From positions 1 through 43,805 of the forward strand of contig JAJPYQ010000023.1 of assembly GCA_021204865.1 (NCBI GenBank): a stretch of DNA of 43,805 bases, given 5' to 3'. Made by a program: the position numbers and the translations under genes. Below the pieces are notes generated by a model. That model was not told the origin of the DNA and searched no databases. It saw nothing but the letters and a program-made list of their open reading frames with translations. Below, one piece after another: positions 1-43,805 of the stretch. Each line of letters begins with the position of its first letter. The first letter of the stretch is position 1. Source of the stretch: Prevotellaceae bacterium (GTDB lineage Bacteria > Bacteroidota > Bacteroidia > Bacteroidales > Bacteroidaceae).

Positions 1-104
1 CCTCCGACGGACCGACTTCAATCCCTCCGACGGACCGACTCCAATCCCTCCGACGGACGAGTTCAAAGAGGTCCGACGAACAAGTTCCAAAGCCTTCGAC
101 GACC
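1..104. repeat. 23-bp tandem repeat array, copy 1 (cut by window start)
   Basis: Units of 23 bp start at 1, 24, 47 and 70, and a degenerate piece follows at 93. The core on this strand is CCTCCGACGGACCGA. It is the reverse complement of the arrays at 35874-35942 and 39906-40043. Units 1 and 2 are nearly identical and units 3 and 4 are decayed, so the array probably continues upstream of the window. No spacers or genes lie inside. A short A/T-rich stretch (105-121) separates it from the next gene. Confidence 0.9.
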
Positions 105-145
105 ATCTATTAATATATTAACGACACCAAGACAGAACCCACGCT

Positions 146-3079
146 ATGACCCCATTCCTCCAACACGTCGCGGCAGACCTCCTCAGCCGCTTCGGCAATA
201 ACCTCTCCGAGCTGACCCTCGTCTTCCCCGGCAAGAGGGCGAGCCTGTTCATGAACAACCACCTCGCACGCCTCTCCCCGTCGCCCGTGTGGGCTCCACG
301 CTACGCGACGCTCGACGACATCTTCCTCAGCCTCTCGCCCTACACCCAGAGCGACCCCGTGGTGAGCGTCTGCCTGCTCTACGGCGTCTACGCCGAGGCG
401 GTGCCCGAGCCTATGCCGCTCGACGAGTTCTACTCGTGGGGCGAGATACTGCTGAACGACTTCGAGGACATCGACAAGCACCTTGTCAACGCCGAGGCTC
501 TCTTCGCCAACGCCGGCGACCTGAGCCGAATGGACAGCGTGGACTTCCTCAGCGAGAGCCAGAAGGAGGCGCTGAACCGCTTCTTCCACGACTTCGACCA
601 GGAGAGGCAGACGGAGCTTAAGCGGCGCTTCACACTGATGTGGGAGGCAATGCCCCGCATGTACCGAGGCTTGCAAAGGCGTCTCTCGGAGCAAGGGCAG
701 ATGTACGCGGGGGCGCTCTACCGCAAGGTGGTGGAGGGGCTCAGCGCGAACCCGAGGCAAGAGCTGCTGCAACGCCCCTATGCCGTGGTTGGCTTCAACG
801 TGCTCGACGAGGTGGAGACCGCCCTCTTCAAGGCGATGCAGCGGGGAGGCAACACGCTCTTCTACTGGGACTACGACGACTTCTACCTCCGTGACGAGCG
901 GCAGGAGGCGGGCTTCTTCCTTAGGCAGAACATCCGCCGCTTCGGCAACGCCCTCGAGCGAGACATCTACAACAACCTCCTCCGTCCCGCGAAGAGGATA
1001 AGCATCGTTTCCGCCAGCTCGGACAACGCGCAGGCTCGCTACCTCGCCTCCCTGCTCGAGGGGCAGGCTCAACCCACGGACACGGTCGTTGCTCTGGCCG
1101 ACGAGACGCTGCTGCAACCCGTCCTGCACTCCATACCCACCGCCTCGCAAGGCACGCTCAACATCACGATGGGCTACCCTATCAAAGGCACGCCAATAGA
1201 AGCCTACTACCTTGCCCTCCTCGACCTTCAGACCAACACCTCCGACGACGAGGCGGCGGGGCTTCCCCCTTCCCTAAGGCAGTCGGCGCTCAACCGTGTG
1301 CGGAGCAACCCCTTCCACGCCCCCGAGGACGACCCGAGCCTTGTCTACCAGCCGAGCAACACCGCCCTGCTCGAGTGGCTCGCCGATAGGATGCAGGCTC
1401 TGGGCATAAGGCTTAAGAGCGACCGCACGCCTAACACGGTGTTCAGCCAGCTCTACGAGGAGAGCGTCTTCCAGCTCTTCCGCCTCTCCAACCAGTTCGC
1501 CAAGCTTACGAAGGAAGGCATACTGCCCGTCAGCCGCCACACGCTCGCAAGCCTCCTCAGGCAGGCGGCGCAGAGCCTCAGCGTCCCCTTCCACGGAGAC
1601 ACCGACAAGTGCCTTCAGGTGATGGGGGTGCTCGAGACACGAGCCCTCGACTTCAGCCGCGTCATAATGCTCTCCGTGGGCGAGGGCTACATGCCTCGGG
1701 GGGCGGGCGCAGACCCCTCGCTCATCCCCTACTGCCTCCGAGACGCCTTCGGGCTCAACACCATAGAGCGCAAGACAGCCGTCTACGCCTACTACTTCTA
1801 CCGCCTCCTGCAGCGAGCAGAGGACATAACCCTCGTCTACAACGACAACAGCTCGGGGGCAAGGCAGAACGAGAAGAGCCGCTTCCTCAGGCAACTTGAG
1901 GCGGAGACAAGCCTCAGCATCCGCCACCTGCGCCTCGAGCCTCCCCTCTCGCTGCCGCAGGCGAAGGAGGTGAAGATAGAGAAGACACCCGAGGTCTACC
2001 AACGCCTGCTCCAGCACTTCTCCCTCGAGCACGGCGGCAAGTACCGCCTCTCGCCCTCAGCCCTGGGCAACTACCTGAACTGCCCCCTGCTCTTCTTCTA
2101 CCAAAGCGTGGCTTGCCTCGAAGAGCCCCAGCAGGACGAGGGGGAGATAGACAACGCCCTGCTCGGCACACTCTTCCACGACGCCGCCCAGTTCTTCTAC
2201 CAGCACCTCGGCAGCACAAAGGGCAGCAAGCTCGTCCTCGAGGAGGACATCGCCGAGGGCATCCCCTTCCTCCCCTCGTACGTCGACCTGACGCTCTGGG
2301 TGGACTACTTCCGAGGCACTGAGTACGACGCTTACTCCCGCAGGCAGGCACGTGAGGCGTTCCTCCGCCCTTACCTCGAGGAGACACCCACACGCGAGGA
2401 CTTCGCCCGACGGGTAAGCAGCCTCTACGCCCAGCACCCCGCGGAGCGAGGGAAGAAGGGCATAGGGATGTGCCAGATAGTGCAGAGGGTGCTGCTGAGG
2501 TATCTCGGCAACCTCCTCGGCTGGGACAGGCTTCACTGCCCCTTCGCCATAGAGGAGCTGGAGAAGGACGTGAGCCAGGAGATAAGCCTCTCGACAGACC
2601 GCATGGACCTGAGGGTGCGCGTCGGGGGGCGGATAGACCGTATGGACAGGATGAGGGACGAGGGGGGCGAGTTCCTCCGCATAGTCGACTACAAGACGGG
2701 CCGCCCCAAGGCAGTGCCAGCCGACCTCGCCTCCCTCTTCCAGCAGGAAGCCAAGGGGCAGGAGCGCTACTACCTGCAGACGCTGCTCTACTGCCTCATA
2801 GTGCGCCGCCAAGAGCCACGGCTTCCCGTGCGCCCCTGCCTCTTCTACATCACGGAAGCCAAGAAGGGCGCAGACTACAGCCCCCTGCTCAAGCTCGGCA
2901 CAGGCAGGGAGGCGCAGCCCCTGCTCAGCCTCACGGACGAGCAGGCAGAGGAGCTCCTCAGGCGCCTCACAAGGGTCACCGAGGAGATATTCAACCCCAA
3001 CATACCCTTCAGCCAAGCCCCAGCGGACTTCATCGCCTGCCCCTACTGCGACTTCCGCCAGCTCTGCGGCAGGGGCTGA
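146..3079 (+). CDS. AddB-like PD-(D/E)XK nuclease / inactivated helicase
   Basis: 977 aa. It resembles the AddB subunit of AddAB-type double-strand-break resection enzymes, in the form usual for Bacteroidetes. The N-terminal part has a helicase-like fold, but the Walker A region (about residues 25-40, FPGKRASLF) lacks a GK[ST] motif, so it should not hydrolyse ATP. The C-terminal nuclease carries H678 (GTLFHD), D831 (GRIDRMD) and D848-Y-K850 (VDYKTG). C646 together with C965, C968 and C974 (CPYCDFRQLC) matches the four-cysteine iron-sulfur staple of AddB nucleases. The ATG at 146 is the first start after the repeat array, and the family N-terminus begins right there. The expected partner, an AddA-like UvrD helicase, is not in the window and may lie just upstream. 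Long antisense ORFs across it are codon-bias shadows. Confidence 0.9.
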   Translation: MTPFLQHVAADLLSRFGNNLSELTLVFPGKRASLFMNNHLARLSPSPVWAPRYATLDDIFLSLSPYTQSDPVVSVCLLYGVYAEAVPEPMPLDEFYSWGEILLNDFEDIDKHLVNAEALFANAGDLSRMDSVDFLSESQKEALNRFFHDFDQERQTELKRRFTLMWEAMPRMYRGLQRRLSEQGQMYAGALYRKVVEGLSANPRQELLQRPYAVVGFNVLDEVETALFKAMQRGGNTLFYWDYDDFYLRDERQEAGFFLRQNIRRFGNALERDIYNNLLRPAKRISIVSASSDNAQARYLASLLEGQAQPTDTVVALADETLLQPVLHSIPTASQGTLNITMGYPIKGTPIEAYYLALLDLQTNTSDDEAAGLPPSLRQSALNRVRSNPFHAPEDDPSLVYQPSNTALLEWLADRMQALGIRLKSDRTPNTVFSQLYEESVFQLFRLSNQFAKLTKEGILPVSRHTLASLLRQAAQSLSVPFHGDTDKCLQVMGVLETRALDFSRVIMLSVGEGYMPRGAGADPSLIPYCLRDAFGLNTIERKTAVYAYYFYRLLQRAEDITLVYNDNSSGARQNEKSRFLRQLEAETSLSIRHLRLEPPLSLPQAKEVKIEKTPEVYQRLLQHFSLEHGGKYRLSPSALGNYLNCPLLFFYQSVACLEEPQQDEGEIDNALLGTLFHDAAQFFYQHLGSTKGSKLVLEEDIAEGIPFLPSYVDLTLWVDYFRGTEYDAYSRRQAREAFLRPYLEETPTREDFARRVSSLYAQHPAERGKKGIGMCQIVQRVLLRYLGNLLGWDRLHCPFAIEELEKDVSQEISLSTDRMDLRVRVGGRIDRMDRMRDEGGEFLRIVDYKTGRPKAVPADLASLFQQEAKGQERYYLQTLLYCLIVRRQEPRLPVRPCLFYITEAKKGADYSPLLKLGTGREAQPLLSLTDEQAEELLRRLTRVTEEIFNPNIPFSQAPADFIACPYCDFRQLCGRG

Positions 3080-3177
3080 CGGCAGCTCTAATACACCCTT
3101 CGCTGAACCTTCGGTAGAGGCTTCGTGAAGCCCCTATCGTACCCTTCGTTGTCCCTGTATTACACCCTTCGTACACC

Positions 3178-3285
3178 TGCTAACAAGCACCTCCGTTGAG
3201 GTGCTAACAAGCAGGTCAATCGAGGTGCTAACAAGCACCTCCGTTGAGGTGCTAACAAGCAGGTGTACGGAGGTGCTAACAAGCA
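3178..3285. repeat. 24-bp tandem array, five copies of TGCTAACAAGCA
   Basis: TGCTAACAAGCA occurs at 3178, 3202, 3226, 3250 and 3274, exactly 24 bp apart. Each copy is itself a small inverted repeat (TGCT/AGCA). The 12-bp linkers vary, but they keep or complete CACCTCCGTTGAGGTG-like palindromes, so alternative, longer hairpins can form. The array starts about 100 bp after the AddB-like stop codon. Confidence 0.9.
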
Positions 3286-3293
3286 GGTATACG

Positions 3294-3333
3294 AAGCCTA
3301 AGCGTAGGCTTAACGGACCCTACGCTTAGGCTT
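3294..3333 (+). terminator. Long inverted repeat, possible terminator of the AddB-like gene
   Basis: Perfect 15-bp arms at 3294-3308 and 3319-3333 (AGCCTAAGCGTAGG and its complement) enclose a 10-nt loop and are followed by TTTACGG. There is only a weak T-tract, so intrinsic termination is possible but not certain. Confidence 0.45.
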
Positions 3334-3467
3334 TACGGTCGTCAGCCCTGAGGCGCACCATATATATATAAGGTATACGCCGCCCTCAGGGGGCGAGGGG
3401 GCAACGGAAGGAAAAGCCGCGGCTACGCTTGTGAAGCCCCGTCGGGCATTTTGCCGCAAGCTAAGGC

Positions 3468-3498
3468 TTGCTTGTTTGCTTAGATTGCACTACCTTCG
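3468..3498 (+). promoter_or_regulatory. Promoter of tRNA-Arg
   Basis: TTG at 3468-3470, a 20-bp spacer, then TACCTTCG at 3491-3498. This matches the Bacteroidetes -33/-7 pattern with one change (TAnnTTCG instead of TAnnTTTG). The tRNA starts 18 bp further on. Confidence 0.6.
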
Positions 3499-3515
3499 CG
3501 CTTGCTTTCGGCTTA

Positions 3516-3590
3516 GGTCCGGTAGCTCAGTCGGATCAGAGCAACTGCCTTCTAAGCAGTAGGTCATGGGTTCGAGTCCCATCCGGATCA
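3516..3590 (+). tRNA. tRNA-Arg (anticodon TCT)
   Basis: Full cloverleaf. Acceptor 3516-3522 pairs with 3583-3589 (one G-U). The D arm is GCTC/GAGC (3525-3528 with 3539-3542). The anticodon stem is ACTGC/GCAGT (3544-3548 with 3556-3560), with loop CTTCTAA and anticodon TCT at 3551-3553. The T arm is ATGGG-TTCGAGT-CCCAT (3566-3582) and the discriminator is A3590. The next bases are CCT, so the CCA end is not encoded. It reads AGA codons, which occur in these genes alongside AGG. Confidence 0.96.
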
Positions 3591-3644
3591 CCTTAAGTCT
3601 CCCAAGCAGCTCTAAAGAGATTGCAAGCGACAGCTTGCTTCAAA

Positions 3645-3692
3645 AAGTGCCGAAGGTACTTAAGAGGGATAGCCGTGGGCTGAAACCCACGG
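3645..3692 (-). terminator. Two hairpins after the ABC-F gene
   Basis: Downstream of the minus-strand ABC-F stop (3717) are a hairpin with 7-bp arms (CCGTGGG 3673-3679 with CCCACGG 3686-3692) and, further on, AGTACCTTCGGCACT followed by TTTTT when read on the minus strand (3644-3661). The second has the shape of an intrinsic terminator with one mismatched pair. Both sequences also belong to the dispersed repeat family seen at 19222-20026 and 23067-23695. Confidence 0.5.
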
Positions 3693-3716
3693 TCAAGGGA
3701 GACGCTGTTACTTAGG

Positions 3717-5513
3717 TCAGGCAAGCTCGCTGAGCTCAAGCCAGCGGTCGGACTTCTCGCTCAGCTCCCTCTCAAGCAGCGGCAGGCGCTTGCTTAGCTC
3801 CGTGATGCGCTCCACCGAGAGCGTGCCCCCGCTCAGGGCTTGCTCTATCTCCCGCTTCTCCCCTTCGAGGCGCTCTATGTCTGCCTCGAGAGCCTCGAAC
3901 TCCTGCCTCTCCCTGAAGCTTAGGCGTGTCTTCTGCCTCTCCGCCTGACGGTGCCTCGAGGGCTTGGGGCTCGACGGCGGCTCTTCGCTGGCGCTTGGCA
4001 GGGCGAGCCACTGGCGGTACTGCGAGTAGTTGCCGGGGAAGTCCTTCACCACGCCCTCGCCACGGAAGACGAGGATGTGGTCGACGACCTTGTCGACGAA
4101 GTAGCGGTCGTGGCTCACCACTATGAGGCAGCCACGGAAGTCCTGAAGGTACTCCTCGAGCAGCTGGAGGGAGACGATGTCAAGGTCGTTGGTAGGCTCG
4201 TCGAGCACGAGGAAGTTGGGCGAGCGCATAAGCACGGTGCAGAGGTGGAGCCTTCGCTTCTCCCCGCCCGAGAGCTTGTAGATGTAGTTCTGCTGCTGCT
4301 TGGGCTCGAAGAGGAAGTGCTGGAGGAACTGCATTGCGCTCAGGTGCCGCCCCCGCCCAAGGTCGACGTACTCCGCTATGTCCCTCACAGCGTCTATCAC
4401 CCGCTTCTGCTCGTCGAACTGAAGGTTCTCCTGCGAGAAGTAGCCGAAGCGCACCGTCTCCCCAACCACGAACCTCCCCTCGTCCGCCCTCTCAAGCCCC
4501 AGCAGCAGCTTGACGAAGGTGCTCTTGCCCGAGCCGTTAGCCCCGACGATGCCCAGCTTCTCGTAGCGGGAGAAGCAGTAGTAGAAGTCCTTGAGGATGA
4601 CCTTATCGCCGAAGCTCTTGCTTACGTACTGCGCCTCGAATATCTTCGAGCCTATGTAGCTGCTCTTCACCTGAAGGCGCAGCCTCTTCTCCTCCACCCT
4701 CTGGCGTGCCTGCCGCTCAAGCTCGCGGAAGGCTTCCTCACGGTAGCGTGCCTTGTGGCTGCGTGCCTGCGGTGTGCTTCGCATCCACTGGAGTTCTGTC
4801 CTATAAAGGTTGTTCGCCCTCAGCAGCTGTGCGTTGCGGGCGTCGGTGCGCTCCTGCCTCTTCTCGAGGTAGTAGCTGTAGTTGCCCCGATAGGTGTAGA
4901 GCGTCTGGTCGTCAAGCTCCAGGATAACCTGACAGATGCGGTCGAGGAAGTAGCGGTCGTGCGTCACCATGAGCAGCGTCATGCAAGAGCGGGAGAGGTA
5001 GCCCTCGAGCCACTCTATCATCTCGAGGTCGAGGTGGTTCGTTGGCTCGTCGAGTATCAGCAGGTCAGGCTCGGTGATAAGCACGTTAGCCAGAGCCACA
5101 CGCTTAAGCTGCCCGCCCGAGAGCTGCGAGAGAGGCTGGTGGAGGTCTTCGATGCGCAGGCGAGTGAGCACCTGCTTAGCCCTGAGGCGGTACTCCTCCG
5201 CCTTGTCGGGGGGCATTGAGGCGATGTTAAGCTTCCAGTAACAAGCCTCCAGCACGTCCATCTCCATCGGCAGGACGGGCAATTGCTCAAGGTAGCCCAC
5301 ACGTATTCCCGTGCGATAGGTCACCGTGCCGCTGTCCTGCGAGCCGCCTCCCGCAAGGATGTTCAGCAGTGTGGTCTTGCCCGTGCCGTTGCGTGCTATC
5401 AAGCCCACGTGCTGCCTCTCGGCAATGCCGAAGGAGACATCGCTGAAGAGCAGGCGGTCGCCCACGCTGCACGTGAGGCGGTCCACTTGGAGGTAAGGGT
5501 TTACGGCAGGCAC
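3717..5513 (-). CDS. ABC-F family ATPase (Uup-like)
   Basis: 598 aa from a GTG start at 5513. It has two ABC domains and no membrane segments, the ABC-F layout of soluble ATPases that act on ribosomes or nucleic acid. NBD1 has Walker A RNGTGKTT near residue 40, signature LSGGQ and Walker B LLILDEPTNHLDL. NBD2 has GANGSGKST near residue 324, LSGGE and LVLDEPTNDLDI. An arginine-rich linker lies between them. A charged C-terminal coiled coil (about 520-598) is typical of Uup. The reading frame is open up to an ATG at 5573, but the gene's own promoter (5544-5574) covers that segment, so the 20 extra residues would not be on the transcript. GTG 5513 leaves a leader of about 25 nt and matches where the family homology starts. 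Divergent from rho. Confidence 0.9.
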   Translation of the reverse strand: MPAVNPYLQVDRLTCSVGDRLLFSDVSFGIAERQHVGLIARNGTGKTTLLNILAGGGSQDSGTVTYRTGIRVGYLEQLPVLPMEMDVLEACYWKLNIASMPPDKAEEYRLRAKQVLTRLRIEDLHQPLSQLSGGQLKRVALANVLITEPDLLILDEPTNHLDLEMIEWLEGYLSRSCMTLLMVTHDRYFLDRICQVILELDDQTLYTYRGNYSYYLEKRQERTDARNAQLLRANNLYRTELQWMRSTPQARSHKARYREEAFRELERQARQRVEEKRLRLQVKSSYIGSKIFEAQYVSKSFGDKVILKDFYYCFSRYEKLGIVGANGSGKSTFVKLLLGLERADEGRFVVGETVRFGYFSQENLQFDEQKRVIDAVRDIAEYVDLGRGRHLSAMQFLQHFLFEPKQQQNYIYKLSGGEKRRLHLCTVLMRSPNFLVLDEPTNDLDIVSLQLLEEYLQDFRGCLIVVSHDRYFVDKVVDHILVFRGEGVVKDFPGNYSQYRQWLALPSASEEPPSSPKPSRHRQAERQKTRLSFRERQEFEALEADIERLEGEKREIEQALSGGTLSVERITELSKRLPLLERELSEKSDRWLELSELA

Positions 5514-5543
5514 GTTTAAGCGGATAATCAGGCTAAGACTGAA

Positions 5544-5574
5544 CAAAAGTAAGCGTTTTGTTTGGTTGTTCAAA
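5544..5574 (-). promoter_or_regulatory. Promoter of the ABC-F gene
   Basis: On the minus strand TTTG (5574-5571), a 19-bp spacer, then TACTTTTG (5551-5544): a full match to the Bacteroidetes consensus. It overlaps the rho promoter on the other strand and decides the ABC-F start codon. Confidence 0.8.
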
Positions 5575-5592
5575 GCGAAAGCTCTACCTTTG
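5561..5592 (+). promoter_or_regulatory. Promoter of rho
   Basis: TTTG at 5561-5564, a 20-bp spacer, then TACCTTTG at 5585-5592. Transcription should begin near 5597, giving a leader of about 75 nt before the rho ATG. The two divergent promoters share 5561-5574. Confidence 0.85.
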
Positions 5593-5671
5593 CGCCATCA
5601 CTGGGGGATGTCCTTCACCCCAAGTTTACCACTTCTTTAATAAACGGAACGACAAAACACTAATTGCAACT

Positions 5672-7657
5672 ATGCATAAAAAGTCTGAATTGGAGAGTAT
5701 GAAGCCCGAGGAGCTTGTTGAGCTCGGCATGGGCATCGGGGCGCAAATGTCTAATGATGTCACTTCGTTGATATACAACATCATCGACAAGGAGTCGGAG
5801 ATTGAGTCGCAGAAGCAAAGCTCCGAAGCCCCGAAGAAAAGGGGAAGAAAACCAAAGGCGCAGAGCGAGGCAGAACCTGCCGCTGAGCCTAAGAAAAGGG
5901 GAAGGAAGCCAAAGGCTTCTGGGGAGACTCAAGAGGCTTCTGGGGAGACTTCTGGGGAGGCTAAGCCCACTCCACGCAGAGGCAGACCGCCTAAGGCACT
6001 GAAGGAAGCTCAGAATGCGGCTGACGAGGCACAGTCAAGCCAAGCAGAGGGCGAAACGCAACCCAAGAAGAGGGGCAGGAAACCGAAAGCTCAGAGCGAG
6101 ATTGCAAGCGATGACCGCAGCTTGCAAGCCGTGGAGACTGCGCAGAAGGAGCTGGAGCTTGCAAACGAGACACTGACGAGCGAGACACCTGCCACCGAGA
6201 CACCCGCTCCCGCCAAAGAGGCTGAACCTCCTATGTCGGAAGAGGAAAGGGTAAGGCGCTTCTTCGAGAATGGCGAGCAGGACTTCATTATAGTTAAGGA
6301 CATACCTAAACTGAACGCTCAGAGAGACATCGAACTGATGATGGAGCCTGAGCAAGAAGAATACTACGAGGAGCAGACTGAGCCAGCTAATCAGCCGGCA
6401 CGCAAGCAGCCCGGCGAGACCCAGCAAAGCGGAGCTTTGCCAAATGGACACGGACCGACACGCGAAGCGAGCTCAGCAGAGAAATCGTATGGCTTGCGCG
6501 GCAAGGCTGAGCCTCGGCAGAACCAGCGCATCGACTACTCCGAGCTGATAGCCGCGGAGGGCGTGCTTGAGGTGCTTAACGAGGGCTATGGCTTCCTGCG
6601 CTCCGCCGACTATAACTACCTTCCCTCGCCTGACGATGTGTATGTGAACCAGCAACAGATAAAGACCCTTGGGCTGAAGACGGGCGACGTTGTGGAGGGG
6701 GCAGTGAGGCCTCCAAGAGAGGGCGAGAAGTTCTTCCCGCTGGTGAGGGTGGAGATGGTGAACGGCTGCAACCCTATGGTGGCGAGAGACAGAAGTCCCT
6801 TCGAGCATCTTGTGCCTTTGTTCCCCGACGAGAAGTTCAAGCTGTGCAAGGGAGACGGCAGAGACAGCCTCTCAAGCCGTGTGGTCGACCTGTTCTCGCC
6901 CATAGGAAAGGGGCAGAGAGCCCTGATTGTGGCGCAGCCCAAGACGGGTAAGACGCTGCTGCTCAAGGACATAGCCAACAGCATAGCCCGCAACCACCCT
7001 GAGGCTTACCTGATGATGCTGCTCATAGACGAACGCCCCGAGGAGGTGACCGACATGGCTCGAACAGTGAACGCTGAGGTTATAGCCTCAACGTTCGACG
7101 AACCAGCCGAGCGCCACGTGAAGATTGCGGGCATAGTGCTGGAGAAGGCGAAGAGGATGGTGGAGTGCGGGCACGACGTGGTCATCTTCCTTGACTCCAT
7201 AACCCGACTGGCAAGAGCCTACAACACCGTGACCCCCGCAAGCGGAAAGGTGCTGACGGGCGGCGTGGACGCTAACGCTATGCACAAGCCAAAGCGCTTC
7301 TTCGGTGCGGCACGAAACATAGAGGGAGGCGGCTCGCTCACTATCATCGCCACTGCCCTCACCGACACTGGCAGCAAGATGGACGAGGTGATATTCGAGG
7401 AGTTCAAGGGAACAGGCAATATGGAGCTGCAGCTCGACCGCACGCTTAGCAACAAGCGCATCTTCCCCGCCGTGAATATCGTAGCCTCAAGCACACGCAG
7501 AGACGACCTGCTGCACGACAAGATGACGCTGGACCGTATGTGGATACTGCGCAAGTTCCTTGCTGACATGAACCCCGTTGAGGCTATGAACGAGCTTAAA
7601 CACCGCATGGAACACACAAGGAACAACGAGGAATTCCTTGCGAGCATGAACTCCTGA
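5672..7657 (+). CDS. rho: Transcription termination factor Rho with long basic N-terminal insert
   Basis: 661 aa, against about 420 for E. coli Rho. Residues 1-45 ([19 protein letters not shown]...) form the N-terminal helical domain. Residues about 50-280 are a low-complexity, E/A/K/P-rich insert holding three [12 protein letters not shown] motifs (near 54, 73 and 131) and one RRGRPPK (near 102), which resemble AT-hooks. The RNA-binding cold-shock-like domain follows (about 290-370, [16 protein letters not shown]). The ATPase core has Walker A QPKTGKT (near 419), [10 protein letters not shown], and Walker [17 protein letters not shown] (near 502). The ATG at 5672 follows the mapped promoter, and the frame upstream to 5558 is promoter DNA. 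Large disordered Rho inserts are known in Bacteroidetes, and in Bacteroides the insert has been linked to phase separation. The motif-to-function link here is inference. Confidence 0.97.
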
Positions 7658-7681
7658 GCAAGCAGCTTTTACCGCCCAGCC

Positions 7682-8854
7682 ATGAAGAGATTTGCTGCCC
7701 TCTGCCTGCTCATTGGCACCGCCTCGGCACTATGTTTTGCCCAAAACGAGGCACGTCTGACGTTCGACATTAAGGGAATGGCGAAGGGCGACACGCTCTG
7801 CCTCTCGTGGGGGGCTATAAACAAGTCGATGAACCCCTTCATAACCCAGCTCGAGCCGAAAGACGACACGCTCAGCCTGCCGCTCAACGAGCCTCGACTG
7901 GTGGTGCTTGGCGTGAAAGGACGGGAAGGAGGATACGAGCTGTTGGCTGCCCCTGGAGAGGACATCATAGTTGACGGGCGGCTGCATATCGACAACACAG
8001 GCAAGAAGCCGAGGGCTGAGTTCAGGAAAATGAAGGTGAGAGGGGCGCGATACCAGCAAACTTACACTGACATCATAACGAACTTCGTCTATCACCTCGA
8101 CAGCCTCGACACGGATGTCGACCAAGACTTCAAGGGGATCAAGAAGATAATCTTCTGGGCGAAACGCAACAACGACGAGCAGGCTATAGCCGACATGTAC
8201 CAGACTCGCGAGGGGGTGGACTACATCGAGCGTGTCGCCTCAAACTTCAAAGACCGCAACCAGTATCTTGAGCAGCTAATCTCTTCGCACAAAGACAGTT
8301 TCCTTGGCCCGATGCTCATGCTTCGCTTCTACGGGCGGCTCACGCCTGAGCAACGCCCTCTCTACGAGGAGCTCACCCCCGAGGCGCAAAACAGCTACTA
8401 CGGCAGGGAGGTGCGCGAGGAGGTAGCCCCGATGTCTTTGCAGGGAAGCCTTGCGCCCACGGTGAGCGTTGAGAACACTGAGGGAGAGGAGAAGATACTA
8501 TCCTTTGCCGAGGCTCCGGGGAAGCTGCTGCTCCTGGACTTCTGGGCTTCGTGGTGCCAGCCTTGCATAAAGGAGATAAGCACCCTGCTGAGGATTTACG
8601 ACGAGTATCACGAGAAGGGGCTTAACATAGTGAGCATAAGCGCAGACATGAGCCACGAGGACTGGAAAGCGGCCATTGAGGAGCTGGAACTACCCTGGTA
8701 TAACTTCATAGACATCAACCAGCAAGCCGCCACGGAGTATGGGGTGAAGTACATCCCCTCGCTCTTCATCGTTGACAGCGGCGGCACAATCATAGCGGAA
8801 AAGCTTCGCGGCTATGACCTTGAGAGCTTCCTCTCCCGCTATTTCTCCGAGTAG
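7682..8854 (+). CDS. TlpA-like thioredoxin-fold protein, exported
   Basis: 390 aa. A signal peptide (residues 1-20, ending ALCFA-Q) sends it out of the cytoplasm. The N-terminal half (about 25-130) resembles the DUF4369-type domain that precedes thioredoxin domains in Bacteroidetes. The C-terminal domain (about 255-390) is thioredoxin/AhpC-like with WASWCQPC (cysteines near 292 and 295) and the cis-proline region YIPSLFIVD. Family members act as periplasmic thiol-disulfide reductases, for example in cytochrome c maturation. The substrate is unknown here. It starts 24 bp after rho and has no clear promoter of its own, so read-through from rho is likely. A terminator follows directly. Confidence 0.88.
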   Translation: MKRFAALCLLIGTASALCFAQNEARLTFDIKGMAKGDTLCLSWGAINKSMNPFITQLEPKDDTLSLPLNEPRLVVLGVKGREGGYELLAAPGEDIIVDGRLHIDNTGKKPRAEFRKMKVRGARYQQTYTDIITNFVYHLDSLDTDVDQDFKGIKKIIFWAKRNNDEQAIADMYQTREGVDYIERVASNFKDRNQYLEQLISSHKDSFLGPMLMLRFYGRLTPEQRPLYEELTPEAQNSYYGREVREEVAPMSLQGSLAPTVSVENTEGEEKILSFAEAPGKLLLLDFWASWCQPCIKEISTLLRIYDEYHEKGLNIVSISADMSHEDWKAAIEELELPWYNFIDINQQAATEYGVKYIPSLFIVDSGGTIIAEKLRGYDLESFLSRYFSE

Positions 8855-8863
8855 ATTTTTGGG

Positions 8864-8882
8864 GGAGGCATTGCCTCCTTTT
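8864..8882 (+). terminator. Intrinsic terminator after the TlpA-like gene
   Basis: GGAGGC-ATT-GCCTCC (8864-8878) followed by TTTT, ten bases after the stop codon. Confidence 0.75.
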
Positions 8883-8979
8883 AAGCTTTTGAGGCGGAAT
8901 AGCCCCAAAGGACTTTCCGTGCCGAGCTTGAAGACATCGGGACGTGGCGGCAAAGATGTCGTGAGAAGACAGCTGACGA

Positions 8980-9056
8980 CCGCACCGACTTTTTCCCTCA
9001 ACCGCACCGACTTTTTTCCTCAACCGCACTGACTTTTTCCCTCAACCGCACGAGAC
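8980..9056. repeat. 22-bp array, CCGCACCGACTTTTT type, locus 1
   Basis: Three 22-bp units start at 8980, 9002 and 9024, each CCGCAC(C/T)GACTTTTT plus TCCTCAA-like bases, with a partial unit CCGCACGAGAC at 9046. The same unit and the same terminal CGCACGAGAC occur at 22910-22964. Confidence 0.9.
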
Positions 9057-9105
9057 AAGGGCAAAGTTCTCACGAGGATTTAACGATGGGACGGACGGTG
9101 CGGAA

Positions 9106-9398
9106 CTAACCCCGAAGGGGTTGTACTATGGATAGCCGCTTGCCTTTAGGCTGGCGGATAACGATGCGCCAAGAAGAGAGTGCCGAAGGTACTCTCTATT
9201 CTCTGCGACGGGGAGACGGCGTTGGGCGACGGGCTTTGGGCAACGGGCTTTGGGCGACGGGCTTTGGGCAACGGGCAAGGGCAAGCGAAGTCTCCCTCTT
9301 TCTATCCCTCCAAGGTGGTATAGGAAGCAAGCTTGTTCGCTCTCACTTGCACGAGCGTTCTTCTATCGGCTACGCTTATGCAGCCCCTTCGTGTTATA
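9106..9398. repeat. Palindromic repeat element with inverted ends (decayed copy)
   Basis: The left end (9106-9137) holds AACCCCGAAGGGGTT followed by TAGCC. The right end (9368-9398) begins GGCTACGCTTATGC with a decayed CCCC hairpin. The reverse complement of the right end aligns with the left end around GAAGGGG and TAGCC with one gap. Inside are GAGAGTGCCGAAGGTACTCTC (imperfect palindrome, about 9177-9197) and CTCTCACTTGCACGAGCGTT (9340-9359), both shared with 19222-20026. Confidence 0.6.
9220..9275. repeat. 14-bp tandem repeat, four copies
   Basis: Units at 9220, 9234, 9248 and 9262, CTTTGGGC(G/A)ACGGG, with the variable base alternating G, A, G, A. This suggests growth by duplication of a 28-bp pair. 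It sits inside the 9106-9398 element. Confidence 0.9.
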
Positions 9399-9540
9399 AG
9401 CGGTTTACGCCCCTTTACCCCGGCAGACAAGCCGCCCAGAACACTTATCTGGCAGGCATTTCTTGCTGCCTCCTTAAGCTCACTTATGATATTTTTAGAC
9501 TTATTAATAAAGCCTCATTATTTAATATATCCGTTTTTCG

Positions 9541-9548
9541 TACCTTTG
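9541..9548 (+). promoter_or_regulatory. -7 box of the RND operon promoter
   Basis: TACCTTTG in A/T-rich DNA, 45 bp before the adaptor ATG. The -33 region is not a clear TTTG. It places the transcript start near 9553 and so excludes the long upstream extension of the adaptor reading frame. Confidence 0.65.
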
Positions 9549-9592
9549 CACCCACATTCCGTAGACATATCAATCAACAAAGCAGCATAAAT

Positions 9593-10708
9593 ATGAGAAC
9601 GAGAACCAAACTTCTATTGCTCGCGCCTGTCATTGGCGTGGCTATTTTGTCGTCTTGCGGCAAGAGCAGCAGCTCATCATCGTTGAGCGCGACATTCAAG
9701 ACACAGAAAGTGGAGAAGACAGACCTCACCATGGACACCAAGTATTCGGCAACCATACGAGGCAGACAAGACGTTGAGGTGTACCCGCAAGTAAGTGGAA
9801 CGCTGCAAAAGTTGTGCGTAACCGAGGGGCAGAAGGTGTCAAAAGGGCAGACACTCTTCATCATCGACCAGGTGCCATACATAGCCGCTCTCAACACAGC
9901 CACTGCAAGCCTGGAGGCAGCTAAGGCACAACAAGCGACAGCCGAGCTGAACTACAGCAGCAACCAGACTTTGAGGGAAGAGAACGTGATAAGCGACTTC
10001 GACCTTCAGACTTCCTACAACGCCCTGCTCAACGCCAAGGCGGCTGTCGCTCAGGCTGAGGCTCAGGTGGTTAACGCAAAGAACAGCCTCTCGTACACCG
10101 AGGTGGAAAGCCCATCCGACGGGGTCGTCGGCACACTGCCTTTCCGTCAGGGCGCACTCGTCAGCCCAAGCATGACACAACCCCTTACCACAGTGTCCGA
10201 CAACTCTCAGATGTATGTCTATTTCAGCATGACAGAGAGCCAGCTGCTGACAATGGTGCGTGACCGCGGCTCTATGGACCAGGCGATAGAGAAAATGCCG
10301 GCTCTCGGCTTGACTTTGATTGACGGCTCTACATACGACCAGCCGGGCCGTGTGGAAAGCATAAGCGGAGTTGTTGACCGCGCTACGGGAAGCGTGCAGC
10401 TGCGAGCCGTGTTCGACAACCCGAGAGGGCTGCTGCACAGCGGAAGCACGGGCAATGTCATCATTCCCGTAACATATAAAGACCAACTCATAATCCCCAC
10501 CACAGCGACCGTGCAGACACAAGACAAATATCGTGTCTACGTGGTTGACGCAGACGGCATAGCCACAGAGCGCATCATAACCGTAAGTCCGATAAGCCCA
10601 GCCGACAAATACGTTGTGCTCTCCGGCTTGCAGGTAGGCGAGGAGATAGTAAGCGAGGGCGCAGGCATGGTGAGCGAAGGGCAGCAGGTTAGGGCTAAGG
10701 CCGAATAA
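9593..10708 (+). CDS. RND efflux periplasmic adaptor (membrane fusion) lipoprotein
   Basis: 371 aa. The signal peptide ends in a lipobox (ILSSC, lipidated cysteine at residue 22), so the protein is anchored by lipid in the periplasm. A serine-rich linker follows. The core is AcrA/MexA-like: a first biotinyl-lipoyl half (VEVYPQVSGTLQKLCVTEGQKVSKGQ, about 60-90), an alpha-hairpin rich in Ala/Gln/Glu (about 105-165), the second lipoyl half (SPSDGVVGTLPFRQGALV), then beta-barrel and membrane-proximal domains. It bridges the inner-membrane pump to the outer-membrane channel. First gene of a three-gene operon, 21 bp before the pump. The ATG at 9593 is chosen because the promoter is at 9541 and the lipoprotein signal begins exactly there. 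Confidence 0.95.
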   Translation: MRTRTKLLLLAPVIGVAILSSCGKSSSSSSLSATFKTQKVEKTDLTMDTKYSATIRGRQDVEVYPQVSGTLQKLCVTEGQKVSKGQTLFIIDQVPYIAALNTATASLEAAKAQQATAELNYSSNQTLREENVISDFDLQTSYNALLNAKAAVAQAEAQVVNAKNSLSYTEVESPSDGVVGTLPFRQGALVSPSMTQPLTTVSDNSQMYVYFSMTESQLLTMVRDRGSMDQAIEKMPALGLTLIDGSTYDQPGRVESISGVVDRATGSVQLRAVFDNPRGLLHSGSTGNVIIPVTYKDQLIIPTTATVQTQDKYRVYVVDADGIATERIITVSPISPADKYVVLSGLQVGEEIVSEGAGMVSEGQQVRAKAE

Positions 10709-10729
10709 AAGCAGAAAAAAGAGGGAACG

Positions 10730-13700
10730 ATGAAAGGAAATATTTTCATTAAACGTCCTGTGATGGCGATGTCTATCGCTATCATGATTTTGCTCGTGGG
10801 CGCGATAAGCTACTTCAACCTGCCCATGGAGTCGTATCCTGACATTGCACCGCCAACGGTGAGCGTGGAGGCGACATACACTGGTGCGGATGCGAGCGCT
10901 GTGATGAACGCCGTCATACAGCCCCTTGAGGAGAGCATCAACGGTGTGGAGAACATGCTTTACATGACATCCACTGCCACTAACGCAGGCTCAGCCCGCA
11001 TAACCATCTACTTCAAGCAGGGCTCAGACCCCGACATGGCAGCCGTGAACGTGCAAAACCGTGTGAGCAAGGCGCAAGGACTGCTGCCTCAGGAAGTCAC
11101 GCAAATCGGTGTGACAACGACGAAGAGGCAGACCTCCTTCCTGCAAATCGACGCATTGACCTCCTCGAAGCCTGAATTCGACGAGGATTATATCGCCAAC
11201 TATCTGGACATCAACATAATCCCCCAGCTGAAGCGTGTGGAAGGTGTGGGCGATGTGATGGAGCTGGGTGGCACATACTCGCTGCGCATCTGGCTGAAAC
11301 CAGACATTATGGCGCAGTACAGCGTCGTCCCTTCCGACGTCACAGAGGCGCTTGCTGAGCAGAACCTTGAAGCTCCGGTCGGGCAGCTGGGAGAGAAGCC
11401 AGTGAACGGCACACATGGTGACGGTGTGGACAACGTATTCCAGTATACAATGAAATACACTGGCCGTCTGAAAGAGATCGAGCAGTTCGAGAATATGGTC
11501 ATAAAGGCCAACGACGACGGAACGCTGCTTCGCCTTAAAGACATAGCCGAGATTGAGCTGGGAGCCGAGCAATACACCTACCACGGCGAGGTCAACGGCA
11601 ACCCTGGCGTGCAGTTCCTTTGCTACCAGCTGGCAGGCACAAACGCCAAAGAGACAAACGACCGTGTGACGGCAAAGCTCGACGAGCTGAGCAAGAACCT
11701 TCCGCAAGGCCTTCAGTTCGTTACGCTGATGAGCTCCAACGACTTCCTGCTTGAGTCAGTGAAGAACGTGGAGGAGACGCTTATTATAGCCATTATCCTT
11801 GTGGTATTCGTGGTTTACTTCTTCCTTCAGAACTTCCGCGCGACGCTCATCCCCTCCATTTCCATCATCGTCTCGCTTGTCGGCACGTTCGCCTGCCTGC
11901 AGGTCGCGGGCTTCTCGCTTAACTTGCTGACGCTCTTCGCCCTTGTGCTCGCCATCGGTACGGTGGTCGATGATGCCATTGTGGTTGTTGAGGCGGTGCA
12001 GGCGAAGTTCGACGCGGGGTATAAGAGTCCGTACGAGGCCACGAAAGATGCCATGGCAGACGTGACTATGGCGGTGATTTCTTGTACCTTCGTGTTCATG
12101 GCAGTGTTCATCCCCGTGAGCTTCATGGGTGGCACGTCAGGTGTGTTCTACACCCAGTTTGGTGTCACTCTTGCCACTGCCGTGGGTATCTCCTGCGTCA
12201 GCGCCCTTGTGCTCTGCCCTGCCCTCTGCGCAATGATGATGAGGTCGACTGACGAGGATGCCAAGAAGAAGGGGCTGTTCGGGCTTATCAACAAGGTGAC
12301 GAAGAAAGCCTACGAGGCTACATACGAGACTTTGCGCGACAAATACGCCAGCGTCATCCACCACTGCGTGCAGCGCAAACTTCGCTACTTGGTGAGCTTC
12401 GGCAGCCTTGTCGTAGCCATTATCGGCATGATATTCTTTGCCAACCATCTGTCTGTGGGACTTGTGCCTACTGAGGATCAGGGTGTCTGCATGATGAATG
12501 TGTCCACAGTTCCTGGCAACAACGTGGCCTCGAGCTTTGCCGTGCTGCAAAAAGCCGAGGATATAGTAAAGGAAATCCCTGAGGTACGCGACTACTCTGA
12601 AGTGGCTGGATATAGTTTCCTCGCAGGTCAGGGCACGTCTTATGCGATGATGGTGATAAGGCTGAAGCAGTGGGACGAGCGGCGCTATGGTTTCTGGCGT
12701 CCCTTGGCCAACTTTATGTCAACCTCCACAATGGTTGCTAACGCCAAGCTTAACGCTAAACTTGTGACGGCGATACCTGAGGCGCAGTGCTTCGTGTTCG
12801 AGCCGGGTATGATACCTGGATATGGTATGGGTTCCATTGAGCTTAACCTGCAAGACAAGACGAGCGCGGCTGACAAGGAGACTTTCTATAACTACACGCA
12901 GAAATTCATCGAGGAGCTGAACAAACGCAAGGAGATCTCCCGAGCCATAACAACCTACGCCCGCAACTTCCCTCAGCTGCAGGTTGAGGTGGACGCTGCC
13001 CAGTGCAAGCGGGCTGGCATTAGCCCCTCCTCCGTTCTCAGCGAGCTGGGCAGCTATTGCGGCGGCTCATACGTGAGCAACATGAACCAGTTCTCGAAGG
13101 TCTACCGTGTGATGATAGAGGCGGCTACCACTTACCGCACGCTGGAGTCTGACCTTAATAATATGTACGTGAAGAACGGTGACGAGATGGCTCCTATCTC
13201 GCAGTTCGTGAAACTGTCGCGCATTGAGGGCCCTGAGATTGACAACCGCTTTAATCTGTTCAGCTCAATAACTGTCAACATCACCCCTGCCACTGGCTCA
13301 TCGGACACAGACGTGATGCTTGCCGTTCAGAAGGTGGCGAAGGATGTCTTCCCCGACGGCTACGACTATGAGTACGGCGGCATAGCAAGGGAGGAGGCTC
13401 AGCAAATCGGCTCTATCGACACGTATATCATCTATGCCGTCTGCGTCGTACTTATCTTCCTGATACTCAGCTGCTTGTATGAGAGCTTCCTTGTCCCCTT
13501 CGCAGTCATCCTCTCAGTGCCTGCCGGACTTATGGGAACTTATCTCTTCGCATGGCTTTGGAACCAGGGCTACAACGTACTGCCCATAATCTTTATGGGG
13601 CAGATAGAGAACAACATCTACCTGCAGACGGGTGTGATTATGCTTATCGGCCTGCTTGCCAAGACAGCCATCCTTATCACAGAGTTCGCCCTGGAGCGCA

Positions 13701-14047
13701 GGCGCAAGGGTATGGGCATCGTTGAGGCGGCTGTAGCTGCCGCCGAGGCTCGTCTGCGTCCTATTCTGATGACTGTGCTTACGATGATATTCGGTATGAT
13801 TCCCCTTGTCCTCGCCACTGGAGCAGGCTCTAACGGAAACCGCACCATCGGACTTGGCACAGTGGGAGGCATGGTGGTAGGCACGATAGCGATTTTGTTC
13901 ACCGTACCGCTCTTCTTCATCATTTTCGAGTTCCTGCAGGAGCGCATACGCCCTGTGATGCAGGAGGAGGCCGACGCTCAGTTCCTCAAGGAGCGTGTGC
14001 GCAGCCAGAAAGCTAAGGAAAGACATCAAAACGAAGACAACAAATAA
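10730..14047 (+). CDS. RND (HAE1-type) multidrug efflux pump
   Basis: 1105 aa inner-membrane proton-driven pump of the AcrB/MexB family. The N-terminus FIKRPVMAMSIAI and the porter motif NLPMESYPDIAPP are typical. Membrane segment 4 has the proton-relay pair D414-D415 (GTVVDDAIVVVE). The matching lysine K978 lies in segment 10 (LLAKTAIL). Two blocks of membrane helices (about 330-560 and 880-1070) flank two large periplasmic loops. The basic, glutamine-rich C-terminal tail runs about 30 residues past the last helix. It sits between its adaptor and its channel. The natural substrates cannot be read from sequence. Confidence 0.96.
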   Translation: MKGNIFIKRPVMAMSIAIMILLVGAISYFNLPMESYPDIAPPTVSVEATYTGADASAVMNAVIQPLEESINGVENMLYMTSTATNAGSARITIYFKQGSDPDMAAVNVQNRVSKAQGLLPQEVTQIGVTTTKRQTSFLQIDALTSSKPEFDEDYIANYLDINIIPQLKRVEGVGDVMELGGTYSLRIWLKPDIMAQYSVVPSDVTEALAEQNLEAPVGQLGEKPVNGTHGDGVDNVFQYTMKYTGRLKEIEQFENMVIKANDDGTLLRLKDIAEIELGAEQYTYHGEVNGNPGVQFLCYQLAGTNAKETNDRVTAKLDELSKNLPQGLQFVTLMSSNDFLLESVKNVEETLIIAIILVVFVVYFFLQNFRATLIPSISIIVSLVGTFACLQVAGFSLNLLTLFALVLAIGTVVDDAIVVVEAVQAKFDAGYKSPYEATKDAMADVTMAVISCTFVFMAVFIPVSFMGGTSGVFYTQFGVTLATAVGISCVSALVLCPALCAMMMRSTDEDAKKKGLFGLINKVTKKAYEATYETLRDKYASVIHHCVQRKLRYLVSFGSLVVAIIGMIFFANHLSVGLVPTEDQGVCMMNVSTVPGNNVASSFAVLQKAEDIVKEIPEVRDYSEVAGYSFLAGQGTSYAMMVIRLKQWDERRYGFWRPLANFMSTSTMVANAKLNAKLVTAIPEAQCFVFEPGMIPGYGMGSIELNLQDKTSAADKETFYNYTQKFIEELNKRKEISRAITTYARNFPQLQVEVDAAQCKRAGISPSSVLSELGSYCGGSYVSNMNQFSKVYRVMIEAATTYRTLESDLNNMYVKNGDEMAPISQFVKLSRIEGPEIDNRFNLFSSITVNITPATGSSDTDVMLAVQKVAKDVFPDGYDYEYGGIAREEAQQIGSIDTYIIYAVCVVLIFLILSCLYESFLVPFAVILSVPAGLMGTYLFAWLWNQGYNVLPIIFMGQIENNIYLQTGVIMLIGLLAKTAILITEFALERRRKGMGIVEAAVAAAEARLRPILMTVLTMIFGMIPLVLATGAGSNGNRTIGLGTVGGMVVGTIAILFTVPLFFIIFEFLQERIRPVMQEEADAQFLKERVRSQKAKERHQNEDNK

Positions 14048-14059
14048 ACAGACCACAAT

Positions 14060-15469
14060 ATGAAGAAGATTGATATAGCAATCGGCATTGCAAGCATTAG
14101 TTTGACAGTCCTATTCAGTGGCTGCGGGGCGACAAAGGATTACGAGAGACCCGCCGACATAAACACCGACGGTATATACGGCGACGCTCAGACGGAGGGT
14201 GAGGAGAGCCTTGGAGACCTGAAGTGGAGGGAAATATTCACAGACCCCACCTTGCAGGCGCTCATCGAGAAGGTGCTGGCGCAGAACACTGATATGATAA
14301 ACGCCGACATCCAGTTGCAGGAGGTCCAGTACACCCTGAAGGCAAGCAAGCTGGCGTTCGTGCCAAGTATGTATTTCACTCCTGATATGGGCGTGACGAA
14401 GATGTACGACCCCTACAACCGCAACTCTTACTCCTCAATGACGAGCGGCAACAGCAAGACTTACGAGCTACCCGTGACGTTCGGATGGCAAAGCGTTAAC
14501 TTTGCTCAGCTGCGCAACCAGAAGAAAGGCGTTGAGGTGACTAAGAAGCAGATGGAGAACGCCAAGCAGGCCGTTCAGGCGTCGCTCGTTGCTAACGTAG
14601 CCAATATGTACTACAATCTGGCTATGTTCGACGAGCAGCTTGACATGATGACGCAGACCGAGGAAAACTGGGGCAAGTACCTCGACATGGAGCGCAAGCT
14701 GATGGCGGCGGGGCAGGCCAACACGGCTGCCGTAAAGAGCATCGAAGCTACGTACTACAGTATATGCACAAGCGTCACCTCGCTTAAGGAAAATATCCGC
14801 CTCGTGGAAAACAGCCTCAGCACCCTTATGGGAGAGACGGCACACGGGATAGAGCGGCAGGGGCTCGCAAGCTTTCAGGCTCCGTCTATTCTCTCAACGG
14901 GAGTGCCTATCACCCTGCTTAGCCGTCGCCCCGATGTAAAGGAAAGTGAACTAACACTGGCTGGAGCTTTCTATGACACGAAGGCAGCGAGGGCTGCATT
15001 CTGGCCAAGCCTCACCATCACCGCCGCGGGTGAGTACACGAACAGTGTAGGCACTTCGATTATCAACCCCGGGATGATGATTGGCAACGCCATAGCGAGC
15101 CTCACGCAGCCAATCTTCGCGAACGGTAAGCTCAGGGCGCAGTACAAGATCAGCAAGCTGGATATGGAGATAGCGTCGAACAACTTCCAGCAGACAGTCA
15201 TAGCGGCTGGAAACGAGGTAAACACGGCAATGGTGCAGCTCAACACCGCAGAGCAGCTTAGAGACCTGTACGGAAAGCAGGTTGACGCGCTGAAGGTGGC
15301 ACTGGACGCAACGCAGAAGCTCTATGTCAACAGCTCGGGCAACTACCTTAACGTCATCACCGCGCAGAACTCGCTGATATCAGCAGAGATGGACTTCATC
15401 TCCAACCGCATGGACGCCATCTCTGCCACGATCTCGCTGTACGAGGCGCTGGGCGGCGGAACGGACTGA
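14060..15469 (+). CDS. Outer-membrane efflux channel lipoprotein (TolC/OprM family)
   Basis: 469 aa. The signal peptide ends in LFSGC (cysteine 22), so the protein is lipidated, as in the NodT/OprM branch. Two homologous halves of long alpha-helices carry typical motifs (DPTLQALIEKVLAQNTDM near 55; RRPDVKESELTLAGAFYDTKAARAAFWPSL near 290) and a C-terminal hairpin (YVNSSGNYLNVITAQNSL). It forms the trimeric exit duct for the RND pump. It follows the pump by 12 bp and ends the operon, with a strong terminator 25 bp later. Confidence 0.95.
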   Translation: MKKIDIAIGIASISLTVLFSGCGATKDYERPADINTDGIYGDAQTEGEESLGDLKWREIFTDPTLQALIEKVLAQNTDMINADIQLQEVQYTLKASKLAFVPSMYFTPDMGVTKMYDPYNRNSYSSMTSGNSKTYELPVTFGWQSVNFAQLRNQKKGVEVTKKQMENAKQAVQASLVANVANMYYNLAMFDEQLDMMTQTEENWGKYLDMERKLMAAGQANTAAVKSIEATYYSICTSVTSLKENIRLVENSLSTLMGETAHGIERQGLASFQAPSILSTGVPITLLSRRPDVKESELTLAGAFYDTKAARAAFWPSLTITAAGEYTNSVGTSIINPGMMIGNAIASLTQPIFANGKLRAQYKISKLDMEIASNNFQQTVIAAGNEVNTAMVQLNTAEQLRDLYGKQVDALKVALDATQKLYVNSSGNYLNVITAQNSLISAEMDFISNRMDAISATISLYEALGGGTD

Positions 15470-15493
15470 ACTTTCATGCTCGACATAACTTGA

Positions 15494-15530
15494 AGAGGGC
15501 TGGAGGCGAATAGGCTTTCAGCCCTCTTTG
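15494..15530 (+). terminator. Terminator of the RND operon
   Basis: Nine-bp arms AGAGGGCTG (15494-15502) and CAGCCCTCT (15519-15527) followed by TTTG. It lies 25 bp after the channel gene stop. Confidence 0.75.
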
Positions 15531-15731
15531 CGCCCCAGTCTCCTTTTTGCCGATTGCGGGCATTTTAAGGCGCCACTGGGCGATTTTCGGTGCTCGGACG
15601 TAACCCGTCCGCACGTCAATCATGCGCCGAGAGAAAAGATTGCGCCAGCGGGAAACAAATATTAAAGAAATGACGACAACAACAATGATGATGTGCCTTT
15701 CTGAAGCATCCGGTTGGGGAATACTAAGACG

Positions 15732-15788
15732 TTTGCCGTCTTTTTATATACCCTTACCCCTTAAGGGGATAAGGGTAAAAAGCGGCAA
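15732..15788. repeat. Large nested inverted repeat
   Basis: Outer arms TTTGCCG and CGGCAAA, then TTTTTATA against TAAAAA, then the core TACCCTTACCCC-TTAA-GGGGATAAGGGTA with one bulged A. It could form a hairpin of more than 20 bp or a cruciform. No gene ends next to it. Confidence 0.8.
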
Positions 15789-15886
15789 ATGTATTGCCCC
15801 ATGTCAGAACAACCCATTTTGCCGCATAGGCGGCAACTTGCGGCAAGCAGGAATTTATTTTTACTAACCCCTAAATACAAACAACT

Positions 15887-15946
15887 ATGAGTAAGATTTG
15901 TGGTTACTCGCAAGAGTATCCTGCACTATATTGCAGGAAAGGATGA
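15887..15946 (+). pseudogene. 19-codon ORF, possible gene remnant or leader
   Basis: ATG at 15887 follows CTAAATACAAACAACT, a leader type usual before Bacteroidetes genes. The peptide MSKICGYSQEYPALYCRKG stops at TGA 15944. The segment GYSQEYPALYC loosely recalls the start of DUF4248-type small proteins (pattern YS..EL..LYCP). A truncated remnant is therefore possible; a translated short peptide or chance are the alternatives. No homology can be claimed. Confidence 0.2.
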
Positions 15947-15971
15947 AATTCCAGCGGGACGCGAGCCTACG

Positions 15972-16008
15972 ACCCGTGCGACTTTTGCCTTAAACCCGTG
16001 CGACTTTT
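15972..16008. repeat. 22-bp repeat, ACCCGTGCGACTTTT type, locus 2
   Basis: ACCCGTGCGACTTTT occurs at 15972-15986 and 15994-16008, 22 bp apart. Period and core (CCG..C.GACTTTT) match the arrays at 8980 and 22910, so this is probably a diverged member of that family. Confidence 0.75.
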
Positions 16009-16086
16009 CGCAAAACATACGCAGTCCGAGCCGTGCGGACCGCAAATAATTGGCGTAAAAAACAGCGGAGATTTAGAAATATTCAG

Positions 16087-16094
16087 TAACTTTG
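16087..16094 (+). promoter_or_regulatory. -7 box for the MATE gene
   Basis: TAACTTTG at 16087-16094, 41 bp before the ATG. No clear -33 TTTG is seen at the usual distance. Confidence 0.6.
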
Positions 16095-16135
16095 CAGCCG
16101 CTGAGAGTAAAGATATTATTGCTTAGATACCTGAA

Positions 16136-17491
16136 ATGGCACGACAGAAGGAGTTAACGAGCGGCCCGGCGCTGCCGCTGATAACGAGGTTCACCCTGCC
16201 CCTGCTGCTGGGGAATATGCTACAGCAGACCTACTCGATGGTGGACGCGGCGATAGTGGGCAAGTTCCTGGGCATCAACGCGCTGGCATCTGTAGGTGCA
16301 AGCTCATCCGTCATCTTCCTCATCCTCGGTTTTTGCAACGGTTGTTGCGGCGGTTTCGCAATACCAGTGGCGCAAAGATTTGGGGCGAGGGACTACAGCA
16401 CGATGCGGGGCTACATATCCGCAGCCCTTAAGATCACTGCTCTGCTGTCCGTTCTGATAGCGGTGCTGACAGGCTTGCTCTGCATGGACATCCTCAGATG
16501 GATGCGCACCCCCGATAACATCCTCGAAGGGGCGTACCTCTACCTCGTCATAATCTTCGCAGGCATCCCCTGCACGTTCTTCTACAACCTGCTCTCGAGC
16601 ATAATCCGCGCCCTTGGCGACAGCAAGACCCCCTTCTGGTTTCTTCTCTTCTCAACGGCATTGAACATCGTCCTCGACGTTTTCTGCATCGTTGTCCTCC
16701 GCTGGGGGGTTGCGGGAGCGGCTATAGCGACCGTGTTCTCGCAAGGGCTGTCGGCAGTGCTTTGCTACGTTTATATGTACCGCTCGTTCGACATCCTCAA
16801 GAGCACGGCTGAAGAGCGACGCTTCCAGCCTCATCTTGCTAAAAGTCTGCTGTTTATAGGCGTGCCGATGGGGCTGCAATTCTCCATCACTGCCATAGGC
16901 AGCATAATGCTGCAAAGCGCGAATAACGCCCTCGGAACAGCCTACGTGGCGGCATTCACGGCAGCCATACGCATAAAGATGTTCCTTATGTGCCCGCTCG
17001 AGAGCCTGGGAATAGCTATGGCGACATATTGCGGGCAGAACTACGGGGCGGGTAAGCCTGAGAGGATATGGACCGGAGTGAAGGTCAGCTCGCTTATGAT
17101 GCTCTGCTATGCGGCCTTCACTATCATGCTCCTGCTAGCGGGGGCAAGGCACTTCGCCCTGCTGTTCGTCCCGCCCACAGAGACGGAGATACTCAGAGAC
17201 GCAGCGCTATACCTGCACGTCGGCAGCTTGTTCTTCCCCGTTCTTGGGCTTCTGTGCATACTGCGCTACTCCATCCAGGGCGTGGGCTTCACCAATCTTG
17301 CGATGTTCTCAGGGGTGGCTGAGATGATAGCGCGAATACTCGTCAGCCTGCTCGCAGTGCCAGCGTTCGGCTACATAGGGGTCTGCTACGGCGACCCGAC
17401 GGCTTGGATAGCGGCCGACCTTTTCCTCGTTCCGGCGTTCTGCTATATCTACGCAAGGCTCAAGAGGCGGTCGGGGGGCGCAACCTATTAA
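16136..17491 (+). CDS. MATE family efflux transporter
   Basis: 451 aa inner-membrane transporter with twelve predicted hydrophobic segments in two homologous MatE halves (about 15-175 and 235-400). The start GPALPLITRFTLPLLLGNMLQQTYSMVDAAIVGKFLG is the classic first helix pair, including the conserved Q-Q-x-Y-x-x-V-D. Members export drugs or metabolites by Na+ or H+ antiport; the substrate is unknown. It is monocistronic, with a -7 box at 16087, and converges with the DUF3127 gene over a shared hairpin region. The last residues are basic (RLKRRSGG). Confidence 0.93.
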   Translation: MARQKELTSGPALPLITRFTLPLLLGNMLQQTYSMVDAAIVGKFLGINALASVGASSSVIFLILGFCNGCCGGFAIPVAQRFGARDYSTMRGYISAALKITALLSVLIAVLTGLLCMDILRWMRTPDNILEGAYLYLVIIFAGIPCTFFYNLLSSIIRALGDSKTPFWFLLFSTALNIVLDVFCIVVLRWGVAGAAIATVFSQGLSAVLCYVYMYRSFDILKSTAEERRFQPHLAKSLLFIGVPMGLQFSITAIGSIMLQSANNALGTAYVAAFTAAIRIKMFLMCPLESLGIAMATYCGQNYGAGKPERIWTGVKVSSLMMLCYAAFTIMLLLAGARHFALLFVPPTETEILRDAALYLHVGSLFFPVLGLLCILRYSIQGVGFTNLAMFSGVAEMIARILVSLLAVPAFGYIGVCYGDPTAWIAADLFLVPAFCYIYARLKRRSGGATY

Positions 17492-17524
17492 ATATTAGGG
17501 AGTTAGGGCGACGAACGCAAGCAA

Positions 17525-17572
17525 AGCCCCGACTTAAAAGTCGCGGCTACGCTTGTTATGCCCCTTCGGGGC
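17525..17572. terminator. Bidirectional hairpins between convergent genes
   Basis: Hairpin 1 has 11-bp arms 17525-17535 and 17538-17548 with one mismatch. Hairpin 2 is GCCCC-TTC-GGGGC (17560-17572). They lie between the stop codons of the MATE gene (+) and DUF3127 gene (-). The stretch 17545-17578 (GGCTACGCTTGTTAT + hairpin + TTATTT) is also a member of the dispersed module family. Confidence 0.65.
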
Positions 17573-17579
17573 TTATTTG

Positions 17580-17957
17580 TCAGAAAGGAAGCTGCTCGTC
17601 CGGCTCGTTATCCGGAGCGGAAGGCGTGGCGGCAGGCTTGGCGGGCTGCGCGGAAGGCGCAATGGCAGGCTGCGGGGCAGAGGCAGCACCACGGTCCACC
17701 GCGTATGCTCGGATAGAGTTGAACCAACGCCCCTGATACTCGTGGGCGTCGATGTCGAACTTCACCAAGAGCGTCTCGCCAGCCTGTATGTTCAACAGCT
17801 GGATGCGGTCAGAGCCGAACACGTCGAACGCCATCTTCTTTGGATACTGCTCCGATGTCTCCAGCACGTAGGAGGCAACCCTCCACTCCGAACCCGTGCG
17901 GGCAGAGGTGCCGCTGCGCTCAGGCAGCACCTGAATAATCTTACCTGTTATCTCCAT
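17580..17957 (-). CDS. DUF3127 OB-fold protein with SSB-like C-terminal tail
   Basis: 125 aa. Residues 1-90 (MEITGKIIQVLPERSG...WRVASYVLET...FDVFG...LLVKFDIDAHEYQGRWFNSIRAYAV) match the DUF3127 family, a small predicted OB-fold resembling single-stranded DNA-binding proteins. A flexible Ala/Pro/Ser-rich linker (about 91-112) leads to an acidic tip ending DEQLPF. This is the same design as the SSB tail (D-D-x-x-P-F) that recruits repair and replication partners. It is divergent from dnaN, with promoters about 20 bp apart, which fits a role in DNA transactions; that role is inference. Confidence 0.85.
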   Translation of the reverse strand: MEITGKIIQVLPERSGTSARTGSEWRVASYVLETSEQYPKKMAFDVFGSDRIQLLNIQAGETLLVKFDIDAHEYQGRWFNSIRAYAVDRGAASAPQPAIAPSAQPAKPAATPSAPDNEPDEQLPF

Positions 17958-17988
17958 GATATGAATTAACTGTTAGTTTTGCTCCGTA

Positions 17989-18020
17989 CAAAGATACGAT
18001 AATATTGACGAAGAAGCCAA
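17989..18020 (-). promoter_or_regulatory. Promoter of the DUF3127 gene
   Basis: On the minus strand TTGG (18020-18017), a 20-bp spacer, then TATCTTTG (17996-17989). The start codon is 32 bp downstream. Confidence 0.7.
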
Positions 18021-18036
18021 GAAAGCGGGGCGTTTT

Positions 18037-18068
18037 TTTGATATTTCGGTTAAGAATGAGTATTTTTG
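18037..18068 (+). promoter_or_regulatory. Promoter of dnaN
   Basis: TTTG (18037-18040), a 20-bp spacer, then TATTTTTG (18061-18068): a full consensus match 31 bp before the dnaN ATG. Confidence 0.85.
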
Positions 18069-18099
18069 CCGCTACAAAACAGATAACTCATAAGCAGAT

Positions 18100-19221
18100 A
18101 TGAAATTCACAGTTTCCAGTTCGGCCTTCAGCAGCCGCCTTACCGCAGCCAGCAAAGTTCTGCTGTCGAAAAACACAATGCCCATCCTCGAGTGCTTCCT
18201 CCTTGACGTGAAAAACGGACACGTCAGCATAACGGCAAGCGACGGGGAAAAGTACTTCACCACCAGCGTGCCGCTCATCGACTGCGACAACAACGGACGC
18301 CTCTGCGTGCCGGCAAGGCTGCTCATCGACTCGATAAAGGAGCTCGCGGAGCAGCCCGTCACTCTCGACTTCAACCCCGAGAACATGGAAATACGCATGA
18401 CACACCAGACGGGCTACTTCACCCTTATGGGGCAAGACGCCGAGGTGTTCCCCACACAAGCCAACACCGAGGCGGACGCCACCACGCTCAAGCTAAGCTC
18501 CACCACACTGCTCAAAGGCATAAACCTCTGCATCAACGCCACCGCCTCCGACCAGCTGAGACTGATAATGACATGCATCTACCTCGACGTGCACGAGGAC
18601 TATATAAACTTCGCCGCCACCGACGGCAGGAAACTGGTGCGCTACACGAACAAAGAGTGCAAGGCGGGAATGACAACATCCATGATAATGCCGAAGACAG
18701 TGGCCATGGTATTGCGCAACACACTGACACCAGACACCGACCTCGTCTTCACCTTCGACAAGCAACAGGCGCAGCTGCACACCGACGAGCTCGACTTCTC
18801 GTTCCGCCTCGTGGAGGGCAACTACCTGAACTACAACGCAGTGATCCCCACCAGCAACCCCTACTGCGCAACCGTAGACCGCGCAAGCCTGCTGGGAGCC
18901 ATGAAGCGCGTCAGCGTATTCTGCAACCAAAGCAACGGCCTGACAAAGATACACCTTGAGGGCGGACTGGTGAAGCTCACGGCACAAGACATTGACTACG
19001 GGCGAATCGCCGAGGAGAACCTGCTCTGCGAATACACCAACTCGCCAATCAACATAGGGCTGAACTGCTTCTACGTGATGGACATGATCTCAGTGCTCGA
19101 CTCAGAGCATATCAGTGTGCAACTGGCTGACGCAAGCCGGCCCGCCCTCATCACCCCGCTCGAACAGCCCGAGGGTGAGGAGACAACGATGCTCATCATG
19201 CCGATGATGCTGAATGAATAG
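18100..19221 (+). CDS. dnaN: DNA polymerase III beta subunit (sliding clamp)
   Basis: 373 aa, close to the usual 366-375. It has three clamp domains: the start MKFTVSSSAFSSRLTAASKVL, the hydrophobic pocket and the typical TDGRKLVRY turn near residue 177, and the C-terminal IMPMMLNE in place of the usual M-P-M-R-L end. The dimer encircles DNA and tethers polymerase III and many repair enzymes. It has its own promoter at 18037. In many Bacteroidetes dnaN precedes the same exonuclease, coaBC, porD and recN as here, but here an 805-bp repeat block separates it from them. The final R to M change in the tail is a minor oddity. Confidence 0.96.
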   Translation: MKFTVSSSAFSSRLTAASKVLLSKNTMPILECFLLDVKNGHVSITASDGEKYFTTSVPLIDCDNNGRLCVPARLLIDSIKELAEQPVTLDFNPENMEIRMTHQTGYFTLMGQDAEVFPTQANTEADATTLKLSSTTLLKGINLCINATASDQLRLIMTCIYLDVHEDYINFAATDGRKLVRYTNKECKAGMTTSMIMPKTVAMVLRNTLTPDTDLVFTFDKQQAQLHTDELDFSFRLVEGNYLNYNAVIPTSNPYCATVDRASLLGAMKRVSVFCNQSNGLTKIHLEGGLVKLTAQDIDYGRIAEENLLCEYTNSPINIGLNCFYVMDMISVLDSEHISVQLADASRPALITPLEQPEGEETTMLIMPMMLNE

Positions 19222-20026
19222 AGTTCGTGGCTAATATGTGCGCGGCATGGTTAAACGTGGCGCATTGATAGGGAGTACCTTCGGCACTCATTTTGGTCGT
19301 GCCGACCATCCGAGGGTTACAACCCTCGGCTATCATAGAATAGCCCCTTCGGGGCTTACCATAACCGCCTCTACGACCAATGACCCTTCGGGGCTTGCTA
19401 ATGTCTTAACGCCCGAATGCCGATTGCCACGAATAACCCCGAAAAGGTTGCATAAGCGTAGCCGGGGGTTAAAGGAGAACCCCCAAAGGGGGTTGCCTAT
19501 GGCGAGGCTCGGCTGCGTTCGGAAGAGTCAGCAAGCTGCTCTTCTCTCACTTGCACGAGCGTTCAATACGAGTAGCCGTGGGTTTGCTTCCGCAAGCCAA
19601 TCGTTAATATCTGGAAACACTCCGTGTTTCTGGAACCCACGGTATGGGATATCGCCCCAATTGAGTGCCAGAGGTACTCAACGTCATACGCAAATGCCGG
19701 CAAACGGGTTGCCTTTGGCGAGGCTCGAAACCGAGGGTTTGCAACATCAGGCTATCCCTCTTAAGCGGCTTCGCCACTCTTATAAGCACTTTTATAGGTT
19801 GCGGGGCAACCTTCGGCATTTTTTGTCGCTAGCTCGTTTGCTCTCGCTTGCACGAGCGTTGAGTACCTCCGGCACTCCCCTCGTAATCACACAGAATCCG
19901 GGGGTATCGCTACGCACTTCGTGCGCTCCGTTTGCTCATTTGGCGGGCCTCCAGCTCGCTGGCCCCGGCTACTCTTATGAAACCCCCGCTGGGGGTTTTA
20001 CCTTAACCGCCTAAAAGGATGAATAT
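19222..20026. repeat. 805-bp intergenic block of nested palindromic repeats
   Basis: No gene. A 258-codon open frame runs through it but consists of repeat modules. Recognisable pieces are: GAGTACCTTCGGCACTC (about 19275); CCGAGGGTT...AACCCTCGG (about 19310-19329); a forward module at 19328-19369 (GGCTATC...GCCCCTTCGGGGC...TAACCGCC); a reverse module at 19432-19463; ACCCCCAAAGGGGGT (about 19479-19493); CTCTCACTTGCACGAGCGTT (19544) and its variant at 19841; GAGTGCCAGAGGTACTC (about 19663); GAGTACCTCCGGCACTC (about 19861); and a full right end at 19967-20011, with ACCCCCGCTGGGGGT followed by TTTTACC. It looks like two or more insertions of the 23097-23332 element type that have rearranged. Confidence 0.8.
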
Positions 20027-20830
20027 ATGAGGATAAAATTAGACAGACCATTGGTAATCTTCGATCTGGAGACCACAGGGCTTGACGTTGCGACAGCCCG
20101 AATCATACAGATCTCCTACATCATCGCCAAGCCAGACGGCAGCGAAGAGCGAGCTAACCAGTACATCAACCCCGAGAGGAAGATACCCACGGAGGTGGTG
20201 GAACTGACCCACATAACGGACAAGATGGTGAAAGACGCTCCGACGTTCAAGCAATATGCGCCCGAGCTGGCAAAGGCATTCGGCGGCTGCGACTTCGCAG
20301 GCTTCAACTCCAACTACTTCGACATACCGCTGCTCTGCGAGGAGTTCCTGAGGGCAGGCATAGACTTTGATTTCCGCAGCGCCCGCCTCGTCGACGTGTG
20401 CGGCATCTTCAAGATGATGGAGAGGCGCAACCTTGCGGCTGCCTACGAGTTCTATTGCGGCAGGAAGATGGAGGACGACTTTCAGGCTCACCTTGCCGAC
20501 CAAGACACCGAGGCGACGTGGCGTGTGCTACAAGCTCAGCTTGAGATGTACAGCCCAGAGCGGCAGACTGACCCCTCGAGGATGCTTAAGAACGATGTCA
20601 AATCGTTGGCAGACCTCAGCTCGCAGCGCAAGAACATAGACTTCGCTGGCAGGCTCATCTACAACGACAAAGGCGAAGAGGTTATAAACTTCGGCAAATA
20701 CAAGGGCAGGCTTGTCAGGGAAGTGTTCCCCTACGACCCGGGATACGTGGGCTGGGTGCTGCAAAGCGACTTCACGCAAGACACAAAGCGGTGGTTCGAG
20801 GCTCTGAGAATGAAGTATGGTAGAAGGTAA
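20027..20830 (+). CDS. DnaQ-family 3'-5' exonuclease with ExoX-like C-terminal domain
   Basis: 267 aa. The N-terminal DEDD exonuclease has Exo I FDLETTG (D13, E15), Exo II FAGFNSNYFDIPLL (about 88-101) and Exo III HLADQDTEAT (about 151-160), the DEDDh pattern of polymerase III epsilon and exonuclease X. A C-terminal domain (about 215-267; NFGKYKGRLVREVFPYDPGYVGWVL) resembles the small domain at the end of exonuclease X-like proteins (DUF3820 type). It degrades single-stranded 3' ends or proofreads; the exact partner is unknown. Its end overlaps the coaBC start by 14 bp, so the two are translated together. AAGGATG lies just before the ATG. No promoter stands out in the repeat block upstream. 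Confidence 0.9.
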   Translation: MRIKLDRPLVIFDLETTGLDVATARIIQISYIIAKPDGSEERANQYINPERKIPTEVVELTHITDKMVKDAPTFKQYAPELAKAFGGCDFAGFNSNYFDIPLLCEEFLRAGIDFDFRSARLVDVCGIFKMMERRNLAAAYEFYCGRKMEDDFQAHLADQDTEATWRVLQAQLEMYSPERQTDPSRMLKNDVKSLADLSSQRKNIDFAGRLIYNDKGEEVINFGKYKGRLVREVFPYDPGYVGWVLQSDFTQDTKRWFEALRMKYGRR

Positions 20831-22007
20831 AAGAATCGTTCTCGGCATAACGGGCAGCATAGCAGCCTACAAGTCTTGCCTCATAGCGAGGGCGTTGATA
20901 AGGAGAGGGGCTGAGGTGCAAGTGGTCATGACCCCCGCGGGAAAGGAATTCATCACACCCCTGACACTGAGCACACTGACGGGGAAACCAGTCGTCAGCG
21001 ACTTTTTCTCACGCACGGACGGCACGTGGCACAGTCACGTTGACCTTGGGCTGTGGGCTGACCTGATGCTCGTCGCCCCCGCCACAGCAAGCACCATCGG
21101 CAAGATGGCTAACAGCATAGCTGACAATATGCTTGTGACTACTTACCTTAGCATGAAAGCTCCCGTCTTCATCGCTCCCGCAATGGACCTCGACATGTAC
21201 GCCCACCCCGCCACACAGAGAAACCTTAAGATACTTCGCTCATACGGCAACCATATCATAGAGCCAACAAGAGGAGAGCTGGCGAGCCACCTTGAGGGGA
21301 AAGGGCGAATGGAAGAGCCTGACGAGATTGTAAGGCAACTGGAGGACTATTTCGCTGAAAAAGACCTCGCCGGCAGGCAGATACTCATCACAGCGGGTCC
21401 GACCTACGAGCGCATAGACCCCGTGCGCTTCATAGGCAACTACTCAAGCGGAAAGATGGGACTGGCGATAGCGGAGGAATGCGCCAGCCGAGGGGCAAGC
21501 GTGGAGCTGGTGTGCGGCCCCGTGCAGCTTCAGCCAAGGCATCACGGGATAAGGCGAACCAACGTGGAGAGCGCAAAGGAGATGGCAGAGGCGGCAAAAG
21601 AAATCTTCCCCTCCTCAGACGCTGCCGTGCTTTGTGCCGCCGTGGCTGACTTCACCCCCGAGAGCGAGGCAAGTGAGAAGATCAGACGTGAGGATGGACT
21701 GACGCTCACTCTAAAGCCAACGGAGGACATAGCGGCCTCTCTGGGAAAGCTTAAGAGAAAGGAACAAAGGCTCATTGGCTTCGCCCTTGAGACTTGCGAC
21801 GAGGTGGCTCACGCCCGTGAGAAAATGGAGAGAAAGGGGCTTGACTTCATCGTGCTTAACTCCCTGAAAGACGAGGGGGCAGGCTTCCAGTGCGACACGA
21901 ACAAGGTGACAATCATCTCACCGAATGCCGAACACGCCTACCCGCTGAAGCCAAAAAGGGACGTGGCAAGGGACATTGTGGACGAGCTTAAGAAGATCCT
22001 GCCATGA
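20817..22007 (+). CDS. coaBC: Bifunctional phosphopantothenoylcysteine decarboxylase/phosphopantothenate-cysteine ligase
   Basis: 396 aa, cytoplasmic, two steps of coenzyme A synthesis. The CoaC half (1-185) is an FMN flavoprotein: GITGSIAAYKS, the catalytic-histidine segment HVDLGLWADLMLVAPATA, and PAMDLDMY in place of the classical PAMN motif, as common in Bacteroidetes. The substrate flap lacks the Cys known from E. coli (here ASHLEGKGRMEEP). The CoaB half (about 190-396) has ITAGPTYERIDPVRFIGNYSSGKMG and KRDVARDIVDEL. It overlaps the exonuclease gene upstream (14 bp) and the next gene by 4 bp (ATGA), so it is inside one operon. Confidence 0.96.
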   Translation: MVEGKRIVLGITGSIAAYKSCLIARALIRRGAEVQVVMTPAGKEFITPLTLSTLTGKPVVSDFFSRTDGTWHSHVDLGLWADLMLVAPATASTIGKMANSIADNMLVTTYLSMKAPVFIAPAMDLDMYAHPATQRNLKILRSYGNHIIEPTRGELASHLEGKGRMEEPDEIVRQLEDYFAEKDLAGRQILITAGPTYERIDPVRFIGNYSSGKMGLAIAEECASRGASVELVCGPVQLQPRHHGIRRTNVESAKEMAEAAKEIFPSSDAAVLCAAVADFTPESEASEKIRREDGLTLTLKPTEDIAASLGKLKRKEQRLIGFALETCDEVAHAREKMERKGLDFIVLNSLKDEGAGFQCDTNKVTIISPNAEHAYPLKPKRDVARDIVDELKKILP

Positions 22008-22897
22008 GACTTATCACAGTATTAGCGGCATTTGCCTGCCTACCAGCCGCAGCCCAGGAGCTTAACGCAAAGGTGGTGGTGAACACCGCACAAATATCTA
22101 ACACGAAGACTGAGGTCTTCGAGTCGCTGCAGGACAAGGCGCAAAGCTTCCTCAACGACCACCAGTGGACTGATCTCTCGTTTAAGGAGGTGGAGAAAAT
22201 CGCCTGCAACTTTAACATCACCGTGAACAAATGGGACGAGTCGAGCAACTCTATGGAGTGCACCCTCCTGCTCACAAGCAGCCGCCCCGTGTACAATAGC
22301 AGCTACAACACCACGCTCTACAACATAAAGGACGGCGACTTTAACTTCAACTTCCAGACGACTGACGAGCTGGAGTGGAACGCTGACTATATTGACAATA
22401 ACCTCACCGCTATGCTCGCCTACTATGCCTATATGATCATCGGCTACGACTTCGATAGCATGTCTCCCAAAGGTGGAACTGCCTACCTGCAAACGGCTGA
22501 GGATATCGTGACAAACTCGCAAAGCCTCGGCTTCACTGGCTGGGACTCGTTCGGGAGCAGCCAGAACCGCTTCGGCCTTCTCAACGACTATATCGACGGC
22601 TCGATGGAGGACTACCGCCTGATGATATATAAGTATCACCGAGAGGGAATGGACCAGATGGTGGAAAGCACGGACAAAGGGCGAGCCGCCATAACGGAGG
22701 CACTGGAACTGCTCGACGGATGCAAGAACGCGCGCCCCATGAGCCAGCTGCCCACACTGTTCACCGAATGCAAACGGGACGAGCTGGTGAGCATCTACTC
22801 CGACCACGGCACTACGGAGGAAAAGAACACCGCCTACAACATCCTCTTCGGCATCAACCCCTCGATGAGCGACTACTGGGACAAGATTAAGCAGTGA
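22004..22897 (+). CDS. porD: PorD/DUF4835 family exported protein
   Basis: 297 aa with a signal peptide (MRLITVLAAFACLPAAAQ). The mature start ELNAKVVVNTAQISNTKTEVFESLQ and the phrase KGGTAYLQTAEDIVTNSQSLGFTGWDSFGSS are hallmarks of the DUF4835 family, which is annotated as PorD, a component linked to type IX secretion in Bacteroidetes. The position between coaBC (ATGA overlap) and recN is the usual one for this family. It probably acts in the periplasm or envelope; its biochemical role is not known. The gene ends 12 bp before a 22-bp repeat array. Confidence 0.88.
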   Translation: MRLITVLAAFACLPAAAQELNAKVVVNTAQISNTKTEVFESLQDKAQSFLNDHQWTDLSFKEVEKIACNFNITVNKWDESSNSMECTLLLTSSRPVYNSSYNTTLYNIKDGDFNFNFQTTDELEWNADYIDNNLTAMLAYYAYMIIGYDFDSMSPKGGTAYLQTAEDIVTNSQSLGFTGWDSFGSSQNRFGLLNDYIDGSMEDYRLMIYKYHREGMDQMVESTDKGRAAITEALELLDGCKNARPMSQLPTLFTECKRDELVSIYSDHGTTEEKNTAYNILFGINPSMSDYWDKIKQ

Positions 22898-22909
22898 AGC
22901 AGCAAACGA

Positions 22910-22964
22910 CCGCACCGACTTTTTATCTCAACCGCACCGACTTTTTATCTCAACCGCACGAGAC
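22910..22964. repeat. 22-bp array, CCGCACCGACTTTTT type, locus 3
   Basis: Units start at 22910 and 22932, with a partial CCGCACGAGAC at 22954. The same partial unit closes the array at 8980, and GGCAAAGATGTCGTG occurs beside both (about 8949 and 22969). Confidence 0.9.
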
Positions 22965-23066
22965 GAAGGCAAAGATGTCGTGGAGAATTGGCAAGGATGT
23001 AGCGAGAAGATGGGGCGATGATAACGATGATAGGAACGCATAAGAACGTAAACAACGATAGAACTA

Positions 23067-23332
23067 CGAAGGGGTTTCCAATGACATTGTGTGAGCGGCT
23101 AAGGGAGAACCCCCAAAGGGGGTTCAATACGAGTAGCCGAGGGTTGAACAACCCTCGGTTGGTCGGCACGACCAAATTGAGTGCCGGAGGTACTCAATAT
23201 CACCCACAAACGCTGCCAAACGAGTTGAGTACCTCCGGCACTCACGTTAGCTGCGCCTTGAATCCGAGGGTATCGCTTCGCTTAACCCCCGGCTACTCTT
23301 CTGAAACCCCCGCTGGGGGTTTTGCCTTAACC
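23067..23332. repeat. Direct repeat copy A containing an inverted-end element
   Basis: 266 bp, identical to copy B (23430-23695) except for one base (A23306 against C23669). Within it the 42-bp ends 23097-23138 and 23291-23332 are inverted relative to each other and match at 33 of 42 positions without gaps. Between them are CCGAGGGTTG-AA-CAACCCTCGG (23137-23158), GGTCG-GCA-CGACC (about 23161-23173), GAGTGCCGGAGGTACTC and its reverse complement GAGTACCTCCGGCACTC (about 23179 and 23226). The whole unit can fold as one long nested palindrome. Confidence 0.92.
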
Positions 23333-23429
23333 ACCCACAAGCTAACCAAACCTTCGGGGCAATCTATGGCGAACGTCAATGGCTACGCATGTTATGCCCC
23401 TTCGGGGCTTGCTTCGCCACGAATAACCC

Positions 23430-23695
23430 CGAAGGGGTTTCCAATGACATTGTGTGAGCGGCTAAGGGAGAACCCCCAAAGGGGGTTCAATACGAGTAGC
23501 CGAGGGTTGAACAACCCTCGGTTGGTCGGCACGACCAAATTGAGTGCCGGAGGTACTCAATATCACCCACAAACGCTGCCAAACGAGTTGAGTACCTCCG
23601 GCACTCACGTTAGCTGCGCCTTGAATCCGAGGGTATCGCTTCGCTTAACCCCCGGCTACTCTTCTGAACCCCCCGCTGGGGGTTTTGCCTTAACC
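23430..23695. repeat. Direct repeat copy B containing an inverted-end element
   Basis: Second copy of 23067-23332 at an offset of 363 bp, same orientation, one mismatch. The inverted ends fall at 23460-23501 and 23654-23695. Near identity means a very recent duplication or active homogenisation. recN starts 41 bp later. Confidence 0.92.
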
Positions 23696-23736
23696 GTCTG
23701 CAAGCCAAAGGCAATAAACAAGACCTCTGACCCGCT

Positions 23737-25404
23737 ATGCTAAAGCACCTGCACATAAGGAACTACGCGCTTATCGACCAGCTTGACATTGAGTTCGGGC
23801 GGGGCTTCTCCGTCATCACTGGCGAGACAGGTGCGGGCAAGTCCATCATCCTTGGGGCAATCGGACTATTGCTTGGGCAGAGAGCTGACGCTAAGGCTAT
23901 CAAGACGGGCGAGAAACGCTGCGTGATAGAGGCGGAGTTCTGCACAAGCCAAAGCGCCGTAAGCCAGTTCCTCACAGCTAACGACTTCGAGCAGGAGGGC
24001 GACATTTGCACCATAAGAAGAGAGGTATCCCAAACTGGCAAGTCGCGAGCCTTCATCAACGACACGCCTGCCACGGTGGCTCAACTAAGAGAGCTTGGCG
24101 ACCAGCTCGTCGACATACACAGCCAGCACCAGAACCTCCTGCTAAGCCGCGAGAACTTCCAGCTAAGGGCGCTGGACACAGTGGCCAAGAACGCCCCCTT
24201 GCTCGAGGCTTACAGCGCCTCCTTCGGGCTCTACAAGGCGACGCAAAGGGAGCTTGCCAAGGTGCGCAAGGCGTGGGAGGAAGAGCAGAGGGAGCAGGAC
24301 TATATGCAGTTCCAGTTCAGCCAGCTCGAAGAGGCTAAGCTGCGTGAGGGCGAGCAAGAGGAGCTTGAGCAAAGGCAGCGCAGCCTTGAGCACGCCGAGG
24401 AGACGAAGAGCCAGCTGTTCAGCGTGTCCGACACCTTTAATAAAGAGGAGACGGGCGTGCTTGACGGCTTGCTGAGGGCACAGCGCAGGCTGGAGGGCAT
24501 AGCCGCCTATTGCCCAGAGGTGGAAGAGCTGGCGAGGCGCGTGGAGAGCTGCAAGATAGAGCTTAAAGACGTTGCGGCTGAGGTGGACGACAAGCTGGAA
24601 GAGGCGGAGAGCGACCCGCAAGCATTGGAGAAGGTGGTGGAGAGGCTCGACCTTATCTACGACCTTCTGCGCAAGCACCACACCGACAGCGTCCAGGACT
24701 TGCTGCGTCTCAGGGAGGAGCTTAGGCAAAAGCTCCACTTGATAGACAGGCGTGAGAGCGAGATAAGCGAGCTTGAGGGGCGGTTGCAGACCGAAGAGAG
24801 GGAACTCCTCAGGTGCGCCTCCGCCCTGTCCGCCTCTCGAAGGAAGGCAGCACGTGAGCTGGAGCAGGGGATGCTCGCAAGGCTGAAGGACCTGGGGATG
24901 CCTAACATCCAGTTCGAGGCTCGGGTGACTGAGGCGCAAGAGCCTACTCAGCAGGGCAAGGACAATGTCACCTTCTCCTTCAGCGCAAACAAGAACACGC
25001 CCTTGCAGCCCATCGCACAGGTGGCGAGCGGCGGAGAGATAGCCCGTGTGATGCTTGCCCTCAAAGCCCTCATCAGCAAGGCGACACAGCTGCCTGCCGT
25101 CATCTTCGACGAGATAGACACGGGGGTGAGCGGACGGATAGCCGAGCAGATGGCAAAGCTTATGCGAGAGATGAGCGAAGGCGAGGAGCGGCAGGTCATC
25201 TCGATAACGCACCTGCCCCAGATTGCCGCCTTGGGCGAGCACCACTACCGTGTGTTCAAGGAGGAAAGCTCCCTCGGCTCTGCCAGCCGCATTGCCTTGC
25301 TCACACGAGAGGAACGCATAGAGGAGCTTGCCCACCTGCTCTCAGGCTCTACAGTGACGCAAGCCGCCATAGATAACGCAAAGACACTTCTATCAAACGC
25401 ATAA
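23737..25404 (+). CDS. recN: DNA repair protein RecN
   Basis: 555 aa, the usual RecN length (about 553). It is an SMC-like cytoplasmic ATPase that acts in recombinational repair of double-strand breaks. The N-terminal half has MLKHLHIRNYALIDQLDIEFG and Walker A GETGAGKS (about 30-37). Long coiled coils rich in E/L/R follow (about 155-365). The C-terminal half has the signature region ASGGEIARVMLALK and Walker B LPAVIFDEIDTGVSG. The stop codon overlaps the next ATG by one base (TAATG), so it is co-translated with the secreted TPR protein. The upstream 41 bp after the repeat element hold no clear promoter. Confidence 0.96.
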   Translation: MLKHLHIRNYALIDQLDIEFGRGFSVITGETGAGKSIILGAIGLLLGQRADAKAIKTGEKRCVIEAEFCTSQSAVSQFLTANDFEQEGDICTIRREVSQTGKSRAFINDTPATVAQLRELGDQLVDIHSQHQNLLLSRENFQLRALDTVAKNAPLLEAYSASFGLYKATQRELAKVRKAWEEEQREQDYMQFQFSQLEEAKLREGEQEELEQRQRSLEHAEETKSQLFSVSDTFNKEETGVLDGLLRAQRRLEGIAAYCPEVEELARRVESCKIELKDVAAEVDDKLEEAESDPQALEKVVERLDLIYDLLRKHHTDSVQDLLRLREELRQKLHLIDRRESEISELEGRLQTEERELLRCASALSASRRKAARELEQGMLARLKDLGMPNIQFEARVTEAQEPTQQGKDNVTFSFSANKNTPLQPIAQVASGGEIARVMLALKALISKATQLPAVIFDEIDTGVSGRIAEQMAKLMREMSEGEERQVISITHLPQIAALGEHHYRVFKEESSLGSASRIALLTREERIEELAHLLSGSTVTQAAIDNAKTLLSNA

Positions 25405-27050
25405 TGAAGACTTTAACAGCAGCTCTCATACTTGCCCTCAGCCCCCTCCTTGTCTCCGCCCAGCCCTCGTGGGTGAAGAGCGCCAGGCGGGGCATCGTCA
25501 CCCTGTACGCCGTGCAGCAAAGGGGCGACACGCTCTCGTGCCCTGCCTTCTTCATCGACAGCGACGGCACTCTGCTCTCGCCCCTCAAGCCCCTTCAGCA
25601 GGCAAGCCGAGCTTGGGCGACTGACGAGAAAGGCACTCGCTACGAGGTGACCCGCATAGGCGGCTTCAACTCAACGTACAACGTCGCAAAGCTCCTCTGC
25701 GACGTTAGCAAGCGGAAGCCCAGCCCCCTTCAGGCTAACAGGACACCGCTCACTGAGGAGCAGCCCGTCTACCTTATGCCCAGCGGCGAGGAAGACCACG
25801 TGGCGAAGGTGGAGAAGGCGAACGACCACGGCTACTACACCCTTGAGGCGACGGCAGACCCCTCGCTTGGCGGCAACCCCCTTATGAACCAGCAGGGCGA
25901 GGTGGTGGCTATCTTGCAGACCCCCTTGCAGAAGCTCGGCTCGCCCTTCTACGCCCTCGACATCAGCTTCGCCCTCTCGCTCGAGATGTCGGCGATGGAC
26001 GTTAACAGCACCGACCTTCAGGCTTGCTCCCTGCCGAAGCAGCTCCCCAAGGAGGAGAGCCAGGCGAAGAGCTTCATGTACCTCTGCCAAGGCGACACCG
26101 AGACGAAGGTGGCTTACGCTGACGACTTCATCGCCGCCTACCCCCAAAGCTCGTCGGGCTACGTGCAGAAGGCGGAGTGCCTTGCCTCGGCAGGGCGGTA
26201 CGGCGAGGCGGAGAGCGCCTACAACGAAGGGCTTAGGGCTAAGGTCAGCGACCAGCACGAGGTGCTCTACTCAAGGGCTAACGTGGTCTATCAGCTAAGC
26301 GTCGAGGGCAAGCAGCTGCCCGAGAGCTGGACCCTTGAGAGCGCCCTCGCTGACATACGCAAGGCGAGGGAGATGAGCGACCTCGCCGTCTACACCCTCT
26401 CCGAGGCACGCATCCTGTACGCCCTGAAGGACTACGACGGGGCTGCCGAGAGCTTCACCGAGCTCACCAAGACCAATATGCGCACGCCCGACGTGTTCAT
26501 CTACATAGCCCAGTGCCGTGAGAACGCGGGGGCGTCGAAGGAGGAGATACTCGCCCTCAACGACAGCGCCGTGGCCTGCTTCACCAAGCCCTACACCGCA
26601 GGGGCTGCCGACTACCTCTGGCTCCGTGCCGGCACGCTCAAGGACTTGGGGCGTTACCGAGACGCAATAAACGACCTTAACGACTACGAGCACCTGCTGA
26701 GCGGCAACCTCACCGACAACTTCTACTACGAGCGGGAGCAGCTTGAGCTCAGGGCACGTATGTTCGCCCAAGCATTGGCAGACATACAGAAAGCCATCCA
26801 GCTAAGCCCCTCGGAGGCGCTCTACTATGCCGAGCAGGCGGTGCTGCTCTACCGCGTGGGCGAGACGGACGAGGCTATGGCGAGCTGCCGCCGTGCCATC
26901 GAGCTCGACCCCACGTTCCCCGACCCGCACCGCATCCTCGGCATCTGCCTGAGCGAGCAGGGAAGCACGCAGGAAGCCCGGGCAGAGCTCCAGCGAGCCG
27001 TCGACCTCGGGGACGAGCTTGCCCAGGGCTTATTGGAGAAGCTTCAGTAA
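25404..27050 (+). CDS. Secreted trypsin-fold pseudoprotease with TPR repeats
   Basis: 548 aa. A signal peptide (1-19, LSPLLVSA-Q) is followed by a region (about 25-205) that reads like an HtrA/trypsin domain: GIVTLYAV...CPAFFIDSDGTLLSPL, then GFNSTYNVAKL, then ADPSLGGNPLMNQQGEVVAIL. By eye, all three triad positions are lost. The histidine region reads SPLKPL, the aspartate of the usual TD-I/L-A-L is N, and the serine of G-N-S-G-G-P is L. About 220-548 are tetratricopeptide repeats (for example SSGYVQKAECLASAGRYGEAESAYNEG; DEAMASCRRAIELDPTFPDPHRILG). It is thus likely a periplasmic binding or scaffold protein, not an enzyme. Joined to recN by TAATG and followed after 9 bp by another secreted protein. 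Confidence 0.85.
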   Translation: MKTLTAALILALSPLLVSAQPSWVKSARRGIVTLYAVQQRGDTLSCPAFFIDSDGTLLSPLKPLQQASRAWATDEKGTRYEVTRIGGFNSTYNVAKLLCDVSKRKPSPLQANRTPLTEEQPVYLMPSGEEDHVAKVEKANDHGYYTLEATADPSLGGNPLMNQQGEVVAILQTPLQKLGSPFYALDISFALSLEMSAMDVNSTDLQACSLPKQLPKEESQAKSFMYLCQGDTETKVAYADDFIAAYPQSSSGYVQKAECLASAGRYGEAESAYNEGLRAKVSDQHEVLYSRANVVYQLSVEGKQLPESWTLESALADIRKAREMSDLAVYTLSEARILYALKDYDGAAESFTELTKTNMRTPDVFIYIAQCRENAGASKEEILALNDSAVACFTKPYTAGAADYLWLRAGTLKDLGRYRDAINDLNDYEHLLSGNLTDNFYYEREQLELRARMFAQALADIQKAIQLSPSEALYYAEQAVLLYRVGETDEAMASCRRAIELDPTFPDPHRILGICLSEQGSTQEARAELQRAVDLGDELAQGLLEKLQ

Positions 27051-27059
27051 CACCACGCC

Positions 27060-28256
27060 TTGAACACAAGAACCATCCTGCCGGCATTGCTCTGCCTCCT
27101 CTGCCTCAGGGCGGCGGCGCAGGGAGGCAAGCTCATCATCCTCGTGGAGGAAACACCCTACACCAACGAGACGTACTACTCCCTCGAGGGCGACGCCAAG
27201 CCCTTCGACGCCATTAAGAAGGAGTGGGACGCAGGCAAGAACGTGGTCTCGGCAAAGCGCGGCCCCTTCGGCTGGTTCTTCGTCTCAGCCAAGAACACGC
27301 CCTACAGCGGGCAAGGGTACAACTACAACACCACGAAGCAGATAAAGCGGGACATCGACCAGAAGGCGCAGGAGGGAAGGTTTCTCAGCTCCCTGGGCTT
27401 CAGCGACGTGGCGGTAGGCAAGCTTATGTGGCTTGCCGTCTACTCCAAGCGCCCCCAGTGGAGCGGCCAAGTGTCGGCTCAGCTAAAGACAGGGGGCATA
27501 GCCAAGTGGGCGGAGAAGAAGGCTGCCGAAGGCTACAGGATAACCGCCCTGGGGGGCTACCTTAAGTGGATAGTGACCGCCTGCAAGGGCACGGGCATCA
27601 GGAGGCAGAGGATAGAGGTGTACAGCAGCCCCGAGGAGATGCTCGAGGACATGGGCTACAAGTGGGAGCAGGGCTACAGCGTGCAGCTTGCCGAGTGCAA
27701 CGTCAAGGGCACCTGCGTCGTGGTCTACTGCACCTGGGAGGACGGGCACATCCCCCGGCAGAGGCTCAAGGTATGCTCCACAGCCGAGGAGGCCAAGGCG
27801 TTCATAGCAGAGAACACAGGCAACGGCAGGCAGATAACGCAGCTGGGAGGCAGCTACCTCGAGGGCATCTACGCCAACTACTCAAAGCAGGAGCGACGCT
27901 CGATGATAATGAATGACCTGACTGGCATAGCCTCAAGCACCACGCAGCTCGCCTCGGAGATACAGGCGAACAAGCGGGGAGGAGGAGGCACCGTCACGGA
28001 CACGGGCGGGGACACAGGGGGAGGCTCGTCGGGAGGCGGTGCCTCGCAGGCAAGCTACCAAAGCACATACGACCGCTTTGCCGACAACGCCGAGTCCACG
28101 TACAAGTCCCTCAAGTCCCACGACTGGGGCAGCAAGGCGGCCTCGCTGAAGAAGAGCATCCGCGCTGCCCAGAAGAACATGAGGGAAACCCGCCTGAACG
28201 CCCTTAAGCACGGCTACACGCTCAAGCAGTCGCCCTACGAGACCATTTCCTTCTGA
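27060..28256 (+). CDS. Secreted repeat protein resembling DUF7477, TTG start
   Basis: 398 aa from a TTG at 27060. No ATG is available nearby, and the TTG gives a clean signal peptide (MNTRTILPALLCLLCLRAAAQ). Residues about 60-280 are four to five diverged repeats of about 50 aa with the pattern W-(F/L)-x-V ... G-Q/R ... I-x-x-x-x-x-E-G-(Y/R)-x-(I/L)-x-x-L-(G/A)-G (GWFFVSAKNTPYSGQ...; WLAVYSKRPQWSGQ...; KWIVTACKGTGIRRQ...). This recalls the DUF7477 repeat known next to kinase domains in other organisms. A Gly/Ser/Thr-rich linker (about 302-326) leads to a basic helical C-terminus. Function unknown. It is probably the last gene of the recN operon and may work with the pseudoprotease before it. 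Confidence 0.75.
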   Translation: MNTRTILPALLCLLCLRAAAQGGKLIILVEETPYTNETYYSLEGDAKPFDAIKKEWDAGKNVVSAKRGPFGWFFVSAKNTPYSGQGYNYNTTKQIKRDIDQKAQEGRFLSSLGFSDVAVGKLMWLAVYSKRPQWSGQVSAQLKTGGIAKWAEKKAAEGYRITALGGYLKWIVTACKGTGIRRQRIEVYSSPEEMLEDMGYKWEQGYSVQLAECNVKGTCVVVYCTWEDGHIPRQRLKVCSTAEEAKAFIAENTGNGRQITQLGGSYLEGIYANYSKQERRSMIMNDLTGIASSTTQLASEIQANKRGGGGTVTDTGGDTGGGSSGGGASQASYQSTYDRFADNAESTYKSLKSHDWGSKAASLKKSIRAAQKNMRETRLNALKHGYTLKQSPYETISF

Positions 28257-28363
28257 CCCATAGCTCACCCGGCAACCATCAGGCACAAGCCCTTAAGGCA
28301 AGCTGCAAGGGAGCGCAAGCCCTCGCCCTGAGGCTCCGTCGCGCCTATACGCTACCCGTCGGA

Positions 28364-28523
28364 CAACCCCTTGCAAGGGGTTGCCTGACACCTATATAAG
28401 GGGAGCCATAACGTTGGTATAAGGGGGACCGCGGTCCCTGTATAAGGGGCGTGAAGGAACCCCTCGCAAGGGGTTCAACTGGACCCCTCGCAAGGGGTTG
28501 CCTCGAACCCCTCGCAAGGGGTT
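28364..28523. repeat. Array of four ACCCCT-NGCA-AGGGGT palindromes
   Basis: Palindromes at 28364-28383 (CAACCCCTTGCAAGGGGTTG, perfect 20 bp), 28457-28476, 28483-28498 and 28506-28523. Between them TATAAGGGG occurs three times (about 28395, 28419, 28441), and a perfect 14-bp palindrome GGGACCGCGGTCCC lies at 28425-28438. Three of the four have CGCA loops and arms of 6-8 bp. Confidence 0.9.
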
Positions 28524-28565
28524 GTCTGGCTCCTATATAACAGGCTTGACGGCGACTCACTAACG

Positions 28566-28607
28566 AGAGCCACCCGCCTCCACGGGTGTGGGGAAGCGGG
28601 TGGCTCT
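28566..28607. terminator. Bidirectional terminator hairpin
   Basis: Twelve-bp perfect arms AGAGCCACCCGC (28566-28577) and GCGGGTGGCTCT (28596-28607) with an inner CCAC/GTGG hairpin. It lies between the convergent DUF7477-like (+) and DUF349 (-) genes. Confidence 0.7.
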
Positions 28608-28632
28608 ATGCTTAAATCTCTTATGCTATGCC

Positions 28633-30741
28633 CTACTCTTCGGCAGGCTCTGTAGGCTCTTCGGCGGGCTCCTTAGTCTCCTCTGCGGGCTTGGCGGGAG
28701 CGTTGCCCTTTCTTATCTCCTCGTTGATGGCCTTGATGCGCTGCCCTATCTGGGCGAGCTCTCCCTTGAGGCGCTCCACCTTCTTGGTCACCTCCTGCAT
28801 GAGGGCGTTGCCTCCCTTGGAGGCGGTGGAGAGGAAGCCGAGGTTGTTCTCGTAGGTCTGTATCTCGTTGTTCATCATCTCGTAGGTGCGCATGAGGCGC
28901 TCACGCTCGCGGGCCAATGTGCCTCCCGCCTTCTCCGCCGTCACCTTGAGGCTTGTGCGGAAGCTCGAGAGCCTGCGCTGCGCCTGCGAGAGGTTGAGCT
29001 TGCCGTAGAGCGTGTCGAGCAGCTCGTGGTACTGCTGGTAGAGCTTGTCCTTATCCCTGAGGGGGACGTGCCCTATCTTGCCCCACTCGTCCTGCAAGCT
29101 GCGCACCTGCTGCACGGTGCACTCCGCCCCCTCCTCGGCGAGAGCCTTGAGCTGCCCGATGACGGAGCGCTTCTGCTCGAGGTTCGTGCGCTGCTCGGTG
29201 CGCTGCTCCTGGTGCGCCTTCGCCTTCGCGGAGAAGAACTGGTCGCAGGCTGCGCTGAAGCGCTTCCACAGCTGCTCGGACACCTTGCGCGGCACTGCCC
29301 CTATTGTCTTCCACTGCTTCTGCAGCTCCACGAGCTGCTCGGTGGTCTTCTTCCAGTCGGTGCTGTCCCTGAGAGCCTCCGCCTGCTCGGCGAGGGCTGT
29401 CTTCTTCTCGAGGTTCTCGCTGAGGCTTGACTTGACGGTCTTGTAGAACGCGGACTTGGCCGAGAAGAACTGGTCGCAAGCCTTGCGGAAGCGCTCGAAT
29501 ATCTGGTTGTTTGACTTGTGTGGGGCGTAGCCGATGGTCTTCCACTCGGCTTGCAGGGCTATTATCTCCTTCGTCCTTGCCTCCCACTGGGCGAAGCTCG
29601 TGAGGGCTGTGATGTCTATAGCCTCCGCCTTCTCGCAGAGAGCCGTCTTCTTCTCGAGGTTCTCCTGCTCGCGGGCTTTCCTCTGCTCGAAGAACTCTTG
29701 GTGGCGCTTGCGTATGACGGTGCTCGCCTCCTTGAAGCGGTTCCATATCTCCTCCCTGAGGTCCTTGGCTATCGGCCCTATCTCCTTCCACTCTTGGTGC
29801 AGTGTCTGAAGGCGGTTGATGGCGGTGATGACGTCGGGCTCGTCCTTGAGCTTCTCCGCCTGCTCGCAGAGGGTTATCTTCGCCTCGAGGTTCTTGCGGA
29901 AGTCGTACTCCCGCATCTCTGAGTTGAGCTTGAGCATGTCGTAGAACTGCTCGACGTAGAGGTGGTAGTTCTTCCAGAGCTCCGTCACGTTCTCGGCAGG
30001 CACTGCCCCCGTCTCCTTCCACTCGTTCTGCAAAGCCTTGAAGCGCTCGTAGCTCTTGTTAGCCTCCTCGGGGGTGGTGGCAAGCTCCTTTATCTTCTCT
30101 ATCACAGCAAGCTTGCGGGCGAGGTTGTCTTGGCGCTCCTTCTCCAGCGTCACCTGCATGTCCGCCCTGCGCTGCCTGATGGTCTGCATCGCGAGCTTGA
30201 ACTGCTCCTCGGTGGGGTCGGGCTTCGGCACGTAGTCGTTGGGGTCGCCCCCTGCGTCGATGTATGCCTGCCGAGCCTCCATCGCCTCGGTGTTGTGGTA
30301 CTTGTAGTAGAGCTGCTTAAGCAGGTCAAGCTCTTGTTTGTCGCTCGTCTCGCCGTTCTCAACGATGGCGTTGACACGAGCCATAACCTCCTGCTTCGTC
30401 ATCATCAAAGGCACGGGGCTACCCTCCTCCACCGCCTCCTCTGGCTGCTGCTGCTCCTCAGCCTTCTCTTCAGGCACGGGAGCTGCTTCCTCTTCAGCAA
30501 CCTCAGCTGAAGGCTCTTCTGCAGCAGGCTCTTCTGTCTTAGGCTCTTCAGCCGCAGGCTCATCGGCTGGAGCAACCTCAGGGGCTTGTTCCTGCGGCGC
30601 TTCCTCCGCCTCGGCTGGCTCAGCGGCTTCCGCCTCCGCAGCCACTTGCGACGGCTCTTCCTGAGCTAACGGCTCTTTATCCTTGGTTTCTTCTACGTTC
30701 GTCTGAGGCTCTTCTAACGGGGTCTGTTCAAGGGTATCCAT
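28633..30741 (-). CDS. DUF349 repeat protein
   Basis: 702 aa. Residues 1-120 are an acidic, low-complexity region (mostly E, A, P, Q). The rest holds five DUF349 repeats, each recognised by L-Q-x-(E/Q)-W-(K/G)-x-(T/I)-G followed by an aromatic/basic helix: LQNEWKETGAVP, LHQEWKEIGPIA, LQAEWKTIGYAP, LQKQWKTIGAVP, LQDEWGKIGHVP. A long coiled coil follows (about 600-680), and a short acidic tail ends EPAEE. DUF349 proteins are alpha-helical and cytoplasmic, without assigned biochemical activity in Bacteroidetes. It is monocistronic with a full consensus promoter (30765-30795) and ends at the shared terminator. Confidence 0.9.
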   Translation of the reverse strand: MDTLEQTPLEEPQTNVEETKDKEPLAQEEPSQVAAEAEAAEPAEAEEAPQEQAPEVAPADEPAAEEPKTEEPAAEEPSAEVAEEEAAPVPEEKAEEQQQPEEAVEEGSPVPLMMTKQEVMARVNAIVENGETSDKQELDLLKQLYYKYHNTEAMEARQAYIDAGGDPNDYVPKPDPTEEQFKLAMQTIRQRRADMQVTLEKERQDNLARKLAVIEKIKELATTPEEANKSYERFKALQNEWKETGAVPAENVTELWKNYHLYVEQFYDMLKLNSEMREYDFRKNLEAKITLCEQAEKLKDEPDVITAINRLQTLHQEWKEIGPIAKDLREEIWNRFKEASTVIRKRHQEFFEQRKAREQENLEKKTALCEKAEAIDITALTSFAQWEARTKEIIALQAEWKTIGYAPHKSNNQIFERFRKACDQFFSAKSAFYKTVKSSLSENLEKKTALAEQAEALRDSTDWKKTTEQLVELQKQWKTIGAVPRKVSEQLWKRFSAACDQFFSAKAKAHQEQRTEQRTNLEQKRSVIGQLKALAEEGAECTVQQVRSLQDEWGKIGHVPLRDKDKLYQQYHELLDTLYGKLNLSQAQRRLSSFRTSLKVTAEKAGGTLARERERLMRTYEMMNNEIQTYENNLGFLSTASKGGNALMQEVTKKVERLKGELAQIGQRIKAINEEIRKGNAPAKPAEETKEPAEEPTEPAEE

Positions 30742-30764
30742 ACTTTTCGATATTAGACAGTGGG

Positions 30765-30795
30765 CAAAATTACAGAAATTAGCGTTATAGCCAAA
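30765..30795 (-). promoter_or_regulatory. Promoter of the DUF349 gene
   Basis: On the minus strand TTTG (30795-30792), a 19-bp spacer, then TAATTTTG (30772-30765), 24 bp before the ATG. It lies in the 69-bp gap just after the metalloprotease candidate gene. Confidence 0.8.
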
Positions 30796-30810
30796 GGAAT
30801 TCCCACTTTT

Positions 30811-32793
30811 TTAATAGACGGTGAGGTGTATCTCCATCGTGGCTTTGTAAGTGTTGCCGTCGGGGGCTTTGTAGACCACTGCCTGACGAGTGGTGTACGT
30901 CTTGCCTGCCGAAAGCCTGCCAGGATACTGCCCTACGTTGCACTGATAGCTTGCGGGATACATCTCAGCGAAGACGGCTGCGCTGCTGTCATAGCCGCTA
31001 ACGTTGCCAGCTGTGGTGAACCAATGCCCGTAGCAAGTAGAGGAGGACGTGGTCGTGGTAACATAGGTGGTTAATGCCCCACTGTTGCTTACACCAGCGA
31101 AGTAGGGGTTGCCTGAGCCTACCTTAATGGAGAGCAGGTCGGCAGTGGGGATGCCGAGAGCCTCGCTGATTGCATCCATGTCATACTGCACCCACGTGGA
31201 GCTGTAGCTGCTTGAGCTGTAAGCCAGCTCTGCGTCGATGACCACGGTAGTGTCCTTGCGCACGTAGTCGTCGGGGAAGTCGTCAGCAGTGTATGTGCGG
31301 AAGCAGCCGTAAGGCCTTGAGCCTTCTATCTGCACCCGATAAGGCCATTGCTCGTCGTCGGACACATCGTCGTCCCACTCGTGATGCCACCATGTCGTAG
31401 GCGCACCCATAACAACAAGCCAAAGCTCCTGGCAGTCCTCGCCCACGGTGAAGCTGGCAGTGCCTTCCGAGCTGCTCTGCATATCGCCGTAAGTGGTGGA
31501 GCCGTCAGTGTTGTAAGCCACAAGCCCCCATCGCCATCCTGCCTTCGACTTGTTTATGCTGCGATAACCCTCAGCCCCCGCTATGCCTTGGAAGCGTACA
31601 GTGACCGTAGTGCCTGCCTCCGGGAGTTTCAGGCGAGTGATGTTGTAGCCATAGTTCTGCGGGCAATATGCGCTGTCTACCTGAAACCACTCCTCCCCGT
31701 CAACATCCCGACTGCTAAGGCGGTTGTAGTAAGCCCCCACACGGTGCGAGGCTTGGCTGCGAACGCTTTCTATGTCCCACGTGCACATGTGGGCGAAGCA
31801 GTCGTACATAAGGGCTGAGAACTCGTCCTGCGAGAGGTCTTCGAGGCGCATTATAGCGTCAACGGGGTCTTCGGGATTGATTGCCTCACGCCACAGCCTC
31901 CCTATGAAGTTCTGCCCGAACTTGTCGCAGAGATAGTCCTGATAGAAGCAGTTGTAGTAGCGTGCCGTCTCGTGCATAAGGTTAAGGTGGCACAGCGTGA
32001 GGTAGCCCTCGAAGTACTCTCCGTCGGTGAACTGCCTTTCGGGGTACACCTTATAAGCCATCCAGTTGGCGCAGTCCTCCCAGAAGCCATTGCCCCCAGC
32101 TCCGTTCTCTCCAAGCCCGTAGTTGAAGCCGTGCACGTCGTTCGCTCCGCAGTCCACGTTGGTAAGGTACTGGAACGTATGTCCTATCTCGTGGGCGACG
32201 GTGTGACCGCCCCTTGCCGTGGCGGCAGAGGGCGAGATGTTGAGCGTGCCTATCTTCATGTCCTCGCCGCTGCCGCTGGCTATCCAGTCGCTGATGTTGT
32301 AGGCTCTGATGAGTATCTTGTAAGTGTCGGTGCTGCTGTTGCCCACCTCAAGGAAGCCGAGCTGGTCAGTGTACACGTCCCACGACTTCTCCGCCACCTG
32401 CAAGATGTAGTCAACATCAGCTGTGCTGCCATTCTCCCAGAAGCAGACGAAATGCTCGCTCTCCTTGCTGCGGTCGAAGCACCACTGGTTGGTTGCGCTG
32501 GTGAAGTCTCCGCTCATGCTGCTCGGTTTGTAGAGTATCCTGCCTGGGTCGGTGAACATAAACACGCCTGGGGTGGAGGAGAGGGAACTGAGATACTTCT
32601 TTCCCCCGTCGGGCTTATAAAGGTACATACTCGAGGTGCGGAACTCTATGGTGTCGTACTCTGATATGTCCCACGCCTTGTTGGCGGTGAAGCGGTTGTC
32701 GTAGCGATACCAGAGTGTGTCGGGGCGAACGTCTTGTGCCTCTGAGGCGATAGTTATAAGGCAAAGGCTAATAAGTAATATGGTGCGCCTCAT
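30811..32793 (-). CDS. Secreted HEXXH metalloprotease candidate (DUF6055-like)
   Basis: 660 aa. The signal peptide is MRRTILLISLCLITIASEA-Q. The zinc motif is H201-E-I-G-H205 (TVAHEIGHTFQYL). A likely third ligand is E239 in GFWEDCANWMAYK, giving a gluzincin-type HEXXH...E arrangement. The N-terminal 130 residues and the layout resemble DUF6055 family proteins. The C-terminal part (about 385-660) is Ser/Thr/Tyr-rich and beta-like, with SSSSYSSTWVQYDMDAISEALGIPTADLLSI, possibly carbohydrate- or surface-binding modules. No standard sorting tail is obvious. It starts inside the stop of the preceding small gene (ATGA), so it is third in the rsmA operon. Substrate unknown. Confidence 0.85.
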   Translation of the reverse strand: MRRTILLISLCLITIASEAQDVRPDTLWYRYDNRFTANKAWDISEYDTIEFRTSSMYLYKPDGGKKYLSSLSSTPGVFMFTDPGRILYKPSSMSGDFTSATNQWCFDRSKESEHFVCFWENGSTADVDYILQVAEKSWDVYTDQLGFLEVGNSSTDTYKILIRAYNISDWIASGSGEDMKIGTLNISPSAATARGGHTVAHEIGHTFQYLTNVDCGANDVHGFNYGLGENGAGGNGFWEDCANWMAYKVYPERQFTDGEYFEGYLTLCHLNLMHETARYYNCFYQDYLCDKFGQNFIGRLWREAINPEDPVDAIMRLEDLSQDEFSALMYDCFAHMCTWDIESVRSQASHRVGAYYNRLSSRDVDGEEWFQVDSAYCPQNYGYNITRLKLPEAGTTVTVRFQGIAGAEGYRSINKSKAGWRWGLVAYNTDGSTTYGDMQSSSEGTASFTVGEDCQELWLVVMGAPTTWWHHEWDDDVSDDEQWPYRVQIEGSRPYGCFRTYTADDFPDDYVRKDTTVVIDAELAYSSSSYSSTWVQYDMDAISEALGIPTADLLSIKVGSGNPYFAGVSNSGALTTYVTTTTSSSTCYGHWFTTAGNVSGYDSSAAVFAEMYPASYQCNVGQYPGRLSAGKTYTTRQAVVYKAPDGNTYKATMEIHLTVY

Positions 32794-33212
32794 CTTTTCA
32801 GTATCTTAAGGGTTGTCGTTCCGTCGGTCACCACGTAGGTGCCTGCCTTGAGGCTTGCGAGGCTGCCGCCCTCGGAGACAAGCCTGCCGTCGAGGGTGTA
32901 TACTCTCACATTGCCCTTCATCGTGAGGCGGGTGTCGTCCATCTCTACGATGCCGTCAACCGTGCCTTTCTCTCCCTCGTAGTCGGTGGAGCTGTAGGCG
33001 AAACACTTTACGTTGCTGAAGGTGTAGTCCTGACTGTTGAGCGTGAACGTGCCGTCATCGGCAATCACCATACGGGGCGGGTTGTCGTTAGAGAGGAGAT
33101 AGTAAACCAGAGTGCCGTCGTTGAGGGTGATGACGAGGCTCTTGGCTTCCGCTCCCGTCCCGAAGGCGAAGGCGAGGAGGAAGGAGAGGGTTAGTTTAAT
33201 TGCTTGCTTCAT
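32790..33212 (-). CDS. Small secreted protein with sorting-domain-like C-terminus
   Basis: 140 aa with a signal peptide (1-23, FGTGAEA). Residues 24-80 (SLVITLNDGTLVYYLLSNDNPPRMVI...) recall short Bacteroidetes secreted proteins that read as a beta-rich stalk. The last 45 residues (VRVYTLDGRLVSEGGSLASLKAGTYVV...LKILKR) follow the pattern of type IX secretion C-terminal domains: V.VY..DGR.V, L..G.Y.V, ending in basic residues. It overlaps the end of rsmA by 17 bp and the metalloprotease start by 4 bp. The arrangement suggests it is made together with the protease, perhaps as partner or surface anchor; this is inference. Confidence 0.8.
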   Translation of the reverse strand: MKQAIKLTLSFLLAFAFGTGAEAKSLVITLNDGTLVYYLLSNDNPPRMVIADDGTFTLNSQDYTFSNVKCFAYSSTDYEGEKGTVDGIVEMDDTRLTMKGNVRVYTLDGRLVSEGGSLASLKAGTYVVTDGTTTLKILKR

Positions 33213-33990
33213 ATATTAGATTAGTTAGTTCGACGAACTGGGGGATGGACAGCTGTTCCGCCCTCTTAAGCAGGGTCTCCTCAGGCAGGAAGGAGCAGTC
33301 CGTTATGCCAAGGCTGGCGAGCAGGGGCTTAAGGGCGTTGCGCAAGGTCTTGCGCCGCTGGTTGAAGGCAGTCTTAACTACAGTGCGGAAGAGCGTCTCG
33401 TCGCAGCCAAGCTCCTCGACTGTGTTGCGGGTCATACGGATGACTGCTGACTTCACCCGTGGGGGCGGGTCGAACACACCCTCGTCCACCGTGAAGAGAT
33501 ACTCCACGTCGTACCACGCCCCTACAAGCACCGTCAGTATGCCGTAAGCCTTCGTGCTGGGCTTGGCACTGAGGCGCAGCGCCACCTCCCTCTGCACCAT
33601 ACCAGTGCAGCAAGGCACGAGCTGCCGATACTCAAGGACGTGGAAGAAGATCTGCGTGGATATATTATAAGGATAGTTGCCTGTCACCACGAAAGGTCGC
33701 CCCCCGAACGTCCTGTCGAGGCGCATCGAGAGGAAGTCGTCCTCTAAGATGCCGTCCTCAAGCGAGGGGAAAGCCCTGAGCAGGTAAGCCACCGACTCGT
33801 AGTCTATCTCCACCACCCTTAGCTCCCTGCCCTTCTCTATGAGGAACTGCGTCAGCACCCCCGTGCCTGCCCCCACCTCAAGGATGGGCAGCGAGGGGCA
33901 AGCGTCCACGGTGTCGGCAATGCGCCGTGCCACGCTTAAGTCCTTAAGGAAGTGCTGACCGAGGAACTTTTTAGGCCTTACCGCCCTCAT
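33196..33990 (-). CDS. rsmA: 16S rRNA dimethyladenosine transferase (RsmA/KsgA)
   Basis: 264 aa cytoplasmic SAM-dependent enzyme that dimethylates two adjacent adenines in helix 45 of 16S rRNA during small-subunit maturation. Motifs: PKKFLGQHFLKD at the start, SAM site LEVGAGTGVLTQFL (about 36-49), acidic VVEIDYESV, and catalytic NYPYNISTQIFF (about 103-114). The C-terminal basic domain (FNQRRKTLRNAL) is complete. First gene of a three-gene operon with two secreted proteins. The -7 box at 34021 leaves a short leader of about 26 nt. Confidence 0.95.
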   Translation of the reverse strand: MRAVRPKKFLGQHFLKDLSVARRIADTVDACPSLPILEVGAGTGVLTQFLIEKGRELRVVEIDYESVAYLLRAFPSLEDGILEDDFLSMRLDRTFGGRPFVVTGNYPYNISTQIFFHVLEYRQLVPCCTGMVQREVALRLSAKPSTKAYGILTVLVGAWYDVEYLFTVDEGVFDPPPRVKSAVIRMTRNTVEELGCDETLFRTVVKTAFNQRRKTLRNALKPLLASLGITDCSFLPEETLLKRAEQLSIPQFVELTNLIYEASN

Positions 33991-34007
33991 GTCTTATCGA
34001 TACTTAG

Positions 34008-34015
34008 TATATTCG
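34008..34015 (+). promoter_or_regulatory. Probable -7 box (variant) for the flippase-like gene
   Basis: TATATTCG, the TAnnTTCG variant also seen before tRNA-Arg and glmS (as TAACTTCG). It would start transcription near 34020, downstream of the first in-frame ATG (33989), and so supports a TTG start at 34040. Confidence 0.4.
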
Positions 34016-34020
34016 CGGGG

Positions 34021-34028
34021 CAAAGATA
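34021..34028 (-). promoter_or_regulatory. -7 box of the rsmA operon
   Basis: TATCTTTG on the minus strand (34028-34021), 31 bp before the rsmA ATG. No clear TTTG at the -33 distance. Confidence 0.65.
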
Positions 34029-34039
34029 GCGAAAACCTT

Positions 34040-35026
34040 TTGAAGCGCATAGCCTACACTTTCCTTAAAGTAGCCCTCTCCCTCCTTCTTGCGGCAGGCA
34101 TACTGTGGTGGATGTACCGCGGCATAGAGTGGCGGCAGGTAGCCGAAGCCTTGCTGAGCGAGATGCGCTGGGGCTGGATGCTCCTAAGCCTTCCCTTCGG
34201 TGTGGCGGCGCAGGTGCTTAGGGCATTGCGCTGGCGGCAGGCTCTTGAGCCGCTTGGGGAGCGTCCGAGGCGCTCGGTCTGCACTAACGCCGTCTTCCTC
34301 AGCTACGCAAGCTCGCTCGTTGTGCCCCGCATTGGGGAGCTGCTTCGCTGCGGTGTGCTGAGGCGCTGGGAGGGGACGAGCCTGCCTCACTCCGTGGGGA
34401 CGGTGGTGACGGAGAGGGTGGTGGACATGCTCATTATGCTCTTGCTCTCAGCGGTGACGATACTCTCGCAGATACCCGTCTTCGCCCGCTTTGTCTCGAC
34501 CACGGGGCTTAGCCTCTCCACCATCCTCGGCGGCTTCTCACGGGCGGGCTACCTCGTCACAGCCGTCTGCGCCCTGCTTGCCCTTGGCGTTGCGGTGTAC
34601 TTCTGCCGCCGCTTCCGCCTCCTCAGGGGGGCGCACAAGGCTTGGCGCAACCTCCTCGACGGGCTGCTAAGCATCCGCCGCATACGGGGCAAGACGCTCT
34701 TCATAGCCTACTCCCTCGGCATTTGGGCGGCGTACTTCCTGCACTTCTGGCTAACGTTCTACTGCTTCGCCTCCACCGAGAGCCTTGGCCTTGGGGCAGC
34801 CCTCGTAGCCTTCGTGGTAGGCACTTACGCAGTGCTTGTTCCCACGCCCAACGGTGCGGGAGCTTGGCACTTCGCCGTGAAGACCGTGCTGATGCTCTAT
34901 GGCGTTGCGCAGGCAGAAGGGGCGATGTTCGTGCTTATAGTGCACAGCATCCAGACGCTCCTCGTCGTTGCGCTTGGCATTTACGCCCTTATAGCCCTCC
35001 TCTGCATAACTAAACACCCACAATGA
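34040..35026 (+). CDS. Flippase-like / LPG synthase TM-region family membrane protein
   Basis: 328 aa from TTG 34040, which gives MKRIAYTFLKVALSLLLAAGILWWMY, a normal start for the family. The frame is open to an ATG at 33989, but that ATG overlaps the rsmA start codon and lies in promoter DNA. It has seven to eight membrane helices and the family motifs RALRWRQALEPLG and PRIGELLRCGVLRRWEG near the first loops, then VPTPNGAGAWHFAVKTVLMLYGV near the end. The family is related to the membrane domain of lysylphosphatidylglycerol synthase and to AglD/YbhN; members are thought to move or modify lipids. Its stop overlaps the SGNH hydrolase start (ATGA). Confidence 0.82.
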   Translation: MKRIAYTFLKVALSLLLAAGILWWMYRGIEWRQVAEALLSEMRWGWMLLSLPFGVAAQVLRALRWRQALEPLGERPRRSVCTNAVFLSYASSLVVPRIGELLRCGVLRRWEGTSLPHSVGTVVTERVVDMLIMLLLSAVTILSQIPVFARFVSTTGLSLSTILGGFSRAGYLVTAVCALLALGVAVYFCRRFRLLRGAHKAWRNLLDGLLSIRRIRGKTLFIAYSLGIWAAYFLHFWLTFYCFASTESLGLGAALVAFVVGTYAVLVPTPNGAGAWHFAVKTVLMLYGVAQAEGAMFVLIVHSIQTLLVVALGIYALIALLCITKHPQ

Positions 35027-35679
35027 AGACACTCCTTTCGCTTCTCCTCCTGCTCTCTGCCTCAAGCCTGAGGGCGCAAGTGCTTAACGTCATCGGCGAC
35101 TCGTACGTCGCCAACCACCGCTGCCCCCAGGAGGAGACTTGGCACTACAAGCTCGCCCAACAGCTTGGGCTTACCTACCGCAACTACGGGCGCAACGGCT
35201 CTTGCGTAGCCTTCGACCGCACGCACGACGGCCCGTACAACTTCGGCCCAGCGATGTGGCAGAGGTACGAAGCCCTGGACTCCACCGCCTCCTACGTCAT
35301 CATCATAGCGGGGCATAACGACGCGGACAAGTGCCGGGACAACAAGGACTCCCTCCAGATGTTCCGAGACTCGCTCGAGACCCTGCTCACAGGCATAGAG
35401 CGGCACTGCCCCAACGCCCGCATAGGCTACGTCACCCCGTGGTACGTCCCTCGCCCAGGCTTCAGGCAAGTGTGCCGCATCATCCGCGACTGCTGCAAGA
35501 GGCACGGCATCCCCGTCCTTTGGAACTACAGCAGCAGGTGCCCCGTCAAGGTGCGCAGCGAGGAGTTCCGCCGCCAGTACTTCCAAGGCGTTGACGACAC
35601 GGCGCACCTCAACGCCGCCGGCCACGACCTCTACCTGCCGACTGCCCTCGCTTGGTTCGAGCGGGAGCTGCGGCGGTAG
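35023..35679 (+). CDS. Exported SGNH/GDSL hydrolase
   Basis: 218 aa. A signal peptide (1-18, ASSLRA-Q) precedes GDSY (S27 nucleophile, block I). Block II glycine and asparagine are in NYGRNGSC (about 54-61), block III is GHND (about 99-102), and block V is DDTAHLN with D and H near 192 and 195. The set is complete, so it should be an active esterase or acetylhydrolase in the periplasm or outside the cell, probably on a glycan or lipid. It is translationally coupled to the membrane protein before it, which fits an envelope lipid or glycan task. Its stop codon directly abuts the stop of the convergent 40-aa gene. Confidence 0.9.
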   Translation: MKTLLSLLLLLSASSLRAQVLNVIGDSYVANHRCPQEETWHYKLAQQLGLTYRNYGRNGSCVAFDRTHDGPYNFGPAMWQRYEALDSTASYVIIIAGHNDADKCRDNKDSLQMFRDSLETLLTGIERHCPNARIGYVTPWYVPRPGFRQVCRIIRDCCKRHGIPVLWNYSSRCPVKVRSEEFRRQYFQGVDDTAHLNAAGHDLYLPTALAWFERELRR

Positions 35680-35802
35680 TCACCCGTCGTCCTCCTCTGG
35701 GTCGGGGAACTCCTTGTCGCCCCCGCTGATCTCAGTCTCCCACGGCTTAACGGTCCGAAGCTCATCGCTTTGGTCGTCTTTCCTTGTCCAGTAGCTTGCC
35801 AT
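35680..35802 (-). CDS. Small acidic protein, 40 aa, family unknown
   Basis: 40 codons plus TGA on the minus strand. It begins MASYWTRKDDQSDELRTVKP and is strongly acidic towards the end (residues 29-40, with DPEEDDG). Support for a real gene: a -7 box TATCTTTG and TTTG upstream (35822-35851), AAGGAT just before the ATG, and a stop codon placed exactly against the stop of the convergent SGNH gene with no base between. No signal peptide or membrane segment. The alternation of basic start and acidic end suggests a cytoplasmic binding peptide, but no function can be given. Confidence 0.65.
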   Translation of the reverse strand: MASYWTRKDDQSDELRTVKPWETEISGGDKEFPDPEEDDG

Positions 35803-35821
35803 ATCCTTGCCAGTTTGGCGG

Positions 35822-35851
35822 CAAAGATACGCGTTATATCCTTTAGGCAAA
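35822..35851 (-). promoter_or_regulatory. Promoter of the 40-aa gene
   Basis: On the minus strand TTTG (35851-35848), an 18-bp spacer, then TATCTTTG (35829-35822), 20 bp before the ATG. Confidence 0.65.
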
Positions 35852-35873
35852 AGGTCTTAAGCCTCTTTCATAA

Positions 35874-35942
35874 TCGGTCCGTCGGAGGGATTCGAGTCGG
35901 TCCGTCGGAGGGATTCGAGTCGGTCCGTCGGAGGGATTCCGA
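35874..35942. repeat. 23-bp tandem repeat array, copy 2 (three units)
   Basis: Units at 35874, 35897 and 35920 with core GGTCCGTCGGAGGGATT, nearly identical to each other. It is followed by CGAGGCCTTAGGCT, close to what follows the array at 39906. It lies 48 bp past the stop of the minus-strand DUF4954 gene. Confidence 0.95.
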
Positions 35943-35989
35943 GGCCTTAGGCTGAACGCCATAAAAGGCTTAGGCGCGAGGGAGGAAGC

Positions 35990-37909
35990 CTACTGGGCGG
36001 CTATCACTTGCAGGGCTTGCCTGGCGCGTTGCTCGTCGGCTGCGTAGTAAGAGCGTATCGCCCCGATGTGCGGGTTGTCGCTCACTCGCCCGCGTGCGTT
36101 CTCGAAGTCCGCCTGCGCCAGCTCGGGGTGGTCGATGCCGAAGCCCACGCACATATCGGGGGCGAAGTCCTTGAGTGCGTCTGTGGAGCGCAGCTGGCAC
36201 AGTTCCCTCGCCGCCTCCGTCCACTGGCGGAGGATGAGGGCGATGTCCTCAAGCGTCAGCTCCCTTCGCATAAGACCGAAGACGGTGCCGAGCCGCTCGC
36301 GCACGTAGAGCCAGCGGTAGGCCTCGTAGCGCTGGTGTATGCCCCTAAGCTCGTCGCCAAGGGCTGAGAGCGACGGCAGCTCGCCTTTAGCTATGCGGTC
36401 GCACAGCTCGTCGACGACGGAGCGGGGGGCTATCATCCCTGCCATATCCACCCAGATGGACACGTCAGCGCCCTCGGCATCGCTCTGCATCAATGCCTCA
36501 AGGCTAAGCTTCCCGTCCTGCCCTATGGCATTGATCCTCTCCGCAAGCACCTTGCCGAAGAAGTACCTGAGGCCGAGGCGGTAGAGGCGTATGCCCTCCG
36601 TGATACGCCAAGGGCTGACGGTGAAGTTCACCTTTCGCGCGTAGTCCTCGTCGTCCCTTATGCGCTGCAGCTGCGCTATGCCCTGGAACATCTTCTCTGC
36701 GTTGTAGGGCGTGAACTCGTCGTAGCAGATGCAGTCGAGCCTCGGGTAAGCGTCGCTCCTGCCGTCACGCCCCCGCCACTTCAGCACGTCACGCATAATG
36801 CCGCAGGTCTTCATGTTGGCGGCAGGCACAACGGTCGTTACGCCGTCGTTGCCGAAGAGGTAGGAGAAAGGCAGGCGGGAGGTGTCGGGGTGGTTGATGT
36901 GCGAGCCTATGACGACGGAGAACTGCCCAAGCCTTGCGGGCCACTTGACGTAGGAGTTGGAGCCCGTCTTGCAGCCTCGCTCCATTATGCCGTGATGCAC
37001 GGGTCCTGTGCAGTAGTAGTGGTTGCTCTGGTTCGTGCCGCTGCCTGCGTTGAAGAAGGAGAGGGCGGCGGCTATGAGCAGCGTTGAGCGGTGGAAGGAG
37101 ACGGTGTGCGGCCCTGCGAAGAGTGCGTCCGTCTCGCCGCACTCCAGCACGCTGTTGGCGAAGATGAGGGAGTTGTGCGCCACGAAGCCGTTGCCAAGCC
37201 TTGCCGCCTGCCCAAGGAAGACGTGCTTGGCCACGCAGGTTGTGCCGAGCGTTGCTTGGCTTGAGAGGATGAAGTCAGCCGCCGACACGTTCTCCAGCAC
37301 CTGCGTCTCAGCCCCGAGCGTGCCGTTCTGAAGCTTCACGGCACTGCGTATCACGGAGCGGTCGCCTATGTTCACGTCGTCGATGGCTGTGACGTAGCTG
37401 ATGGTCACCCCGTCGCCTATGCGTCCCTGACGCTCGCTGTGCTCCTTGCCCCACGCCTCCACGAGGGAGACGAGCCCCCGTGTGAGGGCAGGGTTATGGC
37501 GGTAGAACGCCATCATGTAAGCCATCTGTGCGCTAAGCTCTGGGCAGATGACGGTCTGCCGTCCTCCCGTCTCGTCGAGCACGTCGACGGTAGTGCCGCA
37601 GCCCATCGGGGCATACTCGGAGGCGACGATGCTCCCGCAGTTGTAGATGTGGCAGTCGTTGCCCACCACGTAGTTCTGAAGCCGCTCCACGTTCTGCACC
37701 ACGGTGCGCTGCCCTATGGTCGAGCTGACGACGGTGGTGTCGCTCACCCTGCACTCCGCCCCAAGGTTCACCTCGCCTATCAGCCGCACACGCTTAAGCT
37801 GAAGCCCTGCCTTGCTCGGCTCCACCCTCACCAGCGACCAGTCGGTGGCGTGGCAGCCCTTGTACTGCAGTATCTCTATCTCTTCCTGAGTTAATGCCCT
37901 GTATGCCAT
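35990..37909 (-). CDS. DUF4954 left-handed beta-helix protein
   Basis: 639 aa, Bacteroidetes family DUF4954. The N-terminal two thirds contain hexapeptide-like turns of a left-handed beta-helix (for example VRLIGEVNLGAECRVSDTTVV; IGDGVTISYVTAIDDVNIGDRSVI; LGNGFVAHNSLIFANSVLECGE), as in nucleotide-sugar pyrophosphorylases and acyltransferases. Conserved histidines occur in YYCTGPVHHGIMERG and GSHINHPDTSRLPFSYLFG. The C-terminal 200 residues are helical. A sugar-phosphate or nucleotide-sugar role fits the structure and the position 12 bp after glmS, the first enzyme of amino-sugar synthesis, but the reaction is unknown. No signal peptide, so cytoplasmic. Confidence 0.9.
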   Translation of the reverse strand: MAYRALTQEEIEILQYKGCHATDWSLVRVEPSKAGLQLKRVRLIGEVNLGAECRVSDTTVVSSTIGQRTVVQNVERLQNYVVGNDCHIYNCGSIVASEYAPMGCGTTVDVLDETGGRQTVICPELSAQMAYMMAFYRHNPALTRGLVSLVEAWGKEHSERQGRIGDGVTISYVTAIDDVNIGDRSVIRSAVKLQNGTLGAETQVLENVSAADFILSSQATLGTTCVAKHVFLGQAARLGNGFVAHNSLIFANSVLECGETDALFAGPHTVSFHRSTLLIAAALSFFNAGSGTNQSNHYYCTGPVHHGIMERGCKTGSNSYVKWPARLGQFSVVIGSHINHPDTSRLPFSYLFGNDGVTTVVPAANMKTCGIMRDVLKWRGRDGRSDAYPRLDCICYDEFTPYNAEKMFQGIAQLQRIRDDEDYARKVNFTVSPWRITEGIRLYRLGLRYFFGKVLAERINAIGQDGKLSLEALMQSDAEGADVSIWVDMAGMIAPRSVVDELCDRIAKGELPSLSALGDELRGIHQRYEAYRWLYVRERLGTVFGLMRRELTLEDIALILRQWTEAARELCQLRSTDALKDFAPDMCVGFGIDHPELAQADFENARGRVSDNPHIGAIRSYYAADEQRARQALQVIAAQ

Positions 37910-37921
37910 CTATTATATATG

Positions 37922-39769
<1,848 letters not shown>

Positions 39770-39791
39770 CGTCCTGCCTTGTTCCAGGGCG

Positions 39792-39799
39792 CGAAGTTA
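39792..39799 (-). promoter_or_regulatory. Probable -7 box of glmS (TAnnTTCG variant)
   Basis: TAACTTCG on the minus strand (39799-39792), 23 bp before the glmS ATG. One base off the consensus, the same change as at the tRNA-Arg promoter. Confidence 0.5.
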
Positions 39800-39905
39800 C
39801 GTAATATATATGGTATCTCTATGGATGAGTGTCGCTAAAACACTACCGAACGTCCAGTGCTCCCTGCCGCTGGTCGCCTGAATCGCTTCGCCGAAGGGAT
39901 TCAAA

Positions 39906-40043
39906 TCGGTCCGTCGGAGGGATTCAAGTCGGTCCGTCGGAGGGATTCAAGTCGGTCCGTCGGAGGGATTCAAGTCGGTCCGTCGGAGGGATTCAAGTCG
40001 GTCCGACGGAGGGATTCAAATCGGTCCGACGGAGGGATTTCGA
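39906..40043. repeat. 23-bp tandem repeat array, copy 3 (six units)
   Basis: Units start at 39906, 39929, 39952, 39975, 39998 and 40021, with a decayed unit before them (about 39885). Units 1-4 have TCCGTCGGA, and units 5-6 have TCCGACGGA. The change flips the centre base of a 9-bp palindrome and so keeps it. The array ends in CGAAGCCTTAGCCT and lies 22 bp past the stop of the minus-strand glycosyltransferase gene. Confidence 0.95.
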
Positions 40044-40064
40044 AGCCTTAGCCTAAGCCTTAAG

Positions 40065-41006
40065 TCAACGCCTAACGACGCTGCCAAGCCACTGCCTTAG
40101 CTCGAACAGGGGGAAAGGCACTCGGGGGCGGCGGCTGAAGCTGCCGTACATCGTCCTGAGCATGGAGTGAACGCAGAGGCGCTCCTCTGGGGCGAGCCGG
40201 CGGCGGTTGAGGTGATAGAGGCGCAGCTGCCCCTTGTAGTTGTACCAGCGTATCTTCTCGAACTGCGCGAGGATGTGCGGGCTGACGGCCTCACTCTCGA
40301 GCGTGCGCTTCAGGGAGAGGTTAGCCTGGCAGAGCAGGAAGCGCTGGGGGGAGATGGCGGTGGTGCTGCTCAGGGGGTGCTGGCGGTAGTGGTACTCGCC
40401 TTGGCAGAACGCCACGAGGGGGCTGTGCAGGTAGTGCAGGCGCGAGGTGTTGTCGTCGCTGTAGAGGCGGCAGCTTGTGTCGTAGGGGTAGCGCAGGTGG
40501 AGCTTCCTCCTCGTGAGATAAAGCCCGTGCAGCTGCCAGCTGAGGGAGAGGCGGAAGGCTTCCTGCCCAGTTATGGGGCGGTCGGTGGGCAGGGGCATAG
40601 GGTAAGGCTCTGTCCTGTCGTCCCACTCCTTAAGGAGGCGGAAGACGCAGCAGCCCACGTCTGCGCTTGTGAACTCACGGAGGGCAAGCTCAAGGGCATC
40701 GGGCGAGAGCCAGTCGTCAGCGTCGAGCATGCAGACGAACTCCCCTCTTGCGTGCCTAAGGGCGAGGTTGCGGGCCACCGCCTGCCCCTGGTTGTCCCTT
40801 TGGGCGAAGACCCTCACCCTCGAGGGCTGCTCGTTGGCGTACTGCCTGAGGATGGCGAGCGACTGGTCGGTGGAAGCGTCGTCGACCGCCAAGAGCTCCA
40901 CGTCGCCTATCGTCTGACCAAGCACAGAGTCCACCGCCTCGCGGAGGTAAGGCTCGGCGTTATAGACAGCCATCAGCACGGACACACGCGGGAGGGAGGC
41001 GCTCAT
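40065..41006 (-). CDS. Family 2 glycosyltransferase
   Basis: 313 aa from ATG 41006, which overlaps the stop of the flippase gene as ATGA. An ATG ten codons upstream is possible but would give an unusual MPDVEDAKKK extension. GT-A fold: VSVLMAVYNAEPYLREAVDSVL at the start, LLAVDDASTDQS (about 38-49), and metal-binding DADDW (about 95-99). The C-terminal part has YPYDTSCRLYSDDNTSRLHYL and basic stretches. It transfers a sugar from a nucleotide-sugar on the cytoplasmic side of the membrane, probably to a polysaccharide or lipid-linked oligosaccharide, given the flippase before it. The sugar is unknown. Confidence 0.9.
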   Translation of the reverse strand: MSASLPRVSVLMAVYNAEPYLREAVDSVLGQTIGDVELLAVDDASTDQSLAILRQYANEQPSRVRVFAQRDNQGQAVARNLALRHARGEFVCMLDADDWLSPDALELALREFTSADVGCCVFRLLKEWDDRTEPYPMPLPTDRPITGQEAFRLSLSWQLHGLYLTRRKLHLRYPYDTSCRLYSDDNTSRLHYLHSPLVAFCQGEYHYRQHPLSSTTAISPQRFLLCQANLSLKRTLESEAVSPHILAQFEKIRWYNYKGQLRLYHLNRRRLAPEERLCVHSMLRTMYGSFSRRPRVPFPLFELRQWLGSVVRR

Positions 41007-42469
41007 CTTCTTCTTAGCATCTTCCACGTCAGGCAAAGGGAGAGGGCGAGGCAGGGCAGACTCGCGCTGTACTTAAGCAAGGTGCTGCCGCTGAGCGACG
41101 CAAGCACAACGCACAGGAGCAGCAGCCCCTGCGGCAGGACGAGGCGAAGCGTGCTGCCACGCAGGCGGAAGCGGTAGAGCGCCCTGTAGAGGGAGCATAT
41201 CATAAGCAGGTCGAAGAGGGCGGCAAGCGAGAGCGACACGCCCGCCCCCGTCAAGCCCCAGCGGTGGTAGCCCGAGTAGAGAAGCACGACGAAGACGGCG
41301 TTGTAGACACACTCCACCGCGAGGAAGACAAGGGAGTTGCCCTTGGCGAGGGCAGTGTAAGCCACAGGCGTTGTCACCGCCTTGAAGAACATATAGAAGA
41401 CGGCGCACTGAGCCATCGTCACCACGGGCAGGAACTCGTCGGAGTAGAGCAGCCTCACTATCCAAGGCATAGCCAAGACGAAGCATATCAAGAGCGGAGC
41501 CATAAGCAGCACGCACACGTCTATCTGCTGGTTGATGGCGTGGTTCATCCTCACGACGTCGTGGTTCACCGACGAGAGGCGGGGGAAGTAGTCAGCCTCA
41601 ACAGCCACGAACACCATGCCGGCGTACGTCACCATAAGCCCGTAGCCCGCCTTGTAGAGCCCTATCTCAGAGGTAGCCCCCGCGAGGCAGAAGCCGAACA
41701 CAAGGGCTGTGGTCAGGCTTCCCGCTATCGCAGCCAGCATGTAAGGCACGCCCTTCGTTATCAATGGCAGCCCCACACGCACCACCCGGCGGGAGAAGGG
41801 GTGAACCCTGTAGCGGAAGAGCCGCAGGCTGACCGAGAGGTGCAGCGTCGCCTTAGCCCAGCCGCAAAGCACAAGCGAGAGGACGATGCCGCGCAAGCCG
41901 AACGCCCAGAAGACGGGGATGGTGAAGACGAAGGTGGAGACGGCGCAGCACAGCTCCACGCCTGCTATCTTCTTAAGCTGACGCACGCCCTTGAGGATGG
42001 AGCACTCGCCTGCCTCGATGGGCAGAGAGGCGACGTAGAGAGAGAGGAAGACTATCTCAAGCGTGTGGCTCTCGCCCGTCTGGCGGAAGTAGTACCAGTC
42101 GAGCAAGCCCGAGAAGCACACGCACAGCACTGCCCCGATGAGGGCGGACAAGAGGCTCCACGTGCGCACCACCCCGACGAAGAGGCGCAAGTCCTCCTGC
42201 GAGCCGTCCTCGTAAAGCTCCGACAGACGCTGCACCGACGAGAAGCCTATGCCGAAGTTCGTGAGCGAGTTCACCACCTCGCCTATATTCATGAAGATAC
42301 CGTTGAGGCCAAAGCCGCTGGTGCGCAGGAGCAGGGCGGCGAGCTTGTTCCTCACCACGTCCATCAGTATCTTAAGCACCTGAACCCCGCCGAAGACGCC
42401 CGTATACTTGAGCACGTGCCCGTAGCTGTCGTCGCCTTCAGCCCTCTCTCCTCTGTGCTTCCTGCGCAT
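41003..42469 (-). CDS. Oligosaccharide flippase (Wzx/MATE-like polysaccharide transporter)
   Basis: 488 aa inner-membrane protein with about 12-14 hydrophobic segments. The start YTGVFGGVQVLKILMDVVRNKLAALLLRTSGFGLNGIFMNIGEVV is typical of the polysaccharide biosynthesis (Wzx/RfbX) family, as is AGYGLMVTYAGMVFVAVEADYFPRLS. It should move lipid-linked sugar units across the inner membrane. First gene of a two-gene operon with a GT2 enzyme. This is a small locus, without the sugar-nucleotide genes of a full capsule cluster, so it may serve a fixed glycan. Its promoter lies at 42491-42521. Confidence 0.9.
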   Translation of the reverse strand: MRRKHRGERAEGDDSYGHVLKYTGVFGGVQVLKILMDVVRNKLAALLLRTSGFGLNGIFMNIGEVVNSLTNFGIGFSSVQRLSELYEDGSQEDLRLFVGVVRTWSLLSALIGAVLCVCFSGLLDWYYFRQTGESHTLEIVFLSLYVASLPIEAGECSILKGVRQLKKIAGVELCCAVSTFVFTIPVFWAFGLRGIVLSLVLCGWAKATLHLSVSLRLFRYRVHPFSRRVVRVGLPLITKGVPYMLAAIAGSLTTALVFGFCLAGATSEIGLYKAGYGLMVTYAGMVFVAVEADYFPRLSSVNHDVVRMNHAINQQIDVCVLLMAPLLICFVLAMPWIVRLLYSDEFLPVVTMAQCAVFYMFFKAVTTPVAYTALAKGNSLVFLAVECVYNAVFVVLLYSGYHRWGLTGAGVSLSLAALFDLLMICSLYRALYRFRLRGSTLRLVLPQGLLLLCVVLASLSGSTLLKYSASLPCLALSLCLTWKMLRRR

Positions 42470-42490
42470 TCCTTATTATAATAATGGGGA

Positions 42491-42521
42491 CAAAGGTAGT
42501 GCAAGCGTATCAAAATAGCAA
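42491..42521 (-). promoter_or_regulatory. Promoter of the flippase-GT2 operon
   Basis: On the minus strand TTG (42521-42519), a 20-bp spacer, then TACCTTTG (42498-42491), 22 bp before the ATG. Confidence 0.7.
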
Positions 42522-42533
42522 GCTTAAGCTTGC
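42518..42533. repeat. 16-bp perfect palindrome
   Basis: GCAAGCTTAAGCTTGC. It lies 30 bp past the stop of the Rpn gene and overlaps the -33 region of the flippase promoter. It may end the Rpn transcript or bind a regulator. Confidence 0.8.
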
Positions 42534-42562
42534 CTGGGGTTAAAGAAGCCTCGGTTCTTGCC

Positions 42563-43471
42563 CTATAGCTCCTCTATCTCTTGCTGGTCAAGACCTGTCG
42601 TTGAGGCGATAGCAGAAGCGTCGAGACCCGCTTGCTTAAGCTTCCTCGCTATCTCTACCTGCTTCCGTCGCTCACCTTCTGCAATCCCCTTTGCGATGCC
42701 CTCAGTCATCCCCTCGTTGAAGCCCTCTATGCGCCCTTCCCCACGTGCCATCCTCACGTTGTCGGCTATGATGTTCAGGTCGTCAACGCTGTGGTAGTAG
42801 GCCTCAAGCTCTCCCTTGCTCATCTGGTCGAACCTCAGCCGCTCGCGAGCCTCGTTGAGACCCGGGGCGGTGGCGCTGGCGGGGATAAGCCCGGTCTTCA
42901 GGTAATGTATCCACTCTTGCAAAGGCGTTGTGGCAACCCCGTCGAAGTTCTGCACGTTGAGGATGTAGTACTCGGGGTAGAGGGCGCTGACGGAGTCCAC
43001 GTTGAACGACTGCTTCTGGAAGGGCGAGAGGTCGAGCAGCTCACCAGTGTGTATGCCGTGGAACTCCGTCTTGCCGTGATACACGGTGTCGGTGCCGTGC
43101 CCGAGCTGGAAGTAGACGATGTTCACGCTGTATATCTTGCGTATCTTCTCGTAGTTATCCCCGCGGTTTATGTACTCGGTCACGAGCTTCGACGTGCCGA
43201 AGAGCATTCGCTGGAAGTAGACGGTCTCGTTGTTGTTCTGCACCTCTATTATGTAAAGGTGACCCTTCTCGTCCTCGGCAAGCACGTCGACACGGTTCTG
43301 CTTCTCGTGGCGGTCTTCCTGGTTGCTCTCGCTCTCAAGCAGGGACTTGATGTGGATTTGCTTCTCGAGCAGGGTTGTGAGCAGCCCCTCGAGGATGCCG
43401 AAGCTTGCCTTGTTGCGAAGCAGGCGCTTCATTGCCCAGTCGAAGCGGATGTACTGGTCGGGGTTCGTCAT
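42563..43471 (-). CDS. Rpn-type PD-(D/E)XK nuclease (PDDEXK_2 transposase-like)
   Basis: 302 aa. The nuclease core has D62 (NRVDVLAEDEKG) and E76-V-Q78 (LYIIEVQNNNE), the D...E-x-Q form of the PD-(D/E)XK site found in the Rpn/PDDEXK_2 family. The conserved helix YFQRMLFGTSKLVTEYINRGDNY follows. The C-terminus has a glycine-every-fourth-residue stretch (EGRIEGFNEGMTEGIAKGIAEGE, about 248-270) and a helix-turn-helix-like end (LKQAGLDASAIASTTGLDQQEI). Relatives promote recombination or act as DNases. They are common in Bacteroidetes in many diverging copies. Own promoter at 43496-43526. Confidence 0.9.
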   Translation of the reverse strand: MTNPDQYIRFDWAMKRLLRNKASFGILEGLLTTLLEKQIHIKSLLESESNQEDRHEKQNRVDVLAEDEKGHLYIIEVQNNNETVYFQRMLFGTSKLVTEYINRGDNYEKIRKIYSVNIVYFQLGHGTDTVYHGKTEFHGIHTGELLDLSPFQKQSFNVDSVSALYPEYYILNVQNFDGVATTPLQEWIHYLKTGLIPASATAPGLNEARERLRFDQMSKGELEAYYHSVDDLNIIADNVRMARGEGRIEGFNEGMTEGIAKGIAEGERRKQVEIARKLKQAGLDASAIASTTGLDQQEIEEL

Positions 43472-43495
43472 GGCGGTGCGGCTATGTTGTCAGCG

Positions 43496-43526
43496 CAAAG
43501 GTAGGCAATAATTCAGTCCGAAGCAA
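43496..43526 (-). promoter_or_regulatory. Promoter of the first Rpn gene
   Basis: On the minus strand TTG (43526-43524), a 20-bp spacer, then TACCTTTG (43503-43496), 24 bp before the ATG. Confidence 0.7.
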
Positions 43527-43558
43527 GCTCACTTGCTCTGTCGCTCGCTTTTTGTCGT

Positions 43559-43805
43559 TTGCCCTATAGCTCCTCTATCTCTTGCCGGTCAAGACCTGTC
43601 GTTGAGGCGATAGCAGAAGCGTCGAGACCTGCTTGCTTAAGCTTCCTTGCAATCTCTATCCTCGTCCTCCGCTCGCCTTCTGCGATCCCCTTTGCGACGC
43701 CCTTTGCGACGCCCTCCGTCATCCCCTCGTTGAAGCCCTCTATGCGCCCCTCCCCACGTGCCATCCTCACGTTGTCGGCTATGATGTTCAGGTCGTCAAC
43801 GCTGT
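43559..43805. repeat. Tandem duplication of Rpn gene ends
   Basis: About 245 bp, nearly identical to 42558-42797 and spaced 1001 bp from it in the same orientation. It includes the bases just after both stop codons (CCCTATAGCTCCTCTATCTC on the + strand). The second copy carries an extra 12-bp unit, consistent with slippage in the 4-residue repeat. The match may continue past the window end. Confidence 0.88.
43564..43805 (-). CDS. Second Rpn-type nuclease paralogue, 3' end only
   Basis: The last 80 or so codons of a gene that continues past the window end. The protein is nearly identical to the C-terminus of the neighbouring Rpn (NIIADNVRMARGEGRIEGFNEGMTEG, then LKQAGLDASAIASTTGLD). It differs by one inserted V-A-K-G repeat and by TRIEIA for KQVEIA. 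The nuclease core is outside the window, so activity cannot be judged. Confidence 0.85.
   Translation of the reverse strand, partial: SVDDLNIIADNVRMARGEGRIEGFNEGMTEGVAKGVAKGIAEGERRTRIEIARKLKQAGLDASAIASTTGLDRQEIEEL

What the first reader, a model, noticed from the sequence alone, without database searches (positions are those of the whole stretch)
23067..23695. Tandem, nearly identical inverted-end elements (MITE- or REPIN-like) between porD and recN
Two 266-bp copies (23067-23332, 23430-23695) differ at one base. Inside each, gap-free 42-bp ends (23097-23138 and 23291-23332) are inverted and match at 33 of 42 positions. Between them lie further nested palindromes, including GAGTGCCGGAGGTACTC and its own reverse complement. 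This is the architecture of a non-autonomous mobile element or a large structured RNA, with no transposase in the window. Near identity implies recent copying or gene conversion. I do not recognise the family.
Basis: seen in the sequence. Interest (0 to 1): 0.78.

Follow-up and report, generated by a model that had tools for sequence, protein, structure and literature searches.

The report
Nested palindrome mobile elements with transposase
The repeated palindromes between two genes are copies of a small mobile-type DNA element scattered through this bacterium's genome, and their likely mover is a small single-strand-DNA transposase whose genes carry the same kind of ends, a pairing that an earlier survey listed as absent for this type of transposase.

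Summary
The block is two tandem copies, differing at 1 of 266 bases, of a REPIN-like element without a gene. Each copy has inverted compound ends: outer palindrome, short gap, GTAG, REP hairpin, inner palindrome. The family is multicopy in its own genome: 90 exact GTAGCCGNGGGTT cores, reversed control 0. Of 40 relatives one has a match, weak. The porD-recN gap is 839 bp here, -4 to 71 bp in 28 of 28 genus-mates compared. Two Y1/HUH transposase genes were found, each beside such elements; one lies between inverted outer-palindrome-GTAG-hairpin ends. They carry the Y---Q--HH signature of TnpA subclass 1.2, which a 2018 survey lists without REPs. In four genus-mates tested, the hairpin flanking tnpA is multicopy in three (84, 40, 26) and present only as tnpA's own two ends in one. 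Across many phyla compound ends lie on both sides of tnpA in 37 of 78 loci, against 2 of 390 shuffles and 0 of 29 control flanks. A new variant of REPIN/REPtron; mobility is inferred, not shown.

The parts
23090..23339 (+). Element copy 1, whole inverted-ended unit (56-bp arms 23090-23145 and 23284-23339)
23459..23696 (+). Element copy 2 (arms 23459-23508 and 23647-23696)
23107..23125 (+). Copy 1 left outer palindrome O, GAACCCCC-AAA-GGGGGTTC
   Evidence: sequence; aligned
23133..23158 (+). Copy 1 left REP: GTAG (23133-23136) plus hairpin CCGAGGGTT-GAAC-AACCCTCGG
   Evidence: pair counts on 17 left ends
23161..23173 (+). Small hairpin GGTCGGCACGACC; other copies carry GGGGCATCGCCCC or GGTGCATCGCACC here
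23177..23197 (+). Copy 1 left inner palindrome I, TTGAGTGCC-GGA-GGTACTCAA
23225..23245 (-). Copy 1 right inner palindrome I'
23264..23296 (-). Copy 1 right REP on the minus strand: GTAG (23293-23296) plus hairpin CCGGGGGT...ACCCTCGG
   Evidence: pair counts on 24 right ends
23304..23323 (-). Copy 1 right outer palindrome O'
23346..23429 (.). Linker between the copies, by eye made of pieces like the second element subfamily (GGCTACGCA..., CCACGAATAACCCCGAAGGGG)
23496..23521 (+). Copy 2 left REP (GTAG plus hairpin)
23627..23659 (-). Copy 2 right REP (GTAG plus hairpin)
19238..20017 (.). Second, longer place of the same family between dnaN and the DnaQ-like exonuclease gene, with extra hairpins

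Best explanation
The block is a tandem pair of non-autonomous REPIN-like elements (family 1 of this genome). Each end is compound: outer palindrome, gap, GTAG, REP hairpin, inner palindrome; the two ends are inverted with GTAG outward. Shown: the family is multicopy and lineage-specific; two small Y1/HUH transposase genes with the subclass 1.2 signature sit beside or between such ends; the same plan recurs around such genes in other bacteria, and in three genus-mates one tnpA-bearing unit and many short units share the hairpin. Inferred: the transposase recognises tag plus hairpin on single-stranded DNA, cuts and rejoins through its tyrosine, and so spreads the short elements in trans; the short elements arose from the tnpA-bearing unit by loss of the gene; insertion into older copies builds the nested forms; the window pair then arose by local tandem duplication.
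For: Copies: 127 BLAST matches of the unit in its own genome, counting both strands of some places; 90 exact REP cores, reversed control 0; 55 exact inner cores against 0-2 in each of 30 relatives. Lineage-specific: 1 of 40 relatives has a match, weak; porD-recN gap 839 bp against -4 to 71 bp in 28 of 28 others (recN starts extrapolated from alignments). Transposase: two Y1_Tnp genes found in this 89%-complete assembly, both on C24 next to elements; P0004 has outer palindrome, GTAG and REP hairpin on both sides, inverted. Both have DHVH and Y---Q--HH. Long and short units with one hairpin: G071 84 hairpins, 21 short inverted pairs 117-119 bp apart and one long pair holding tnpA; G043 40, 17 short and one long; G013 26, 7 short and one long. 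Breadth: inverted arms above the 99th percentile of mismatched pairings in 51 of 78 tnpA loci; compound ends on both sides in 37 of 78 against 2 of 390 shuffles and 0 of 29 porD flanks. Two of these genomes, picked by me, have 18 and 71 matches to their tnpA end, its own ends included. Hairpins are kept: 97.5% and 96.0% of pair cells standard, 4 and 10 cells with changes on both sides, reached by 0 of 500 shuffles. Context as for REPs: of 20 places with both neighbours called, 8 convergent, 11 co-directional, 1 divergent.
Against: No excision, insertion or enzyme activity is shown. The empty sites are from other species. P0003, the gene beside family 1, has elements only upstream; downstream, by eye, another gene (ABC-transporter-like) starts at once. 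P0004's unit lacks a recognisable inner palindrome on its left side. G022 has tnpA with just its own two ends and no spread copies; G045 has 18 copies and no tnpA match. 27 of 78 tnpA loci have no arms above the threshold; 15 of 78 have no compound end on either side, and 2 of 29 control flanks have one on one side. In G043 and G013 the tag is not GTAG (TCAG or ATAG) and the inner palindrome is of another kind. Both proteins score under the NCBI cut-off for REP-associated transposases (26.8 and 25.7 against 80 bits) and over that for IS200/IS605. The number of further pair types does not exceed the shuffles on the left ends (430 of 500 as high) and hardly on the right (48 of 500); pairs changed on both sides, 15 and 10 of 500; and the copies are related.
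Confidence: 0.78

Rival explanations
1. Functional RNA or transcript-end elements: the blocks act as terminators or mRNA stabilisers in operons and were spread because they are useful to the host; the transposase link is secondary.
For: Strong folding; the places lie mostly downstream of genes, 1 of 20 divergent; the hairpins are kept.
Against: No Rfam match at the gathering score, and only chance-level ones below it. No such block in the same operon gap of 28 of 28 relatives compared; species-specific. Ends of the same plan flank tnpA genes. The two ideas are not exclusive.
Confidence: 0.12
2. Relics: the family was spread by the transposase in the past and now changes only by recombination, gene conversion and local duplication. 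(A version of the best explanation, not exclusive with it.)
For: Most listed copies are well diverged from the window unit and mosaic; the window pair fits local duplication; family-1 tnpA has no element end downstream.
Against: Both tnpA frames are open with the HuH and Y motifs; in G071 short copies are much alike.
Confidence: 0.35
3. Simple local duplication of an intergenic sequence with no mobile character.
For: The two copies are tandem and identical at 265 of 266 bases.
Against: Many other places in the genome and transposase genes with the same plan of ends.
Confidence: 0.02
4. A protein-coding insertion element, like Rickettsia palindromic elements (recalled), kept open in one frame.
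For: Both window places are open in one plus frame, 241 and 258 codons; 12 of 23 elements have a fully open frame against 3.1 expected in shuffles.
Against: No Pfam match for either frame; the elements are related copies, so the excess is not independent; both window places lie between genes.
Confidence: 0.03

Closest known systems
REPINs of Pseudomonas and E. coli (Bertels and Rainey 2011, PMC3116915; passages read, abstract in part)
   Same: Two inverted REPs with a spacer forming a long hairpin, many copies outside genes, a linked Y1 tyrosine transposase.
   Different: Each end here has three palindromes in fixed order; the unit is about 240 bp or longer, often with further hairpins; the transposase carries another subclass signature.
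GTAG repeats and TIRtrons (Di Nocera 2013, PMC3733652; passages read)
   Same: GTAG tag on a hairpin, head-to-head dimers, tnpA between inverted ends. The paper reports double inverted repeats joining a degenerate GTAG unit to another stem-loop at two Pseudomonas genes, a precedent for compound ends.
   Different: The passages read list GTAG repeats in Proteobacteria, Cyanobacteria, Chloroflexi and the PVC group, and only CGTC repeats in Bacteroidetes; most of its TIRs are described as unrelated to REPs.
TnpAY1 subclass 1.2 (Quentin 2018, PMC6006769; abstract, sections 12, 17, 18, 25 and passages read)
   Same: Y---Q--HH signature, about 148 aa, low copy number, Bacteroidetes among the hosts.
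   Different: That survey's table gives 'no' REP for this subclass; here compound tagged ends lie on both sides in 37 of 78 loci.
IS200/IS605 transposons (ISHp608 2a6m; 2xm3, ISDra2 by recall)
   Same: Closest solved structures by sequence; NF033573 over its cut-off.
   Different: The ends here are inverted, the gene is not multicopy, and the spread units lack it.
Porphyromonas gingivalis MITEs such as BrickBuilt (PMC5771137; passages read)
   Same: Repeats called MITEs in a Bacteroidales genome that break assemblies.
   Different: Sequences were not compared; a title cited there says the element contains a minisatellite.

Membership tests
REPIN | Two inverted REPs, tag outward, with a spacer | tested here: met
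   short pairs in genus-mates
REPIN | Whole unit predicted to form a hairpin | tested here: met
   z -10.4 and -12.2 with RNA parameters
REPIN | Many copies outside genes | tested here: inconclusive
   Many copies met. 30 places were placed among ORFs, but elements were masked before ORFs were called, so insertions inside genes could be missed
REPIN | Associated Y1 transposase gene flanked by the same repeats | tested here: met
   one-sided for P0003
REPIN | Excision or insertion observed | not testable with these tools
   No reads available
RAYT (class 2 TnpAREP) | Scores as REP-associated tyrosine transposase | tested here: not met
   NF047646 26.8 and 25.7 bits, cut-off 80
TnpAY1 subclass 1.2 | Y motif Y---Q--HH | tested here: met
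   YVRAQKEHH and YVRNQKEHH; invariant in 7 of 7 aligned
TnpAY1 subclass 1.2 | Specific C-terminal domain and short core | not tested
   The survey's profiles were not used
TnpAY1 subclass 1.2 | Low genomic copy number | tested here: met
   Two Y1 genes found, 59% identical
IS200/IS605 | TnpA over the family cut-off | tested here: met
   63.7 and 72 bits, cut-off 55
IS200/IS605 | Transposase gene carried in several near-identical copies | tested here: not met
   Two genes found, 59% identical
MITE | Terminal inverted repeats, short, no gene | tested here: met
MITE | Target-site duplications | not tested
   Not examined
TIRtron | tnpA between inverted ends unrelated to GTAG REPs | tested here: not met
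   The ends contain GTAG-tagged hairpins

The most novel reading that the evidence does not exclude
TnpA subclass 1.2 is a further, unrecognised lineage of REP-spreading transposases across several phyla. Its units have compound ends of two or three hairpins with an NTAR-like tag; intact units carry tnpA between the ends, and the short elements are their gene-less derivatives. It would bridge IS200 insertion sequences and the domesticated REP transposases, and copies may grow by inserting into the hairpins of older copies.
Probability: 0.5. Interest if true: 0.75.

Novelty: new variant of a known kind. Interest (0 to 1): 0.62.

Why it matters
How REPs arose from IS200-type transposons is open; [quoted passage not shown] Here a transposase close to IS200 TnpA sits between tagged inverted ends while short copies of the same plan fill the genome, and the stage differs between genus-mates: tnpA with 2 ends only, 18 copies without a gene found, and 26, 40 and 84 copies with a single tnpA unit. 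That makes the step from transposon to REP population directly testable. The elements also probably explain breaks in this assembly: 24 of 39 listed places lie within 600 nt of a contig end, about 2 expected.

Tried and rejected
Rfam at both thresholds gave nothing relevant. The inner-palindrome pattern had no match in viral contigs. A coding function was considered because the frames are open; no Pfam match, and the excess of open frames comes from related copies. Pair counts left out the small hairpin after the left REP, because its variants sit in two registers of the alignment and look like exchanged modules. From, the 20 left-end and 28 right-end candidates were cut to 17 and 24 before alignment: on the left three right-type ends were dropped; on the right L043:13586 and L030 (cut short by the contig end), L061:285 (left type) and L043:10162 (from a tandem array) were left out. 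The 39 places are a hand-picked list of distinct places from the 127 matches, and the lengths of some contigs were not entered, so the 24 is a lower count. The porD control took flanks at fixed distances from the ends of each locus, so for loci cut by a contig end they may fall inside the gene. Papers on this subclass or on REPs in Bacteroidetes were sought in seven searches; nothing in those listings describes REPs of subclass 1.2, but I read only the papers named here, and most subscription papers are not held.

Full report
Observation. The two units are real: 23067-23332 and 23430-23695 differ at one base, and the 42-bp inverted ends match at 33 of 42, against a maximum of 25 in 200 dinucleotide shuffles. 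The unit is part of a 363-bp tandem repeat. A second, longer relative of the element sits between dnaN and the exonuclease gene.

Anatomy. Reading inward from either side, each end has an outer palindrome (GAACCCCC/GGGGGTTC type), a gap of about 7 nt, GTAG, a REP hairpin (CCGAGGGTT...AACCCTCGG), and an inner palindrome GAGTGCC-GGA-GGTACTC; the left end carries one more small hairpin. By eye the inner palindrome has the same polarity, TGCC before GGTA, in both ends of the window element, at the right end of the P0004 unit, and in G022, G071 and G045; in G043 and G013 it is of another kind. On 17 left and 24 right ends, 97.5% and 96.0% of pair cells are standard pairs, with 4 and 10 cells changed on both sides, which none of 500 shuffles reached; other measures are weaker (pairs changed on both sides 15 and 10 of 500; further pair types 430 and 48 of 500) and the sequences are related. 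One search printed 24 left-right combinations, some overlapping; many hold further hairpins, and in places an outer palindrome directly follows the first half of a REP stem (for example at 19458), as if inserted there.

Copies. The own genome has 127 BLAST matches to the unit, counting both strands of some places, 90 exact GTAGCCGNGGGTT cores with a reversed control of 0, and 55 exact inner cores. A second subfamily, GCGTAGCCGGGGGTNGAGC, has 46 matches at up to 2 mismatches, but that pattern also picks up right ends of family 1. Of 40 relatives, one (G016) has a single weak match. Of 30 places set among ORFs, 20 have genes called on both sides: 8 convergent, 11 co-directional, 1 divergent.

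Site. DUF4835/porD was found in 40 of 41 genomes searched; loci were kept for 30, of which one is the window's own and one lacks recN. In the other 28 the gap to recN is -4 to 71 bp; here it is 839 bp (recN starts extrapolated). The eight nearest (porD 68-71% identical) have -1 to 71 bp. These are other species, so this shows lineage-specific insertion, not a strain-level empty site.

Transposase. PF01797 finds two genes in the genome, both on C24. P0004 (147 aa) has outer palindrome, GTAG and REP hairpin on both sides, inverted, 679 bp from tag to tag, and an inner palindrome on one side only. P0003 (148 aa) has an element and further ends upstream and none downstream. The two proteins are 59% identical and carry DHVH and Y---Q--HH. 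They pass the NCBI IS200/IS605 cut-off and fail the REP-associated one; solved relatives include the ISHp608 transposase. Of 40 relatives listed, eight bear JGI's name 'REP element-mobilizing transposase RayT', a label and not a test. The signature is that of subclass 1.2 in Quentin 2018, listed there without REPs.

Relatives in the genus. Of 61 genus genomes, own included, 23 have a Y1_Tnp match at E up to 0.001; eight hits in seven genomes score above 60 bits. In G071 the tnpA unit and 18 short pairs printed share the plan O - GTAG - CCAGCCAnnnnTGGCTGG - GCGTGCC..GGTACGC, inverted (read by eye). The hairpin pattern has 84 matches in G071 (21 short inverted pairs and one long pair that holds tnpA), 18 in G045 (no Y1_Tnp match), 2 in G022 and 0 in 18 others. 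A second hairpin pattern has 40 in G043 (17 short pairs, one long), 26 in G013 (7 short, one long) and 0-5 in the other 19 genomes. G048 and G051 have tnpA with other ends, whose copy number was not tested.

Breadth. Of 78 usable, 51 have inverted arms above the 99th percentile of 936 mismatched up- and downstream pairings. Outer hairpin, gap, NTAR and second hairpin occur on both sides in 37, on one side in 26 and on neither in 15, against 2, 37 and 351 of 390 shuffles and 0, 2 and 27 of 29 porD flanks. Two of these genomes, picked by me, were tested for copy number of the end: 18 matches in a Chryseobacterium and 71 in a Tannerellaceae MAG, tnpA's own ends included.

Mechanism. Inferred from studied Y1 enzymes (PMC8266576 and PMC3116915, passages read): the enzyme reads tag and hairpin on single-stranded DNA and cuts beside it, and the tag takes part in cut-site choice in at least one studied member. 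Here this is a model and not shown. The window pair most likely arose by tandem duplication after insertion.

Verdict. REPIN-like holds as a description; strict RAYT membership fails the NCBI test; the compound ends and the association with subclass 1.2 are what is new.

Noticed in passing
window 22909-22952: A 22-bp sequence, ACCGCACCGACTTTTTATCTCA, is repeated twice head to tail just after porD; by eye, CGTGCGGT-containing short repeats also stand beside both tnpA loci (L041, L042).
   Followed up: no
window 23018-23743 and 19238-20014: Both repeat blocks are open in one plus-strand frame (241 and 258 codons); gene callers may annotate false proteins here.
   Followed up: partly
L043 about 10220-10330 and 13448-13683; G000 C14, C29: Short tandem arrays of element ends with periods of about 44-45 and 77 bp, as if end pieces were added stepwise.
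   Followed up: no
L042 2640-2760: By eye, a palindromic insert with related motifs lies after an ABC-transporter-like gene region downstream of tnpA P0003.
   Followed up: no
G045: 18 copies of the G071-type hairpin but no Y1_Tnp match in the assembly (84% complete).
   Followed up: partly
G000 contig ends: At least 24 of 39 listed element places lie within 600 nt of a contig end; the repeats probably broke the assembly.
   Followed up: yes
window 3516-3590: One tRNA gene (Rfam).
   Followed up: no
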